Below the pieces are notes generated by a model that did not search any database, was not told the origin of the DNA, and was given only the letters and a program-made list of their open reading frames with translations. Source: Anaerolineales bacterium (GTDB lineage Bacteria > Chloroflexota > Anaerolineae > Anaerolineales > Villigracilaceae). Taken from it: DNA of 64,000 nucleotides. The translations under genes and the position numbers were made by a program. The stretch is taken from positions 1-64,000 of the forward strand of contig JAEURC010000058.1 of assembly GCA_016789025.1 (NCBI GenBank), written 5' to 3'. This document shows, in pieces, positions 1-64,000 of this stretch (position 1 is the stretch's first letter; each line of letters begins with the position of its first letter).

Positions 1-8
1 GGGAGTGG

Positions 9-407
9 CTAAATAGGTGGGCTCACAAAGTCCATCACATGGGCTGAGTAGTTTGGAAACTGTTGTTTGTAAAGTTGCCTGCGATTGAAACAGTACACGA
101 ATAATCGGATCGCACATTCCAGAGCATACGGGCAACGAGAAAAACACCGCGATTTGCGAACCAAGCGCGCCAGGTAATGACGGAACTCGGCATTGTCGCC
201 TTCGACTGAAAAAGTGTCTGCCTTACCTACCGAAACCTGGTACCTTCCAAAGTGATACCAAAGCCATTGATACGCATCAAAACCATCGCTGTAATACCAA
301 TTCGCCTTCGGTGCTTCATCCACCATGCGCTGGAGGGCTTCCTGAGTGCGAGACCAAACAACCGACCATCCCAAAATACAGCGCGTTTGGCGATCCACCA
401 GCGTCAT
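9..407 (-). CDS. IS1-family transposase, catalytic frame (InsB-like)
   Basis: Encodes the DDE part of the transposase. It includes TLVDRQTRCILGW with the first Asp, YYSDGFDAY with the second Asp, and the VEGDNAEFRHYLARLVRKSR block carrying the catalytic Glu and following Arg residues typical of IS1. It lies in the -1 frame relative to the upstream frame. Reading through the A7 run joins FIGDKK to NEIYLMTLVD, giving a continuous IS1-type protein of about 240 residues. The first ATG at 407 overlaps the upstream stop codon, but independent initiation is unlikely to give an active enzyme. Confidence 0.85.
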   Translation of the reverse strand: MTLVDRQTRCILGWSVVWSRTQEALQRMVDEAPKANWYYSDGFDAYQWLWYHFGRYQVSVGKADTFSVEGDNAEFRHYLARLVRKSRCFSRCPYALECAIRLFVYCFNRRQLYKQQFPNYSAHVMDFVSPPI

Positions 408-757
408 CAGGTAGATTTCGTTTTTTTATCACCGATGAAGGTGAACAACTCATCCATTTCTGCCTCTTTCACCGTTTCGGGTATTGGTGCCGCAGGCAAG
501 GTTTCTGCATGAGCAGTAACCCAAAGCGATACCGTTCGATGGCTGACCTTCAGATGGCGAGCAATGCGACGAAAATTGCCTCCATCCACATACATTTCCA
601 GCGCTCGCTGGCGTACCTTGGCAGAGTAACCTTGTTGCTTCGGTGCGGGTGTGTATTTACGTTGGCAATGCATACAGCGATAGCGCTGTGAACCTGCCTC
701 CGTTTTGCCAGATTTATTCTGGCGCGTCGTGGCTTCGCATTTTGGGCATTTCAGCAT
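407..757 (-). CDS. IS1-family transposase, upstream frame (InsA-like)
   Basis: A 116-residue protein with an N-terminal zinc-finger pattern (CPKC near residue 4, CMHC near residue 29), a central helix-turn-helix (RRIARHLKVSHRTVSLWV), and the start of the catalytic domain at EMDELFTFIG, matching the EMDEQW-type motif of IS1 transposases. The frame runs through a stretch of seven A (mRNA sense, complement of 421-427) and stops shortly after. The catalytic domain continues in the -1 frame, so this product alone would be a DNA-binding regulator, as InsA is in IS1. The full transposase needs a frameshift. RNA polymerase slippage on the A run is an alternative way to make the fusion. Confidence 0.85.
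   Translation of the reverse strand: MLKCPKCEATTRQNKSGKTEAGSQRYRCMHCQRKYTPAPKQQGYSAKVRQRALEMYVDGGNFRRIARHLKVSHRTVSLWVTAHAETLPAAPIPETVKEAEMDELFTFIGDKKTKST
420..427 (-). promoter_or_regulatory. A7 slippery run for transposase frameshift
   Basis: In mRNA sense the sequence reads GAT AAA AAA ACG, seven A followed by C. The upstream frame must shift by -1 here to continue into the catalytic frame, and the junction restores a conserved protein sequence. It is not the exact A AAA AAC heptamer phasing of IS1. Single-tRNA slippage or transcriptional slippage on the A run are the plausible mechanisms. Confidence 0.65.
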
Positions 758-859
758 CGCTCGATTTTAGCCCACTCTTTTTGCCACTCTCCATTCGAGT
801 TGCCCCTGCCAAGTTACGCGGTTGGGAGTAAAATACTTCACCAACAAGAGGAGGCTGGA

Positions 860-1141
860 ATGAAAGATTTGGTTAAAACTCTGCACCCCGAAAAGAAACA
901 GGGCGTGAACATCAGCAGGGAAAAATACGACATGATTCGCAAAGCAATTATGAGCGAACTGCGCTCCAATAAAGAAATGACCTTCATGAAACTTTCGCGC
1001 GCGGTGGAAAAAGAAGTGCGCGGCAAATTCGTTGGTTCGGTAATGTGGTACGTGACCACGGTCAAACTCGACCTCGAAGCGCGCGGGGAGGTAAAGCGCG
1101 TGCCCAACTCACGACCTCAACTCGTTCGGCTGGCAAAATAG
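860..1141 (+). CDS. small conserved hypothetical protein (93 aa)
   Basis: The ATG at 860 follows a good ribosome binding site (GAGGAGG at about 849-855), so the upstream ATG at 800 is not used here. The product has many charged residues and a probable winged-helix-like alpha/beta pattern (MIRKAIMSELRSNKEMTFMKLSRAVEKEV, here cited as a region at residues 23-50, then a basic C-terminal strand ending RPQLVRLAK). No catalytic motif is visible. It starts 69 bp after the IS1 right end and is followed 8 bp later by another small gene, so the two are probably cotranscribed. A DNA-binding role is possible but unproven. Confidence 0.7.
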   Translation: MKDLVKTLHPEKKQGVNISREKYDMIRKAIMSELRSNKEMTFMKLSRAVEKEVRGKFVGSVMWYVTTVKLDLEARGEVKRVPNSRPQLVRLAK

Positions 1142-1149
1142 GATCCTTC

Positions 1150-1611
1150 ATGGCGGACAACACACCATTCGACGTAATAGCCGCGCACAAATACTTCTCA
1201 GCCGAAAATTTCAACAGGACTTGGGAACTGATAGAAAAAAGCAAACGCACAGACGAGGAAAATCTGGCGATGTTGCACACTGCCATCGCGTCGCTGTGGC
1301 ATTGGTCGCAGCGCGAGGACGTCTCCGCGAAAAAACTATCGATTGGGTATTGGCAGGTATCGCGCGTGTGCAACCTGATCCAACAACCCAGCCTCGCGCG
1401 GACGTACGGTCTGCAAGCGTTGAAACACGCGGCGAGTCTCGATCCGTTTTACAAAGGCTATGCTTACGAAACTCTCGCCCGCGCCGAAATGCAAAGCGGC
1501 AACCGCGTGATCATGCTTGAATACCTCAATAAAGCACGCGGCTTTGCGCAGCAAGTCATAAAAGATGAAGATAAAAAACTCATCCTCCAAGATTTGGAAA
1601 CCATCAAGTAA
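1150..1611 (+). CDS. hypothetical helical-repeat protein (153 aa)
   Basis: Start chosen at the ATG at 1150, just after the preceding stop; the frame is open further upstream but only across the previous gene. The protein is nearly all alpha-helical with TPR-like spacing: paired helices around AMLHTAIASLWHW, LARTYGLQALKHAA, and AYETLARAEMQSG followed by LEYLNKARGFAQQV. No signal peptide or catalytic motif is seen. It is tightly packed between the 93-aa protein and the cytochrome gene, whose ATG directly follows its stop codon. Function unknown; a protein-protein interaction role fits the fold. Confidence 0.7.
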   Translation: MADNTPFDVIAAHKYFSAENFNRTWELIEKSKRTDEENLAMLHTAIASLWHWSQREDVSAKKLSIGYWQVSRVCNLIQQPSLARTYGLQALKHAASLDPFYKGYAYETLARAEMQSGNRVIMLEYLNKARGFAQQVIKDEDKKLILQDLETIK

Positions 1612-1992
1612 ATGACCTATCCACGCTCCTTTCTGCGTTGCGCCATGCTCGCCCTCCTTTTATTATCTTCTTGTTCCGCGAACGCCACGCCCGCGCCAAC
1701 CCTGACGACATTCGAACAATTGGGTCAATCGGTGTTCAACTTGCGATGCGCGCAATGTCACGCGCTTGTGCCAGACACTGTGATCATCGGTCCGTCGCTG
1801 TCAGAGCTTGCCACACGGGCAGGGTCACGCGTCCCCGGGATGGATGCGGCGAAATACATCGAAACGTCGATCCTGTTTCCGAAAGATTTTCTCGTTCCTG
1901 AATATACCGACACCATGCCAACCAATTTTGGAAAAGAATTGACAAGCGAAGAACTCGAAGCAGTTGTCACGTTTTTGATGACGTTGAAGTAA
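1612..1992 (+). CDS. lipoprotein c-type cytochrome, single heme
   Basis: A 126-residue exported cytochrome. The N-terminus is a lipoprotein signal (hydrophobic MLALLLLSSC with the lipobox Cys near residue 21), followed by a Thr/Pro-rich linker. The heme motif is CAQCH, at about residues 45-49. A likely distal Met ligand lies in DTMPTNFG near residue 103, and the C-terminal helix LTSEELEAVVTFLMTLK is typical of class I cytochromes c. It should sit on the outer face of the membrane. The next gene encodes a diheme peroxidase, so this protein may be its electron donor. Identification as a cytochrome is firm; the redox partner is inferred from position. Confidence 0.9.
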   Translation: MTYPRSFLRCAMLALLLLSSCSANATPAPTLTTFEQLGQSVFNLRCAQCHALVPDTVIIGPSLSELATRAGSRVPGMDAAKYIETSILFPKDFLVPEYTDTMPTNFGKELTSEELEAVVTFLMTLK

Positions 1993-2045
1993 CTCAGGCC
2001 GATAGGTTTTCAAAAACCTGCCAGGTCTATCATTTGGAGAAGAAT

Positions 2046-4268
2046 ATGAAAATCTGGATCAAACGTATCTTGCTTGCCTTGGGCTTGCTTGCCCTCGTCG
2101 GCATCATCTATGCCGCGCTTGCCCCTCTGCCCTTCGATGAACTGCCTCCTGAAGAGAAATGGGGGGCGGGCGCGAGCAGCGTGCTCCCCGCCTACAGTGG
2201 ATTACAACGCGAATTCCCCGCGCTCAACGGCGAAACATCACCTGAAAAAACAGAACTTGGGCGTTTGCTGTTTTTCGACCCAATCCTTTCCAAGAATCAA
2301 GATATGTCGTGCGCCACATGTCATAACCCCAGCCTTGGTTTCAGCGATGGCTTACAAACGGCAAAAGGCTCCGACGGTTCATCCCTACCGCGTAATACGC
2401 CCACGCTATGGAACACCGGTTATTCTACAAAACTTTTCTGGGACGGCCGCGCCGAATCGCTTGAACAGCAAATGGCTGTGCCGCTTCACGCAGAGAACGA
2501 GATGGCTGGCAACGACGCGGAAACCGTTGCGCGCCTGATGAAAATACCCGAATATGTGGAGTTGTTCAATAAGGCATTCGGGAGCAATGCCATCACCGTT
2601 GAAAACGCGCAAGCGGCGATCGCCTCATTCGAGCGAACGCTGGCTTCAAATAATAGCCCCTTTGACAAATACGCCACGGGTCAATTCGACGCGTTGACAT
2701 CGCAACAACGGCGCGGCTTGAACCTGTTCCGTTCGGCGGCGACACGTTGTTTTGAATGTCACGCCGCGCCAACTTTCGGCTCGGATGATTTCTTCGTGAC
2801 CGGATCACCCGACATCGAAGGGTTTCCGCATGATGAGGGGCGCGCCGCAGTTGCCAGCGACGGCCAGGATGGCGCGTTCAAAGCGCCGACCCTGCGCAAC
2901 ATCGCGTTGACGGGACCGTACATGCACAACGGCGCGTTCGCCACATTGGACGACGTGCTGTGGTTCTACGAAAAAGGCGGCGGGAGTCAATTCGGTTTAG
3001 AAGTGGATCGTCATATCATACCCATCGAATTGAGCGAGCAAGAACATGAAGATTTGGTCGCGTTCCTGTATGCGTTGACCGATGAAAGCACGATGCCCGA
3101 GGTTCCGAAGTCTGTGCCATCGGGGTTACCGGTAGTGGAACAATACCCCAACCTGGCGCGCGAAGTTGTCAGCCAGTTAAATGTCGAGGTGACTGAATCA
3201 GGCATCCCTACGCATGAACCGACGACTGTCCGCGTGGGACCGAATGAAACAATCCAACAAGCTGTTGACCGTTCTGGTCCGGGCGATACAATTGAAGTCC
3301 CGTATGGGGTTTATCACGAGTCGGTGGTGTTGGATTGGAGCGATGTTACGCTGGTCGGCATCCCGAATGAAAAAGGCGAGTGGCCCGTGATTGACGGCGA
3401 GGGTACGCGCTCGGACGGCGTGATCGCATCTGGAAATAATTTCGAGATGTACAATTTTTCGGTGAAAAATTACACATCGAACGGCGTGCTGGTGGAAGGC
3501 GCGACGGGTGTGTATCTGCACGACATGTACATCGAGAACACAGGCGTGTATGGCGTGTACCCCGTGCGATGCACCGACGTGTTGATCGAACGCATTGAAG
3601 CGACGTTGATGAATGACGCGGCGATTTATGCGGGTAAATCAGAAAATGTGGTGATCCGCGATACGCTGACGTACGGAAATGTGATCGGTATTGAATTGGA
3701 GAATACGGTTAACGGCGAAGTGTATAACAATGTGGCGCACGATAACACAGTGGGTATCTTCATTGATCTTCTGCCGCAATTGCCGTCGAAGGTTTCGTTG
3801 TACACAAAAGTTCACGATAACGTGAGCGAGAACAACAACGGTAAAAACTTCGGCAAGCCCGGAACCGCCGTGGCGCTCGCCCCGTCCGGGACGGGCATCT
3901 TGATCCTCGCCGCAGACAATGTGGAAATCTACAACAACACCATCCGCGGCAACAAGTCGGGCGGGCTGGCAGTGTTCAATCTCACCATCGGGTTCGACGT
4001 CAACGAAATTGACGTGGGTCCAAACCCCGAGCACGTGTACGCGCACGATAACATTTACGAGAACAATGGCTACGATGCCGATCCCTTTGTAAAGAAAATA
4101 CTTGGCAGGGGATTCGATATCATTTGGGACACCAACGGCGCGGATAATTATTTCGACGAGGAGGTTTCCTCGTCGTTTCCGCCCGTCCTGCCGAAGACTT
4201 CGTGGCCCCAGTCGTTGTATAACTTGTATTGGAGATTTTTCAATTTTGTGGTTGGGTTGGTGGGGTGA
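2046..4268 (+). CDS. MauG-type diheme cytochrome c peroxidase fused to a parallel beta-helix domain
   Basis: A 740-residue protein with two modules. The ATG at 2046 is chosen because TTGGAGA lies just upstream. Residues 6-26 form a membrane anchor or signal. Residues about 60-350 are a diheme peroxidase with heme motifs at C89-ATC-H93 and C235-FEC-H239 and the peroxidase segments NTPTLWNTGY, FWDGRAESLEQQ and KAPTLRNIALTGPYMHNG. From about residue 394 (GPNETIQQAVDRSGPGDTI) the rest is a right-handed beta-helix of the NosD/pectate-lyase type, with many Asn-rich turns such as VEIYNNTIRGNK. Diheme cytochromes and beta-helix proteins are known as neighbouring genes; here they form one chain. Substrate unknown. 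It is presumably extracytoplasmic and may work with the upstream cytochrome. Confidence 0.9.
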   Translation: MKIWIKRILLALGLLALVGIIYAALAPLPFDELPPEEKWGAGASSVLPAYSGLQREFPALNGETSPEKTELGRLLFFDPILSKNQDMSCATCHNPSLGFSDGLQTAKGSDGSSLPRNTPTLWNTGYSTKLFWDGRAESLEQQMAVPLHAENEMAGNDAETVARLMKIPEYVELFNKAFGSNAITVENAQAAIASFERTLASNNSPFDKYATGQFDALTSQQRRGLNLFRSAATRCFECHAAPTFGSDDFFVTGSPDIEGFPHDEGRAAVASDGQDGAFKAPTLRNIALTGPYMHNGAFATLDDVLWFYEKGGGSQFGLEVDRHIIPIELSEQEHEDLVAFLYALTDESTMPEVPKSVPSGLPVVEQYPNLAREVVSQLNVEVTESGIPTHEPTTVRVGPNETIQQAVDRSGPGDTIEVPYGVYHESVVLDWSDVTLVGIPNEKGEWPVIDGEGTRSDGVIASGNNFEMYNFSVKNYTSNGVLVEGATGVYLHDMYIENTGVYGVYPVRCTDVLIERIEATLMNDAAIYAGKSENVVIRDTLTYGNVIGIELENTVNGEVYNNVAHDNTVGIFIDLLPQLPSKVSLYTKVHDNVSENNNGKNFGKPGTAVALAPSGTGILILAADNVEIYNNTIRGNKSGGLAVFNLTIGFDVNEIDVGPNPEHVYAHDNIYENNGYDADPFVKKILGRGFDIIWDTNGADNYFDEEVSSSFPPVLPKTSWPQSLYNLYWRFFNFVVGLVG

Positions 4269-4465
4269 AAGAAGAGCAGAGAATTAGAGAAGCAGAGAAT
4301 TGAGATTAGAGACTAGAGACTGGAGACTGGGCTGGGGGGCTCGGTCTCCTTTTTGTTTATAATGAACGCTTGTTCAAGCGGCAGTTGCACTGCCACTTGC
4401 CTTGACGCACGATTTGCTAAGCAAATCGAACTGCGTAAAGAACTTGGCTTTAGGAGTTTACTGCT
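4269..4465. other. intergenic region with short repeats and a promoter-like box
   Basis: Positions about 4284-4330 hold a tandem, drifting AGAGATTAGAGACT-type repeat that also occurs, in related form, inside sulP (near 9850) and elp3 (near 52940). A TATAAT at 4355-4360 could be the -10 box for the carbonic anhydrase gene, giving a leader of about 100 bases. That leader contains a small inverted repeat (GGCAGTTGCACTGCC) and a 9-bp perfect inverted repeat with one central base at 4410-4428 (CGATTTGCTAAGCAAATCG). Confidence 0.5.
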
Positions 4466-5008
4466 ATGCATCGCCTCTTCCCCGTTTCTGCGAAAGATGA
4501 GATTTTTTCGGAATATAAAAATACCCCGATCGGTTTGCTGTTGGAATATCACAACCTCGGCATGAGGCATGATCCATACACGCAGGCAGAACTGCTGATC
4601 GGCATGTGCATGGATAACCGCAAGCATTTGCACATCCCCGATAATTTTGCGTACATCATCCGCGCAGGCGGGGCGAATTTGCGCTACAGCGAATTCAAAG
4701 TTTCCTATGCCATCGCGGTGGGCGGCGTGAAGTGCATCGCGCTGAGCGGTCACGACCAGTGCGGGATGGTCAACTGGATGTCGCGCAAAGAGGCGTTCAT
4801 TCAGGGTTTGGTCGAGAGGGCGGGATGGGAGCGCGAACTGGCGGAACAACACTTCATGAACTTCACTCCAATGTTCGAGATCGGCAACGAAATTGATTTC
4901 GTGATCAGCGAAGCGCAGCGGTTAAGGCTGCGGTACCCGAAAGTACAAGTTGCTCCGCTGTTATACAAGGTGGAAGATAATTTGTTGTATCAGGTAAAGA
5001 ATACGTAG
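4466..5008 (+). CDS. beta-class carbonic anhydrase-like protein
   Basis: A 180-residue protein with the zinc-site signature of beta carbonic anhydrases: C48-M-D50-N-R52, then H96-D-Q-C99 in SGHDQCGM, with IIRAGGANL between them. The predicted zinc ligands are C48, H96 and C99, with the D50/R52 dyad. It would interconvert CO2 and bicarbonate in the cytosol. It is shorter than E. coli Can, which is about 220 aa. A TAGGAG ribosome binding site precedes the ATG at 4466. It faces the convergent site-2 protease gene with only 4 bases between the two stops. Carbonyl-sulfide or CS2 hydrolases share this fold, so substrate is not proven. Confidence 0.85.
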   Translation: MHRLFPVSAKDEIFSEYKNTPIGLLLEYHNLGMRHDPYTQAELLIGMCMDNRKHLHIPDNFAYIIRAGGANLRYSEFKVSYAIAVGGVKCIALSGHDQCGMVNWMSRKEAFIQGLVERAGWERELAEQHFMNFTPMFEIGNEIDFVISEAQRLRLRYPKVQVAPLLYKVEDNLLYQVKNT

Positions 5009-5012
5009 GAAT

Positions 5013-6098
5013 CTACGCCGCCGCCTTCAACGCTGAGCGGATCATCAAAAATTCGGTGATGTTCTCCGCGGTGATCAAGCCGACGAATTGACCGGCGTGC
5101 ATGACCGGCAGAGTCTTCGCTCCCGTTTCTTGCAGACGGGCGAGGGCTGATTCGACCATGTCATGCGAATCCACGCTGGGAACATCTTTCCGCATCACGC
5201 CAACGACCGGCGCGCCCTGTCCCTGACGCGACAGGGCGGCAATGAACTCGTCGCGTTCGAGAATGCCCATTACGACTCCATTCGCATCTACCACCGGAAA
5301 GTCGTGCTGTGATCCTGCAAGAACCAGCCCCACAACTTGTGCAAGCGTGTCGCGCGGCGAAAGAGACTTGAAATCTGTCAGCATCGCGCGCGTGACGGGG
5401 ATGCCGCTGATCGAGTTTTTCATCATTACCATGCTGGCTTCCTGTGACGCGCCGATCCACACAAAGAAGGCGATGAACAACAACGATTCGTTGCCAAACA
5501 GACCAATAAAGCCGAACAGGAATGCCACGCCTTGACCGATGTTCGCGGCGATTTGCGTGGCGCGCACATAGTCCATACGCATGGCGAGAATGGCGCGCAG
5601 GACGCGTCCGCCGTCCATGGGGAAGGCGGGGATCAAGTTGAAAAGCACGAGCGAGATGTTGACGATCATTAAGCGCATGAGGAAAGAGCCTGACGCGATG
5701 GTCATGCCGGTGAGGAGAGTCAGATTCCCCGTCGTGGCGAGAACCGCGAAGAGTCCAGCGGCGATGAGTACGTTGACAGCAGGTCCCATCAACGCGACCC
5801 ACAACTCCTCGATGGGTTTGTCGGGCATGCGTTCCAAACGCGCCACGCCGCCGATTGGGTACAGGGTGATATCGCGGGTTTTGATGCCGTATTTGCGCGC
5901 GGTGAGCGCGTGACCGTATTCGTGCAAAACGACGCACAGGAAAAGAGCGAGGATGAATAATATGCCGTTGGCGGTTTCTGCAATTGTCCCGTGCTCGAGC
6001 CAGTGACTATACCCCACCCAGCCGATCAGCAAGAGAAAGGTGGCATGGATGTACACATCAATGCCAAGAAAGCGACCTAACTTCCATTGCCATTTCAT
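5013..6098 (-). CDS. site-2 protease (M50 family) with two CBS domains
   Basis: A 361-residue integral membrane metalloprotease. The start at 6098 is preferred over an ATG 21 bases upstream because GGAGAAG sits correctly in front of it. The zinc motif is H59-EYG-H63 in a transmembrane helix, and the third ligand lies in NLIPAFPMDGGR (D162). Residues about 230-355 form a tandem CBS pair (PVTRAMLTDFKSL and VVGVMRKDVPSV). This matches the SpoIVFB/Rip3 type that cleaves substrates within the membrane and is regulated by nucleotide binding to CBS. It is the last gene of a minus-strand run and is convergent with the carbonic anhydrase gene. Its substrate is unknown. Confidence 0.92.
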   Translation of the reverse strand: MKWQWKLGRFLGIDVYIHATFLLLIGWVGYSHWLEHGTIAETANGILFILALFLCVVLHEYGHALTARKYGIKTRDITLYPIGGVARLERMPDKPIEELWVALMGPAVNVLIAAGLFAVLATTGNLTLLTGMTIASGSFLMRLMIVNISLVLFNLIPAFPMDGGRVLRAILAMRMDYVRATQIAANIGQGVAFLFGFIGLFGNESLLFIAFFVWIGASQEASMVMMKNSISGIPVTRAMLTDFKSLSPRDTLAQVVGLVLAGSQHDFPVVDANGVVMGILERDEFIAALSRQGQGAPVVGVMRKDVPSVDSHDMVESALARLQETGAKTLPVMHAGQFVGLITAENITEFLMIRSALKAAA

Positions 6099-6157
6099 TT
6101 TCTCTTCTCCAAATTTCATAAGACCTCACAGGTTTCTGACACCTATGAGGTCTATTT

Positions 6158-7369
6158 TCACTTGATAATCCCCAATTTCTTCCCTGCTTCGCCAATCACG
6201 TCCATCGCGCGTTCGATCTCGCTTGGGTCGTGCGCGGCTGTGACGGTGGCGCGCAGGCGGGCGAGTCCCTCTGGCACGGCGGGCGAAACGACGGGCAGGA
6301 CGAACACGTCGTTGTGTTGCGCTTCGCGCGTCATGGCGAATGCGGCTTCATCCGTGCCGCACAAGACAGGGACGATTGCTGTTTCAGTCAGCATGGTATC
6401 GAAGCCCAGGCTTTTGAGTCCGCCGATGAATTGTTTGGTGTTTTGATTCAAACGTTCGATGCGCCAGGGTTCATCGAGAATTACCTTGAAGGCTTCGTTC
6501 GCGGCGGCGGCTTGCGCGGGCGGCAATGCGGCGGAGAAAATATACGCGCGGCTCGCGTGACGCAAATAGGTGATGATCTCTTTACTTGCGGCAACATATC
6601 CGCCCACCGACGGGATGGTCTTGCTCAATGTGCCCATCTTGATATCGATCCCCTCGTATAGGTCGAAATATTCCTCGATGCCGCGCCCGGTCTTGCCAAG
6701 CACGCCAATGGAATGCGCTTCATCGATCATCAACCACGCGTTGTATTTTTTGCACAGGGCAACCATCGTAGGCAGGTCAATGATGTCGCCGTCCATGCTG
6801 AAGACCGAATCGGCGATGACAAGTTTAGCAACGTCGCCTGGCGCATTTTTCAACAAACCCTCGAGATGTTCCATATCGTTGTGGCGGAAACGACGGAACT
6901 CAGCGCCAGACATCAAACAACCGTCCACGATGGAAGCGTGATTCAATTTATCGGAGAAGACGTAATCGCCGCGTCCCATCAAGGTTGAAACGACAGTTAG
7001 ATTGGTTGCATAGCCCGAAGAATATGTGATCGCGGCTTCGGTGTGTTTGAAGTTCGCAATCGTCTCTTCGAGTTCGTTGTGAATCGTCAACGTGCCAGCC
7101 AGCGTGCGAACGCCGTTCGTACCCGTGCCAAACTTGTCCACGGCGGCTTTGGCGGCGGCGTTAATGCGCGGGTGGTTGAGCAAGCCCAAGTAGCCGTACG
7201 AAGCGTACATGCCCATCTCGCGTCCGCGCACGCGCACTTTCGAGTCGTTAAGCAGTTCCTCCACAGGCTGGTTATAAAAATACAAATCGTGTGCTTTGAG
7301 CATGGCAACGCGGTCGTTCATCGCCTTGATACGGCGGGTAACGGAATCGTCGGTGTTATGCAAATCCAT
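6158..7369 (-). CDS. alpha-oxoamine synthase, PLP-dependent (Kbl/BioF/serine palmitoyltransferase family)
   Basis: A 403-residue fold-type I PLP enzyme. Landmarks are H144 in LNHASIVDG, D216-E-A-H in MIDEAHSIG, and the PLP lysine K250 in GTLSKTIPSVGG. The family condenses an amino acid with an acyl-CoA, giving 2-amino-3-ketobutyrate, 8-amino-7-oxononanoate, aminolevulinate or ketosphinganine. The N-terminal 35 residues and the motif SYGYLGLLNHP resemble the serine palmitoyltransferase/Kbl branch, but no threonine dehydrogenase or biotin gene adjoins it, so the exact reaction is open. A purine-rich GGAGG-like stretch lies upstream of the ATG. It follows the Gfo/Idh gene by 50 bp and may be cotranscribed. 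Confidence 0.88.
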   Translation of the reverse strand: MDLHNTDDSVTRRIKAMNDRVAMLKAHDLYFYNQPVEELLNDSKVRVRGREMGMYASYGYLGLLNHPRINAAAKAAVDKFGTGTNGVRTLAGTLTIHNELEETIANFKHTEAAITYSSGYATNLTVVSTLMGRGDYVFSDKLNHASIVDGCLMSGAEFRRFRHNDMEHLEGLLKNAPGDVAKLVIADSVFSMDGDIIDLPTMVALCKKYNAWLMIDEAHSIGVLGKTGRGIEEYFDLYEGIDIKMGTLSKTIPSVGGYVAASKEIITYLRHASRAYIFSAALPPAQAAAANEAFKVILDEPWRIERLNQNTKQFIGGLKSLGFDTMLTETAIVPVLCGTDEAAFAMTREAQHNDVFVLPVVSPAVPEGLARLRATVTAAHDPSEIERAMDVIGEAGKKLGIIK

Positions 7370-7419
7370 ATAAAGCCTCCGAAAAAGAATGTGGCAAGTG
7401 TACCAGACTGTAAAGGGAT

Positions 7420-8415
7420 TTAGAAATTTTCCCGTGACAGACGAACAGGCATTGCCGCGCGGGTCGATTCGAGCAAAGCGCGGATCACGCGCACATTGGC
7501 GCGCGAATCGTCGAGAGAAATGCGCGGCTCGCGCCCCAACAGAACCGCGTCCGCCATATCTTCCACCTCGCCAATGTACAATTCGCCGCCACGCACGCGG
7601 ATCGATTCGGTTTTTTCGTTCCGCGTGAGGTAAATCGTTTCATCGACGCCGGGCCTGAACGGATGCGGAATGTTCAATGCGCCGTCGCTGCCGACGATTT
7701 CCATAAACGCATGAAACGGGATGACAAAACTGGAATCGAACTGCGCATGGATGTCTCCCTCGAAACGCATCTGACCGACGAACGTCTCGTCGATTCCTGT
7801 CTCGCCCGCGACGTGCCAGCCAAATACTTCGAACGGCTCCAAGCCTGTGGCCATTCTTGCGTAACTGATAGGGTAACAGCCCACATCCCAAATGCTTCCG
7901 CCGCCCCACTCGGGATTCAAACGCACATCGCCCTCGCGGGTCAGCACAAAACTGAACGAACCGCGAATCATTTTCAACGCGCCGAGTGAACCGCTACGCA
8001 CAATTTCCTGCACTTTCAGCGTTTGCGGATGGTGGCGATACATAAAAGCCTCAGAAACGATTCGCCCATATTTGTGCGCGGCATGTTTGATAGCGTCCAC
8101 TTCCTCGACGGATAACGCGAGCGGCTTTTCGCACAGCACGTGCTTGCCCGCCTCCACCGCTTTGATCGTCCACTCGGCGTGGAGGTGATTCGGCAACGGG
8201 TTGTAGATCACATCGATCTCAGAGTCTGCGAGCAACGCCTCGTACGAGCCATATGCGCGCGGAATCTTTTTTGCTTTGGCGTAAGCGTCGGCATTCTCTT
8301 GCGAACGAGAAGCCACAGCCAACAAATGATTCCGCTTTGAAACTTGCAGCGGCGGAATCAACGCGCGGGTGATCCGTGCTGTGGAAATTAATCCCCAGTT
8401 GAGAGTTTTGGTCAT
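7420..8415 (-). CDS. Gfo/Idh/MocA-family NAD(P)-dependent oxidoreductase
   Basis: A 331-residue protein with an N-terminal Rossmann fold starting WGLISTARI and the family motif CEKPLALS (E96-K97-P98), in which the Lys helps catalysis. The C-terminal half has the alpha/beta dimerisation and substrate domain (DVGCYPISYARMATG is the family's conserved helix with catalytic His replaced or shifted). Members oxidise or epimerise sugars, inositol or biliverdin-like substrates; specificity cannot be read from the sequence. It begins 12 bases after the stop of the thioredoxin-like gene, so the two are probably on one transcript. Confidence 0.88.
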   Translation of the reverse strand: MTKTLNWGLISTARITRALIPPLQVSKRNHLLAVASRSQENADAYAKAKKIPRAYGSYEALLADSEIDVIYNPLPNHLHAEWTIKAVEAGKHVLCEKPLALSVEEVDAIKHAAHKYGRIVSEAFMYRHHPQTLKVQEIVRSGSLGALKMIRGSFSFVLTREGDVRLNPEWGGGSIWDVGCYPISYARMATGLEPFEVFGWHVAGETGIDETFVGQMRFEGDIHAQFDSSFVIPFHAFMEIVGSDGALNIPHPFRPGVDETIYLTRNEKTESIRVRGGELYIGEVEDMADAVLLGREPRISLDDSRANVRVIRALLESTRAAMPVRLSRENF

Positions 8416-8427
8416 TTCTTCGGCGCC

Positions 8428-8850
8428 TCAGCCTTTGCAAAGCGGATCTAACACGGCGGCAAATTCCTCTGCTTCCACCGTACCAAACCAGCGATAAAGA
8501 ACATTGTTCTGCGAATCGAGAAGCACAAACTCGGGCGTGGCAAAAGGAGATAACAGGTCGTGCCATGCTGTCCGCTCATGGAAGTTAACCCGCTCCAGTT
8601 GGATGCATCGGTTGTACAAATTCTTGAGCCCATCCACGATGGGCTTCATTGCGCGACATTCCATTCAAGTGCCAGAAAAGAACTCGACGAAGGTGAGGTC
8701 GTTTGACTGGATGCGCGGGGCGGATGTGACGGCAATCGTCGGCGTAGGGACAGGATTCGTGGCGCTCGGAAGTAGAGTTGCCACATCTGTGCGCGCACAG
8801 GAGGAAAGGAGAGTCGAAATAAAAAAGAAGATTCTCAATCGACGAGTCAT
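8428..8850 (-). CDS. thioredoxin-like lipoprotein with in-frame TGA (candidate selenoprotein)
   Basis: Read through one in-frame TGA at 8665-8667, the frame encodes 140 residues. The first part is a lipoprotein signal (FFFISTLLSSC, lipid Cys 18), then a Pro/Thr-rich linker, then a thioredoxin fold with FVEFFSGT-U62-MEC65-RAMKP. The TGA takes the place of the first Cys of the CxxC redox motif, giving UxxC. The downstream half keeps the cis-Pro motif (ATPEFVLLD) and ends normally. A stable hairpin follows the TGA at a distance suited to bacterial selenocysteine insertion. The alternative is a simple Cys-to-stop mutation in a pseudogene, but both halves are otherwise intact. It lies between sulP and a Gfo/Idh gene and would act outside the membrane in thiol exchange. 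Confidence 0.75.
8627..8645 (-). promoter_or_regulatory. SECIS-like hairpin after in-frame TGA
   Basis: In mRNA sense the arms AGCCCAUC and GAUGGGCU pair perfectly (8 bp) around a GUG loop. The stem begins 19 nt, and the loop 27 nt, after the TGA at 8665-8667. Bacterial SECIS elements lie in this window and carry a G near the start of the apical loop. The three-base loop is at the small end of what is accepted. Confidence 0.6.
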
Positions 8851-8856
8851 AACTGG

Positions 8857-8862
8857 ATTATA
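8857..8862 (-). promoter_or_regulatory. TATAAT box 6 nt before the thioredoxin-like gene
   Basis: A perfect -10 hexamer on the minus strand ends six bases before the ATG at 8850, so transcription would begin at or beside the ATG and the mRNA would be leaderless. No good ribosome binding site is seen. No clear -35 at the usual spacing. Confidence 0.55.
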
Positions 8863-8885
8863 TCGGATTGCCAGCACAAGCACTG

Positions 8886-10547
8886 TCAGCCGCCAGAGCA
8901 ATATCTACACCCCCGCCTCTCTGCCTCGACGATCGCCTGGTCGCTCGACCAGAAGAAGTTTTTCTCCCCGATGGTATCCACGAGTCCTCCGCGCTTCATC
9001 ATGTTGTAGGCGTTATCGTGGACACCGGCAAACATCAACGCGCCGCCTTTTTGATGCAAGCGTTCATGCAGACGATGGATCGCTTCGATGCCCGCCGTGT
9101 CGATCAGCGAGACGCCGCGCATCGAGAGGATCAACGCGTGCGTGTCTTTCAAATTTTGAAACGCTTCGTTGAATTGACCCGTCGCCGCGAAAAACAATGG
9201 ACCTGTGATAAACGCCACGCGCACATGCCGACATTTGCCAGCCGTTTCGATCCCTTTTTGTTTGAGCCGCTTAACGTCCACTTCTTGAACTTCGATGTCA
9301 ATGCTGGCGATCTTATTGAGGAAGACCGCGCCCGCGAGGAAAGCGCCGATAAGAATGGCTTGCGTCAAGTCGAGGACGACGGTGGCGAGCATCGTCACCG
9401 TGAACGCGATCATGTCGGTCTTGAAGCGTTTGCCGAAGATGAATTTGATCGCCTCCCACTCGTTCATGCGGATGGCAGTGATCATCAACACGCCCGCCAA
9501 AGCCGCCAAGGGGATGCGGCTCATCAAAGGCGCGAGCAAAAACATGGAGAGCAACAACCCAATCGCGTGGACGATACTGACGAGGCGCGTCTGTCCGCCC
9601 GATTTGATTCCCACGCTGGAGCGGGCAATGGCCGCCGTCGCAGGGACTCCGCCGAAGAACGGGATGAGCATGTTGCCCACGCCTTGCGCGATCAATTCTT
9701 GATTCGCCTGCAAGCGAACGCCCGTCATGTTCGAGCCGACTGCGCCGCACAACAACGACTCCACTGCGCCAAGCGCGGTGATTGTGAAGGTCGGCGCGAT
9801 AAATTCGGAGAGATGAGTCCAGGGGATGTTGGAGAGTGAAAGCCGAGATTGGAGAATCAGAGAATTGGGAATCTCGCCGATGGTTTGGGCGGACCAGTTC
9901 AACGTCGAGGAAAGAAGCGTGGCGACGATGATGCCGAGGAGCGAGGCAGGGAATCGCGCCGTCCACTTTTTGGGCATGAAGAGCATGGTGGCAACGACGA
10001 CGAGTCCGAGGAGTAGAGATTGGAGATCGGGGGCGAATCCGCCTTGAAAATATCCGATGAGTTTTTGCGCGGCGGTGTCGGTGGCGGGAGTTTTGACGCC
10101 GAGGAAGTTGTCAATTTGACCAATGAAAATTATGAGCGCGATGCCCGAGGTGAAACCGTTGATCACGGCGGAGGGGATGAAAGCGATGAAGCGTCCGAGG
10201 CGCAACAGACCGATGAGAAACAGAAGGATGCCTGAAAGCAAACCCGCAACCCAGATGCCCTCGAGTCCGTAGCGTTGCACGAGGACGATCAGCACGGCGG
10301 ACATCGCGCCTGTGGGTCCGCTGATCTGGAACGGCGCGCCCGTGAGCGCTCCCATGATAAAGCCTGCGAGGATGGCGGTGACCAATCCCGCGGCGGCGGT
10401 CGCGCCCGAGGCAACCCCGAACGCGAGCGCGAGCGGAAGCGCAACCGCGGCAACGGTCAGACCTGCGAGCAAGTCCTGTTGAAATTTGGCGAGCGAATAG
10501 CCAGCGAACTCGTCCTTGTACAGGCGAGCGAGACTTCTTCTTGGCAT
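8886..10547 (-). CDS. SulP-family anion permease with STAS domain
   Basis: A 553-residue SLC26/SulP transporter. The start at 10547 (MPRRSLARLYK) follows a GGAGAA site; the frame is open further upstream but lacks a site. About 12-14 membrane segments occupy residues 20-400, with the family signatures GLTVAAVALPLALAFG and FQISGPTGAMSAVL. Residues about 420-540 form a cytoplasmic STAS domain (LILSMRGVSLIDTAGIEAI). Substrates in this family include sulfate, bicarbonate and dicarboxylates. A short segment around LILQSRLSLSN is encoded by a dispersed repeat. The thioredoxin-like gene starts 35 bases beyond its stop. Confidence 0.92.
   Translation of the reverse strand: MPRRSLARLYKDEFAGYSLAKFQQDLLAGLTVAAVALPLALAFGVASGATAAAGLVTAILAGFIMGALTGAPFQISGPTGAMSAVLIVLVQRYGLEGIWVAGLLSGILLFLIGLLRLGRFIAFIPSAVINGFTSGIALIIFIGQIDNFLGVKTPATDTAAQKLIGYFQGGFAPDLQSLLLGLVVVATMLFMPKKWTARFPASLLGIIVATLLSSTLNWSAQTIGEIPNSLILQSRLSLSNIPWTHLSEFIAPTFTITALGAVESLLCGAVGSNMTGVRLQANQELIAQGVGNMLIPFFGGVPATAAIARSSVGIKSGGQTRLVSIVHAIGLLLSMFLLAPLMSRIPLAALAGVLMITAIRMNEWEAIKFIFGKRFKTDMIAFTVTMLATVVLDLTQAILIGAFLAGAVFLNKIASIDIEVQEVDVKRLKQKGIETAGKCRHVRVAFITGPLFFAATGQFNEAFQNLKDTHALILSMRGVSLIDTAGIEAIHRLHERLHQKGGALMFAGVHDNAYNMMKRGGLVDTIGEKNFFWSSDQAIVEAERRGCRYCSGG
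9838..9880. repeat. AGAGATTGGAGA-type dispersed repeat inside sulP
   Basis: The plus strand here reads as degenerate AGATTGGAGAATCAGAGAAT units, the same family as the intergenic tract at 4284-4330. On the coding strand it contributes residues around LILQSRLSLSN, at a loop between membrane helices. It keeps the frame open. Confidence 0.45.
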
Positions 10548-10644
10548 AGATTGTTCTCCGAAAATGTAATTTCGCAAAGGCTCACTGCTCCCCCAAGGCG
10601 TCCTTTGCTTCAATGGCGGGATTGTATCACGAGAAATTTTGCAA

Positions 10645-14274
<3,630 letters not shown>

Positions 14275-14388
14275 ATCATAACCTCATTAAAGAATCAAAG
14301 ACCATGCGGGACTACCCAATCATCAATCCTCAATCGAAAATCCAAAACTTGTACTGAGTGTATCGAAGTATCGCAAATCGTAAATCAC
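14275..14388. other. spacer before the MFS gene
   Basis: Contains short direct motifs ending CAATC-ATCAATC-TCAATCG and the dispersed-repeat phrase GTACTGAGTGTATCGAAGTA. No clear promoter or gene is seen. Confidence 0.35.
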
Positions 14389-15522
14389 ATGTCTCTCCTC
14401 CTCGACTCCCTCTTCTCCACCGTCGCGCTTAGCCACCTCATCATAGATGTGTTCAACAGCGCTCGTCCCGTCCTGCTCACGTATCTCGGTTTAAATGAAA
14501 CGCAAATCGCGCTCATCACAACTATCTATATCTGGACGGCGTCCATCACTCAACCATTCTTCGGCTGGATGTCCGACCGCGTCGGTCCGCGCTGGCTGGC
14601 GGCTGGCGGCGTGTTGTGGATGACGATATTTTTTACTGGAGCGATCTATGTGACGGGAACGGGCGGGCTCGTCTGCCTGATCATCGCCGCCCTCGGTTCT
14701 TCCGCCTTTCATCCTGTCGGCACAGCGCAAGCGACTCTACAGGGACGCGCTCTGCTCAAAGGGCGCGACACCACCTCGACATCATTGTTTTTCATGGCAG
14801 GTCAGATCGGGCACTTCATCGGACCGATCCTCACAGGCTTGATCCTTGCGCGGCTTGGCTTGCATTGGCTTGTCATTATCCCCATCGTTTCAATTCCGAT
14901 CGGCGTCTCGCTCGCGTATCAACTGCGGCACAATCATCCGCACCCCAAACCGAAACATGACGATGGCAGAATCCGTTTGCAGGCGGGCATCGGCTTCATC
15001 CTCCTCCTCGCCGCGGTAGCGACTCTCCAATCATGGGCGCAATCGAACATGATGGCGTTCGTCCCGAAATACATCAAAGACTTGGGTCAAAGCGCAGTCA
15101 CATACGGCAACATCGCGGGCTTGTACATGGGCGGTTCGGCGTTGGGCAACGTAATCGGCGGGCATCTCGGCGACAAATACACAAAACGCAAAGTCGCGGC
15201 GACCGCGTTGTTCCTTGCGGCGATCCCCACCTACATCATCAGCCAGATCGGATGGTCGCCGTGGCTGTACGCATTGATCCCGCTCGCGGGGGCGTTCACA
15301 GGCGCGGTGCACAGCATCATGGTCGTGCTTGCCCAGCGAGTCATCTCAGGCGGCATGGCTCTCGCCTCGGGACTTATCCTCGGCTTCATCTTCTCCGCAG
15401 GCGCGCTGGGGTTGCTGATCACAGGTCCGCTGGCGGAAAGTCACGGCTTCCCCACAGTTCTCGTGATGACAACTGGCTTGGTTTTGCTGGCAAGTCCACT
15501 GGCGTGGATGTTGAGGGAATGA
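14389..15522 (+). CDS. MFS transporter, fosmidomycin-resistance (Fsr)-like
   Basis: A 377-residue protein with about 12 transmembrane helices. The MFS loop motif after helix 2 reads FFGWMSDRVGPRWLAAGG. Helix 1 begins ALSHLIIDVFNSARPVLL, a pattern shared with the Fsr group, which typically has a His-Asp pair in this helix. A second half-repeat contains GGHLGDKYTKRKVA. It probably exports a small hydrophilic compound by proton antiport; the substrate is not evident. It is transcribed in the same direction as nadD but 114 bases downstream. Confidence 0.85.
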   Translation: MSLLLDSLFSTVALSHLIIDVFNSARPVLLTYLGLNETQIALITTIYIWTASITQPFFGWMSDRVGPRWLAAGGVLWMTIFFTGAIYVTGTGGLVCLIIAALGSSAFHPVGTAQATLQGRALLKGRDTTSTSLFFMAGQIGHFIGPILTGLILARLGLHWLVIIPIVSIPIGVSLAYQLRHNHPHPKPKHDDGRIRLQAGIGFILLLAAVATLQSWAQSNMMAFVPKYIKDLGQSAVTYGNIAGLYMGGSALGNVIGGHLGDKYTKRKVAATALFLAAIPTYIISQIGWSPWLYALIPLAGAFTGAVHSIMVVLAQRVISGGMALASGLILGFIFSAGALGLLITGPLAESHGFPTVLVMTTGLVLLASPLAWMLRE

Positions 15523-15554
15523 TTCGGCTGTATAATCAGGTTGCGAGGTGAAAT

Positions 15555-15767
15555 ATGACAATCGCAGAGATTTTAGAAACTGTACGATTTGTAGTTAACC
15601 CCAGCGGACAAAAATCTGCCGTTATGGTGGACTTGGATGTTTGGGAGGAAATCGTCACGATGCTTGAAGACCATGAAGACGCCGAAGAGATGAAGCAGGC
15701 AAAGATGGTTCGTGAAGAAACTGTTCCCTGGGATGTTGCAAAGAAGGATTTAAATTTGGGGGAATAA
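15555..15767 (+). CDS. antitoxin of a RelE-type toxin-antitoxin pair
   Basis: A 70-residue acidic protein with the Phd/YefM-like order. The N-terminal part (MTIAEILETVRFVVNPSGQ) and VMVDLDVWEEIVTMLEDHED resemble the DNA-binding end and the helix after it; the C-terminal tail (ETVPWDVAKKDLNLGE) would wrap the toxin. The toxin gene starts one base after the stop. It would neutralise the toxin and repress the operon. A TATAAT at about 15531-15536 and the sequence GAGGTGAAAT precede the ATG. Confidence 0.82.
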   Translation: MTIAEILETVRFVVNPSGQKSAVMVDLDVWEEIVTMLEDHEDAEEMKQAKMVREETVPWDVAKKDLNLGE

Positions 15768-15768
15768 C

Positions 15769-16020
15769 GTGTATAAAATCGAACTTCGTCGTCAAGCGAC
15801 AAAAGACTTCAATGATATTCCCTCCGAGTATGTTCGCCTGATCTCCAAGCACATTGACTCGCTCGAACAAAACCCGCGTCCCACTGATTCAAAGAAACTA
15901 AAAGGAGTCGCGGGTTATTCATTGCGGGTTGGTACATATCGCGTTTTGTATGATATTGACGACAAGATGCAACTAGTCACAGTGTATCGGGTCAAACATC
16001 GCCGCGAAGCCTATCGGTAA
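15769..16020 (+). CDS. RelE/ParE-family toxin
   Basis: An 83-residue basic protein starting at GTG. It has the family pattern: YKIELRRQATKDFNDIP at the N-terminus, a helix with LISKHIDSLEQNP, the strand KLKGVAGYSLRVGTYRVLYDID, and the C-terminal VYRVKHRREAYR. The Arg and Lys residues near the end match those used by RelE mRNA interferases that cut mRNA in the ribosomal A site. GTG initiation and one-base spacing suggest translational coupling to the antitoxin. ParE-type gyrase toxins share the fold and cannot be excluded. Confidence 0.85.
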   Translation: MYKIELRRQATKDFNDIPSEYVRLISKHIDSLEQNPRPTDSKKLKGVAGYSLRVGTYRVLYDIDDKMQLVTVYRVKHRREAYR

Positions 16021-16119
16021 CGCGCAGTCCGTTTATTTTGTAACCCCCCGTCCCAAACCTTCCTGTACACAAAATTATATATAATTTATAATCTGCCCAC
16101 CCGCTTCACAAGGAGACAG
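16021..16119. promoter_or_regulatory. promoter region of the GntR gene
   Basis: An AT-rich stretch at about 16072-16092 carries two overlapping TATAAT boxes (TATATATAATTTATAATC). An AAGGAGA ribosome binding site lies at about 16109-16115, a few bases before the ATG at 16120. Unlike other promoters in the window, this one gives a normal leader. Confidence 0.6.
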
Positions 16120-16878
16120 ATGGTTACCCGCTCGCCTGTTATCGAAGAAAACGAGTTCATCCAGAAACGTCCGCTCAAAGAGGATATCTTCGACGTTCTG
16201 CACGACAAGATCGTCTCGGGCAAGTACAAGCCTGGCGAATGGCTGCGGCAGGACGAGATCGCGACTCAACTCGGCGTGAGCATGACCCCCGTCCGCGAGG
16301 GACTCGATCTGCTCGTGTCGTCGGGGCTGGCGGAACGCGTCCCGTATCGCGGCGTCCGCGTGCGTGAGATCGTGATGAAGGATGTCGTCGAAGCCTACGG
16401 CTTGCGGCTCATGCTCGAAGTGGTCATCGCTCAAGAGGCGGCGAAAAATATAACGCCTGAGCAGGTCACCCGTCTGGAACGAACGATTGCCGAGTCAAAA
16501 AAACACAACTCGCTGAAGGAAATGTCCGTGGCGCGGAAGTTGAGTCGAGAGTTCCATTCCGCGATTGCAGACATCACGAAGAACGAGTTGCTTATTAAGT
16601 TATACGGGGTCGTCGCCAACGCTTTCCCCGATTGGATTCTGTACGAAGCGATCTTCCGCAAGCCTGAAATTTTAGCGGGCAGTATGAGCGACATGCACGA
16701 CGAACATACGCTGATCGTCAACGCGCTCAAAAAACGCGACGGGCTGAAAGCCGCGCTCCATTCTGTTGAGCATGTGATGGAATCGGGCAAGTGGCTGGAA
16801 AAGTATCTCGAACACCCCGTGCCTGCGGAGTTGTTGCGCGAAAAAGAGGAACAGGTTTTATCGTTGTTGAAAAAATAA
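16120..16878 (+). CDS. GntR-family regulator, FadR/FCD subgroup
   Basis: A 252-residue regulator. The N-terminal winged helix (KPGEWLRQDEIATQLGVSMTPVREGLDLL, cited as residues about 37-65) has the hallmark TPVREGL recognition segment. Residues about 95-235 form an all-helical FCD ligand-binding domain with metal-binding residues of the usual D/H pattern (REFHSAI, MHDEHTLIVNAL, SVEHV). It stands at the head of the corrinoid methyltransferase cluster and probably controls it in response to a methylated amine, betaine or related acid. The ligand is inferred only from the neighbours. Confidence 0.9.
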   Translation: MVTRSPVIEENEFIQKRPLKEDIFDVLHDKIVSGKYKPGEWLRQDEIATQLGVSMTPVREGLDLLVSSGLAERVPYRGVRVREIVMKDVVEAYGLRLMLEVVIAQEAAKNITPEQVTRLERTIAESKKHNSLKEMSVARKLSREFHSAIADITKNELLIKLYGVVANAFPDWILYEAIFRKPEILAGSMSDMHDEHTLIVNALKKRDGLKAALHSVEHVMESGKWLEKYLEHPVPAELLREKEEQVLSLLKK

Positions 16879-16880
16879 TT

Positions 16881-16965
16881 GAACCGCTAAGAGCGCACAA
16901 GCGCGCGAAGGAAAAAGATTTTTCTTTGCGAACTTAGCGAGCTTCGCGGTAAACGGTTTTAGAAA
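16881..16965. repeat. palindromic spacer repeat
   Basis: The stretch beginning GAACCGCTAAGAGCGC and ending CTTAGCGAGCTTCGCGGT is an imperfect inverted repeat with a central AAAAAGATTTTTCTTT. It is of the dispersed 'accgc...aag / ctt...gcggt' class. It may also fold as a terminator for the GntR gene. Confidence 0.5.
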
Positions 16966-16984
16966 TCATTCAAGGAGTCGATTC

Positions 16985-17635
16985 ATGTCGGAAGAACTTT
17001 ATAAACAAATGGCGCAGAGCATTATCGAGGGCGAAAAAGAGATCGCCATCGAACTCGCAAAAAAATCCATCGAGTTGAACATGCACCCGCTGGACACGAT
17101 CACCAAAGGATTCGTCGTCGGCGTCAATTACATCGGTGACCAATTCGGCGCGGGCGAAGCCTTCCTGCCTGAGTTGGTGATGGCAGGCGAAGCGATGAAA
17201 GCCGCCGTTGCCGTGCTTGAACCTGAACTGCTCAAACTCGGTGAAGCCCGCGAAGTGATGGGACGCGTCGTCCTTGCCACCGTTGAAGGCGACATTCACG
17301 AGATCGGAAAGACTCTCGTCGGCACGATGCTCTCCGCGTCGGGATTTGAAGTGACCGACCTGGGCGTGGACCAGCCCGCCGAAAAGATCATCGGCAAAGC
17401 GCTCGAAATTGACGCGCAGATCATCGGCATGAGCGCGTTGTTGACCACGACGATGATTCGCCAGCGCGAAGTGATCGAAGAGCTCGACAAAGAAGGATTA
17501 CGTCCGCGCATTAAAGTGATGGTCGGCGGTGCGCCGATCACAAAGGACTGGGCGGAGAAGATCAAAGCCGACGGCACAGCCGAAGACGCTGTCGGCGCGG
17601 TGCAATTGGCGAAGAAGTTGGTTGGTAAGGAATAA
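16985..17635 (+). CDS. corrinoid protein for a methyltransferase (MttC/MtbC-like)
   Basis: A 216-residue cobalamin-binding protein. Residues 1-88 are the helical cap domain (LPELVMAGEAMKAAV). The B12-binding Rossmann domain has the D103-I-H105-E-I-G108 motif, in which His ligates cobalt, then SALLTTTM and a GGAPIT loop near the C-terminus. It accepts a methyl group from a substrate-specific MttB-family enzyme and passes it to a second methyltransferase. An AAGGAGT site lies before the ATG. It precedes the first MttB-like gene in the same direction, fitting a methylamine- or betaine-demethylation pathway. Confidence 0.93.
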   Translation: MSEELYKQMAQSIIEGEKEIAIELAKKSIELNMHPLDTITKGFVVGVNYIGDQFGAGEAFLPELVMAGEAMKAAVAVLEPELLKLGEAREVMGRVVLATVEGDIHEIGKTLVGTMLSASGFEVTDLGVDQPAEKIIGKALEIDAQIIGMSALLTTTMIRQREVIEELDKEGLRPRIKVMVGGAPITKDWAEKIKADGTAEDAVGAVQLAKKLVGKE

Positions 17636-17932
17636 ATTTTTACCACGAAGGCTTGCACTGAGCCTGTCGAAGTGACACGAAGGGCACTAAGTTTTGATTG
17701 AGTGATGGGTTTATTGGTTTTCCAAAAACAAGTCCGCTTTAGCGGGCTTCGTACGAATAGCACGGACGCTAACGTCCGTTCGGACAAAATCATCAATCAC
17801 CAAAATCTCGCGCACGCGACAAGTCCATCCCCATTCGCGAAGATTAGCGAGGATTAGCGGACAACTTATCTTTAATCCCTTGCCCTTTCCTTCGTGTCCA
17901 TTGTGTCCTTCGTGTTTAAAAAGAGGCAAGCC
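17636..17932. repeat. repeat-filled spacer between corrinoid protein and MttB genes
   Basis: About 300 bases without a gene. It holds CACGAAGG-type fragments (17640-17690), hairpins GTCCGCTTTAGCGGGCTT and CGGACGCTAACGTCCGTTC (about 17730-17785), and a second CTTCGTGTCC-type run at 17890-17915. These are pieces of dispersed repeats seen elsewhere in the window. An AAGAGGCAAG stretch before 17933 may be a ribosome binding site. Confidence 0.5.
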
Positions 17933-19423
17933 ATGCAACCCAAACTCACCCTCCTCACCGACGACATCATCCAGCGCATTCTCGATGAAGCGCATCAACT
18001 CCTACTCAAGCCTGGAGTCAAAGTCAACAACGACGAAGCGCGCGAACTTCTCGCCTCCGCTGGCGCACAAGTAGATACGGAAACGAACGTCGTCCACATC
18101 CCCGAACAAATCGTGCGTAAAGCGTTAGAGTCTGTTCCGCGCGAGTTTTATCTCTACGATTACGATGGCAATCCCACCGTCAAATACGGCGGCGACGCGG
18201 TCCACTTCGACCCTGGCTCATCGGGCATCGCCATGCTCAACCCCGAAACGCTCGAGCATGACACCACAGAAACTCCTCATCTTCTCAAACTAATCAAAGT
18301 CGCGGAACAACTTCCGCAATATGACGCGCAGTCCACAGCGGTGGTTTGCCATGATGTGCCGCAGTCCATTCAGGATTCGTATCGGCTCTATCTCGCGTTG
18401 CTTTATTCCAAGAAGCCTATCGTCACGGGCGCGTTCACAAACAAAACCGTGAACGAGATGATTGACATGCTCGCCATCCTCGCGGGCGGACGCGATGCCT
18501 CGCGCGAAAAGCCACGCGCCATTTTCGACGTGTGTCCTGCTCCCCCACTCATTTGGAGCAACTTCGCTTCGGGCAATCTCATCGCGCTGGCACGCGCGGG
18601 CATCCCTGCTGAAATTGTTTCCGTTCCGTTGGCGGGCGCGGCAGCGCCAGTCACGTTGCTTGGCGCGGTCACGCAACACACAGCGGAATGTCTCGCGGGC
18701 ATCACGATCCATCAACTTGCGAAAGCGGGCTCGCCCATCGTGTGGGGCGGCGCAGCGTGCATCTTCGATATGAAAAAAGGCGCGACCCCCATGGGGGCGG
18801 TCGAGACCGCCATGCTCGATTGTTCATACGCGCAAGTGGCAAAATCGCTGAACATGCCTACGCACACTTACCTCGGCGCGACCGATTCAAAACTTGTCGA
18901 CGCGCAAGCGGGACTCGAAAGCGGCATCACCGCGATGATCGGCGCGCTCAGCGGCATCAACATGATCTCAGGCTCAGGTATGCTCGATTTTCTTTCGTGT
19001 CACTCCGCCGAAAAACTTGTCATTGACGCCGAAGGCATCGCGATGACAAAGCGCATGATCGCTGGCGTGCAACTCCACACCGAAACGCTCGCCACAGGTT
19101 TTTACGACGACAACATCAACTTCAAAGGCGGCGATTTTCTCAAGCAACGCATCACCATGCAACTCTTCCGCAAAGAACAGCACCTGCCCAGCAATGTGAT
19201 TGACCGCGACTCGATGCGCAACTGGAAGGAAGCAGGGAGTCTGGACACCTTCGCCCGCGCGAAATTAATCGTGGATGGACTCCTCGCTTCTTATTCCCGA
19301 CCTCAGCTTGATGAGGCTAAAGAGCAAGCGCTCCACACCTTCATGCTCGCTCTCGCCCAAAAAGCTGGCATGGACGCGTTGCCATCGCTGGAGAACGCAG
19401 ACAAGGAAAAAGTACACACGTAA
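17933..19423 (+). CDS. MttB-family corrinoid-dependent methyltransferase (non-pyrrolysine)
   Basis: A 496-residue TIM-barrel methyltransferase of the trimethylamine/glycine-betaine methyltransferase superfamily. The start at 17933 is preferred over an in-frame upstream GTG. The sequence is open end to end with no in-frame amber codon, so it is not a pyrrolysine enzyme; non-Pyl members such as MtgB act on quaternary amines like glycine betaine. Recognisable segments are LLKPGVKVNNDEAR, VHFDPGSSGIAMLNP, ITIHQLAKAGSPIVWGG and LGATDSKLVDAQAG. It should methylate the upstream corrinoid protein. The true substrate is unknown. Confidence 0.88.
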   Translation: MQPKLTLLTDDIIQRILDEAHQLLLKPGVKVNNDEARELLASAGAQVDTETNVVHIPEQIVRKALESVPREFYLYDYDGNPTVKYGGDAVHFDPGSSGIAMLNPETLEHDTTETPHLLKLIKVAEQLPQYDAQSTAVVCHDVPQSIQDSYRLYLALLYSKKPIVTGAFTNKTVNEMIDMLAILAGGRDASREKPRAIFDVCPAPPLIWSNFASGNLIALARAGIPAEIVSVPLAGAAAPVTLLGAVTQHTAECLAGITIHQLAKAGSPIVWGGAACIFDMKKGATPMGAVETAMLDCSYAQVAKSLNMPTHTYLGATDSKLVDAQAGLESGITAMIGALSGINMISGSGMLDFLSCHSAEKLVIDAEGIAMTKRMIAGVQLHTETLATGFYDDNINFKGGDFLKQRITMQLFRKEQHLPSNVIDRDSMRNWKEAGSLDTFARAKLIVDGLLASYSRPQLDEAKEQALHTFMLALAQKAGMDALPSLENADKEKVHT

Positions 19424-19491
19424 ACAGGTTGTATCTCGTAACTCGTACCGTGTATACCTGTTTACCTGTCTCCGTGTCTACTTTCTCCCCC

Positions 19492-21456
19492 ATGCTCAAC
19501 CTCACCGACCTCCTCCGCGTCCCACAAGTTGACCCTCTCTTCGACATCTCCCCCGACAACTCCAAACTCGCCTTCGCATGGAACAAAACAGGCGAATGGC
19601 AAATTTATGAATTTGATTTATCTCGCGCTGAGCGGAGCGTCCTTCGTCTGCATTCGTCGCAAAAACCGCTTCTCACTCCGCTCAGGACGAAGACATCAGG
19701 TGCTACGAGCGCAGACGAAGCGGAGACTATCATCACATCAGGCATTGGCGGAAAATTCAACCCGCGTTACTCCCCCAACGGAAATCAACTCGCCTATGCT
19801 TTAGACATTGATGGCAGTGAAAGTTACCATCTCGTTGTCTACGATTTTGAATCCCAACAACACACCGACCTGACCCCAAACATCCCTCACGCCCTGCAAC
19901 CCAACTTCTGCTGGTCACCCAATGGACAGCAACTCGCCGTCCTCAGCAACGAACATGGACATTTCAGCGCGTACGTTATTTCAATCAACGGCGGCGAGGC
20001 TAAATTGATTCTCGATACAGGTCACCCCGCATGGCAAGTGGAATGGTCGCCTGACGGGAAACGCATCGCCGTCTGTTGCGAAATGCACGGGCAGGATTAT
20101 GGGATATATGTTGTTGATGTCGAATCATATCACTCTGAGCGTAGCGAAGAGTCTCTATCGCATGAGGAGAGACCCTTCGCTATCGCTCAGGGTGACATGC
20201 CTTTGAATGCCCACGCACCAAAATGGTCACCCGATGGGAAAGGACTTTTATTTCATTCCGATTCCAATGATTGGTTCAATATTGGACTGTACGATCTCAA
20301 TTCAAAGGAAATCACATGGCTGACGAACAGCGAAGGAGATTCGCAATTTCCAATTTTTCTTTCGGATAAATCAAAAACGGACTCATTACCCCAAGTTGCC
20401 TATACGCAGAGCAAAGGCGCTGTCAATTGGATTGAAATCAAATCCGTAGGTCAGGCTTTTAGCCTGACAACAAATGGCAGAATGCTATCTCGCTCGACGG
20501 ACACAAAAAAGTATCAGAAAGGAGAAGGCATCCACGGCGGAATCAGGCTGACGTCCGATTCGAAGCGGATGGTAACGACGTTCAGCAGTCCATCCCAGCC
20601 ATCCGATCTATGGATGATTGATATTGAGTCAGGCGAAGCGATCCAGTTGACAAATTCGATGCCCGAAAATTTATCGCGCGAAGAGTTCATCATGCCTGAA
20701 GAAATTTTTTATGATGGCATGGACGGCGTGCAGATCCCCGCGTTGTTGTTTCGTCCAAGTAAAACTCCTGCGCCAGCGGTGGTGATGATTCACGGCGGAC
20801 CGAATTGGCATTATTCGATGGAATGGAATGTTGCGATGGCGCATTTTGCGAGCCGAGGGTATGCGGTACTCGCGCCGAATTATCGCGGCTCGACGGGTTA
20901 CGGGCGCGAGTGGCAATATGCGGCGCGGTTTGATATGGGCGGCGTGGATACGCGCGACGTGGCGGCAGGCGCGCAGTATTTGATTCGCGAGGGGCTTGCG
21001 CTGAAAAATAAAATCGCAGTGACGGGACGAAGCCACGGCGGATATTTGACGATGACGTGTTTGACTCAATTCCCCGAGCTGTGGTGCGCGGGTTCGGCGT
21101 TGGTGCCGTTCATGAATTGGCTCAAGTCGCACGATGATTCGCGTGAAGACTTACAGCATTGGAACATCGAAAACATGGGCGACCCGAAAGTAAATTACGA
21201 ACGCTGGTACAACGCCTCGCCATATTTCTTTTTGGATCGCATCAACGCGCCCGTGCAATTGATCTGCGGAGGCAACGACCCTCGCTGTCCCGCGTCGGAT
21301 TCAATTGACGCTCGTGATAAACTTGTTTCACTTGGGAAAAATGTTGAGTTATTGTTGTACGAAGATGAAGGGCACGAGTTTTTGAAGATCGAGAATGTGT
21401 TGGATGCGGAGTCGAAGAGAGTGGAGTTCCTGGTAAGAAATTTAGAATCAAAGTAA
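19492..21456 (+). CDS. S9-family prolyl oligopeptidase-like serine peptidase
   Basis: A 654-residue peptidase. The N-terminal half is a beta-propeller with repeated WSPDGK/YSPNGN units (as in TolB). The C-terminal alpha/beta hydrolase carries Ser514 in GRSHGGYL, Asp596 in GGNDPRC and His628 in EDEGHEF. Start chosen at the ATG at 19492, where similarity begins. It is most like acylaminoacyl peptidases. Two stretches of the propeller (about residues 45-82 and 214-235) are encoded by dispersed repeat DNA without loss of frame. It lies between two MttB-like genes, which suggests a role in releasing amino-acid-derived substrates. Confidence 0.9.
   Translation: MLNLTDLLRVPQVDPLFDISPDNSKLAFAWNKTGEWQIYEFDLSRAERSVLRLHSSQKPLLTPLRTKTSGATSADEAETIITSGIGGKFNPRYSPNGNQLAYALDIDGSESYHLVVYDFESQQHTDLTPNIPHALQPNFCWSPNGQQLAVLSNEHGHFSAYVISINGGEAKLILDTGHPAWQVEWSPDGKRIAVCCEMHGQDYGIYVVDVESYHSERSEESLSHEERPFAIAQGDMPLNAHAPKWSPDGKGLLFHSDSNDWFNIGLYDLNSKEITWLTNSEGDSQFPIFLSDKSKTDSLPQVAYTQSKGAVNWIEIKSVGQAFSLTTNGRMLSRSTDTKKYQKGEGIHGGIRLTSDSKRMVTTFSSPSQPSDLWMIDIESGEAIQLTNSMPENLSREEFIMPEEIFYDGMDGVQIPALLFRPSKTPAPAVVMIHGGPNWHYSMEWNVAMAHFASRGYAVLAPNYRGSTGYGREWQYAARFDMGGVDTRDVAAGAQYLIREGLALKNKIAVTGRSHGGYLTMTCLTQFPELWCAGSALVPFMNWLKSHDDSREDLQHWNIENMGDPKVNYERWYNASPYFFLDRINAPVQLICGGNDPRCPASDSIDARDKLVSLGKNVELLLYEDEGHEFLKIENVLDAESKRVEFLVRNLESK
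19624..19735. repeat. in-frame palindromic repeat in the S9 peptidase gene (first)
   Basis: CTGAGCGGAGCGTCCTTCGTC and its inverted counterpart near CTCCGCTCAGGACGAAGAC flank an Arg/Ser-rich stretch of the propeller. Wording of this repeat (CTGAGCGGAGCG...AAG) is a common intergenic type. The frame stays open. Confidence 0.5.
20131..20196. repeat. in-frame palindromic repeat in the S9 peptidase gene (second)
   Basis: A 66-base inverted repeat. The left arm CTGAGCGTAGCGAAGAGTC pairs with the right arm GACCCTTCGCTATCGCTCAG. It encodes 22 residues beginning HSERSEESLSHEERPF, an insertion in a propeller loop. The length is a multiple of three. Confidence 0.7.
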
Positions 21457-21458
21457 CT

Positions 21459-21601
21459 TCGGTGGTTGAGTAGCGACGAGCGGAGCGAGGAGCGTATCGA
21501 AACCACAGGTACGCACACAAACTCTTGTTACAAAATTTCTTTACGGCGTGGTGGTCTCGATACGTTCCGCCACAAGCATGCGGGACTACTCGACCACCGA
21601 G
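21459..21601. repeat. 143-bp composite inverted repeat
   Basis: Left end TCGGTGGTTGAGTAG and GCGTATCGAAACCAC mirror GTGGTCTCGATACG and CTACTCGACCACCGA at the right end. The centre (about 21508-21548) is unrelated. It fills the gap between the peptidase and the second MttB gene. It looks like two facing copies of a REP-like unit or a small non-autonomous element. Confidence 0.7.
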
Positions 21602-21624
21602 TATGGATGAAACAAGGAATATAC

Positions 21625-23046
21625 ATGGAACCCCTCAAGTTCTTATCCGCTGAAGACATAAAATCCATGCACGAAGCGACGATGCGGATCATGCAAGAGA
21701 TCGGCATCATTTGGACACACAAGCCCAGCCTCGACATTCTCACCGACGCGGGATGCACACTCAAAGACAATCGCGTTTGCTTTCCTCCTGATCTCGTAAT
21801 GGACAGCGTGGCAAAGGCGAACAAACGACCAGTGATTCGCGGGCGCAATGGGACGGTCAACGAACTCGGCGGCGGAAATTTATACTTCCACAACCTCGGC
21901 GGCGCGCGTGATGTGTTCGACGCGCGAACTGGCACACATCACACCGCCACGCAGGAAGATTGCATCAACGCGACGCGCGTGCTCGATGCGCTTCCCAACT
22001 GCAACACGGTCACGCCGTTTTTCACGCCGCCTGACGTAGCGAACGAAATGATGGCGCTGCACATGTTTCGTCACACGCTTTCACACACCACGAAGCCCGT
22101 ACAAGGTCCTGGCATCCAATTTGGGCATGAGGCGAAATTCGCGGTCGAGATGGCGGCAGTCGTCGGCATCCCCGCGCACGAACTCACGCTCTCCCTCTCC
22201 CCCGTCAGCCCACTGACCATGCACGATGTCGCGGCGCAAGCCATGATGGACATGGCGCACGCGGGCGTCATCCATTCCAATCTGCCCGCGCCCACTGGCG
22301 GCGCGACCTCGCCGATGACGATCACAGGCAGTCTCGTCCAACAAAGCGCGGAGACTCTCGCTCCTCTCGTTCTCGCGCAATTGATTAATCCAGGATGCGG
22401 CGTCGTGTATTGCGGACGACTCGGGATGCTGGAGCCGCGCACGGGATTGATCTGGGGCGGAGTCGAGCTCGGCATATCTTCCGCTGGCACGGTTCAACTC
22501 GGACATTTTTACGGGTTCGCCGTTAACGTCTACGGATTCTCCACGAACGCGCACACCCTCGACGCGCAGAACGCCTTCGAACGCGGACTCAACGCCTCTC
22601 TCCCCGCCCTGGCTGGCGCGGATGAACTCTCGGGCATCGGCGAAATGGAAGCGGGCGTGATGGGCTCGTTCGCGCAAATGGTCTTGGACAACGAACTGGC
22701 GAAGAGCGTCCTCCGTCAACGTCAAGGTTTATCTGCCGATGTAGAACATCTTGCAGTTGAGATCATCAGCACCGTGATGGACACGAATCGCAATTATCTG
22801 GCAAGCAAGCACACGCTCAAACATCTCCGCGCGGGTGAAATGGCGCTGACCAAACTTGCCGAAAGAAATTCGTGGGATACTTGGGAAGAAAAAATGGGAC
22901 GCAAGCAAATGGCAGATTACGCCACCGATGAAGCCGAAAGAATCTTGCGCGAACACGTTGTCTCGCCGTTGGAGCCGCAACAGGAAGCCGAATTGGATAG
23001 AATTCTCGCGGCGGCGGAAAAAGAGACGGTGAAGAAAAAGAAGTAA
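21625..23046 (+). CDS. second MttB-family corrinoid-dependent methyltransferase (non-pyrrolysine)
   Basis: A 473-residue paralogue of the MttB-like protein upstream. Start at 21625 is supported by an AAGGAA site; another ATG lies 18 bases earlier. Shared segments include MRIMQEIGIIWTHKPSLDIL, YFHNLGGARDVFDARTG, GPGIQFGHEAKFAVEMA and GEMEAGVMGSFAQMV. No in-frame stop interrupts it, so no pyrrolysine. Having two distinct MttB-like enzymes with a single adjacent corrinoid protein suggests two substrates sharing one carrier. The C-terminus is Lys-rich (KETVKKKK). Confidence 0.87.
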   Translation: MEPLKFLSAEDIKSMHEATMRIMQEIGIIWTHKPSLDILTDAGCTLKDNRVCFPPDLVMDSVAKANKRPVIRGRNGTVNELGGGNLYFHNLGGARDVFDARTGTHHTATQEDCINATRVLDALPNCNTVTPFFTPPDVANEMMALHMFRHTLSHTTKPVQGPGIQFGHEAKFAVEMAAVVGIPAHELTLSLSPVSPLTMHDVAAQAMMDMAHAGVIHSNLPAPTGGATSPMTITGSLVQQSAETLAPLVLAQLINPGCGVVYCGRLGMLEPRTGLIWGGVELGISSAGTVQLGHFYGFAVNVYGFSTNAHTLDAQNAFERGLNASLPALAGADELSGIGEMEAGVMGSFAQMVLDNELAKSVLRQRQGLSADVEHLAVEIISTVMDTNRNYLASKHTLKHLRAGEMALTKLAERNSWDTWEEKMGRKQMADYATDEAERILREHVVSPLEPQQEAELDRILAAAEKETVKKKK

Positions 23047-23054
23047 TATACCCT

Positions 23055-23157
23055 CCGTCATTGCGAGGAGGCGAAGCCAACGAAGCAATCTCCGTCAACG
23101 TGTTGGAGATTGCTTCGACCCACTCGCCGTTTAAGGCTCGGGGTCTCGCAATGACGA
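23055..23157. repeat. inverted repeat element between MttB and M20 genes
   Basis: CGTCATTGCGAG at 23056-23067 pairs with CTCGCAATGACG at 23145-23156. Inside, GAAGCAATCTCC pairs with GGAGATTGCTTC. The two nested arm pairs form a long cruciform of a type that is widely dispersed in bacterial genomes. It may also end transcription. Confidence 0.7.
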
Positions 23158-23173
23158 AGTAACAGGAGAAATC

Positions 23174-24358
23174 ATGCTCAAACAATCACACGCAATATCT
23201 GAAGAACTGATCGAATGGCGAAGAGACTTCCACATGCACCCCGAAATTGGATTCGAGTTGCACCGCACGTCGAAGATCGTTGCCGACGAGTTGGAGAAGA
23301 TGGGATACCGAGTCAAGCGGAACGTCGGAAAGACGGGCGTTGTCGCGGAGATCGGCGAGGGCGGCAAGATGGTCGCCATTCGCGCGGACATGGACGCGCT
23401 CCCTATCCTTGAGATGAACGACGCGGAATATAAATCGCAAAACGAGGGCGCGATGCACGCCTGCGGACACGACTCACATACCGCAATGGCATTGGGTGCG
23501 GCGTTGTTATTATCAAAAGAAAAATTACCTGGTCGCGTACGCTTTTTATTTCAACCCTGCGAAGAGACCGTTGACAACGAAGGCAAAAGCGGCGCGCAAC
23601 GCATGTCTGAAGAGGGCGCGATGCAAGGCGTGGACTATGTCATCGCGCAACACGTTGACCCGACTCGACCCGTCGGCACGATCAGCATCAACGCGGGACC
23701 CAGCTCAGGCGGAGTCGATTCGTGGCACGCGGTCATCAAAGGCAAAGGCGGGCACGGAGCGCATCCTGACAAAACGATTGATCCGTTCTATCTGACGGCA
23801 CACGTCATCATCGCGTTGAACGCGATCATTTCTCGCAAAATCAATCCGTTCGAGCCAGCCGTCGTGAGCATCGGTTCGATCAACGGCGGGTTTGCGGAAA
23901 ACGTAATCCCCGAAGAAGTGAAAATTACTGGCACGTTGCGCTTCACCGACGAGGCTGTGCATCAACAAATTTACGCCGAGATCAAACGCGCCTTCGATAT
24001 CGTCAAAGCCCTGGGCGGCGACTATGAACTGCGTTACGACGTGGGCGGACCACCAATGATTAACGATGAGTTTGTTTCAGAGATGATCGAAAATACGGGG
24101 AAGGATCTACTCGGCGCGGACAATGTCAGTGAACTTCAAAAGACCCTCGGCGCGGAGGATTTCGGTGAATTCATGAAACACGCCCCCGGCGCGATGTTCA
24201 CACTTGGAACACAGAAAGAAGGGCATGAAGGTTATCTGCTTCATCATCCGAAATTCGATATTGATGAACGCGCCATGCCAATTGGAACAGCGATGTTGGC
24301 AGAGACAGCGAAGCGATTCTTACAAGGATACTCAGTAGATCACGAAAACACCGCGTAA
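23174..24358 (+). CDS. M20-family amidohydrolase/peptidase
   Basis: A 394-residue zinc hydrolase of the IAA-amino-acid hydrolase/aminoacylase group. Metal-binding and catalytic segments are ADMDALPILE, HACGHDSHTAMALG (residues about 95-108), and PCEETVDNEGKSGA with the catalytic Glu pair. A dimerisation lid lies in the middle (GKGGHGAHPDKTIDP), and LHHPKFDIDERAM ends the metal site. An AGGAGA site precedes the ATG. It lies at the end of the methyltransferase cluster and may deacylate an N-acyl or conjugated amino acid. Confidence 0.92.
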   Translation: MLKQSHAISEELIEWRRDFHMHPEIGFELHRTSKIVADELEKMGYRVKRNVGKTGVVAEIGEGGKMVAIRADMDALPILEMNDAEYKSQNEGAMHACGHDSHTAMALGAALLLSKEKLPGRVRFLFQPCEETVDNEGKSGAQRMSEEGAMQGVDYVIAQHVDPTRPVGTISINAGPSSGGVDSWHAVIKGKGGHGAHPDKTIDPFYLTAHVIIALNAIISRKINPFEPAVVSIGSINGGFAENVIPEEVKITGTLRFTDEAVHQQIYAEIKRAFDIVKALGGDYELRYDVGGPPMINDEFVSEMIENTGKDLLGADNVSELQKTLGAEDFGEFMKHAPGAMFTLGTQKEGHEGYLLHHPKFDIDERAMPIGTAMLAETAKRFLQGYSVDHENTA

Positions 24359-24451
24359 CTTGTTGCGCTCTCTAGCACAAATACGGCGGTAGAGAGCGCC
24401 AAATACGCGCTTTCGTGAAGTACTGATAATACATCAAAGAAAGCGCAAACA
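24359..24451. other. spacer with inverted repeats after the M20 gene
   Basis: GCGCTCTCTA and TAGAGAGCGC pair near 24366-24400, and GCGCTTTC pairs with GAAAGCGC near 24408-24445. No gene is seen. Confidence 0.4.
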
Positions 24452-24477
24452 TAAAGCCTCCCGATTGGGAGGCTTTA
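24452..24477. terminator. bidirectional intrinsic terminator
   Basis: TAAAGCCTCCC and GGGAGGCTTTA pair perfectly around GATT, with T-rich sequence on both sides. It serves tRNA-Lys on the minus strand and the M20 gene on the plus strand. Confidence 0.85.
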
Positions 24478-24483
24478 TTTCTG

Positions 24484-24556
24484 TGACTCCGGGGGGACTC
24501 GAACCCTCAACCAATTGATTAAGAGTCAACTGCTCTGCCAATTGAGCTACGGAGCC
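24484..24556 (-). tRNA. tRNA-Lys (anticodon CTT)
   Basis: A complete 73-nt cloverleaf on the minus strand. The acceptor arm is GGCTCCG with CGGAGTC (one G-U), the D stem GCTC/GAGC, and the anticodon stem GTTGA/TCAAT around loop CTCTTAA, giving anticodon CTT. The T loop is TTCGAGT. The T stem has one A-C mismatch. The CCA end is not encoded. A consensus promoter lies upstream and a terminator directly downstream. Confidence 0.95.
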
Positions 24557-24571
24557 ATTTACGCGCACGAA

Positions 24572-24599
24572 ATTATACTCGAGGAAATACTCATGTCAA
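24572..24599 (-). promoter_or_regulatory. promoter of tRNA-Lys
   Basis: On the minus strand, TTGACA (24599-24594) and TATAAT (24577-24572) are separated by 16 bases, and the tRNA starts 15 bases past the -10 box. This is a textbook sigma-70 type promoter and shows what the housekeeping consensus looks like in this genome. Confidence 0.85.
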
Positions 24600-24651
24600 T
24601 AATGAAGGACAGACAATTCCACGCGCGCCCTCCATCAGCCGTTTATCCCTG

Positions 24652-24657
24652 TATAAT
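24652..24657 (+). promoter_or_regulatory. TATAAT box 8 nt before the DUF389-like gene
   Basis: A perfect -10 hexamer ends eight bases before the ATG at 24666. The transcript would have almost no leader. Confidence 0.5.
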
Positions 24658-24665
24658 GGAAGCGT

Positions 24666-25973
24666 ATGGATATCACCGATCCGCCATTGCAACAACCTGA
24701 ACCCGAACAGGAATTCGTCTCAGCCCGCGCGCGCCGCCGCCGCGCCTTACGCCGAGCCTACTTTCCCTCTGATGAAGCGGGACGCGCCGCGTTATTCGAA
24801 CATCTTGCCCGCCGCGCTTATCCATCGTATGAACTCTTCGTCTTCTCTCTCGTGGCAGGCGTGATCATTGGCGTGGGATACTTCGTCAACTCGCTGGCAT
24901 TGATCTTCTTCGGCATCCTCGTGGCGCCCGTGCTCACACCATGGATCGGGCTTTCGCTTGCCGCCATCGCAGGCTCATTCCGATTATTCGGGCAAACCTT
25001 TGCCGCTTTACTCTTGAGCGCATTCCTCGTTTTCGTCAGCGGCTTGCTCGCAGGATACGCCTCGCGCATTTTCGGTCCGCTCAACTTCAATGAAGCGTTC
25101 ACTCTCAGCCGTCTGTGGTGGCCTAGTTTCGTTATACTCACCATCGGCTCGATCATTTTCACCATCTCCTTCGTGCGCTCCGAAACATTACCCTACCTCC
25201 CCAGCGCCTTGATTTCATCCGTGTTATTTACGCCGTTATGCGCGGCAGGCTTCGGTCTTGGGAGCGGCATCGCCGCCGCAGAACTCTGGCCCCAGGGCTT
25301 GCTGGTCTTCATCGTTCACTTTGCCTGGGCAACATTCTTCGCCATCGTTACCCTCTTCTTCTTGCGTTTCTATCCGACGACCATCGGCGGCATATCGCTC
25401 ACGGGATTCGCGCTCGTGACGATTCTCGCGACGACGATATTTTTAACCGGCTTCGATCGATGGATAAAAGTACAGACGGATCTTTCCACGCCTCCGCCTG
25501 CTTCACTCGCCGAACCGACCCCCACGCCCGCACCGGCGACATCCGCTCTTGCGACGAACTCCGCCACCAAACTTCCCGCGCCGACAGTGTTCGTGGGCGT
25601 GCCCACAGCATCTCCTTCACGCACGCCGCGCCCAACTCAACCGTCACAACTTCCGCCTACCGAAACGGCGACATCAACCATCACAGCCGAACCCACCCCC
25701 ATCATTGCTCAAATTCGCGCGGCGGAAGGAGGCGGGGCGTTCATCCGCGAAAAACCCGGAGGCAAGGTTCTCGCCACCCTCGGCAATGGCGCGACGGTCA
25801 CCATCGTGCCGAACGATTTTCAGGATGTGAACGGGGTGGTCTGGGTGCATGTTTTTGCCACCGTTAACGATGTGCGCGTGGAAGGTTGGATGATCCAGGC
25901 TGTACTAGTCACCGCCACACCCATCGCCGATTGGCAGCCTTCGCCCACGCCGGAAGTCACCGCAACGCCATAA
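24666..25973 (+). CDS. DUF389-like membrane protein with C-terminal SH3-like domain
   Basis: A 435-residue protein. A basic N-terminus (ARARRRRALRRAYF) precedes about seven hydrophobic segments between residues 55 and 260, including GVIIGVGYFVNSLALIFFGI, as in DUF389 proteins. Next comes a Thr/Pro-rich linker (residues about 275-345, such as PTPTPAPATSA), then a bacterial SH3-like domain (IRAAEGGGAFIREKPGGKVL) at residues about 347-420. The SH3-like part would face the outside and may bind cell-wall material. Function is unknown. The gene is monocistronic as far as can be seen. Confidence 0.8.
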   Translation: MDITDPPLQQPEPEQEFVSARARRRRALRRAYFPSDEAGRAALFEHLARRAYPSYELFVFSLVAGVIIGVGYFVNSLALIFFGILVAPVLTPWIGLSLAAIAGSFRLFGQTFAALLLSAFLVFVSGLLAGYASRIFGPLNFNEAFTLSRLWWPSFVILTIGSIIFTISFVRSETLPYLPSALISSVLFTPLCAAGFGLGSGIAAAELWPQGLLVFIVHFAWATFFAIVTLFFLRFYPTTIGGISLTGFALVTILATTIFLTGFDRWIKVQTDLSTPPPASLAEPTPTPAPATSALATNSATKLPAPTVFVGVPTASPSRTPRPTQPSQLPPTETATSTITAEPTPIIAQIRAAEGGGAFIREKPGGKVLATLGNGATVTIVPNDFQDVNGVVWVHVFATVNDVRVEGWMIQAVLVTATPIADWQPSPTPEVTATP

Positions 25974-26208
25974 AATTCTTTCAACCCCAGAGGATACGAA
26001 GACACAAAGTGTTTTAGATTACTCACTCGCCTTACGCAGTACAGCAAGATTTATCTTGCAATTCGCCTGTTTTTTCTTACCGCAAAGTGAACTGCCCTGG
26101 CGCCGTCCGCCAAGACAGGTGTGCGGTACGGAACAGCGCGTAAGGTGAGTTACTCACAAAGATTCCTTCGTGACCTTTGTGTCCTTCGTGGTAAAAAAAG
26201 GAACTTAC
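25974..26208. other. intergenic region with an inverted-repeat element
   Basis: No gene. The main content is a 138-bp element with inverted ends at 26019-26037 and 26138-26156. A CACAAAG...TTCGTGACCTTTGTGTCC-type dispersed repeat follows at about 26154-26190, and a run of A plus GGAAC before the next gene serves as its ribosome binding site. Confidence 0.5.
26019..26156. repeat. 138-bp element with inverted ends
   Basis: TTACTCACTCGCCTTACGC at the left is matched, inverted, by GCGTAAGGTGAGTTACTCAC at the right. The interior contains its own small hairpin (GTGCGGTACGGAAC region) and no open frame. Size and structure fit a small non-autonomous mobile element. Confidence 0.6.
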
Positions 26209-27669
26209 ATGCCCATTCATTTTGGAACCGACGGCTGGAGAGCCGTGATCTCGGACTCGTTCACGTTCGACAATTTGCGCATCGTGGCGCAAGCCATCGC
26301 CGATGCCGTTGACTCGGAGCATTGGGATAAGGGAAGGAGCGACGAACTTACGCCCGACCCAAAAAAGATCGTGGTGGGATTCGACACGCGCTTTCTCTCC
26401 GACCGTTTCGCCGGCGAGGTCGCCCGCGTCCTCGCCGCCAACGGATTCACCGTCCTGCTCGCGCAATCCGATTCGCCGACGCCCGCAATTTCATACGCAG
26501 TAAAACATAATCGCGCGATTGCGGGAGTGATGATCACCGCTTCGCACAACGCGCCGCGTTACAACGGAGTCAAACTCAAAGGCGCGTTCGGCGGCTCTGC
26601 CCTGCCCGAACAATGCCGCCGCGTGGAAGTGTACATCAACGATAACGAGGAGCAGGCGCGCGGACCCAATCTGATGGATTTCAAAAAAGCGCGCGAAGCG
26701 AAGTTGATCCAAAAGTTCAACCCATTGCCCGCTTACTTCGATCACCTGCGGACATTGATCGACACCGACGCCATCGCGGATAACCCGCAACGCTTTGTCG
26801 TGGACGCGATGTTCGGCTCCGGACGCGGCGTTATTAAATCCTTTTTACAAGGCACAGGCTGTGAGATTTCAGAGATCCGCGGCGAGATGAACCCCGGCTT
26901 TGGAGGCGTTCACCCGGAACCGATCGCCAAAAATCTCGGCGCGCTCGCCTCCGCCATCAGCGCGGGGATGGGAACCTTCGGCGTGGTGACCGACGGCGAC
27001 GCAGACCGCATCGGCGCGATGGATGAACGCGGCACATTCGTTGACCCGCACAAGATCATGGCTCTTTCATTGAAATATCTGGTTGAGCAACGCGGTTTGA
27101 CAGGCGCGGTCGTGCGAACGGTTTCGACAACGCGTATGATAGACCGCCTCGCCAAACGATATGGCTTGAAGTTGCACGAAACGCCGGTCGGCTTCAATCA
27201 CATCGCGGATCACATGATGCAGGAAGATGTGTTGATCGGCGGTGAGGAATCGGGCGGCATCTCGTTCAAAGGGCACATCCCAGAAGGCGACGGTCCCATC
27301 ATGGGGCTATTGCTCGTTGAGATGATCGCCCAATCGGAAAAAACATTGCACGGCATGGTAGATGAATTGCTTGCAGACGTTGGTCCCGCTTTCTACGAAC
27401 GGACAGACTTGCGCCTCAGCCGCCCCGTCGCCAAAAAGGAGATGACCGAGTTCCTCACGAATCAAGCGCCCGCGGAGATCGGAGGCGAGAAGGTCGCGGA
27501 GGTGAGCCAACGCGACGGCGTGAAATACATCATGGCGGATGATTCGTGGCTGTTGATCCGTCCATCAGGAACAGAGCCGGTCTTGCGTGTTTACGCCGAA
27601 GGGCGGACGCAGGCGATGGTCAAGTCACTGCTTGGGTATGGCGAGCAGGTGGCAAAGAGCGTGGTTTAA
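26209..27669 (+). CDS. phosphoglucomutase/phosphomannomutase family enzyme
   Basis: A 486-residue alpha-D-phosphohexomutase. The start at 26209 begins the fold (MPIHFGTDGWRAVIS). The phosphoserine is S112 in MITASHNAPRYNG, the magnesium loop is VVTDGDADRIGAMD, the sugar loop is GGEESGGISFKGHI, and the phosphate-binding loop is RPSGTEPVLRVY. It interconverts hexose 1- and 6-phosphates and feeds polysaccharide or glycogen synthesis. Archaeal and bacterial members of this length often act on glucose or mannose, and the sequence alone does not separate them. Confidence 0.93.
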   Translation: MPIHFGTDGWRAVISDSFTFDNLRIVAQAIADAVDSEHWDKGRSDELTPDPKKIVVGFDTRFLSDRFAGEVARVLAANGFTVLLAQSDSPTPAISYAVKHNRAIAGVMITASHNAPRYNGVKLKGAFGGSALPEQCRRVEVYINDNEEQARGPNLMDFKKAREAKLIQKFNPLPAYFDHLRTLIDTDAIADNPQRFVVDAMFGSGRGVIKSFLQGTGCEISEIRGEMNPGFGGVHPEPIAKNLGALASAISAGMGTFGVVTDGDADRIGAMDERGTFVDPHKIMALSLKYLVEQRGLTGAVVRTVSTTRMIDRLAKRYGLKLHETPVGFNHIADHMMQEDVLIGGEESGGISFKGHIPEGDGPIMGLLLVEMIAQSEKTLHGMVDELLADVGPAFYERTDLRLSRPVAKKEMTEFLTNQAPAEIGGEKVAEVSQRDGVKYIMADDSWLLIRPSGTEPVLRVYAEGRTQAMVKSLLGYGEQVAKSVV

Positions 27670-27889
27670 TTCCCATCTGCGAAACAAACATGTTTAACCT
27701 TAAACTTAAGGAATCAGCCACAGATTACACGGATTGTCGCGGATTTAATTTTCTGTTCGAAATCGGGAAAGAAAAAAGCCGACCACGTTGAAACTGGTCG
27801 GCTTTTTTCGTGTAAATTCGTGAAATCCGTGGCTAAAAGCTCGAAAGATTAAATTCGGGGTGAGCCATGTTTGATTTTGCAAAAGAATC
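27670..27889. other. intergenic region with nested repeats
   Basis: Between convergent genes. GCCACAGATTACACGGATT near 27717 and AATCCGTGGC near 27824 form the outer arms of a dispersed palindrome. A strong terminator hairpin sits inside it. No gene is seen. Confidence 0.5.
27772..27808. terminator. bidirectional terminator between convergent genes
   Basis: AAAAAAGCCGACCA and TGGTCGGCTTTTTT pair perfectly around a nine-base loop, with an A run before and a T run after. It suits both the phosphohexomutase gene and the oppositely directed LPXTG gene. Confidence 0.85.
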
Positions 27890-28471
27890 TTATCTTGTGG
27901 GCGCAGCTCTCAGCCTTCGCGCGAGGAAGATCACAACCACGAGCGCGAGCGCGGCAAGGAACATACCGGGGATTCCAACCTCATCGGCAAAACCGGTGTT
28001 AGGCAACGCCGTGGAGGTCGGGATGACAGTCTGGGTGGTGTTGGCGATCTGCGTGAACGCCGCGCCGAGCGTTACCGTTGCAGGGACATTCGGGGTGAAA
28101 GTCGGTCCGCTGGGGGTGGCGGTGGCGGCGCCCGGCGTCCCGGCGGTATTGGTCGCCAGGGCGATGACCGGCGTATTGGTGGGAGGCAGCGTAGCCGTCG
28201 CGCCGGCGGTGGCGGTCAGCGCGTTGGCTACCCCGGTCTGAGTCAACCCTACCTGAATCGTCGCATGTTGGCGCGTTTGTTCCGCAATCGCGGTCTGCGA
28301 AGCGGACTGGTTATTATTCAACGAGTACCAAACATACGCGCCGAGGCACAGTAAGGCAAGCAACACCAGCAAACCCAACCCACCCGCGGCAAACAAAAAC
28401 GTGCGATTATTGGATTCCTCCGGCGGATTCTCATCGTCATAATCAATTGAATTTTCGTCGAATGTGGACAT
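27890..28471 (-). CDS. membrane protein with LPXTG-type sorting signal
   Basis: A 193-residue protein. The acidic N-terminus is followed by a hydrophobic segment (residues about 25-50, LFAAGGLGLLVLLALLCLGA) and a long Ala/Thr-rich low-complexity region. The C-terminus has the full sortase signal: LPNTG at residues 156-160, a hydrophobic stretch, and the basic tail ARRLRAAPTR. An AGGAGAATG site precedes the ATG. Sortases are known in Chloroflexota, but none is seen in this window. The two hydrophobic segments could alternatively make it a two-pass membrane protein with a chance LPNTG. Confidence 0.75.
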   Translation of the reverse strand: MSTFDENSIDYDDENPPEESNNRTFLFAAGGLGLLVLLALLCLGAYVWYSLNNNQSASQTAIAEQTRQHATIQVGLTQTGVANALTATAGATATLPPTNTPVIALATNTAGTPGAATATPSGPTFTPNVPATVTLGAAFTQIANTTQTVIPTSTALPNTGFADEVGIPGMFLAALALVVVIFLARRLRAAPTR

Positions 28472-28538
28472 CGCTCATTCTCCTATGCAAGTCATCGTCC
28501 TGTGCGAAAGTTCATTCGCCCATAACGAATTTTAAATA

Positions 28539-29594
28539 TTATCCCACAACTTCAAGATTTACCAAAGGCGCGATCACGGTCTCGCCATTTTCAAGGCGCA
28601 CATCCGCCGCCGCCGCGCGCAAACCGCTGGGAAGGTCGCTCAACCCCGGGCGCAGGTTTGCAATCGACCCGATCATCCCCGCGTGAGGCGGACGCTTCAT
28701 GCGCACAATTTGCCCTGCCGCGAACGTATCGTATGAATTTGGCTCATCGGGTTCATTGGTCACAGGCAAGGGAATGATCACCTCAGGACGATTGCCGTTG
28801 TAGCGATCAAAATGCTCCGCGTTAACTGTGGCGTCGCGTTTGTCGTTCGTGGTGAGCAACTTAAACGCCGCCGAATTCATCGGCATGGCGCCGAACCCAT
28901 CCAGAACCAGGATGGGGTATTTCATTTGATATGCCAGTTGCAACAGTGAGGAATACATGCTCGAAAGGATAAGCCCGCGCACCGGCACATCTGCCGCGGC
29001 GCGCAGGGTGTCGGCATCGCGCACATGCCCGCCGAGGATGACCGAACCGCGCACGCTCACGTCGAGTCGTTCGGCGGTCAGAACATCGTCTGGCTTTTCG
29101 ATCAGGCTGATCATCGAGCCGTTATCGATACGTCCGTTCCCCCACACGCCTTGAATGAGCGCGCCTGCCGTGCGAATCACAACTCCCTTTTCAGGGATGA
29201 TCTGCGCAACCACACCGGGCAAGCCCGCGCGGAGTTCGATCTTCGCATCGCCAACTTCCATCAAGATCTGTCCGCCACCCGCTACCATCACACGCCCAGC
29301 GCGAGGCGCGCGGATACTCCGCGAGAACATCCCCCCGCTTTCGGCAACCAACGCGCCTTGCGCCACGCGGTCGCGTTCGTTTACCTTGATCATGCGATCG
29401 GCAAGTTTAACCGGCACGTTAAACGTTCGCGCCACATCGATCAGCGCATGTTCGCGCGCAAAATTCGCCTCGGCGATCACATCCGTAGGGCTGACGCGCT
29501 GGTTCAAATGCGCGTTCACTTTGCCAGCCACCGGCAAGAGCCGTTCGCGCACGATCGTGACAAGCGGCAGAATATGTAAGACAGGAGCAAGCAT
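28539..29594 (-). CDS. conserved hypothetical with possible barrel-sandwich fold (351 aa)
   Basis: No known family could be named. Residues about 93-150 (APRAGRVMVAGGGQILMEVG and GLPGVVAQIIPEKGVVIRT) look like a barrel-sandwich hybrid resembling biotinyl/lipoyl or RnfC-type domains, but without the biotinylated MKM lysine. Residues about 195-245 form an alpha/beta segment (VRGLILSSMYSSLLQLAY and PILVLDGFGAMPM). The C-terminal part (AGQIVRMKRPPHAGMIGSI) looks like a KOW-type barrel. A GGGAGG ribosome binding site is present. It is the last gene of the operon that includes the MutL-like protein, with five bases between them, so the two likely act together. Confidence 0.75.
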   Translation of the reverse strand: MLAPVLHILPLVTIVRERLLPVAGKVNAHLNQRVSPTDVIAEANFAREHALIDVARTFNVPVKLADRMIKVNERDRVAQGALVAESGGMFSRSIRAPRAGRVMVAGGGQILMEVGDAKIELRAGLPGVVAQIIPEKGVVIRTAGALIQGVWGNGRIDNGSMISLIEKPDDVLTAERLDVSVRGSVILGGHVRDADTLRAAADVPVRGLILSSMYSSLLQLAYQMKYPILVLDGFGAMPMNSAAFKLLTTNDKRDATVNAEHFDRYNGNRPEVIIPLPVTNEPDEPNSYDTFAAGQIVRMKRPPHAGMIGSIANLRPGLSDLPSGLRAAAADVRLENGETVIAPLVNLEVVG

Positions 29595-29599
29595 CGTGA

Positions 29600-31357
29600 T
29601 TAACCTCCCACCGCATGAGACCAGCGCTTCATCAACTCGCGGCGGCGCACCGCATCGGCTGGAAGATTCAACGGACGGCCCCTCGCATCGATGACGATAC
29701 CCAACGCGCCTCCCGTCACAGTGATGGCTCCGCTTCTTCCCGCGCCCAAGCCTGCGTCCGCCCGTCGCAACGGACTCAACGTCAGGCGGGCAGTTTGGCC
29801 GCTTGGCAGGGGGATGATCTCCAACCCGCCGAATTTCACATCGGCGCGCACTTCGGTCTTATCCGCATAGGCGAGCTTGGCGCGTAGGATGGTCTCGCCG
29901 TAGTTGGCTGAGGCGATCACCGACACCACTGTTCCCATGCCAATGAACGCCCCGGATTCGATCACTTGCACTGGCAGGTAATGACTTCGTGTTGCCGCCG
30001 CGCCAAGCATGGGCATAAGATTATTCTGGTCGAGTAAAAACGGCATGATACCCACCGGCTGAATCGCATCGAGCAAGAGCAACAGACTTTTTCCCACCGA
30101 ACCGCTATCGGCGATCGCGCCGCCGCCTGCGATCAGCAAGTCGAGTTTGGGCATCAGATCGGCGCGCGAGGCGCGCGCGCTGGCAGGGAAGTTCTTCTGG
30201 GCAACGCGCACTGCAAGATACAGCGCTTGCCTCGCAATGGCTTGCATGATGGCATGTTCATCCTGCGTAGCAGGGATAGTGGACGGATACAACGATTTCT
30301 GGAAGAGGAACTCGCGCAACGTGTTCGACGAGATATCAAGTTGCATCCAGCGCATGATCTGTTCGATCTCGGTATGTTGTAAGATCGCGCCGAGGTTCTC
30401 GCCCAGCCCAAACTGCGGATACACCCCCAGCGCCAGTTCGCCATTGAAGCCTGCCGCAACCGTCGAAGCCGACGCGCCCATGTTCACGCTCAGCAACCCG
30501 CGCGTCGATTCGTACAGCCGGCTCAAAAAGCGGATCATGCGTCCTTGCGCATACGCGGTCGGCAGTAAATTTCCCGCGGCCGCGTTATATAACTCATCCA
30601 CCCCTTTGATCTGCCGCTGACGGAGGCTGGTCACCAGCGACGCCAGCACATTGCTGGCTGGTTCAAGATCCTCCACCTCAAGCGATGGACGCACATTCGG
30701 GCTGATCTGCAATTTCCCGGCGTGACCGCCGAGTAGTTCCTGCACATCGCCAGCGAGTTTGTGATTCCCCGCGTAAAGCACCATGGGGCGTTTTTCGCCG
30801 GGCATCAAATAACAGGCAAGTCCAACGGCTTCGAGCATCTTCAGCATTGAGCGCGAGGCGCCGCCGTCCGTGCCGCCGGTGAGAATGACGAGGTCCGGGC
30901 GTGAGCGCACGATGGAGTCCAATTGCTGGTCGGGACGGCGTTTGTCCGAGAGGTCGAGGGTGTCGACCACGCGGCTGTACGTGGATTCAGCCAAACGCCG
31001 CGCGCTCTGAAGCGAAACATCCGAAAGCAAGCCGGCGATCACCGTTTTCACGGCGGGTCCCGCCGACATGGTGGCGACCACCCCATCCACGCCGGAGCCA
31101 TCGGGCTGCGAGGGCGTGATGATATTGTTATCTTGTGTACCAAGCAGGGTCGTACCGGTCACTCCCTGCAAATTCTGGATCGCCTCGCGCACACCGATGC
31201 CGATATTTTTGAACGGCGCCTCCGCCGTGGAGGGCGCCTGCCCCGAGGCGACAAAACGATACTCGCCCTCGACTACATCGAACAACGCGACACGCGTCAC
31301 AGACGCGCCGACATCGATAGCGAGGATGGATTCGGTTTGGACGAGGGACGCAGGCAT
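29600..31357 (-). CDS. MutL-like (glutamate mutase-associated) actin-fold protein
   Basis: A 585-residue protein of the glutamate mutase MutL family, an actin/Hsp70-type ATPase fold. Phosphate-1 motif: IDVGASVTRVALFD at residues 13-26. The connecting segment VILTGGTDGGASR (near residue 153) and VNMGASASTVAAGF (phosphate-2, near residue 293) complete the fold. In amino-acid mutase clusters such proteins are thought to reactivate the B12 enzyme, but no glutamate mutase genes lie here. Instead it sits among membrane proteins, with a B12-binding mutase subunit divergently placed 5 kb away. Its partner in this operon may be different. Confidence 0.85.
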   Translation of the reverse strand: MPASLVQTESILAIDVGASVTRVALFDVVEGEYRFVASGQAPSTAEAPFKNIGIGVREAIQNLQGVTGTTLLGTQDNNIITPSQPDGSGVDGVVATMSAGPAVKTVIAGLLSDVSLQSARRLAESTYSRVVDTLDLSDKRRPDQQLDSIVRSRPDLVILTGGTDGGASRSMLKMLEAVGLACYLMPGEKRPMVLYAGNHKLAGDVQELLGGHAGKLQISPNVRPSLEVEDLEPASNVLASLVTSLRQRQIKGVDELYNAAAGNLLPTAYAQGRMIRFLSRLYESTRGLLSVNMGASASTVAAGFNGELALGVYPQFGLGENLGAILQHTEIEQIMRWMQLDISSNTLREFLFQKSLYPSTIPATQDEHAIMQAIARQALYLAVRVAQKNFPASARASRADLMPKLDLLIAGGGAIADSGSVGKSLLLLLDAIQPVGIMPFLLDQNNLMPMLGAAATRSHYLPVQVIESGAFIGMGTVVSVIASANYGETILRAKLAYADKTEVRADVKFGGLEIIPLPSGQTARLTLSPLRRADAGLGAGRSGAITVTGGALGIVIDARGRPLNLPADAVRRRELMKRWSHAVGG

Positions 31358-31360
31358 ACG

Positions 31361-32038
31361 TTATATTCCAGCCAACTGGCGAATGAAATTGATCATGGAA
31401 CTCAACCGCTCGATCATGGCGGTTAGCGCCGCCATGTACACACCGGCAAACAATGTTCCAAAAGTGATGGCGATGAAAACTTTTCCGAGCCACGCAATGG
31501 CTTCAAAGAAGGCATTGCGTTTGGGCGTTCCATCTGGCGCGCGCCCGGCGCTGAACTGAAAATACCCGAGCGCCGCAACCGTGCCAGCCAGCATGATCGC
31601 GCCTTGCACCAAACGAGTGAACGCCTGCGCGGTATCCAAGCCGCGCACATCAAACATATCCATTGCCGCCAGCGATTGGGGAATCAGCGTGCCGAGCATT
31701 GCCCCGCCAATGGCAGTAGCGGCTCCCACTCCGGCCAAAATCGCCATGGCAAAGTTGCCGATCCACGAAATACGCGGCAGGAGTTTGGCAAACAAGGTGA
31801 AACAAAGGATGAACGGAATGACCGCCAAGATCAATTGGGCTGGGTCGTTGCTCCTCAAAGGATTGAATAATTTTGGGATCAACACAAAATGCCAGATGGC
31901 GGCGGCGGCATAACCGGACGAAACACCGATAAATAAATATGTGGCCAGACGAAACAGCGGATTATCGCCGATCAAATAACTGAAGATCAGCAGGGTAAGC
32001 ACCAACCCAACAAGCCCGGCAAGAAAATCGATGGGCAT
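31361..32038 (-). CDS. multi-pass membrane protein (225 aa)
   Basis: The start at 32038 gives MPIDFLAGLVGLVLTLL; the open frame upstream lies inside the preceding gene. About six hydrophobic helices are visible, including LATYLFIGVSSGYAAAAIWH, LILAVIPFILCFTLF and AITFGTLFAGVYMAALTAM. No catalytic motif. It starts three bases after the zinc-ribbon gene's stop codon and is followed three bases later by the MutL-like gene, so all three are translationally linked. It may anchor or form a channel for the complex; function unknown. Confidence 0.8.
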   Translation of the reverse strand: MPIDFLAGLVGLVLTLLIFSYLIGDNPLFRLATYLFIGVSSGYAAAAIWHFVLIPKLFNPLRSNDPAQLILAVIPFILCFTLFAKLLPRISWIGNFAMAILAGVGAATAIGGAMLGTLIPQSLAAMDMFDVRGLDTAQAFTRLVQGAIMLAGTVAALGYFQFSAGRAPDGTPKRNAFFEAIAWLGKVFIAITFGTLFAGVYMAALTAMIERLSSMINFIRQLAGI

Positions 32039-32040
32039 AA

Positions 32041-34593
32041 TTATCCCGCCTCCGCCGCGTTGCGCCGCGCTCGCAAACCCGCAATCAGACTCCACAGGCT
32101 TCCAAAGATCATCATCACCACGCCCAATACCATACCGGCGCCGAACGTGTCCCAATAGATGCGCGCAATTCCGGGGCGGCTGTTGTTGACAAATTCATAA
32201 CGAGCCGCCTCTGCCAATCCGCCCACCATCCCGTTGATCTGTTCCGAGTCGACATAGGGTTGCAGTAACGGCGTTGCCTGGGCGCTTGCCGCGAACAAAA
32301 GCGGTTGAAAAGCAAAGTAGCCGGCATCTGCCTGGTTTTTCGCCACCAGTTGCTCCACCCACAACCGACCAGACTCGCCGTTATCGGTGAGCACAACGAC
32401 AGCGGCGTATTCTGAAAACGCGGCTTCAACTGCGCCGGGCATGGCAATAGACGGCGCGTCGATAAATTCACGCACGCCGGACGCGCCGCCGGGCAAATAG
32501 CCCAAATTCACGAAGTTGGTTCCGGGTTGGTAATTGATTCCCGCCGGTGAACTGATCCCGGTATTGAGCAGAAGTCGATTCACCAATCCCGCCCCACTCG
32601 GCGACGTGGAAATGAAAACCAGCCGGGCATGCGTAGTCAGAACGAGATGATCGAGCAAGGGACCGCTAACCGCTTCCAGTTCAGGCGCGAGCGCCGGCTC
32701 GTAATCGATCACGATCAAAATGCTGGAGTTTTGTGGCAGGCGGGTAATGATGCTCGTCGCCGATCGCACCGACGCCGGCAGGTCGGTAGAGATTGGCAGG
32801 TTTTGTGTCCGCATATAAATCATGGCGCTCAACACAATAAGGAAGAGACCAGATAACACCCAGCGGAGAATCCGTTGTGAAGTGACAATGGATTGCGCGC
32901 CGATCGCCCGCGCTGTAGTCTCGCCTGCCAGCACAGTTTCAAGGATCGACGCCGCCGATTGTTGCTCGTTTGAGGCTTGCAACTTCAACGACACTGCCTT
33001 AGGACGACGCGACGAACCGATCGGAGCAACAGGGATAACTCCCTGCAACCCCGCCAGCGGACCTTCCCGCTCCGCTTCTTCCGACATTGAAACTGGTTCG
33101 GCAACTACAGCCGATGCGGCGGGACGCATGGCTTGCACCCACGATGGCAAATTGACCGGGGCAAGCGATTCATCGGACGAGGCAGGTATGGCAGGCGTTT
33201 GTTGCGGCGCATCCCCTTCGATCTTCGACTCAGACTCAGACATCCAATCTGGCAATTTGACAGAGAACAATGAATCGATATCCTGGTTCGATAACGATTC
33301 CGCATCCATGGGGGCTGGGATGAAGTTCGGGTCAATGGGAACAGGTTGAAGCGGGGAATGAGCCGCCGCGTCATCGTCCTTGAACCAATCTGAAAGCGCG
33401 CCGGGCGCCGGCATAGAGGGTTCCTCTGTCGCGCTCTTCAGCCAGTCGGGGACTGCATCGCCGCCATCGAGCGCCCCAGTGGGAATCTTTGTGAACGGCG
33501 AAGTCGATTCGGCCGGTGTTGGGTTGATGAGAGTTTCCTGCCCGCCGCCTTTTAGCCAATTGAGATTGCTTTCTGCCGGCTTCTCTTCAAATGGAGATAT
33601 TGTTTGCCCCTCTTGCGGAGTCAGCCAATCGAGAGCATCGGCAGGTGAAACCGGTAACGCTGCTTCGTGTGGCGAAGCTGGTATTTCAATACCACCAAGG
33701 CTGTTCAACCATGAAAGATCCTCTGGAGCAGATTCGGGGCTTTGTTCTTCCGGCTGGGTTGGCACAGGCGCCTCGAACGCGGTGGCAGATGATCCGCCGG
33801 GTTGATTCAACCAGTTCAAATCATCCGGCATCGAGGCACCCGCGCCGGGCAAAGAATCCGGCGCGAATGCCGGGGCAGAAGAGGGTTGCTCCGGTTTTTT
33901 CGTCGAGTCTTCAAGGGCATGAAGCCAACTCAAATCTTCAGGTTCTTTTGCGGGTTCAGGCTGGTTGAAAGATGGCAACGTGGTGGCATCATTTATCCAA
34001 CCCAGTTCGTTCGATTCGATTTCAACAGGCTTGCTTTCCTCCATCGATGCCTGTGTGAACCATTCCGATAGTTCATCTTTCGATTCGGCTTGCGCCGAAT
34101 CAGTGGAGCCGCTCATCCAGACCGGCATTTCTGCCGATTGCGAAGCAGGTTCTTCTTCGACGCGCGGAAGTTCAGGTTCAGGCTCGCTTTTTTCAAATTG
34201 GGCGAAGAAGTCTGAAATCGACCCCGATGCGGATGGCTTTTCAGCCTCGCTTGTTTTCTCCGGCGGATTTATCCCCGCCAGCCAATCGGGGACTTCCTCC
34301 CCTTCATCTTTTGCTTGCGCGGCAAGCCCAGCCAGCAGATCGGGCGGTTCATTGCTGACTTTGGGTTTGGCGGCTTCTTCTGCGGCATCTTCCTCCGCCG
34401 ATTCTCTAGCCTGTTGACGGACATCCTTCAGCCATTGCGGCAAGATCGGTTCGAGTTCGCCGGTATGTTTTTTAACAGGGCTTTCTCCAAATTGCACGGA
34501 CGATTCGGCTCTCAACGGTGTTTGGCAAAACTGGCAGTTATCCAGAAAATCCGGGTTTTCTTTTCCGCAGTTGGGGCATTGCAAGCCTGCCAT
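32041..34593 (-). CDS. zinc-ribbon membrane protein with 14 Trp-centred repeats (850 aa)
   Basis: Residues 1-25 are a zinc ribbon (C6-PN-C9 and C20-QF-C23). A long acidic, Pro/Ser/Glu-rich, probably disordered region follows, with 14 short copies of a motif of the type [L/V]-[P/S]-[D/E/N]-W-[L/F/M/I/V]. The Trp residues are at 54, 104, 159, 178, 199, 223, 261, 295, 323, 346, 384, 403, 450 and 485. A transmembrane helix lies near 570 (WVLSGLFLIVLSAMIYM), then an extracytoplasmic domain of about 240 residues, and a C-terminal helix (GMVLGVVMMIFGSLWSLIAG) with a basic end. No family is recognised. The repeated motif looks like a multivalent docking site for a partner protein. Confidence 0.8.
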   Translation of the reverse strand: MAGLQCPNCGKENPDFLDNCQFCQTPLRAESSVQFGESPVKKHTGELEPILPQWLKDVRQQARESAEEDAAEEAAKPKVSNEPPDLLAGLAAQAKDEGEEVPDWLAGINPPEKTSEAEKPSASGSISDFFAQFEKSEPEPELPRVEEEPASQSAEMPVWMSGSTDSAQAESKDELSEWFTQASMEESKPVEIESNELGWINDATTLPSFNQPEPAKEPEDLSWLHALEDSTKKPEQPSSAPAFAPDSLPGAGASMPDDLNWLNQPGGSSATAFEAPVPTQPEEQSPESAPEDLSWLNSLGGIEIPASPHEAALPVSPADALDWLTPQEGQTISPFEEKPAESNLNWLKGGGQETLINPTPAESTSPFTKIPTGALDGGDAVPDWLKSATEEPSMPAPGALSDWFKDDDAAAHSPLQPVPIDPNFIPAPMDAESLSNQDIDSLFSVKLPDWMSESESKIEGDAPQQTPAIPASSDESLAPVNLPSWVQAMRPAASAVVAEPVSMSEEAEREGPLAGLQGVIPVAPIGSSRRPKAVSLKLQASNEQQSAASILETVLAGETTARAIGAQSIVTSQRILRWVLSGLFLIVLSAMIYMRTQNLPISTDLPASVRSATSIITRLPQNSSILIVIDYEPALAPELEAVSGPLLDHLVLTTHARLVFISTSPSGAGLVNRLLLNTGISSPAGINYQPGTNFVNLGYLPGGASGVREFIDAPSIAMPGAVEAAFSEYAAVVVLTDNGESGRLWVEQLVAKNQADAGYFAFQPLLFAASAQATPLLQPYVDSEQINGMVGGLAEAARYEFVNNSRPGIARIYWDTFGAGMVLGVVMMIFGSLWSLIAGLRARRNAAEAG

Positions 34594-34595
34594 GG

Positions 34596-35207
34596 TTAAT
34601 TCCCCCCATACGGACGGTCGATGCCAAACAACACGCGCAACCCGGTCAACAACGTTCCAAGCGCGATGCCAAGCAACAAACCGCGCGCGCCGCCACGCGA
34701 GAATGTGTTTATGAAATCGAGCAATTGTTGAGCGCCCGGCAACTGCCCGACCGGTGTGGGCATGACCAGGATCAACACTAAAATTGCAACCACTAAAAAG
34801 ATGATAGACATTAAATCCACGCGCCGGCGCAATAGCCTAATACTGGCATAGATCAAGGTAATCACAAGGATCGCCATCAAGGCGCTTTCCACCGGCACGA
34901 TAATGGCATCCATGGCGAGGCGCATGAACTGGTTTTCAGGACCAAGAAGCAAGCCAAACCCGGTGGTAAAGATGAGCGAGATCACGAGAAGCACACTATA
35001 TATTCCACCAGTCTGGCGGGTGCGAAACTTTTCCATGTGAACGAAAATGAGGTTGATGATACCGATCAATGCGGCAAACGCCCCTATGATGATCGCCCAA
35101 TCGGTAATAAGCGAACCGATATACCTCAATGCATCTGCGTCGATGAAATAGCCGAGCAGAACTAGAATACCAGCCGCAATGGCGAATGTTGCCGTAATAA
35201 CTCGCAT
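34596..35207 (-). CDS. multi-pass membrane protein (203 aa)
   Basis: About six hydrophobic helices fill the length (ATFAIAAGILVLLGYFIDAD, WAIIIGAFAALIGIINLIFV, VLLVISLIFTTGFGLLLG, ALMAILVITLIYASIRLL, IIFLVVAILVLILVM and a final helix ending GLLLGIALGTLLTGL). No charged active-site motif. Its start codon overlaps the upstream stop by one base and it ends two bases before the zinc-ribbon gene, so it is tightly coupled within the operon. Function unknown. Confidence 0.8.
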   Translation of the reverse strand: MRVITATFAIAAGILVLLGYFIDADALRYIGSLITDWAIIIGAFAALIGIINLIFVHMEKFRTRQTGGIYSVLLVISLIFTTGFGLLLGPENQFMRLAMDAIIVPVESALMAILVITLIYASIRLLRRRVDLMSIIFLVVAILVLILVMPTPVGQLPGAQQLLDFINTFSRGGARGLLLGIALGTLLTGLRVLFGIDRPYGGN

Positions 35208-35941
35208 CAGAACGCTAGCCCGATCAGTTTTAAGAGTGAGCCGCCAAGAATTGCGACGATCAATATCCAGCGCAATACATCCTGCACGTTCAAACTTTCT
35301 TCATGGGATAAACCTGCCCCCACGTACGCGCCGGAGGCAAATAATTCTTCGCCGATCAATGGGTCTTGCGACGCCGCATAAAAAATGGACTGCGCTGTGA
35401 GGTTATCGCTTGCGCTGATGAGGCTGGTGTCTTGCCGGTCGGCGCCTTCGGCAACTAGCGCGGCTTCGGGACCAAGGTCGCCGATGATAATGTTCGCGGA
35501 GATGTTATCGTCGCGAGAGATTGGGATCGTCCCCGCGGCGTAGGCAAAAGGCGAGAGGCCAGTCATCCGTCCGGCAGTGACGCGGAATTGTTCCTCCGCC
35601 CCCGCCGCGCGATACCCGGATTGCGATGTATCCTGCGAGAGGATTGTGATGGCGGCATCCCCAGAGGTGACTATTGGCGGGCGGTCACTAACTGAAGTTC
35701 GTTCGGCGATTCGGCGCACAAGCGCCAGCCCTGCCAGCGCCGAACCTCCGCGCGCGGTAAAGAAGTTGCCTCGCCCCAATGAGATGTGAAGGCGGGTTCC
35801 GTTTTCCACTGCCAAACCGATCTCGCGATTGAGGCGATCAAAAGCAGGGATGCGCCGTAGTGTGGCTGGCGATCTTCGCCGCAGTGCGATAAATATAATG
35901 AAAAGCAGAGCAATGATAACGACGATTCCCAGAGCAATCAC
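35207..35941 (-). CDS. membrane-anchored conserved protein, DUF6754-like
   Basis: A 244-residue protein. Residues 1-20 are an N-terminal anchor (MIALGIVVIIALLFIIFIAL) and residues about 222-242 a second helix (WILIVAILGGSLLKLIGLAF). The middle is a soluble domain with GRGNFFTARGGSALAGLALV and a conserved-looking IPISRDDNISANIIIGDLGPEAALVAEGA. This resembles the uncharacterised DUF6754 family, recalled rather than searched. The start overlaps the preceding gene by four bases (ATGA type). It faces the outside or inside equally plausibly. Confidence 0.7.
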   Translation of the reverse strand: MIALGIVVIIALLFIIFIALRRRSPATLRRIPAFDRLNREIGLAVENGTRLHISLGRGNFFTARGGSALAGLALVRRIAERTSVSDRPPIVTSGDAAITILSQDTSQSGYRAAGAEEQFRVTAGRMTGLSPFAYAAGTIPISRDDNISANIIIGDLGPEAALVAEGADRQDTSLISASDNLTAQSIFYAASQDPLIGEELFASGAYVGAGLSHEESLNVQDVLRWILIVAILGGSLLKLIGLAF

Positions 35942-36177
35942 GCCGCCCTCCCGCCGCGCAAGATGCGCGCAAAGGCTTGAGTTTCTTCATCCGATTCGAG
36001 CATGCGAGCAATCGCTGTTGTGTGTTTCCCGCCAAGGAAAGGTTGGGTGAGGTACATTACCTGCGCGCCGAGCACAGTTAGAGGAGCGCCTGCATCGAGG
36101 GCCCATGCAACGAGTCCGTCGAGTTTGAGTCTCTGCAGGGATTCAGCCCACTCAGTCCAATCCGTTTTCGATTGCAT
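35938..36177 (-). CDS. small hypothetical protein (79 aa), first gene of the MutL-like operon
   Basis: Start chosen at the ATG at 36177 because a TATACT box ends six bases before it; an in-frame TTG lies six bases upstream. The product (MQSKTDWTEWAESLQRLKLD then a hydrophobic middle and EETQAFARILRGGRAA) has no clear transmembrane span or known motif. Helical content is likely. It overlaps the next gene by four bases, so it heads the same transcript. Confidence 0.65.
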   Translation of the reverse strand: MQSKTDWTEWAESLQRLKLDGLVAWALDAGAPLTVLGAQVMYLTQPFLGGKHTTAIARMLESDEETQAFARILRGGRAA

Positions 36178-36183
36178 GGTCAA

Positions 36184-36189
36184 AGTATA
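36184..36189 (-). promoter_or_regulatory. TATACT box 6 nt before the MutL-like operon
   Basis: On the minus strand TATACT ends six bases before the ATG at 36177, the same spacing seen for ligA, nadD and the thioredoxin-like gene. It implies a leaderless mRNA for the operon. Confidence 0.5.
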
Positions 36190-36292
36190 GCATATTTTGA
36201 TTCGTGAACCGGCGCATGGAACGCGCTGTAAATTTCAAGGTCGTTGCGAAGGCGCGGAGGGTACTGAGAGAAAAAACCCGGCAACCCTCATA

Positions 36293-36298
36293 GTATAA
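36293..36298 (+). promoter_or_regulatory. TATAAT box of the B12-binding protein gene
   Basis: A perfect -10 hexamer lies about 30 bases before the ATG at 36328, with GCGGAGGA as ribosome binding site between. This promoter gives a normal short leader. Confidence 0.5.
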
Positions 36299-36327
36299 TC
36301 ACGCTAGATTTCATTCGCGGAGGACGC

Positions 36328-36723
36328 ATGAGCGAGCATAAGATTCGTGTTTTGGTTGCCAAACCCGGTCTCGATGGGCATGACCGAGGCGCAAAAGTTG
36401 TGGCGCGCGCGTTGCGCGACGCGGGTATGGAGGTCATTTACACCGGCTTGCGCCAGACTCCGGAGATGATCGCCGAAGCCGCCTTGCAGGAAGATGTGGA
36501 TGTGGTCGGGTTATCCATCCTCTCCGGCGCGCACATGGCGCTCGCGCCGCGCATCGTGGAGTTGCTCAAAGCCAACGGGCAGGACAAAGTGAAAGTATTT
36601 ATCGGCGGCATCGTTCCCGATGAGGATATGCCGCGTTTGAAAGAAATGGGTATCACCGGTATCTATGGTCCCGGCGCCTCGACAGAGGATATCGTCAAGG
36701 ATATCCTCGAGGCCATGAAGTAA
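36328..36723 (+). CDS. stand-alone B12-binding subunit of methylmalonyl-CoA mutase type
   Basis: A 131-residue cobalamin-binding domain matching the C-terminal domain of methylmalonyl-CoA mutases. The DxHxxG motif is D-G-H-D-R-G in [13 protein letters not shown] (His ligates cobalt), followed by [10 protein letters not shown] and [16 protein letters not shown]. In split mutases this subunit works with a separate catalytic subunit, which is not in the window. The MeaB-type chaperone gene lies about 110 bp downstream in the same direction, supporting a mutase role. Which acyl-CoA is isomerised cannot be told. Confidence 0.93.
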
Positions 36724-36765
36724 TTTGTAGTGCGTAAATTTATTTTATGAACTTATCTATCAATA

Positions 36766-36822
36766 AACGTCCCGCGGGTTTCATTGAAGACTTTGTTATG
36801 CACTCTTCAACCTGCGGGACAA
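36766..36822. repeat. inverted repeat before meaB
   Basis: GTCCCGCGGGTTTCA and GAACCTGCGGGAC-like bases near 36808-36820 pair as a roughly 12-bp stem with a loop of about 30 bases. It resembles the GTCCCGCAGGTT unit near 51350 and is probably a dispersed repeat rather than a terminator. Confidence 0.45.
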
Positions 36823-36837
36823 TGTGTAATGTCGGTT

Positions 36838-37902
36838 ATGAGTAAGCCAATCACAAACTCCGTTCTTGAAGGCAACCGCCTTGCGCTGGCGAGATTGCTC
36901 ACGCAAGTGGAAAACCATTCGCCCGAGGGACGCGCCGCGCTTGCGGAATTGTTTCCGCACACCGGCAAGGCGCATCTCATCGGAGTCACCGGCGCGCCGG
37001 GGACGGGGAAATCATCGCTCGTCAACCAACTCGCATTGCACTATCGCAAAACGGAAAATAAAAAAGTCGCCATCATCGCGGTGGACCCGTCGAGTCCGTT
37101 CACGGGCGGAGCCGTGCTGGGCGACCGCGTGCGCATGCGCGATCTCTCCGGCGACGATGGCGTGTTCATCCGCTCGATGGCTTCGCGTGGTTCGGTGGGA
37201 GGAATCGCGCAGACTACAGCGGCATTCGCGCAGATCTTCGACGCGGCAGGCTACGAGATCGTCATCATCGAAACCGTCGGCGCGGGACAAAGTGAAGTGG
37301 ACATTGCCCGCCTCGCCCACACCACCATTGTTGTCGAGGCGCCTGGCTTGGGCGATGACATTCAAGCCATCAAAGCGGGGATCTTGGAGATCGCCGACGT
37401 GCTCGTCATCAACAAAGCGGACCGCCCCGGCGTGGAACACACGGAGCGCGCGCTTTGCTCCACACTTGCGCTTGCTCACCCAATCCCCCGGGTTTATCGC
37501 CACCATGGGCAGACAATGACGGTCATGGTTCCGGCGGGCGCGAAGAATCTCCCAGCCCTCGAGCCAGACTCTTCAGCGACTCGGAGCGACATGGTCATTT
37601 GGATTCCCCCCATCAACAAAACCGTCGCAACCGAGGGCAAGGGAATTGCGGACGTTGCCGAATCGATCGCGAAACACGCCGAGCATCTACACGTCACTGG
37701 CGATTGGGCTTCTCGCGACCGAGCCAGGTTGAGGTCCGAGTTGGAAGCGGCGTTGGAAGCGGCGTTGATGAGTCGTTTTTTTGCAAACATCCAAAACGAA
37801 AAATATAATGATGTAGTCGAACAAGTCGTCGGACGAACTCTATCACCGCATGAGGCGGTGAGGAAATTATTGAACGGAAGTTCAAAGCAGGAGAATGTAT
37901 GA
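36838..37902 (+). CDS. meaB: MeaB/ArgK-family GTPase chaperone of a B12 mutase
   Basis: A 354-residue G3E GTPase. The Walker A is GAPGTGKSS (near residue 46), with VDPSSPFTGGAVLGDRVRM as the conserved insertion, ETVGAGQSEVDIA as switch region, and NKAD as the guanine motif. It loads and protects the cobalamin of methylmalonyl-CoA mutase. The start is uncertain between ATGs at 36829 and 36838; neither has a strong ribosome binding site. Its end overlaps the PRPP synthetase gene by four bases. Confidence 0.93.
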   Translation: MSKPITNSVLEGNRLALARLLTQVENHSPEGRAALAELFPHTGKAHLIGVTGAPGTGKSSLVNQLALHYRKTENKKVAIIAVDPSSPFTGGAVLGDRVRMRDLSGDDGVFIRSMASRGSVGGIAQTTAAFAQIFDAAGYEIVIIETVGAGQSEVDIARLAHTTIVVEAPGLGDDIQAIKAGILEIADVLVINKADRPGVEHTERALCSTLALAHPIPRVYRHHGQTMTVMVPAGAKNLPALEPDSSATRSDMVIWIPPINKTVATEGKGIADVAESIAKHAEHLHVTGDWASRDRARLRSELEAALEAALMSRFFANIQNEKYNDVVEQVVGRTLSPHEAVRKLLNGSSKQENV

Positions 37903-38894
37903 CCCAGCAAGGACCTCATCACGATATGAAAATGTACGGCGAGATCAAACTGTACTCGGGCACCGGCTCGCCCGACCTCGCGCAAAAGATTGCCAATTAT
38001 TTGAACCAGCAACTCAGTCCGCGCGAGGTGATCCAGTTCCCCAATGAGAATATTTTCGTCAAGTTGACGCGCAGCGCGCGCGGGCAGGATGTGTATGTAA
38101 TTCAAACCACCTCCTCGCCGGTGCACTACAACCTGATGGAACTGCTCATTATGATCCAGACCATCCGTTTGGATTCGGCGGCGCGCATCACAGCGGTTGT
38201 CCCCTATTTGTGTTACGGGCGTTCGGATAAAAAGGACCAGCCGCGCGTTCCGATCACCGCGCGTCTGGTGTGCGACATGATCGAAAGCGCGGGCGCGGAC
38301 CGCTACATGACCTTCGACCCGCACGCCGGGCAAATTCAGGGATTCTTCTCGATCCCCGGTGATGTGCTAACCGCCTCGCACATGATCACCGCTCACATCA
38401 ACAAGAACATGCGCGCGCAGATGAAAAAACTCGTCGTCGTCGCCACAGACCTGGGTTTCGCTAAAAAGGGACGCAACTATGCCCGCGACCTGAACGCGTC
38501 GATTGCTTTCGTTGAGAAAAGGCGCACAGCCAACGACTCAAAAGCCAAAGCCTTAACATTGATCGGCAACGTAAAAGACAAAGACGTCTTGATCGTGGAC
38601 GATGAAGTGCTTACCGGCGGCTCCATCGAGCAGGCGGTCGGCGTGGTTAAAAAGAACGGCGCGCGAAATATCTATCTTGCGTTCATCCACCCCGTCTTTT
38701 CGGAAGACGGCGCGAAACGGCTGGCAAATCTACCGATCAAACACATTATCACAACAGATACGATTCCAATTTCATCCAAAATATTGAAACTGCTCAAAGG
38801 ACGACTCACCGTCCTTTCGATCGCTCCCATGTTAGGAGAGGTTATCCGCCGCGCGCACGAGGGACGAAGCGTGGGAGAGATGTTCAACGAGTAA
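37899..38894 (+). CDS. prs: ribose-phosphate diphosphokinase
   Basis: A 331-residue PRPP synthetase that moves diphosphate from ATP to ribose 5-phosphate for nucleotide, His and Trp synthesis. Motifs are YGEIKLYSGTGSPDLAQKIA at the N-terminus, YGRSDKKDQPRVPITA, TFDPHAGQIQGFF with catalytic His, the flexible loop around LGFAKKGRNYA, and the ribose-phosphate loop VLIVDDEVLTGGS. The start ATG overlaps the meaB stop in the ATGA manner, so translation is coupled. It is slightly longer than E. coli Prs (315 aa), mainly at the N-terminus. Confidence 0.94.
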   Translation: MTQQGPHHDMKMYGEIKLYSGTGSPDLAQKIANYLNQQLSPREVIQFPNENIFVKLTRSARGQDVYVIQTTSSPVHYNLMELLIMIQTIRLDSAARITAVVPYLCYGRSDKKDQPRVPITARLVCDMIESAGADRYMTFDPHAGQIQGFFSIPGDVLTASHMITAHINKNMRAQMKKLVVVATDLGFAKKGRNYARDLNASIAFVEKRRTANDSKAKALTLIGNVKDKDVLIVDDEVLTGGSIEQAVGVVKKNGARNIYLAFIHPVFSEDGAKRLANLPIKHIITTDTIPISSKILKLLKGRLTVLSIAPMLGEVIRRAHEGRSVGEMFNE

Positions 38895-38981
38895 AGAGAG
38901 TTTCAAGTCTCACGTTTCAGGTATCAAGTTTCATGCGACATCTGGAACATGGAACTTGAAACTTCGCACCTGACACAGAAA

Positions 38982-39785
38982 ATGCCCGAACTTCCTGAAG
39001 TTGAAACCATCGCTCGAAAATTAAAACCCGAACTCGTCGGAAGAACGATCCTCTCCGCCGATCTGCGCTGGCCGCGCACGCTTGCCGCGCCCTCGCCGAA
39101 AAGATTCAAGGAACAGATTCGCGGACAGAAAATTCTAGACGTGGGTCGCCGCGCGAAGTACCTGATCTTTACGCTTTCCGCTTTCCACCTCCTCATCCAC
39201 CTCCGCATGAGCGGCGACTTACATATTAAACCCAGTACAAATCGACCAGAGAAGCACGACCGACTTATAATTAAAATATCAGGCAATAAGTCGTTGTCAT
39301 TCAACGATACAAGAAAGTTCGGGCGGGTCTGGCTTCTGGCAGACCCAGCGAATATCCTCAACAAACTCGGGCCCGAGCCCCTCAGCAAAAACTTCACGCC
39401 GCAATGGCTCCACGCGGCGCTACACAAGAGACACCGCCAGCTCAAACCGTTGTTGCTTGACCAGACCTTCCTCGCCGGGCTGGGCAACATCTATACCGAC
39501 GAAGCGCTGAACATCGCCAAACTGCACCCAAAGCGCGAGTCAAGTTCGGTCACGGCGAGGCAGGCTGACCGTCTACATGAAGCGATACGCAAGGTGTTGA
39601 ACGAAGGCATCCGCCGCAACGGCGCATCCATCGACTGGGTCTATCGCGGCGGAGAATTCCAAAACTATTTTCGGGTGTACGACCGTGAAGGAAAACCGTG
39701 CCAAAACTGCGGCGCAAAGATTACGCGCATCACAGTCGGTCAACGCGGCACGCATTTTTGTCCGAACTGTCAGAGGTTGAAATAA
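38982..39785 (+). CDS. mutM: formamidopyrimidine-DNA glycosylase
   Basis: A 267-residue Fpg/Nei-type enzyme that excises oxidised purines. The start at 38982 is fixed by MPELPEVET, since the exposed Pro2 and Glu3 are the catalytic residues. Later landmarks are the helix-two-turn-helix (DQTFLAGLGNIYTDEAL) and a C-terminal zinc finger with four Cys (CQNCGAKI and FCPNCQ). Lys in the NDTRKFGR loop binds DNA. The upstream frame is open for 11 more codons but those cover repeat-like sequence. Nei/MutM substrate bias cannot be settled. Confidence 0.94.
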   Translation: MPELPEVETIARKLKPELVGRTILSADLRWPRTLAAPSPKRFKEQIRGQKILDVGRRAKYLIFTLSAFHLLIHLRMSGDLHIKPSTNRPEKHDRLIIKISGNKSLSFNDTRKFGRVWLLADPANILNKLGPEPLSKNFTPQWLHAALHKRHRQLKPLLLDQTFLAGLGNIYTDEALNIAKLHPKRESSSVTARQADRLHEAIRKVLNEGIRRNGASIDWVYRGGEFQNYFRVYDREGKPCQNCGAKITRITVGQRGTHFCPNCQRLK

Positions 39786-39788
39786 ATT

Positions 39789-40418
39789 ATGGAAATCAAC
39801 TGGTCAATCGCTGGATGGATCATCGCCATATTAGTCTTCTACACCATCGGGTTTTACGAGGGTCGCAGTACCGGGTATAAAAAGCGCCAGCGTGAAGAAG
39901 AACAGGAATCTGCCAAGACTCAGCCCGCCTCCGTTACTGTAAAAGACGATCCCGTTGTTTTGAAACCCAAAAATGAAAACTTTATGCAGGAGCTTGATGG
40001 CGCCCGCGCACTCACCCCCGAATACGATCAACGATTGACCAACGCGGCGACTCCGCCTGTTCCTCAACCGCCTCTCTCCCAGCCTCTGACTGCTTCAACC
40101 AACCAGGCATCCACTCCCCTTCCGTCGATTTCTTTCAAACCCGCGACGAAATCTGCCGAACCCTCCGCAGAAAAAAAACCTGCCCCGCCGCCAACCAGCA
40201 TCGTCGGGCAGATCAACCTGGTATTACAAGAAAAACTCGCTGGTTCGCCATTGGAAGACCGGGGAATTTCAATGAGTCAGTCCGCAGAAGGCGGGGTGAT
40301 CGTCACCGTCGGCGCATCGCAATATTTCGGCGTGGACGAGGTGCCAGACACGGATGTGAAGGCATTAATTCGCGCCGCAATCGCAGAGTGGGAAAAGAAA
40401 TATACGCCGGGGTTGTAA
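39789..40418 (+). CDS. hypothetical membrane-anchored protein (209 aa)
   Basis: An N-terminal transmembrane segment (INWSIAGWIIAILVFYTIGF, residues 3-22) is followed by basic GRSTGYKKRQREEEQE. A long Pro/Ala/Thr-rich, probably disordered linker (residues about 45-135) follows. The C-terminal domain (SIVGQINLVLQEKLAGSPLE and VIVTVGASQYFGVDEVPD) looks like a small alpha/beta fold. It starts three bases after mutM, so cotranscription is likely. No known family; the cytoplasmic domain could bind a partner. Confidence 0.75.
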   Translation: MEINWSIAGWIIAILVFYTIGFYEGRSTGYKKRQREEEQESAKTQPASVTVKDDPVVLKPKNENFMQELDGARALTPEYDQRLTNAATPPVPQPPLSQPLTASTNQASTPLPSISFKPATKSAEPSAEKKPAPPPTSIVGQINLVLQEKLAGSPLEDRGISMSQSAEGGVIVTVGASQYFGVDEVPDTDVKALIRAAIAEWEKKYTPGL

Positions 40419-40436
40419 CGCGAGATTAATCTCGCG
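40419..40436. terminator. palindrome between convergent genes
   Basis: CGCGAGATT and AATCTCGCG form a perfect 9-bp palindrome squeezed between two stop codons. It could help terminate both genes or be a fragment of a dispersed repeat. Confidence 0.5.
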
Positions 40437-41282
40437 CTACGCTTGTTTGTGCCGCGCAGTTAACACCGGGCAATGCGCCGACTCGGCAACCTCGGCGGTG
40501 ACGTTCGGCGCGTAATATTGTCTCAAGGTATTCGCGCTGTAGGCCGAACCCATGCACACGAGATCATAATCGCCCTCGCGTATCTCCGCCAGAATTTCCT
40601 CCACAATAATCCCCTGCCGCGCTTTGGTCTTCGCGTTTAAGCCCGCTCCCTGCGCGATCTCCAATGCTTTTTTCAGACTGCGTCCCGGCAAAGTGTCGGT
40701 CTCTGCCAGATCGTTGACATGCGCCCGCACGCCTCGCGTGCTGGGATAATCCAGATCGGTGGGCGGAACCACATACAGGATCGTCACGTCCGCGTTGTTG
40801 GCGCGCGCAATTTGAACAGCGATGTTCTCCGCGGCTTCGCCATATCCCAACCCGCCCACTGTGACTAAAAGTTTCTTCACCGGCAAACACGCTTGAGGCA
40901 CATACAGAATCGGGTTGCGGATCTCCTCCATCAAGAAACGAATGGAACGCCCCGTGAGCCAGCGCTTGAACTGAGGTCTACCCAACGGGCTGACAACCGT
41001 GATGAAATCTCCTTTGTTCGCAATCTCGGGGATGATCCTTTCGGCAACACCGTTGCGAATATCAAGACTATATTCAACGCCAAGTTTCTGGAACAATTCC
41101 ACGGCTTGCGCGAAGATATCCTCCAGCGGGTGATGGTCGTCTATCGCCGCGGGGTTCAATTCCTCCGTCACGCCGAGAAGCGTGATCTTCATCCGCATGG
41201 ATTGGGCTAGCGCCGCGCCATACTCGATAGCGGACCACGTCTCTTTGAAGCCGTTCGTTACGATAAGAAATTCGGATTTCAT
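40437..41282 (-). CDS. universal stress protein family, two-domain
   Basis: A 281-residue protein with two UspA-like halves. The first starts KSEFLIVTNGFKETWSAIEYGAAL. The second begins KKLLVTVGGLGYGEAAENIAV and ends DYDLVCMGSAYS...SAHCPVLTARH, with a weak ATP-binding G-x2-G-x9-G-like pattern. Start at 41282, overlapping the upstream ChrA-like gene by four bases. It is cotranscribed with a pair of chromate-type transporters, which suggests a link to oxyanion stress. Signal and role are inferred. Confidence 0.85.
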   Translation of the reverse strand: MKSEFLIVTNGFKETWSAIEYGAALAQSMRMKITLLGVTEELNPAAIDDHHPLEDIFAQAVELFQKLGVEYSLDIRNGVAERIIPEIANKGDFITVVSPLGRPQFKRWLTGRSIRFLMEEIRNPILYVPQACLPVKKLLVTVGGLGYGEAAENIAVQIARANNADVTILYVVPPTDLDYPSTRGVRAHVNDLAETDTLPGRSLKKALEIAQGAGLNAKTKARQGIIVEEILAEIREGDYDLVCMGSAYSANTLRQYYAPNVTAEVAESAHCPVLTARHKQA

Positions 41283-41830
41283 TTGAAACCTCGCTTGCCA
41301 AACAAGATAACGCCGAGCACGCCCGCCCCAAGCAACACGAACGGCGATGGGATCTCGAACCAAAATGCGACCGCGCTAAGAAGCGCGATCAGAATTACAC
41401 GGCGGTCTATTTTTTTTCGTGAACCCGCGCGGAACAATTCCCACCCTACGACGACGATCAACGCGGCGACTGCGGGACTCATCCCCGCCACAAAACTAGC
41501 GAGCCAATCTTCCCCTTGAAATCGTTGGAGCAATGAGGCGACGATGAGCATCAACACGGTGGGAGGCAATATCGCGCCGAGCAGCGCCGCGAACACGCCG
41601 GGGATTCCGCCCGCGGCAAAACCGACGAACATGGCAAGTTTCAACGCTTCACTGCCGGGCAATACATTCGAAAAGCCCACCGCTTCCACGAATCGTTCTT
41701 CGGTCATGAGTTTGCCGACTGCCTCATCATATAAAAACCCGATCGACGCGGGACCCGACGGCGAAAGGATGTTCACCTTGAGGAACATCCACAACAAACG
41801 AACCCAAACCGAAATTTTCGACTCGTTCAT
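41279..41830 (-). CDS. short-chain chromate transporter subunit (ChrA family), second
   Basis: A 183-residue half-size CHR protein with about six helices. The family's N-terminal motif appears as FLKVNILSPSGPASIGFLYDE followed by RFVEAVGFSNVLPGSEALKLAMFVG. Start at 41830; it overlaps the stop of its partner by four bases. Short CHR proteins act in pairs with opposite topology to export chromate or other oxyanions. The usual GGP motif is altered to SGP. Real substrate unknown. Confidence 0.85.
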   Translation of the reverse strand: MNESKISVWVRLLWMFLKVNILSPSGPASIGFLYDEAVGKLMTEERFVEAVGFSNVLPGSEALKLAMFVGFAAGGIPGVFAALLGAILPPTVLMLIVASLLQRFQGEDWLASFVAGMSPAVAALIVVVGWELFRAGSRKKIDRRVILIALLSAVAFWFEIPSPFVLLGAGVLGVILFGKRGFK

Positions 41831-42342
41831 TTGAGAAAGAAGATACCGACCAGCCCGGCGAGGATAACCACGATCCGCGCGGGCGCGTTGAGGAACATGG
41901 CTATCAGGCTGACGATGCCGATCGCCCAGCCTTCCCATCCGGTAGAGCCGCCCTTTTGAAAAATCTTCCACGCCACGAAGAGCATCAATACGGAGATCGC
42001 CGGCGTGAGTCCCTCGATGAAACTGCTCAGCCACGCCTCGCGGCGCAGACGATGTAAGACCATCGTCACGCCGAGGATGATTATGGTTGGAGGCAAAATG
42101 GAGGCGAGCAACGCAACGAATCCGCCGGGGATGCCTGCCACGGCATAACCGATGTACATCGCCAATTGCAGCGCGTCACTCCCCGGTAAAACAGACGACA
42201 AACCCACTGCCTGCACAAATTGTCCCTCTGTCACCAGTTTGCCAACGACCTCGTGATACAACAAGCCAACGGAAGCGGGTCCTGATGTGCTGAGCAGGTT
42301 GACTTTTAGAAATATCCAGAAGAGTTCAAGAAACTGATCCAC
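41827..42342 (-). CDS. short-chain chromate transporter subunit (ChrA family), first
   Basis: A 171-residue partner of the downstream ChrA-like gene, sharing FLKVNLLSTSGPASVGLLYHE and QAVGLSSVLPGSDALQLAMYIG. Each has one CHR domain, and together they equal a full-length long-chain ChrA. It is the first gene of a three-gene minus-strand operon with the universal stress protein. Sequence similarity between the two halves indicates an old tandem duplication. Confidence 0.87.
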   Translation of the reverse strand: MDQFLELFWIFLKVNLLSTSGPASVGLLYHEVVGKLVTEGQFVQAVGLSSVLPGSDALQLAMYIGYAVAGIPGGFVALLASILPPTIIILGVTMVLHRLRREAWLSSFIEGLTPAISVLMLFVAWKIFQKGGSTGWEGWAIGIVSLIAMFLNAPARIVVILAGLVGIFFLK

Positions 42343-42444
42343 GCGTTTTCCTTTGCCGGGATAATTCTAACAGAACAGAAATCGGCCTCTCGGTGATGAT
42401 GAAAGAAGGGTGTAAAATATGAAAAACTCACAAGTGGACATACA
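42343..42444. other. divergent promoter region of chr and aspA-like genes
   Basis: Only 102 bases separate the divergent starts. A TAAAAT box near 42412 may serve the plus-strand gene. Nothing else is distinguishable. Confidence 0.35.
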
Positions 42445-43935
42445 ATGACCTCAAATGAATTTCGTAAAGAAAAAGATTCGCTCGGCGAACTCAACGTCCC
42501 AGCAGATGCCTTGTACGGCGTGCAAACACAACGCGCAGTGGAGAACTTCCCCATCAGCGGACTTCGTCCGTGGCGCGCGTTCATTTGGTCTATCGCGGCG
42601 GTTAAGCGAGCGGCGGCGTTGGTGAATTTTGAGTTGGGCTTATTCAACGACCGCGAAGCGGACGGGAAAAAATTTACCGCGAAACAAGTGGCTGATTCGA
42701 TCGCTCAAGCCGCCGCCGAGGTGATGGACGGCAAATGGGACAGTCAGTTTGTCGTTGAGCCGTTTCAAGCGGGCGCGGGGACGAGTCACAACATGAACGC
42801 GAACGAGGTGATTGCGAATCGCGCCACGCAAATTTTGGGCGGCGGACTTGGGAAGTATTATGTGCATCCCAACGATCACGTCAACATGGCGCAATCCACG
42901 AACGATACGATTCCCACATCCATTCGGCTCGGCGCGTTGTGGCGCGTGGATGAATTGCTCACATCGTTGAGAAATTTGCAATCCGCGTTGGAGGCGAAGG
43001 CAAAAGAGTTCGATGAGGTCGTGAAATCGGGGCGCACACATTTGCAGGACGCCGTCCCTGTGAGGTTGGGTCAGGAATTTTCGGCGTATGCCAAAGCAGT
43101 CGAACGCGATGCGGAACGCGTGCGTCGGTCCGCTGAGGGATTGCGCAGGCTGGGGATCGGCGGAACCGCCGTAGGGTCCGGGTTGAACGCTCATCCCGAG
43201 TATCACGCGCGCATGGTGAAAAAATTATCCGAGATCACCGGGCTTGAGTTGCAGACATCCGATAATTTGTTTGAGTCCATGCAATCCATGGCGGACGCGG
43301 CGGATTTTTCATCTTCACTGCGGACTCTCGCGTTGACGTTGATCCGCATCGCCAACGACTTTCGCCTGCTCTCCTCGGGACCGTCCACTGGATTCGACGA
43401 GATCAGATTGCCCGCCGTTCAACCGGGATCATCCATCATGCCGGGCAAAGTGAATCCCGTGCTGCCTGAGATGTTGGATCAGGCGATGTTCCATGTGATT
43501 GGATGCGACACGACGGTGGCGATGGCGGTGCAGGCGGGGCAACTTGAATTGAATGTGATGATGCCGATCATCGCGCACAATTTGTTCGAGATGATGCAGG
43601 TGGTCATCGGCTCGGTCAATGCGTTCACTGAACGCGCCGTGAAAGGCGTGACCGCCAACCGCGAAAAAGCGGAAGGCTGGCTGGCGAAGAACGCGATCAT
43701 CGTCACCGCGTTGAACCCCGTGATCGGATATTCGCAAGGCGCAGCGCTGGTGAAAGAGGCGATGTCGTTGAATGCTTCGATCAAAGAATTGGCAATCGAG
43801 AAAGCGAAGTCTGGCACGTTGAAACATCGCGACGAGGACAGACCCGTGAAACCCGAGGAGATCGAGTCCGCGTTGAGCGATTTGAGGAAGTTGACGGATG
43901 GAGGGATTGTGGGAGGAGTTGGCGGAGGAGGGTAA
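42445..43935 (+). CDS. aspartase/fumarase class II family lyase
   Basis: A 496-residue homotetrameric lyase. Signature loop GSSIMPGKVNPVLPEM holds the catalytic Ser. Other active-site parts are SGRTHLQDAVPVRLGQEF and HPNDHVNMAQSTNDTIPT. The C-terminal region (ITANREKAEG-like segment and TALNPVIGYSQGAALVKEA) looks closer to aspartate ammonia-lyase than to fumarase C, but the call is not certain. It ends with an odd Gly-rich tail (GGIVGGVGGGG). A 3' hairpin terminates it. Confidence 0.88.
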   Translation: MTSNEFRKEKDSLGELNVPADALYGVQTQRAVENFPISGLRPWRAFIWSIAAVKRAAALVNFELGLFNDREADGKKFTAKQVADSIAQAAAEVMDGKWDSQFVVEPFQAGAGTSHNMNANEVIANRATQILGGGLGKYYVHPNDHVNMAQSTNDTIPTSIRLGALWRVDELLTSLRNLQSALEAKAKEFDEVVKSGRTHLQDAVPVRLGQEFSAYAKAVERDAERVRRSAEGLRRLGIGGTAVGSGLNAHPEYHARMVKKLSEITGLELQTSDNLFESMQSMADAADFSSSLRTLALTLIRIANDFRLLSSGPSTGFDEIRLPAVQPGSSIMPGKVNPVLPEMLDQAMFHVIGCDTTVAMAVQAGQLELNVMMPIIAHNLFEMMQVVIGSVNAFTERAVKGVTANREKAEGWLAKNAIIVTALNPVIGYSQGAALVKEAMSLNASIKELAIEKAKSGTLKHRDEDRPVKPEEIESALSDLRKLTDGGIVGGVGGGG

Positions 43936-43956
43936 AGAAAGCTTTATCTTTAAGCC

Positions 43957-43995
43957 AAGTGACAGTCACTTTGAAAGTGACTGTCACTTTTTTAT
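43957..43995 (+). terminator. intrinsic terminator of the lyase gene
   Basis: AAGTGACAGTCACTTT and GTGACTGTCACTT with a short GAAA loop and a T6 run. The stem is itself made of two short palindromes. Confidence 0.8.
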
Positions 43996-43999
43996 TACC

Positions 44000-44074
44000 C
44001 TCGCCCTCATCACAAACCGATTCACCCCTCCCATGCGATATTTGTACTCCTCATCCCCGCGCATAAAATCGAAT
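44000..44074 (-). pseudogene. duplicated 3' end of the GNAT/FemAB-like gene
   Basis: These 75 bases match 45446-45520 in the same orientation with only about seven mismatches. On the minus strand they would encode the last residues of the acetyltransferase (FDFMRGDEEYKYRMGG and NRFVMRARL). No 5' part is present, so this is a gene remnant. The two copies flank the membrane-protein gene at 44124-45440. Confidence 0.8.
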
Positions 44075-44108
44075 CTCTTGCTATGACAAAACAGTTCTTT
44101 CATCACGA

Positions 44109-44114
44109 TATAAT
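44109..44114 (+). promoter_or_regulatory. TATAAT box 9 nt before the membrane-protein gene
   Basis: A perfect -10 hexamer, then GGATGGGGA, then the ATG at 44124. The bases between could include a weak ribosome binding site, so leaderless start is only probable. Confidence 0.45.
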
Positions 44115-44123
44115 GGATGGGGA

Positions 44124-45440
44124 ATGATTAGCAACAAACTCACTTTTCTATTTTTCTTGCTCGGCGGGACGATTTTTCTTTTCCCTAGTTTCAACGGCGA
44201 TGGCTGGGGAATGGTGCGTGAATACAACTATCGCGGATGGCAGACGACCTCCGAGCGCGTGGTTGTCGCGCGGCTGGCAAAGTCGCAACAGGACGGGTTG
44301 TTTTCGGCGGGCGGTCTGCTCGGGCTTCTCGATGCGGAAGACGGCTGGGTTTTCGGTACAGCGATCGCAAACCGGCAATACGAGTTGTACGAGACCGGCG
44401 AGCCGATCCAATATTACCTGGTCTACAAATCTCACCCGGGCTTTCAAGGATTCGTCTTTGGTCTATTTGACAGCCTGACGAATTTCCCCGCATCTACAAA
44501 TCTTGAAATTTTCAGAGGGACAGTTGCGTTTGTTTCTTCGGTGGTCATCGCGCTAGTTGCCGCGGCAATTGCTTTCGAGTTCGGCTGGCTGGCGGGAGCG
44601 TTGATGTTGCTCTTCGCGGCTGTCTCCGAATGGATGATCCTACCGGCGGGGAGTCTCTATTGGAATCTGTGGGCGTTCTTCCTGCCGTTCGTTTGCGGAA
44701 TATACCTGCTGGCTGAGGCTTCAAAAAAGGATCGTTTTCCCGCGTTCAAGATTTATTTTGTCATCTTCATCACTATATGGGTCAAGATCCTATTCACGGG
44801 GTTCGAGATCATCACGACCGCATTGGTCATGGCAACTGTGCCGTTCGTCTATTTCGCAATTCGAGATCGTTGGCAGTGGAAAACTTTTTTTCAACGCGCA
44901 ACCTTGCTCGGCGTCAGTCTGGCGCTGGCAACGATTGCGGGACTCGGAACGCTCATCTTGCAGATCACCGCGGCGGATGGAAGCCTCAAGAGCGGAATTT
45001 ATTATGTCAGGGATACGTTCATTCGGCGCGCGGCGGGAAACGTCGATGAATTTCGCGGTCAATATGCCGAGAGTCTGGGGGCAAGTCACATGGAAGTGAT
45101 CGGGAAGTATCTGAACTCTCAAGCGTTTTCTTTTGGGGATATAACTGTTGTCTACTGGCATCTGATCGCGCTGTTTGCAGTATTCACCCTTATCTATTTG
45201 TACAAACACAGAGCAACTCTACATGCAAACCCATCAAACATGGGGATAGCGTTGGTTGCTACAACATGGTATTCGATCCTTGCTCCGTTGTCTTGGTACG
45301 CCATCTTCAAACCCACCTCGTATATTCACACATTTTTATTCCCTATGGCATGGCAAATGCCGTTTACCCTGCTTGGATTTGCCTTATGCGGATTCGTGAT
45401 TCAGGATCTCTTCCGACCAAAAACCGCTCAACTTACTTGA
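44124..45440 (+). CDS. polytopic membrane protein, unknown (438 aa)
   Basis: About ten hydrophobic segments. The first (FLFFLLGGTIFLFPSF) is followed by a long periplasmic loop with WGMVREYNYRGWQTTSE and a Tyr/Gln-rich stretch, a layout seen in dolichyl-phosphate-mannose-type glycosyltransferases, but no DD or other catalytic pair is clear. The C-terminal half has several helices (VYWHLIALFAVFTLIYLY, NMGIALVATTWYSILAPLSWY). The 3' end overlaps the convergent acetyltransferase gene by eight bases. It lies between two copies of an acetyltransferase gene end, suggesting it arrived or was rearranged with them. Confidence 0.7.
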   Translation: MISNKLTFLFFLLGGTIFLFPSFNGDGWGMVREYNYRGWQTTSERVVVARLAKSQQDGLFSAGGLLGLLDAEDGWVFGTAIANRQYELYETGEPIQYYLVYKSHPGFQGFVFGLFDSLTNFPASTNLEIFRGTVAFVSSVVIALVAAAIAFEFGWLAGALMLLFAAVSEWMILPAGSLYWNLWAFFLPFVCGIYLLAEASKKDRFPAFKIYFVIFITIWVKILFTGFEIITTALVMATVPFVYFAIRDRWQWKTFFQRATLLGVSLALATIAGLGTLILQITAADGSLKSGIYYVRDTFIRRAAGNVDEFRGQYAESLGASHMEVIGKYLNSQAFSFGDITVVYWHLIALFAVFTLIYLYKHRATLHANPSNMGIALVATTWYSILAPLSWYAIFKPTSYIHTFLFPMAWQMPFTLLGFALCGFVIQDLFRPKTAQLT

Positions 45441-46440
45441 CCAGCCTCGCCCGCATCACAAACCGATTCACGCCGCCCATTCGATATTTGTATTCCTCAT
45501 CCCCGCGCATGAAATCGAATTCGGTGCGACCGTTTTCGCAACACCATTGAATATCGCGCGCCATGATGACCCAGCCGGGGGACACGTCCTTGAAGTCGAA
45601 ACTTACGCCGGAGTTATAGCCCCACAGTTTGTTTTTGTAATCAAAGCAAAGAGTCGCCGCGGCTTTCACGCCGTCTACTTCGAGGAAGGCGAGCCAGAGA
45701 TAGCCGCCTGCGTGCGCGGCGCGGAGGGTGGCGGTCATGTGTTCGCGCATAGCGGGATGCAGAAAGGTCGCTTTGTTGGGGTCTTGCGCCATGAGATGAA
45801 AGAAGGATTCCAGTTCGGGTTCGATGTCGGCGTTTTTGTCTACAATGTAAAAGTTGACACGCCCGCTTTCGGCGGCGCGGCGCATTTTGCGTCGCATCTC
45901 GTGACGTTGTTTTTTGTCAATGCTTTCGAGATACTCGTCGAAGGAACCTGTCAACGCGATGCGTGGGGTTGGACGATAGACTTCTTCGTGATGAGTCCAG
46001 CCGCGCGATTCGGATTCCGCTTGGAGGGCGGCTAGGGTGGGAGAGTCGTCGGGGAGGTTGTACCAGTCTAGGGCGGACCAGGCTTCCCCGTGGGATGAAG
46101 CGAGAAAATCCAGCAAGCCGGAAAGGAAGCGTGACAAATCCTGTTTGCGTACGATCAAATCCAAATAATCGGAAATTTCGATGCTGCCAATAAGTAGAAG
46201 CGTGGGTCGATTTTCGTAGTCCGCGATGAACAACGGGGCGATGCCGACGAGTTGATCGTTTTCTGTGGCGGAGACAAGGATCAATTCGGCTTGTTTCCAC
46301 TCGCCGCCGCCGAGAGTCTTCCACCATTCGCTAAGATATTCGTAGCGTGAGAAGGGCGTGTCGGCTACGCTCTGCTCGACGAACGCGTTCCACGTGTTTG
46401 AATCGATTTCAGAAAAATCGGCGTGCAACTTAAAATTCAT
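45433..46440 (-). CDS. GNAT/FemAB-like acyltransferase (CelD/BioF2 type)
   Basis: A 335-residue protein with two GNAT-like halves. The N-terminal half runs to about residue 165 (TPFSRYEYLSEWWKTLGGGEW and LVGIAPLFIADYENRPTLLLIG). The C-terminal half contains DKKQRHEMRRKMRRAAESG, typical of the FemAB/BioF2-type family, then GGYLWLAFLEVDGVKAAATLCFDYKNKLWGYNSG and the ending GDEEYKYRMGGVNRFVM. Such enzymes transfer acyl or aminoacyl groups to cell-wall or polysaccharide targets. Its 3' end is duplicated at 44000-44074. Confidence 0.85.
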   Translation of the reverse strand: MNFKLHADFSEIDSNTWNAFVEQSVADTPFSRYEYLSEWWKTLGGGEWKQAELILVSATENDQLVGIAPLFIADYENRPTLLLIGSIEISDYLDLIVRKQDLSRFLSGLLDFLASSHGEAWSALDWYNLPDDSPTLAALQAESESRGWTHHEEVYRPTPRIALTGSFDEYLESIDKKQRHEMRRKMRRAAESGRVNFYIVDKNADIEPELESFFHLMAQDPNKATFLHPAMREHMTATLRAAHAGGYLWLAFLEVDGVKAAATLCFDYKNKLWGYNSGVSFDFKDVSPGWVIMARDIQWCCENGRTEFDFMRGDEEYKYRMGGVNRFVMRARLVK

Positions 46441-46517
46441 CTTTCATCCTTCCGCCTTCGTCATTTGTCCAAATTTTACCAGTATAATGATAGCCATCTT
46501 CCGAACATTCTTACGCC

Positions 46518-49184
46518 GTGACAACATTCGACCTCAACATCCTCCCCATTTTCAGACACAACGGTCAAAACTTCGCAGACCTGCCGGGCTTGTTCGCCCC
46601 CACGCCGCCGAGGCGTGTGGCGCGCGGGCGTGAAAAAGACAGCCTGATCCTTTATCTCACATTTTCAGGCACGGCAGAATATTCGCTCGAAGAAATCGAC
46701 GCGCTCCACCACAAAGCGGCAACGACGTTCTATCAATCGCCGGGCACACAGACCAGCGCCATGCGCAAAGCGGCAGAGAGCCTCAACGCCGCGATGCTCG
46801 AGCGCAACTTCTCCACAACCGGGCAGGGGAAATACGCCAACGCGGTATTGGTTATTGCCGTTGTGCGCGAGGAGAAATGCACGCTCCTGCTCAACGGGCC
46901 TGTGCATGTGATCTGCGTCAGCGCGGGACAATCGCGTCACATCCACGAGCCATCGCTTTCGGGCAAAGGCTTGGGGTCCAGCCAAAACATTCAAACTTAT
47001 CTTGCGCAAGTCGATCTTCATCCCAACGACTTGCTCGTCCTGTGCGGAAAATTCCCAAGGGATTGGGAAGATGATCTATTGGGCGAACGCCCGATCACGT
47101 CGCTGGATGCGGCATATCGCAAGCTGACATACGCCAAAGGCGACCTGAGCGCGGCGCTCGTTCACGCGAAAACGGGATCGGGAGTAATCACCGTTCTGCG
47201 CGCAGACGTGGGTACGCCGCCTCCCTCCGCGATTGAGCCTGCTTCGGCGCCTATAATAGATTCGCGCCCTCAACCTTCTGAACCGCAAGAGCATGAAGCG
47301 CTCGAGGAGGAGACCGTTGACGATCTCCTCATCGAATCGTCGCAAAGTTTTCAAGAAGACATAAATAACGAACAGCCGGCGGCGATAAATTACCAATTCC
47401 CCATTACCGATTCTCAACTCAAAGATCTTCCTCGCGCAGAAACCCCTCCGACCATTACCGAAGAAGAACTTGACCGCCTGGCAGATTTCGGCGCGCACAT
47501 GCTTCAACCTTCGGCGTACGCCATCCCGCCACAGCCGCTCGACAATCTTCCGCCCCTCCCATCACCAGTCACATCCGACGCCCCGCGTGGATTTCCATCT
47601 TCCATTCCACGGCGAAAGCTCGACGAACCGGTGATCGAACCGGAGCCTGCTAAGGCAGAGCCGGTCAAAATGGTCGAACCGGTAGACGAAGAAGATGATA
47701 ATGTAATCGAAGAGCAGAAAGAGGCGATTGAGCAAACCTCAAAACCGTTATTTGGCGGGTTGTTCGATCGTTCTTCCAAAGCGGAGACAAACGCCAATGC
47801 TCACGCCGAAGCGACGCGGCAAATGGCGAAAGTGATGGTCGGCGGAATTCAGATCGCGCGGCGGGCAAACGACGGCGTGAAAGCGTTCTTCCTGCGCTTC
47901 ATCCCGCGGTTATTGCCCGGGGGTGAGAGCGCAGACGCCCCTGCGGGAGAAGCGGCGCAACAACATATGTCGTTTGTGCCTCAGTACATTCAAATCTTCA
48001 TCGCGCTCATCGTACCCTTGCTAGTCGGCACGATGGCGGTCGTCGTCTATTTACGCTTCGGTCAAAGCGTGCAATATGATGAATACTACAAGCAGGCGCT
48101 CAATGCGCGCGCGCAAGCCATCAGCGAGACGGACCCGATCCGCCAGCGCATGGCGTGGGAAAATGTCGCCGCTTCGATCGACAAAGCCGAAAGTTATCGT
48201 GAAACCGACGAATCGAATCTGTTGCAAGCCGAAGCGCAAAACAATCTGGATACGATCATGGGCGTGCAACGGCTTGAATTCGTCCCAGCCTTTACGAACG
48301 GGTTGACCGGCATCACGCAGATCAGCCGCATGGCGGCAAGCGAAAGCGACCTGTACATGCTCGACGCCGAAAACGGGAAAATTCTGCACGCCACATTCAC
48401 CGGGCGAAGCCTCGAACTGGATTTGACTTTCAAATGCGAACCCGGCACGTACGCCGGCTATCAAGTGGGCACTCTTGTGGATGTGCTTGCCCTGCCCAAG
48501 GTCAACCTTGTCAATGCGACAGCCCTCGGCATCGACGCCAACGGAAATCTATTGTATTGCTCGCCCGGCCAGGTGCCGCAGGCAATTCCGCTCCCATCCC
48601 TGCCGAACACCAACTGGGGGCGCATCACCTCGATTGCGCTCGATAACGGAAATTTGTACGTGCTCGACGCCACCTCCCGCTCGGTGTGGGTCTTCGCCGG
48701 CAAAGACAGCACCTTCACCGACACGCCGTATTTTTATTTTGGCAACCAGATCCCCAACACCATCGACACGGCAATCGACCTGGCGGTGAGCGGCGACGAT
48801 CTGTACCTGCTCCATGCCGATGGGCACATCTCCACGTGCACCTTTAGCCGCATCGCCGAAACGCAGACCAAATGCATCGACCCGATCAACTTCCTCGACT
48901 CCTACCCCGCGCATCAAGACATTAATATCTTCGCGCAAGCCCACTTCACGCAACTGCTACTCACCTCGCCTCCCAACATCATCATGGTGTTGTTGGATTC
49001 TGAAAATCAAAAAGTATTCCGCTTCACGCCGCGTTCGATCGAACTGCAAAACCAACTGACCGGCTTCGCCGGCGACGCCAACCCTTTCCAGCCCGGCGCG
49101 GTTGGCGCAATGGCGATCAGCCCGAACTACGTGCTGTACTTCGCAATCGGCAACCAGGTCTATTTCGCGACGAATTTGCCGTAG
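46518..49184 (+). CDS. PP2C-like N-terminal domain, membrane helix and beta-propeller protein (888 aa)
   Basis: GTG start at 46518. Residues 1-230 resemble a degenerate PP2C-type domain (LVIAVVREEKCTLLLNGPVHVICV and LLVLCGKFPRDWEDDLL) but lack the usual Asp-Gly metal pair, so activity is doubtful. A long acidic linker (about 250-430) leads to a helical region, a transmembrane helix near residue 495 (IQIFIALIVPLLVGTMAVVVYL) and an extracytoplasmic half. The extracytoplasmic half resembles a beta-propeller (DLYMLDAENGKILHATF and NLYVLDATSRSVWVFAG). The layout is that of a membrane receptor or scaffold; no exact relative could be named. A TATAAT lies upstream near 46492. Confidence 0.65.
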   Translation: MTTFDLNILPIFRHNGQNFADLPGLFAPTPPRRVARGREKDSLILYLTFSGTAEYSLEEIDALHHKAATTFYQSPGTQTSAMRKAAESLNAAMLERNFSTTGQGKYANAVLVIAVVREEKCTLLLNGPVHVICVSAGQSRHIHEPSLSGKGLGSSQNIQTYLAQVDLHPNDLLVLCGKFPRDWEDDLLGERPITSLDAAYRKLTYAKGDLSAALVHAKTGSGVITVLRADVGTPPPSAIEPASAPIIDSRPQPSEPQEHEALEEETVDDLLIESSQSFQEDINNEQPAAINYQFPITDSQLKDLPRAETPPTITEEELDRLADFGAHMLQPSAYAIPPQPLDNLPPLPSPVTSDAPRGFPSSIPRRKLDEPVIEPEPAKAEPVKMVEPVDEEDDNVIEEQKEAIEQTSKPLFGGLFDRSSKAETNANAHAEATRQMAKVMVGGIQIARRANDGVKAFFLRFIPRLLPGGESADAPAGEAAQQHMSFVPQYIQIFIALIVPLLVGTMAVVVYLRFGQSVQYDEYYKQALNARAQAISETDPIRQRMAWENVAASIDKAESYRETDESNLLQAEAQNNLDTIMGVQRLEFVPAFTNGLTGITQISRMAASESDLYMLDAENGKILHATFTGRSLELDLTFKCEPGTYAGYQVGTLVDVLALPKVNLVNATALGIDANGNLLYCSPGQVPQAIPLPSLPNTNWGRITSIALDNGNLYVLDATSRSVWVFAGKDSTFTDTPYFYFGNQIPNTIDTAIDLAVSGDDLYLLHADGHISTCTFSRIAETQTKCIDPINFLDSYPAHQDINIFAQAHFTQLLLTSPPNIIMVLLDSENQKVFRFTPRSIELQNQLTGFAGDANPFQPGAVGAMAISPNYVLYFAIGNQVYFATNLP

Positions 49185-49229
49185 AACCAGATACGCGTAG
49201 ACGCGTGAACTTACTGGTAGACTTCAGAC

Positions 49230-50216
49230 ATGAGCCCTTTTTCCCTCTTTCGACGAAAATCGCATCCCGCCCCATTGACACCTGCTTCAGACTCCTCGAC
49301 CGAACCCCCCGTCCAGACGATCCTCCGCACCCTCGTCATCGTCTACGACCCGGTGGTGAATCAAACAACCGGCAAAAAGTTATCGGAGCACATGCGCTGG
49401 AACAAGGTCGAAGACCTCGCCGTGGGATTCATGTCCGACATCCTGCAAGCCAGCGGCGGACTCGTCCGTTACCAGATCACCCAACGCATCGACGTGGACG
49501 CCTTCCCCGCCAAAGTAGATGGATATGTATACGACGCGGAAACCTATCTCAAGGTCCGGCGCGGCGCAACCTCGCCTTATATGCCGCAAGAAGCGGACTA
49601 TCACGCCATCATCAAACAATTTGACATCTTGAAGCGTGTGGCGCGAAATGAGATCGACGAAGTGTGGACCTTCAATTTTCCCGATGCGGGTTTTTACGAA
49701 TCCATCATGGGCGGACCGGGCGCATTCTGGTGCAACGCTCCCCCGCTCCAAAATACCGACGCGGCAAAACGACGATTCGTTGTCATGGGGTTTTCATTCG
49801 AGCGCAGTTACGGCGAAATGCTGGAGAACATGGGGCACCGCGCCGAATCCATCATGCAGAAGGTTTTTGAAAATATCGAAGGAGAGGAAAATTATTGGAA
49901 GCGCTTTATCCGTTATGACCACAGCCACAAGGGACAAGCCGCATTGGGCAACGTCCATTTTGCGCCGAACAGCGTCAGCGACTACGACTGGAATAATCCC
50001 TCAGTTGTTGTTAGCGAATGCGATGACTGGTTATACAACTTCCCCAACTTCAAGGGGATCGCTCGTGAAGTCACTGCCGCCGACTGGGGCAATGGCGACA
50101 CCCGCAAACATCACCTATGGTGGATGAGTCACTTTCCCAAAACCCTGGGGCGCAAAAACGGAATCAGCCACAATTGGTGGCAATACATCGCCAACCCGAA
50201 CAATGTGGCGACGTAA
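49230..50216 (+). CDS. conserved hypothetical protein (328 aa)
   Basis: No known family recognised. It is a soluble protein with a short basic N-terminus (SLFRRKSH). It opens with an alpha/beta core: TILRTLVIVYDPVV, then the pattern DEVWTFNFPDAGFYESIMGGPGAFWCNAPPL (cited as residues about 140-170). Several Trp/His-rich segments (FIRYDHSHKG and HHLWWMSHFPKTLG) stand near the C-terminus, the latter resembling lytic or hydrolase active-site decoration. It lies 45 bases after the PP2C-like gene and ends before a terminator, so the two may be cotranscribed. The function cannot be inferred. Confidence 0.65.
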   Translation: MSPFSLFRRKSHPAPLTPASDSSTEPPVQTILRTLVIVYDPVVNQTTGKKLSEHMRWNKVEDLAVGFMSDILQASGGLVRYQITQRIDVDAFPAKVDGYVYDAETYLKVRRGATSPYMPQEADYHAIIKQFDILKRVARNEIDEVWTFNFPDAGFYESIMGGPGAFWCNAPPLQNTDAAKRRFVVMGFSFERSYGEMLENMGHRAESIMQKVFENIEGEENYWKRFIRYDHSHKGQAALGNVHFAPNSVSDYDWNNPSVVVSECDDWLYNFPNFKGIAREVTAADWGNGDTRKHHLWWMSHFPKTLGRKNGISHNWWQYIANPNNVAT

Positions 50217-50269
50217 CGTTAGTTCGACCCGCAGTTGAACTGCGAGTCGAATGGCACAATGTAATAACA

Positions 50270-50305
50270 CAAGAACTCGGAGGTTTTGTAACCCCCGAGT
50301 TCTTT
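50270..50305. terminator. terminator between convergent genes
   Basis: AAGAACTCGGAGGTT and AACCCCCGAGTTCTT form a 15-bp stem with one mismatch around TTGT, followed by T-rich sequence. A second hairpin (TTCGACCCGCAGTT and AACTGCGAGTCGAA) lies just upstream. Confidence 0.8.
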
Positions 50306-50306
50306 C

Positions 50307-51329
50307 CTATCCTAAAACTTTCAAAGCCACCATCGTCACATCGTCTGCCAGTGATCTGTTATTTCCAAACGCGCTTACTCCTCGATACACAGTTTGAAGA
50401 ATATCGGGCGCGTTTTGGTGCGCATGTTGAGACAACAGATCCGCGAGGCGAAGATAACCAAACTGCTCATCACCAGCCGCGTTCACAACCTCGGTCACAC
50501 CATCAGTATACAGCAGAAGCGAATCGCCCTGCGAAAGTCTCACCGAATCGATGCGCGGATGGAAAAGTTCCGCCAAGCCGATCGCGGGCGCAGTCGGTTT
50601 CAGCCAATGGATGTCATTGCTCGCGCCGCGATGAACCGCTGGCGGATTGTGTCCCGCGTTCACGTAGGTCAACTCAAGGTTGAGGGGATCGAAGCGCGCG
50701 AGAAACACAGTGACAAACGTGGTGAAGTTGACGTTGTGAATATAAAAGCGGTTGATGCGCTCAAGAATCTCGGCGGGAGAATCGGTATCGGGAGCCATCG
50801 TCCGCAATGCGGTTTGCAGACTGCTCATCAACATGCCCGCCGAAACGCCGTGCCCGCTCACGTCGGCGATGACCAGTCCATGCGTGCCGTCGCGGAATTG
50901 GAAGAAGTCAAAATAATCGCCGCCGATGATGTCGGCAGGTCGGCTGAACGCGGCAACCTCCACGCCTGAAATGACAGGCACGTTCTGCGGCAATAACGCG
51001 CGTTGGACAATCTGCGACAATTCCAACTCCGATTCCAGCCGCCGCATCTCGGCTTCGGAATAATGGTCCAGGCAAATGGACGCGGTGTAATCCATCGCCA
51101 GCCGGCTTGGCTCCACGTAACCGTGACAGATCTCGCACAGCCCGAGCGTGTGATTTTCAAACTTCTCGAGGCTGGCTTCGATCACGTGCAAATGGTCTTG
51201 CACGCAATGGTCATCCTCGTACAGGCAGATCTCTCTCTCGGCATCCGAAGCCGTTTCAAGGAATTTCGTCACCGCCTCGCGTTTTTCAACAAGGCTGGTT
51301 TCGATCCGTTCAAGAATTTCTAGAGCCAT
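50307..51329 (-). CDS. SpoIIE/RsbU-type PP2C phosphatase with DksA-like Cys motif
   Basis: A 340-residue protein. Start at 51329 is chosen from a GGAGAA site. Residues about 1-110 are a coiled segment followed by a short cysteine motif, LCEICHGYVEP with a later CLDHY, which resembles the TraR/DksA zinc finger. The C-terminal PP2C domain has metal-binding sites RPADIIGGDYFDFF, VIADVSGHGVSAG and LADDVTMVALKV, as in RsbU, which dephosphorylates anti-anti-sigma factors. The Cys motif and phosphatase together suggest a stress or redox input. No RsbV/W partner lies nearby. Confidence 0.88.
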   Translation of the reverse strand: MALEILERIETSLVEKREAVTKFLETASDAEREICLYEDDHCVQDHLHVIEASLEKFENHTLGLCEICHGYVEPSRLAMDYTASICLDHYSEAEMRRLESELELSQIVQRALLPQNVPVISGVEVAAFSRPADIIGGDYFDFFQFRDGTHGLVIADVSGHGVSAGMLMSSLQTALRTMAPDTDSPAEILERINRFYIHNVNFTTFVTVFLARFDPLNLELTYVNAGHNPPAVHRGASNDIHWLKPTAPAIGLAELFHPRIDSVRLSQGDSLLLYTDGVTEVVNAAGDEQFGYLRLADLLSQHAHQNAPDILQTVYRGVSAFGNNRSLADDVTMVALKVLG

Positions 51330-51368
51330 GGTATTCTCCGTGAAAATCGTCCCGCAGGTTTTGTTTCC

Positions 51369-51398
51369 GATGCATCCGCGTTCAACTGCGGATGCATC
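51369..51398. repeat. hairpin upstream of the RsbU-like gene
   Basis: GATGCATCCGC and GCGGATGCATC form a perfect 11-bp stem around eight bases. GTCCCGCAGGTT nearby belongs to the same dispersed family as the sequence before meaB. It may terminate the upstream methyltransferase transcript. Confidence 0.6.
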
Positions 51399-51448
51399 AA
51401 CTGTCGGCAAATTAGAACATTTGTTAGATATGGCAGAAATGGAACTTC

Positions 51449-52201
51449 TTACGAGGAAATCTTCCACACCTGATACAACCCCAAATTCCCCGTCTCGCCA
51501 TCGGATGAAAACGACTCCGCCACCTGAAAGCCTGCCGCGTCTGCCAACTCGCCCAACTCGGATTCGCTAAAGTGATGGACATAGCGGATGCCTTCTCCCC
51601 CGCTCCGCCAATCGAGCAGATAGTCACCCGCGTCAATGTCCGACGCTTCGACTCCGCTCAGCGCAGGCGAGGAAACTAATACATCTTCCCAAGCCTTGAT
51701 CCTCCCTTTCAGCTTTTCGCTGTTTAGGAACTGCCAGTTGGAATGGATGAACAAACCGTCAGGCTTGAGCAGTTGACGAACGGTTCGCAGAATGTTCAGC
51801 CGAAGTTCAGTAGAGGGGATGTGATGCAAGACAGCGAAGGCAGTGATCAGTGACCAGTGATCAGTCACTGCTAACTGATTACTGTTTACTGATAACTCTG
51901 TCAGATCAACCTCCACAAACTTAGCCGAAAACCCCTCAGGCTGAGACTCCGCCTCCCGCAGGAGAGGCAGGCTGAAATCCGCGCCGAGATACGTGCCGCG
52001 ATGTCGGCGCTTTGCCAGTTCGCGGGCGAATTCCCCGTTGCCGCATCCCAGATCCAAAATGGATTCATTCCCTTTCAGCATTTCAAGCACGCGGCACACG
52101 CCGGGCTGAATCCGATGGCGGGTGGCGGAGAACGAATCGCCGAAGCGGGTGTAGAAATCTTTGTTGAGTTGAATCAAGCGCGCGGCGGTGGATGAATTCA
52201 T
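51449..52201 (-). CDS. SAM-dependent methyltransferase
   Basis: A 250-residue class I methyltransferase. The SAM loop is ILDLGCGNGEFAREL; the acidic residue and FSLPLLREA follow in order. The later segment AVLHHIPSTELRLNILRTVRQLL is the motif IV-VI region. A low-complexity stretch (around residue 122, NSNQLAVTDHWSLITAF) is encoded by repeat DNA but keeps the frame. The start at 52201 has a TATAAT exactly six bases before it, implying a leaderless mRNA. The substrate is unknown; it is divergent from the elp3-type gene. Confidence 0.88.
   Translation of the reverse strand: MNSSTAARLIQLNKDFYTRFGDSFSATRHRIQPGVCRVLEMLKGNESILDLGCGNGEFARELAKRRHRGTYLGADFSLPLLREAESQPEGFSAKFVEVDLTELSVNSNQLAVTDHWSLITAFAVLHHIPSTELRLNILRTVRQLLKPDGLFIHSNWQFLNSEKLKGRIKAWEDVLVSSPALSGVEASDIDAGDYLLDWRSGGEGIRYVHHFSESELGELADAAGFQVAESFSSDGETGNLGLYQVWKISS
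51839..51897. repeat. in-frame repeat inside the methyltransferase gene
   Basis: The plus strand reads as repeated CAGTGATCAGTGACC/ACTGATTACTG units, a self-complementary dispersed type usually found between genes. It encodes residues around QLAVTDHWSLITAF between the SAM-binding core and the AVLHH motif. No frameshift or stop results. Confidence 0.6.
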
Positions 52202-52206
52202 GCGAA

Positions 52207-52213
52207 GATTATA
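52207..52213 (-). promoter_or_regulatory. TATAAT box 6 nt before the methyltransferase
   Basis: On the minus strand TATAAT and then CTTCGC precede the ATG at 52201. Same spacing as at ligA, nadD and the MutL-like operon. Confidence 0.55.
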
Positions 52214-52303
52214 ACGTGTAGTAGATGCGCTTCGTGGCGCGGGATGGCATCCCGCATACATGGTTGGCGGGATAACATCCCGCTCCACGTGATTCATAAC
52301 GGG

Positions 52304-52309
52304 TATAAT
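52304..52309 (+). promoter_or_regulatory. TATAAT box 9 nt before the elp3-type gene
   Basis: TATAAT followed by nine bases and the ATG at 52319. The 5' region also has small palindromes (CGCGGGATGGCATCCCGC and GGCGGGATAACATCCCGC). Confidence 0.45.
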
Positions 52310-52318
52310 CCCGCAACG

Positions 52319-53974
52319 ATGAGCATACACTCAGAACGACGTGAACTATGGCGAGCAACTCATTTGCTCACCCCCGATAAAAAAGAACTGGCGCGCTTCG
52401 TGCTGGAGGAAATTCAGCGCGGAAGCGAAGTGACGAAGACCCTGCGCAGTCATCCGCTCGCGGATGGAAGCGGCTATCTCAACAAATCCATGCTGGTGAC
52501 GTTGTACAACGAACTCGTCGCGGCGGGCGAAATGGACGCGGACACGCGCCTGCTCGAACGACTCCGCATGAAGCCGATGCGCACGCTTTCAGGCGTCACG
52601 ACGGTGACGGTGTTGACGAAGCCGTATCCCTGCCCCGCGAAATGTATCTTCTGCCCCACCGACGCGCGGATGCCTAAGTCATATCTGCCCGACGAGCCGG
52701 GCGCGATGCGCGCGGTGGAGCATCAATTCGACCCGTACGCGCAGGTGAAGTCGCGCATCACGCAGTTGCAGGCGTTGGGACATCCCACCGACAAGATCGA
52801 GTTGTTGATCCTCGGCGGGACGTGGTCGTCGTATAAGCGCGATTATCAGGAGTGGTTTGTGAAGCGGTGTTTCGATGCGATGAACGCCGCCCTCACCCCT
52901 GCCCCTCTCCCAGCGGGAGAGGGGGAATATACGCTAGAGAGTGGAGAATTGGAGAAAGATCATTCCTTCAATGAAACCGCGTCACATCGCAACGTGGGAC
53001 TTGTGATCGAGACGCGACCGAACGAGATCAATCCCGATGAGATCCGCTGGCTACGTCACCTCGGCGTGACGAAGGTGCAGATGGGCGCGCAGAGCTTCGA
53101 CGACCGCATCCTCGAAATGAACAAACGCGGACACGATGTACAACGCACACGCGAAGCCACTGCCCTGCTCCGCGCGGCGGGATTCAAGATCGTCCTGCAT
53201 TGGATGCCGAATTTACACGGCGCGACTCCCGAATCGGACCGCGAAGATTTTGCGAAGTTGTGGAATGATTTCTGCCCCGATGAGATAAAAATTTATCCGA
53301 ATCAATTGCTTGCAAATGCGGAACTGTACGAATATTGGCAACGCGGCGAGTTCACACCATACACCACGCAAGAGTTGATCGATCTGATCGCGGACATCAA
53401 GCCGACGATTCCAAGATATTGCCGCGCGAACCGTGTGATTCGAGATATTCCTTCGACAAATGTTGTCGAAGGGAATCGTAGAACCAGTTTGCGGCAGGAT
53501 GTGCAAGATGAGTTGAAACGGCGCGGGACGAAATGTCAGTGTGTGAGATGCCGCGAGGTGAAGAGTAAGTCGGTGGATGTTGAGTCGCTGAAATTAGACG
53601 ATCTCGTCTATCAAGCGGGCGCGGCGGAGGAACATTTCATTTCGTATGTTACGCCCGACGATAAGATCGCGGGGTTTGTGCGATTATCTCTACCGAATGA
53701 CGAGTCTCCGCAAACTGAAATCGCCGATCTAGACGGCGCGGCGTTGATCCGCGAAGTGCATGTGTACGGACAGTCGCTTCCCGTCGGCGCGGAGAAAGAT
53801 GGCGCGGCGCAACACGTCGGGTTGGGGACTCGTCTGCTTGAAGAGGCGGAACGAATCGCGATCGCAAGCGGATACAAACGCATGGCGGTCATCTCGGCGG
53901 TTGGCACGCGCGGATATTATCTTGGGCGCGGGTTTGAGCGGGGAGAACTTTATCTGGTGAAAAAACTCGACTAG
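52319..53974 (+). CDS. Elp3-type radical SAM/GNAT enzyme
   Basis: A 551-residue bacterial Elp3 homologue. The radical SAM cluster motif is C-PAK-C-IF-C in KPYPCPAKCIFCPTD near residue 105, and the fold continues through QMGAQSFDDRILEMNKRGHD. The C-terminal GNAT domain is visible as LIREVHVYGQSL, GLGTRLLEEAERIA and RGYYLGRGFERGE. Elp3 makes a carboxymethyl modification on wobble uridines of tRNA using acetyl-CoA. A repeat-derived segment after FDAMNA interrupts the radical SAM domain in frame. Start at 52319 has a TATAAT nine bases upstream. Confidence 0.92.
   Translation: MSIHSERRELWRATHLLTPDKKELARFVLEEIQRGSEVTKTLRSHPLADGSGYLNKSMLVTLYNELVAAGEMDADTRLLERLRMKPMRTLSGVTTVTVLTKPYPCPAKCIFCPTDARMPKSYLPDEPGAMRAVEHQFDPYAQVKSRITQLQALGHPTDKIELLILGGTWSSYKRDYQEWFVKRCFDAMNAALTPAPLPAGEGEYTLESGELEKDHSFNETASHRNVGLVIETRPNEINPDEIRWLRHLGVTKVQMGAQSFDDRILEMNKRGHDVQRTREATALLRAAGFKIVLHWMPNLHGATPESDREDFAKLWNDFCPDEIKIYPNQLLANAELYEYWQRGEFTPYTTQELIDLIADIKPTIPRYCRANRVIRDIPSTNVVEGNRRTSLRQDVQDELKRRGTKCQCVRCREVKSKSVDVESLKLDDLVYQAGAAEEHFISYVTPDDKIAGFVRLSLPNDESPQTEIADLDGAALIREVHVYGQSLPVGAEKDGAAQHVGLGTRLLEEAERIAIASGYKRMAVISAVGTRGYYLGRGFERGELYLVKKLD
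52890..52975. repeat. in-frame palindromic repeat inside the elp3-type gene
   Basis: CCCCTCTCCC and GGGAGAGGGG form a 10-bp stem around AGC, inside a CCTCACCCCTGCCCCTCTCC-type repeat known from intergenic DNA. A GAGAGTGGAGAATTGGAGA tract follows. It encodes about 28 residues (LTPAPLPAGEGEYTLESGEL and following) not expected in Elp3, in frame. Confidence 0.7.
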
Positions 53975-54160
53975 GGCGAATCAGCCGTCCCTGCGAATGA
54001 GGCGCGAGTCGGACGATGGACAATGGACGATTGACCATCATCCATTGTCCATCGTCTATCGTTCATTGTCTAACGTCCATCGTCCAAAACCGAATTAGAA
54101 TTCTGTTAGACATCCAAACAGGTGCTTGACTTGCATCTGGCGCGGTGTAACAATACGAGC
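53975..54160. repeat. GATGGACAATGG-type repeat tract
   Basis: Positions about 54013-54087 hold six or more degenerate copies of a GATGGACAATGGACG unit in alternating orientation, giving several small hairpins. The promoter of the DnaJ-type gene lies at the right end. No gene is seen. Confidence 0.6.
54126..54153 (+). promoter_or_regulatory. promoter of the DnaJ-type gene
   Basis: TTGACT at 54126-54131 and TAACAA at 54148-54153 are 16 bases apart; the ATG at 54161 is seven bases further on. This gives a leaderless mRNA with both promoter elements recognisable. Confidence 0.65.
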
Positions 54161-55036
54161 ATGGATTACAAGGATTACTACAAAATTCTCGGCGTAGATC
54201 GCAAAGCCAGCGATGACGATATCCGCAAAACGTATCGTAAACTGGCGAAGCAATATCACCCCGATTACAACCCGAACGATAAAAAAGCCGAGGAACGCTT
54301 CAAAGAGATCAACGAAGCGTATGAAGTGTTGGGCGATTCAAAAAAACGTTCAACGTACGACAGGCTTGGCTCCGATTATTCGCAATGGCAGAGGCGCGGC
54401 GGAACTCCAAGCGATTTCAATTGGGGACAATACGGCGGCACGCGCGTCAACGTGGACGATCTCAACGATATGTTTGGCGGCGGAGGCTTCTCCGATTTTT
54501 TTCAAACCATCTTCGGCATGGGCGGACGACAATCGCCGCGCGCGCAAACACAGGGCTACCAACAGGAACTGGAGATCACGCTTGAAGAGGCATACAAAGG
54601 CGCAACACGCCTGATCGATTCGGACAGGAGGAAAAAACAAGTCCGCATCCCGGCGGGCGTGCGCAGTGGTTCCAAAGTGCGCGTGGCAGGTGCGGGACCC
54701 AACGGGATGGATTTGTACTTGATCGTGGATGTTCAGGAAGATAAACGCTTCGAACGCCGCGGCGATGACTTGCACGCAACCGCGACAACCAGCGTGTTCA
54801 CCGCCATCCTCGGCGGCGATGCCGATGTGGAAACATTCGAGGGCAAGATCAAACTCAACATCCCCGCCGGCACACAACCCGAACAGGTCTTTCGCCTCGC
54901 CGGGCGCGGGATGCCTCATTTGAAAAATCCCGCCGCCAAAGGCGACCTGTACGTTCGTTTGAAAGTTCAAATCCCCAAGTACCTGAACCCCAAACAACGC
55001 GAATTGCTCGAAGAAGTCTCGAAGATCAAATTCTAA
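54161..55036 (+). CDS. CbpA-type DnaJ co-chaperone
   Basis: A 291-residue J protein without zinc finger. The J domain (residues 4-70) holds HPD in QYHPDYNPNDKKAEE. A Gly/Phe-rich region (GGTRVNVDDLNDMFGGGGFSDFF) follows, then two C-terminal beta domains (LEITLEEAYKGATRL and LNIPAGTQPEQVFRLAGRGMP). It stimulates DnaK. The upstream open frame to 54122 overlaps the promoter, so the ATG at 54161 is the better start. The gene stands alone, without a nearby dnaK. Confidence 0.95.
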   Translation: MDYKDYYKILGVDRKASDDDIRKTYRKLAKQYHPDYNPNDKKAEERFKEINEAYEVLGDSKKRSTYDRLGSDYSQWQRRGGTPSDFNWGQYGGTRVNVDDLNDMFGGGGFSDFFQTIFGMGGRQSPRAQTQGYQQELEITLEEAYKGATRLIDSDRRKKQVRIPAGVRSGSKVRVAGAGPNGMDLYLIVDVQEDKRFERRGDDLHATATTSVFTAILGGDADVETFEGKIKLNIPAGTQPEQVFRLAGRGMPHLKNPAAKGDLYVRLKVQIPKYLNPKQRELLEEVSKIKF

Positions 55037-55256
55037 CGTTGTTCACCCTTCGCTGTTGTTAACCTCCATTCAGTTAGACTTAACCACAGGGCAGTACCAT
55101 CTTTTCGATTCCAGACCTCAGTCAATTGACCTCTTGCAAAAGTCATTTTGGCCACAGAGATCACAGAGAAAAAGAGAATTTCTCAAAGGTCTCTGTGGAT
55201 TCTGTGGCTGAGCAAGAGACACTTATGCAAGAGGTCTAATACAGAAAGGGACAAAT
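55037..55256. repeat. nested inverted-repeat element
   Basis: GACCTCTTGCAAAAG at 55128-55142 pairs with CTTATGCAAGAGGTC at 55222-55236. Inside, GCCACAGAGATCACAGAG pairs with CTCTGTGGATTCTGTGGC. The roughly 110-bp element lies just before the HtrA gene; the rest of the gap (55037-55127) shows nothing distinct. Confidence 0.65.
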
Positions 55257-56384
55257 ATGAAACGACCTCTCTTTGCATTTTTGATTCTGACTCTAGCGGC
55301 GATGGCATGCCAACTTCCCGGCATCTCGCCTCTCCCTCAAGCCGCGCCTGATTCGCCCGCGCCGGCGGCATCCACGCTCGTGCCGGTATCCGCCAACCCC
55401 ATCCCGTTGGATGGTTCGCTGGCTTCACTGTATCAACAGGTGATCCCGGGCGTGGTCGCCATTCGCACAGCCACAGGCATGGGCTCCGGCTTTGTGTTCG
55501 ATAGCGAAGGACACATCATCACAAATCAACACGTGATCGACGGGGTAACCACTGCCGAGATCGCCTTCTCCTCCGGCTACAAAGCCATCGGCGCCGTTAT
55601 CGGCTTCGATGTAGATGCGGATATTGCCGTCATCAAAGTTAACGCGCCGAGCGAGGAGATTCATCCCCTCCCCATCGGCGATTCGAACGCGCTTTTAGTT
55701 GGTCAGCCCGTGGTCGCCATCGGCAACCCCTTCGGCTTGAACGGCACAATGACAATGGGGATCGTTTCCGGTCTTGGGCGCACCCAACCTGCCCACGCCG
55801 CGCCGGATGGAGGATTCTTCAGCACTGCCGACATCATCCAAACCGATGCGGCGATCAACCCCGGTAATTCAGGCGGTCCGCTCTTCAACCTCAACGGCGA
55901 GGTGGTCGGCGTGAATCAATCCATCCGCACTGAGAATATCGATACGGCGACCGGCAATGCCGTCAACTCGGGCGTTGCCTTTGCGATCTCGATCAACCTG
56001 GTCAAGCGCGTGGCCCCCGTTCTGATTCGCGATGGCAAATTTGAATATCCATATCTCGGGATTTCCTCGAACAGCGACTTGGGGTTGGATGAAGTGGAAG
56101 CGCTGGGACTGCCTCAATTCACCGGCGCGTACGTTGTCGGCGTGGTGGCTGGCGGACCTGCGGACCAAGCCGGCATCCGCGCGGGCGAATCGCCGACGAA
56201 CATCCCCGGCTTGAACGCCGGCGGCGACCTCATCATCGCGCTGGATGGAAACCCCGTAATCACCTTCGACGATCTATTGAGTTACCTCATCACGAACAAA
56301 TCCCCCGGCGATACGATCATCCTCACGGTTCTCCGCGACGGGAAATCTGTGGATGTTCCCGTAGTTTTGGGAACACGTCCCTAG
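55257..56384 (+). CDS. HtrA/DegP-type serine protease, lipoprotein
   Basis: A 375-residue extracytoplasmic protease. Signal peptide with lipobox LAAMAC (Cys18), then a Pro/Ala-rich linker. The trypsin-like domain has the complete triad: His92 in TNQHVIDG, Asp122 in DADIAVIK and Ser205 in GNSGGPLF. One PDZ domain (residues about 275-370, including ILTVLRDGK) follows. It degrades or refolds damaged envelope proteins. The ATG at 55257 follows GGGACAAAT; a repeat element lies just upstream. Confidence 0.94.
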   Translation: MKRPLFAFLILTLAAMACQLPGISPLPQAAPDSPAPAASTLVPVSANPIPLDGSLASLYQQVIPGVVAIRTATGMGSGFVFDSEGHIITNQHVIDGVTTAEIAFSSGYKAIGAVIGFDVDADIAVIKVNAPSEEIHPLPIGDSNALLVGQPVVAIGNPFGLNGTMTMGIVSGLGRTQPAHAAPDGGFFSTADIIQTDAAINPGNSGGPLFNLNGEVVGVNQSIRTENIDTATGNAVNSGVAFAISINLVKRVAPVLIRDGKFEYPYLGISSNSDLGLDEVEALGLPQFTGAYVVGVVAGGPADQAGIRAGESPTNIPGLNAGGDLIIALDGNPVITFDDLLSYLITNKSPGDTIILTVLRDGKSVDVPVVLGTRP

Positions 56385-56397
56385 ACAAAAAGAAAAG

Positions 56398-56434
56398 AAA
56401 GATAATGCGGCAGTTGAACTGCCGCATTATCTTT
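56398..56434. terminator. strong terminator between convergent genes
   Basis: AAAGATAATGCGGCAGTT and AACTGCCGCATTATCTTT form an 18-bp stem, with A-rich and T-rich flanks. It serves HtrA and the sulfite-oxidase-like gene. Confidence 0.85.
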
Positions 56435-56435
56435 G

Positions 56436-57077
56436 CTATCCAAATCGTTCTTCCTTCCAAACATCCGCGCGGTTATGGTAACCAGCCTGCTCCCAAAACC
56501 CGCGTCGATCGCGCGGCATGAACTCTAGTGAGCGAAGCCATTTTGCGCCCTTCCAGAAATATGGCGTTTCCATCTCCTCCCGCCCAGGGATGAAGCCCAC
56601 CACGCCGCGCAAGGGATAGCCATGATCGGGCGAGATCGGCTCGCCATTCATATGGGTGGCGAGTAAAAAATTTTCCTGCAAAGCGACTTCCAATGGAATG
56701 TTGACCGTGAACTCGTATTCCGCATGTTGCATGAGGTGGGTCGCAGTCGGCTTGATCTTGATGAATCCCTGATCCGCCAGCGACTTGATCGAGACACCTT
56801 CCCACACCGTATCGAACTTACTCCAGCGCGTCACGCAATGAATATCCATTTGAATTTTGGTTCGCGGCAATTTGTTGAACTCGTCCCACGTCCAGCGTTT
56901 TTCCTCTTCCACCTCGCCCCATACACGGAAGTCCCACGTGGCGGCGTTGAAGCGCGGCACGGGCCCGTAATGCAAGACAGGGAATTTGAATGTGAGCGCC
57001 TGCCCGGGCGGAAGTCGCCCCTCTTGTTTAATGCGTTCCTCTTCCTTGCGCCGATCAGGTCCTTCAAATGAAAACAT
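56436..57077 (-). CDS. sulfite-oxidase-like molybdopterin oxidoreductase
   Basis: A 213-residue soluble protein with a single SUOX fold domain. The molybdenum-binding Cys81 lies in DIHCVTRWS. DHGYPLRGVVGFIPGRE and WLRSLEFMPRDRRGFWEQAGYH are conserved pterin-binding and dimer segments. Start chosen at the second ATG (57077), because AAGGAG is then at six bases; the first ATG at 57083 would leave no spacing. It lacks a signal peptide, unlike MsrP (YedY), so it is probably cytosolic. Substrate unknown. Confidence 0.9.
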   Translation of the reverse strand: MFSFEGPDRRKEEERIKQEGRLPPGQALTFKFPVLHYGPVPRFNAATWDFRVWGEVEEEKRWTWDEFNKLPRTKIQMDIHCVTRWSKFDTVWEGVSIKSLADQGFIKIKPTATHLMQHAEYEFTVNIPLEVALQENFLLATHMNGEPISPDHGYPLRGVVGFIPGREEMETPYFWKGAKWLRSLEFMPRDRRGFWEQAGYHNRADVWKEERFG

Positions 57078-57083
57078 GGGCAT

Positions 57084-57335
57084 CTCCTTATGCGATTATA
57101 TCAAGCCCGACATTGATTAGACTCAGTGGCGCGATGTTTCTTACTATAAAGCGGAACGCCCATCCGAAATAAACATCGTGCCATCAGTACTATGAGGGGC
57201 TTGTAAGGTTGTTCACTAGACAGGAGTACGGGTTTATAATAGGATTAAGATTTGAAACGGATTTATGACTGAATTTAACCTATCGTTATCGATTGTTTCT
57301 CCGCTGAACGCCCGGGAAACCGCGGATGTATCCTC
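57084..57335. other. intergenic region before the sigma factor gene
   Basis: No gene. A TATAAT at 57235-57240 is a plausible -10 box on the plus strand, giving a leader of about 90 bases. A separate TATAAT (minus strand near 57095) lies upstream of the molybdopterin enzyme. No repeat is obvious. Confidence 0.5.
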
Positions 57336-57890
57336 ATGAACGACGTTGTTTCTCTGCTCAAAGCCGCTCAAAAATTGGACGAAGATGCGCTCACCGCCAT
57401 CTTCGACCAATATGCGCCTGCCATCTACAAATACACACTCCGTTTATGTCACGACCCGATTCAAGCGGACAATATCGTCGGCGATGTTTTCGCCCAACTA
57501 CTTGAACAATTCGCCGCAGGTAAGGGTCCGCGCACCAATTTACGCTCGTATCTTTATCAAACCGCATATCATCTCGTAGTAGATCGCTCACGAGACAACC
57601 AGCATACCGCCCCGCTCGAAGTTGCCGTGGACCGGCTCGACCGAGGGCAACTCACCCCCACCCAGACCCAGATCGAAGAGCGCGTCATGATGGAAGCGTT
57701 GATCTCGGCGATGAACTCGGAACTTACCGACGACCAGCGCCACGTTATCATCCTACGATTTCTTGAGGATTTCAGCCTGAAAGAAACCGCGGATATCGTG
57801 GGCAAGGAAGTCAACAATATCAAGGTAATTCAAAATCGAGGAATTGCAAAACTGAGAAAAGCGCTTGGGTTGCAACTCGAGGAAATGTAA
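57336..57890 (+). CDS. ECF-type RNA polymerase sigma factor
   Basis: A 184-residue sigma-70 family protein with region 2 (ALTAIFDQYAPAIYKYTLRL, then DNIVGDVFAQLLEQ) and region 4 (MNSELTDDQRHVIILRFLEDFSLKETADIVG and VKVIQNRGIAKLRKAL, in short segments). The linker and a long acidic middle are typical of ECF factors. No strong ribosome binding site is seen. A small gene starts directly after its stop codon and is probably a partner. The sigma factor's target genes cannot be inferred from the window. Confidence 0.93.
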   Translation: MNDVVSLLKAAQKLDEDALTAIFDQYAPAIYKYTLRLCHDPIQADNIVGDVFAQLLEQFAAGKGPRTNLRSYLYQTAYHLVVDRSRDNQHTAPLEVAVDRLDRGQLTPTQTQIEERVMMEALISAMNSELTDDQRHVIILRFLEDFSLKETADIVGKEVNNIKVIQNRGIAKLRKALGLQLEEM

Positions 57891-58100
57891 ATGAGTCTCG
57901 AAACCAGGGATGCTGAGATCGCTCGAATTTTTGCAAGGCTGAAAGTGTCTGAAACAGGGTATCCGCCTCGCTTGTTTGATGCTCGTCGCACCGAATTCAA
58001 AAAACGGGTTTCAAAAACCTGCCTGGAGTTGGAATGTTCTATTGCGTTTATCAACCTGTTGAAGAGCAAAGGAAGCGACAACGCCAACCACGCCTGCTAA
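57891..58100 (+). CDS. small protein after the sigma factor, possibly a truncated anti-sigma factor
   Basis: A 69-residue product starting on the base after the sigma stop codon. Residues 20-38 (SETGYPPRLFDARRTEFKKR) are like the N-terminus of proteins that follow ECF sigma genes in Chloroflexota. The rest (SKTCLELECSIAFINLLKSK) does not continue with the membrane helix expected of an anti-sigma factor. It may be a shortened version or a degraded gene; the bases after 58100 hold no further frame. No catalytic motif. Confidence 0.55.
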   Translation: MSLETRDAEIARIFARLKVSETGYPPRLFDARRTEFKKRVSKTCLELECSIAFINLLKSKGSDNANHAC

Positions 58101-58185
58101 CCCAACCGGCACACAAGACTGGCGGAGATTGCCGTGGGCAAAAGACGCTCCAAAGATAAAAAGTCCCTTGAAACCGTACAGAAAA

Positions 58186-58212
58186 GAGACACGAAAACGC
58201 TCGTGTCTTTTT
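58186..58212 (+). terminator. intrinsic terminator after the sigma operon
   Basis: AGACACGA and TCGTGTCT pair around AAACGC, followed by a T-rich run. It is the only notable item between 58101 and the secA promoter. Confidence 0.8.
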
Positions 58213-58260
58213 ATATTTCGCTAATACTGGCGTGCTACGATAACCCGCCGCAGGAAGCAG

Positions 58261-58266
58261 TATAAT
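58261..58266 (+). promoter_or_regulatory. TATAAT box of secA
   Basis: A perfect -10 hexamer 21 bases before the ATG at 58288. The leader contains AAAGGTAACCA, a weak ribosome binding site. Confidence 0.5.
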
Positions 58267-58287
58267 TCTCGTCCATAAAGGTAACCA

Positions 58288-62283
<3,996 letters not shown>

Positions 62284-62286
62284 CGC

Positions 62287-63333
62287 ATGAGCGCCGTCGA
62301 ACGAGTCACCGCTTCGCTGAATACGTATCGAGCGTTGCCCAAGGTGGAGTTACATCGCCATCTTGAAGGCTCACTGCGTCTCGACACCATGCTCGACATT
62401 GCAACGCAGCACGGCATCACAATCCCTGCGGATGTGTTAAGGCTGAGCACGCTCGTGCAGATCCAAGAAGAAGACAAGCTCACCTTCCAGAATTTTCTCA
62501 GCAAGTTCAATACCCTACGCCTGTTCTATCGTTCGCCCGATGTCATTCATCGCATCACCCGCGAAGCCATCGAAGACGCGGCAAAAGACAACGTGAAATA
62601 TATGGAGTTGCGCTTTACGCCAGTCGCGTTGAGCCGCGCGGAACGCTTTCCCCTCCACGATGTGATCGATTGGGTAATTTCCAGCGCGAAGGAAGCGTCG
62701 GAAAAGCATGGCGTGATCGTGCGGTTGATCGCCTCGGTGAACCGCCACGAAAGCGCCGAACTCGCTGAACAGGTGGCATGGCTCGCGGCGGATCATGTCA
62801 AAGACGGATTGGTCGCGCTCGATCTGGCCGGCAACGAAGCGGACTTTCCGTCGCAGCCGTTTTACGGAATCTTCAAAGAAGCAAAGCAGGCTGGTCTGCA
62901 CGTGACCATCCACGCGGGCGAGTGGGGACCCGCCTACAATGTGAGCGAAGCGATCGAGGAGATCGGCGCAGAGCGGATCGGTCACGGCGTGCGCGTGATG
63001 GAAGACGAGTCCATTGTGAAGTTGGCGCGTGAACGCCAAACCGCGTTCGAAGTGTGCATCACCAGCAACTATCAATCAGGTATTTTTGAATCGCTGGAGA
63101 CTCATCCACTGACCCAGATGCTGGATGCGGGCTTGAACGTCACCATCAACACCGACGACCCAAGCATTTCGCGCATCACGCTAAGCCATGAGTATTACAC
63201 TGCCTGCGAAGATCTGAAGATGCCGCAAACCATTTTGAAGCAACGCATCGTCGCCGCGGCAAAGGCGTCGTTTATCGAAGAGACGGAAAAAGAAAAACTT
63301 GTGAAGCAACTGGAAAAAGATTTGAAGTTATAA
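62287..63333 (+). CDS. add: adenosine deaminase
   Basis: A 348-residue metal-dependent deaminase that converts adenosine to inosine. The zinc and substrate motifs are ELHRHLEGSL at the N-terminus, DLAGNEADFPSQPF, VTIHAGEWGPAYNVSEAI with catalytic Glu nearby, and VTINTDDPSISRITLS (zinc Asp). The start at 62287 is three bases past the secA stop and probably uses coupled translation. Adenine deaminase and AMP deaminase families are similar, but the HRHLEGSLR motif and length point to adenosine deaminase. Confidence 0.92.
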   Translation: MSAVERVTASLNTYRALPKVELHRHLEGSLRLDTMLDIATQHGITIPADVLRLSTLVQIQEEDKLTFQNFLSKFNTLRLFYRSPDVIHRITREAIEDAAKDNVKYMELRFTPVALSRAERFPLHDVIDWVISSAKEASEKHGVIVRLIASVNRHESAELAEQVAWLAADHVKDGLVALDLAGNEADFPSQPFYGIFKEAKQAGLHVTIHAGEWGPAYNVSEAIEEIGAERIGHGVRVMEDESIVKLARERQTAFEVCITSNYQSGIFESLETHPLTQMLDAGLNVTINTDDPSISRITLSHEYYTACEDLKMPQTILKQRIVAAAKASFIEETEKEKLVKQLEKDLKL

Positions 63334-63451
63334 TCTGATAGACAGCAAGGATGGCAAAGGCGCTCCTTTGTGTTCTTCGCAAGTTTGGTTGGTGTTTGTA
63401 GTGCCGACTTAAGTCGGCATTCCGAAAATTCACACCACCAAAGGAGAACCT
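63334..63451. promoter_or_regulatory. spacer with perfect palindrome before the aconitase gene
   Basis: TGCCGACTTAAGTCGGCA at 63402-63419 is an 18-bp perfect palindrome and could be an operator. The same words occur in common dispersed repeats, so that reading is equally likely. AAAGGAGAACC is the ribosome binding site. Confidence 0.45.
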
Positions 63452-64000
63452 ATGAATGATTTCTTTAAAACACGTGACATTTTGAAAGTGGGAAAAAAGG
63501 AATACACCTTCTATCGCCTCGACGCATTGGAAAAAGCGGGTCTAACCCAACTTAAGCGGCTTCCGTTTTCGATCCGCATTATGCTGGAGGCGGCTCTGCG
63601 TCAATGCAACGATAAAGAGATCACACAGAATGATGTAAAGAATATTGCGGCGTGGACGCCCACCCCCCTTTCATCCCCCCTAAAGGGGGGACAGGCTGGC
63701 TTCCCCCCCTTGGGGGGGACGGGAGGGGGGTCGCGCCCCGGTATCCCCTTCCTCCCCGCCCGCGTGATCATGCAGGATTTTACCGGCGTGCCTGCCATTG
63801 TTGATCTCGCGGCGATGCGCTCGGCGGTGGCAAGGCTTGGCGGCGACCCGAAAAGAATCAATCCGCTGGTGCCGGTTGATCTTGTCATTGACCATTCCAT
63901 TCAAGTGGACTTTTTCGCCACGCAAGACGCGCTTCAACGTAACACCGAAATGGAATTCTTGCGAAACAAAGAACGTTATGAATTTCTCAAGTGGGGACAA
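63452..64000 (+). CDS. aconitate hydratase, N-terminal part (cut by the window end)
   Basis: The first 183 codons of an AcnA/IRP1-type aconitase. The family N-terminal pattern is clear: YRLDALEKAGLTQLKRLPFSIRIMLEAAL, then PARVIMQDFTGVPAIVDLAAMRSAV, then LVIDHSIQVDFF, cited as separate segments. It interconverts citrate and isocitrate through a 4Fe-4S cluster; the cluster Cys residues lie beyond the edge. Between AAWTPT and IPFLPARV, where the normal protein has a few residues, there are about 25 extra (beginning PLSSPLKGG), from a G/C-run repeat. An AAAGGAGAACC site precedes the ATG at 63452. Confidence 0.9.
   Translation, partial: MNDFFKTRDILKVGKKEYTFYRLDALEKAGLTQLKRLPFSIRIMLEAALRQCNDKEITQNDVKNIAAWTPTPLSSPLKGGQAGFPPLGGTGGGSRPGIPFLPARVIMQDFTGVPAIVDLAAMRSAVARLGGDPKRINPLVPVDLVIDHSIQVDFFATQDALQRNTEMEFLRNKERYEFLKWGQ
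63664..63735. repeat. in-frame G/C-run repeat inside the aconitase gene
   Basis: Runs of six C and six G around TAAA, then TTGGGGGGGACGGGAGGGGGG, form a strong palindrome like repeats between genes. It encodes about 25 residues without a stop. The base composition is unlike the flanking coding sequence. Confidence 0.75.

Follow-up and report, generated by a model that had tools for sequence, protein, structure and literature searches.

Does the TGA codon that interrupts a short reading frame in the genome of an Anaerolineales bacterium mark the remains of a broken gene, or does it encode selenocysteine (Sec), and what would the product of such a gene do? The codon is found at positions 8665-8667 on the minus strand of the window, which is the whole 64-kb stretch of DNA that was analysed. 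A preliminary description had placed a gene at 8428-8850 without naming its strand; the coordinates were correct, and the gene runs on the minus strand from an ATG at 8850-8848 to a stop codon, likewise TGA, at 8430-8428. The frame is indeed continuous across the first TGA, as had been claimed there: from 8850 to 8431 it is open save for 8667-8665, and it terminates at the second TGA. It encodes a thioredoxin-like protein of 140 residues, predicted to be membrane-anchored (MTRRLRIFFFISTLLSSCARTD...NDLTFVEFFSGT-U62-MEC65-RAMKPIVDG...ATP106EFVLLD...LDPLC138KG), in which the TGA at residue 62, the predicted Sec, replaces the first Cys of the thioredoxin CxxC motif (FFSGT-U-MEC-RAMKP) and so occupies the first position of a UxxC centre (U-M-E-C65), with the motif as it had been described (FSGT-TGA-MEC-RAMKP). 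A mechanical listing of open reading frames gave the gene as two pieces of 78 residues each (8901-8665 and 8664-8428). A standard gene caller would therefore split or lose it, which had also been foreseen.

A search of the rest of the genome for the Sec machinery had been proposed, and the system proved complete. The draft assembly (3.41 Mb, 103 contigs, 96% complete) encodes a tRNA-Sec (Infernal 66.6 bits against a cut-off of 47; ARAGORN tRNA-SeC with anticodon TCA), SelA (542.7 bits), SelB (364.2 bits) and SelD (353.4 bits). The match to SelB spans positions 2-580 of 581, so that its C-terminal part is present. The gene for SelD contains one in-frame TGA of its own and is itself a predicted selenoprotein gene (locus L018, G000:C54:17608-18540; STCAG-U-ASK); this TGA is followed by a hairpin, GACGCAG-GUU-CUGCGUC, which served as an internal positive control.

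Related genomes were searched for the same gene family, and 71 of 101 encoded a homologue, the best match carrying the TGA in 57. This points to a wide use of Sec, in probably extracytoplasmic thioredoxin-like proteins, within a largely uncultured order known from sludge, groundwater and sediment. The contigs with homologues were assigned nearly throughout to Anaerolineales, Anaerolineae or Chloroflexi. Of 30 loci from the first round, 29 had TGA in precisely this column and the remaining one (L037) encoded Cys. Among 78 loci from named genomes (contigs from one genome per species in which the motif was recognised, L059 being counted as Cys) there were 70 with TGA and eight with Cys. SelB was found in 52 of the 57 genomes with a TGA-carrying best match, and a TGA best match was associated with SelB (Fisher p = 0.001, uncorrected for kinship between genomes). 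Four of the five others had a strong tRNA-Sec match (67-76 bits), and SelB was therefore probably missed there owing to incomplete assemblies. The fifth, G062, had no SelB and a tRNA match of just 48.8 bits and 87 nt, of a type also found in the Cys-only genome G081 (48.4 bits); it may lack the Sec system, and its tRNA match was not counted. Matches to RF01852 just over the cut-off occurred in G081 and G062, both without SelB, and control genomes where the search for SelB gave no match also had hits above the cut-off, which suggests that the cut-off of 47 bits lets in some other long-arm tRNA genes.

Genes of the window type, in which two further cysteines discussed below are conserved, occurred in seven of the family's 152 genomes. 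These belong to two genera, and the gene always has one TGA. The six genomes other than that of the window are independent assemblies with orthologues carrying the same TGA, and in three newly found genes it again lay at the same UxxC position. Close relatives thus have TGA and not TGC or TGT, and they keep the hairpin described below; both points had been raised in the preliminary description as a check. Purifying selection acts on the codons downstream of the TGA. In the three closest pairs, those among the window gene and the two orthologues nearest to it, dN/dS after the TGA was 0.087/0.333 (0.26), 0.064/0.482 (0.13) and 0.078/0.422 (0.18), and constraint before the TGA was weaker in the same pairs.

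Bacterial SECIS elements (bSECIS) have been delimited as hairpins of 4-16 bp located 16-37 nt from the UGA, with a loop of 3-9 nt that has a G in its first two places (PMC13188914). The hairpin in the window, AGCCCAUC-GUG-GAUGGGCU (8627-8645, minus strand), lies within all of these limits. Its 8-bp stem pairs 8645-8638 with 8634-8627 around a GUG loop at 8637-8635, the stem starting exactly 19 nt and the loop 27 nt after the TGA, so that sequence and fold agree with the earlier account of it. We screened the 64-kb window for bSECIS-like hairpins with a strict threshold of at least 7 bp and 4 G-C pairs. Such a hairpin follows 2-3% of all TGA triplets by chance; among the 47 TGA codons in the window that are preceded by 60 or more open codons and followed by 70 or more, it followed the residue-62 TGA only. 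The local stem has a folding energy of -13.3 kcal/mol, which was matched in 0.14% of 5000 synonymous-codon shuffles in which the protein was held fixed and codons were redrawn by local usage. When the 54-nt stretch was shuffled by dinucleotides, the fold was unexceptional (z = -1.2). Folding of a single sequence would not by itself be decisive given this weak score, and we therefore relied on the synonymous-codon shuffles and on contrasts between Sec and Cys forms. An Rfam scan of the locus gave no match to SECIS or any other family.

The alignment of relatives showed that the hairpin is present in the TGA forms and degraded in the Cys forms, as expected of a role in Sec insertion. RNAalifold recovered the helix independently. 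All six core pairs were kept in 61 of 72 distinct TGA rows and none of these rows had fewer than four, whereas the eight Cys rows had one to four of the six. A Gly codon was GGG in 67 of the 72 Sec rows and in none of the eight Cys rows, and a Pro codon was always CCC or CCT in TGA rows, while CCG and CCA also occur in Cys rows. These contrasts draw on just eight Cys rows, most of which have Thr in place of Met, Ile or Val, so that part of the difference stems from an amino acid change. Covariation was seen at a synonymous His codon, where CAC or CAT tracks GTC or ATN: the His/Asp codon ended in C (CAC or GAC) in 14 rows, the same number in which GTC replaced ATG or ATC, and we read this agreement as compensatory change at a synonymous site. 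Four pairs of the hairpin had changed on both sides. The observed number of paired cells, number of changed cells and covariation score were reached in none of 500 shuffles, and pair counts exceeded those in slid registers. In the three distant members of the window type the stem is only 5 bp long with a loop of 5 nt, and for one of them another weak fold was marginally preferred. The compact consensus (CCCAU-CGUGR-AUGGG / CCCAUG-GUU-CAUGGG) might be used to find more genes of this kind.

Two readings without Sec have to be weighed against these results. That a TGC or TGT Cys codon, one base away, turned into TGA by nonsense mutation or sequencing error in a draft of 103 contigs, leaving a dead or mis-assembled gene, is effectively excluded by the same TGA in independent assemblies of the six other subfamily genomes and in most of the wider family, by the purifying selection past it and by the TGA-form-specific hairpin that follows, and we give this reading next to no credence. 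Some lineages reassign TGA, and the codon stands at the position of a Cys; a TGA read by other means, be it stop read-through or genome-wide reassignment to Trp or Cys, is on the whole very improbable here. TGA serves as an ordinary stop in this genome, including at the gene's own end (8430-8428), where it lacks a hairpin; the genome has the full Sec machinery, and the hairpin is lost from those family members that have Cys. We rejected both forms of this reading on these grounds. Taken together, the reading frame, the Sec machinery, the conserved TGA, the selection downstream of it and the covariation of the hairpin leave us with little doubt that 8428-8850 is a selenoprotein gene.

What kind of protein the gene encodes could be narrowed down by its fold. 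The domain (about residues 46-139; 8434-8715, minus strand) matched the Pfam thioredoxin model PF00085 with 27.9 bits against a cut-off of 23.5, with a strand at residues 52-58, the active-site helix at 63-78 and the cis-Pro at P106 (TPEF), which was invariant in an alignment of 24 rows. An AlphaFold2 model has its elements in thioredoxin order, with block means of 90-95 for residues 51-90; its mean pLDDT is 73.6 and the linker lies below 50, so that it is confident only for the domain. Foldseek returned thioredoxins first (probability 1.00, TM-scores of 0.5-0.57 normalised by query and up to 0.79 by target), the best match being 1v98 from Thermus thermophilus (E 3.9e-7, TM 0.79 by target), and a profile search of PDB sequences found thioredoxins as well. 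Fold, profile, UxxC and cis-Pro thus agree with membership in the thioredoxin superfamily (PF00085). The model for thioredoxin proper (TIGR01068) gave 26.2 bits against a cut-off of 96.8, and the protein has a signal or lipobox N-terminus; with a score so far below the cut-off we regard it as a selenoprotein of the thioredoxin superfamily and not as a thioredoxin proper.

In the predicted N-terminal signal segment (8797-8850, minus strand) there is a lipobox-like motif, LSS-C18, assigned by its pattern only, which would serve as a lipoprotein anchor; the preliminary description had named both a lipobox and the cis-Pro motif. A lipobox-like motif was found in 93 of the 103 family members with enough of the N-terminus, and three distant proteins of the window type lack the lipobox Cys, though their N-terminal segment is still hydrophobic. 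All seven window-type proteins have two further cysteines, C82 and C138, which the genome's second Sec copy lacks; they probably form a structural disulfide. Most likely the product is a thioredoxin-like oxidoreductase with a UxxC centre, anchored to the membrane and located outside the cytoplasm. The earlier proposal of a Sec-containing envelope redox protein fits a lipobox or transmembrane anchor joined to a thioredoxin fold, from which location and activity would follow.

The gene follows a co-directional gene for a SulP/STAS transporter, and genes for a Gfo/Idh/MocA oxidoreductase, a class I/II aminotransferase-fold enzyme and an M50/CBS membrane protease lie downstream. Two other species (L049 and L050) have the same gene order, which is largely lost in G017. 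The conserved block from the SulP/STAS transporter to the M50/CBS protease, together with an ORF at 4466-5008 that looks carbonic anhydrase-like by eye and had no Pfam match at 1e-5, takes up window positions 4466-10658. Directly upstream of the ATG, the block GGCAATCCGATATAATCC (8855-8872, minus strand) is the same in three species, those of the window gene and of its two nearest relatives, although the adjoining bases differ. A sigma-70 consensus scan found no full site. The block contains TATAAT about 6 nt before the ATG, and a position so near the start codon suggests a leaderless mRNA, of which this motif would be a possible promoter.

We propose the following mode of action. SelB bound to the hairpin after the UGA would deliver Sec-tRNA-Sec, and the ribosome would insert Sec at residue 62 and go on to the second UGA. 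The product would be exported and anchored outside the cytoplasmic membrane by a lipid on Cys18, presenting a thioredoxin fold with a Sec62-Met-Glu-Cys65 redox centre. In our judgement of direction, it would most likely be a thiol-disulfide (or selenenylsulfide) reductase whose substrates lie outside the cytoplasm, with Sec62 attacking as the nucleophile and Cys65 resolving. No redox partner gene is adjacent, and the gene order points to none. Candidates for the electron donor or acceptor in this genome are its one DsbD_TM/CcdA-type protein and its one VKOR. Re-reduction via the CcdA/DsbD-type membrane protein is probable, and coupling to VKOR in the oxidising direction would be less likely. 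A true selenoprotein might instead be an extracytoplasmic oxidant, a disulfide isomerase or a selenium- or metal-handling protein, and VKOR as a driver of oxidative folding, the preceding SulP-family anion transporter and the departure of UMEC from the thioredoxin CGPC would all suit such roles. We consider this rather unlikely, since selenenylsulfides usually have a low redox potential, which together with the CcdA-type carrier favours a reductase, and the SulP neighbour is kept in close relatives only.

Anaerolineales have a large family of thioredoxin-like proteins that use Sec, of which the window protein represents one branch. The genome of the window encodes a second Sec copy (G000:C41:32964-33299; locus L133, neighbourhood L159), a canonical lipoprotein with the centre FFRFT-U-GTCRAMAPMVHGLEA, whose own family is widespread in the order; it lies near a ferritin-like gene, named by eye. 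Both proteins are of predicted lipoprotein type and share architecture, TGA column and hairpin position. They are 31% identical in the matched part, and the second copy differs in its UGTC centre, its GUU loop and the lack of C82 and C138. A third, more distant Sec group (EFQSPY-U-xxC; L146, L154 and L039 with Sec, L143 as a Cys relative) belongs to the same family and order and was marked as a clade in a tree. In that tree at least three changes between Sec and Cys were forced, and six were counted by parsimony. Such clear Sec/Cys pairs within one family offer a test of why Sec is kept or lost. The window clade stands apart on a very long branch whose placement 95 columns do not resolve, and we therefore make no claim on its origin. 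We think it possible, if somewhat doubtful, that the window-type genes (U-[MKR]-[ED]-C with the extra Cys pair) form a separate, undescribed family of envelope selenoproteins with a task of its own in Anaerolineales. If so, their task might for example be the reduction, with the help of the SulP transporter next to them, of one particular lipoprotein, metal-oxyanion or selenium substrate, and they would act alongside the second Sec thioredoxin, which occurs widely in the order.

None of the scanned NCBIfam selenoprotein models (SaoT, HUIPC, UXX-star and others) is dedicated to the window protein, the sole match being a marginal one to TsoB in one of 24 members (E 5.8e-4), and standard callers would split the genes of many relatives likewise. 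We found no description of Sec thioredoxins from Anaerolineales or Chloroflexota in the open-access papers searched, which does not prove novelty. Thiol:disulfide interchange selenoproteins (PF13098, UxxC) and TlpA/ResA-like UGC selenoproteins have been described (PMC13188914), and like these the window protein combines a thioredoxin-fold thiol-disulfide centre with Sec in a kind of protein that is usually extracytoplasmic. It differs from the former in reaching only 20.8 bits against the PF13098 cut-off of 27, and DsbE/ResA models matched members of the wider family only, with none matching the window protein at E 0.001. Its closest known counterpart is the Sec-containing thioredoxin (Trx, PF00085, UxxC), an experimentally verified kind of selenoprotein (PMC13188914); earlier predictions of it came from Geobacter, Treponema denticola, Carboxydothermus and others (PMC1794560). 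The two share the thioredoxin fold, Sec as the first residue of UxxC, a bSECIS downstream and the existence of Cys homologues. Unlike Sec-containing Trx, the window protein is predicted to be membrane-anchored and extracytoplasmic, with a signal segment and a low-complexity linker, and it has U-M-E-C in place of a CGPC-like centre as well as the additional C82 and C138. The window-type proteins belong to the known Sec-thioredoxin kind and perhaps represent a distinct subfamily within it, marked by the extra pair of cysteines.
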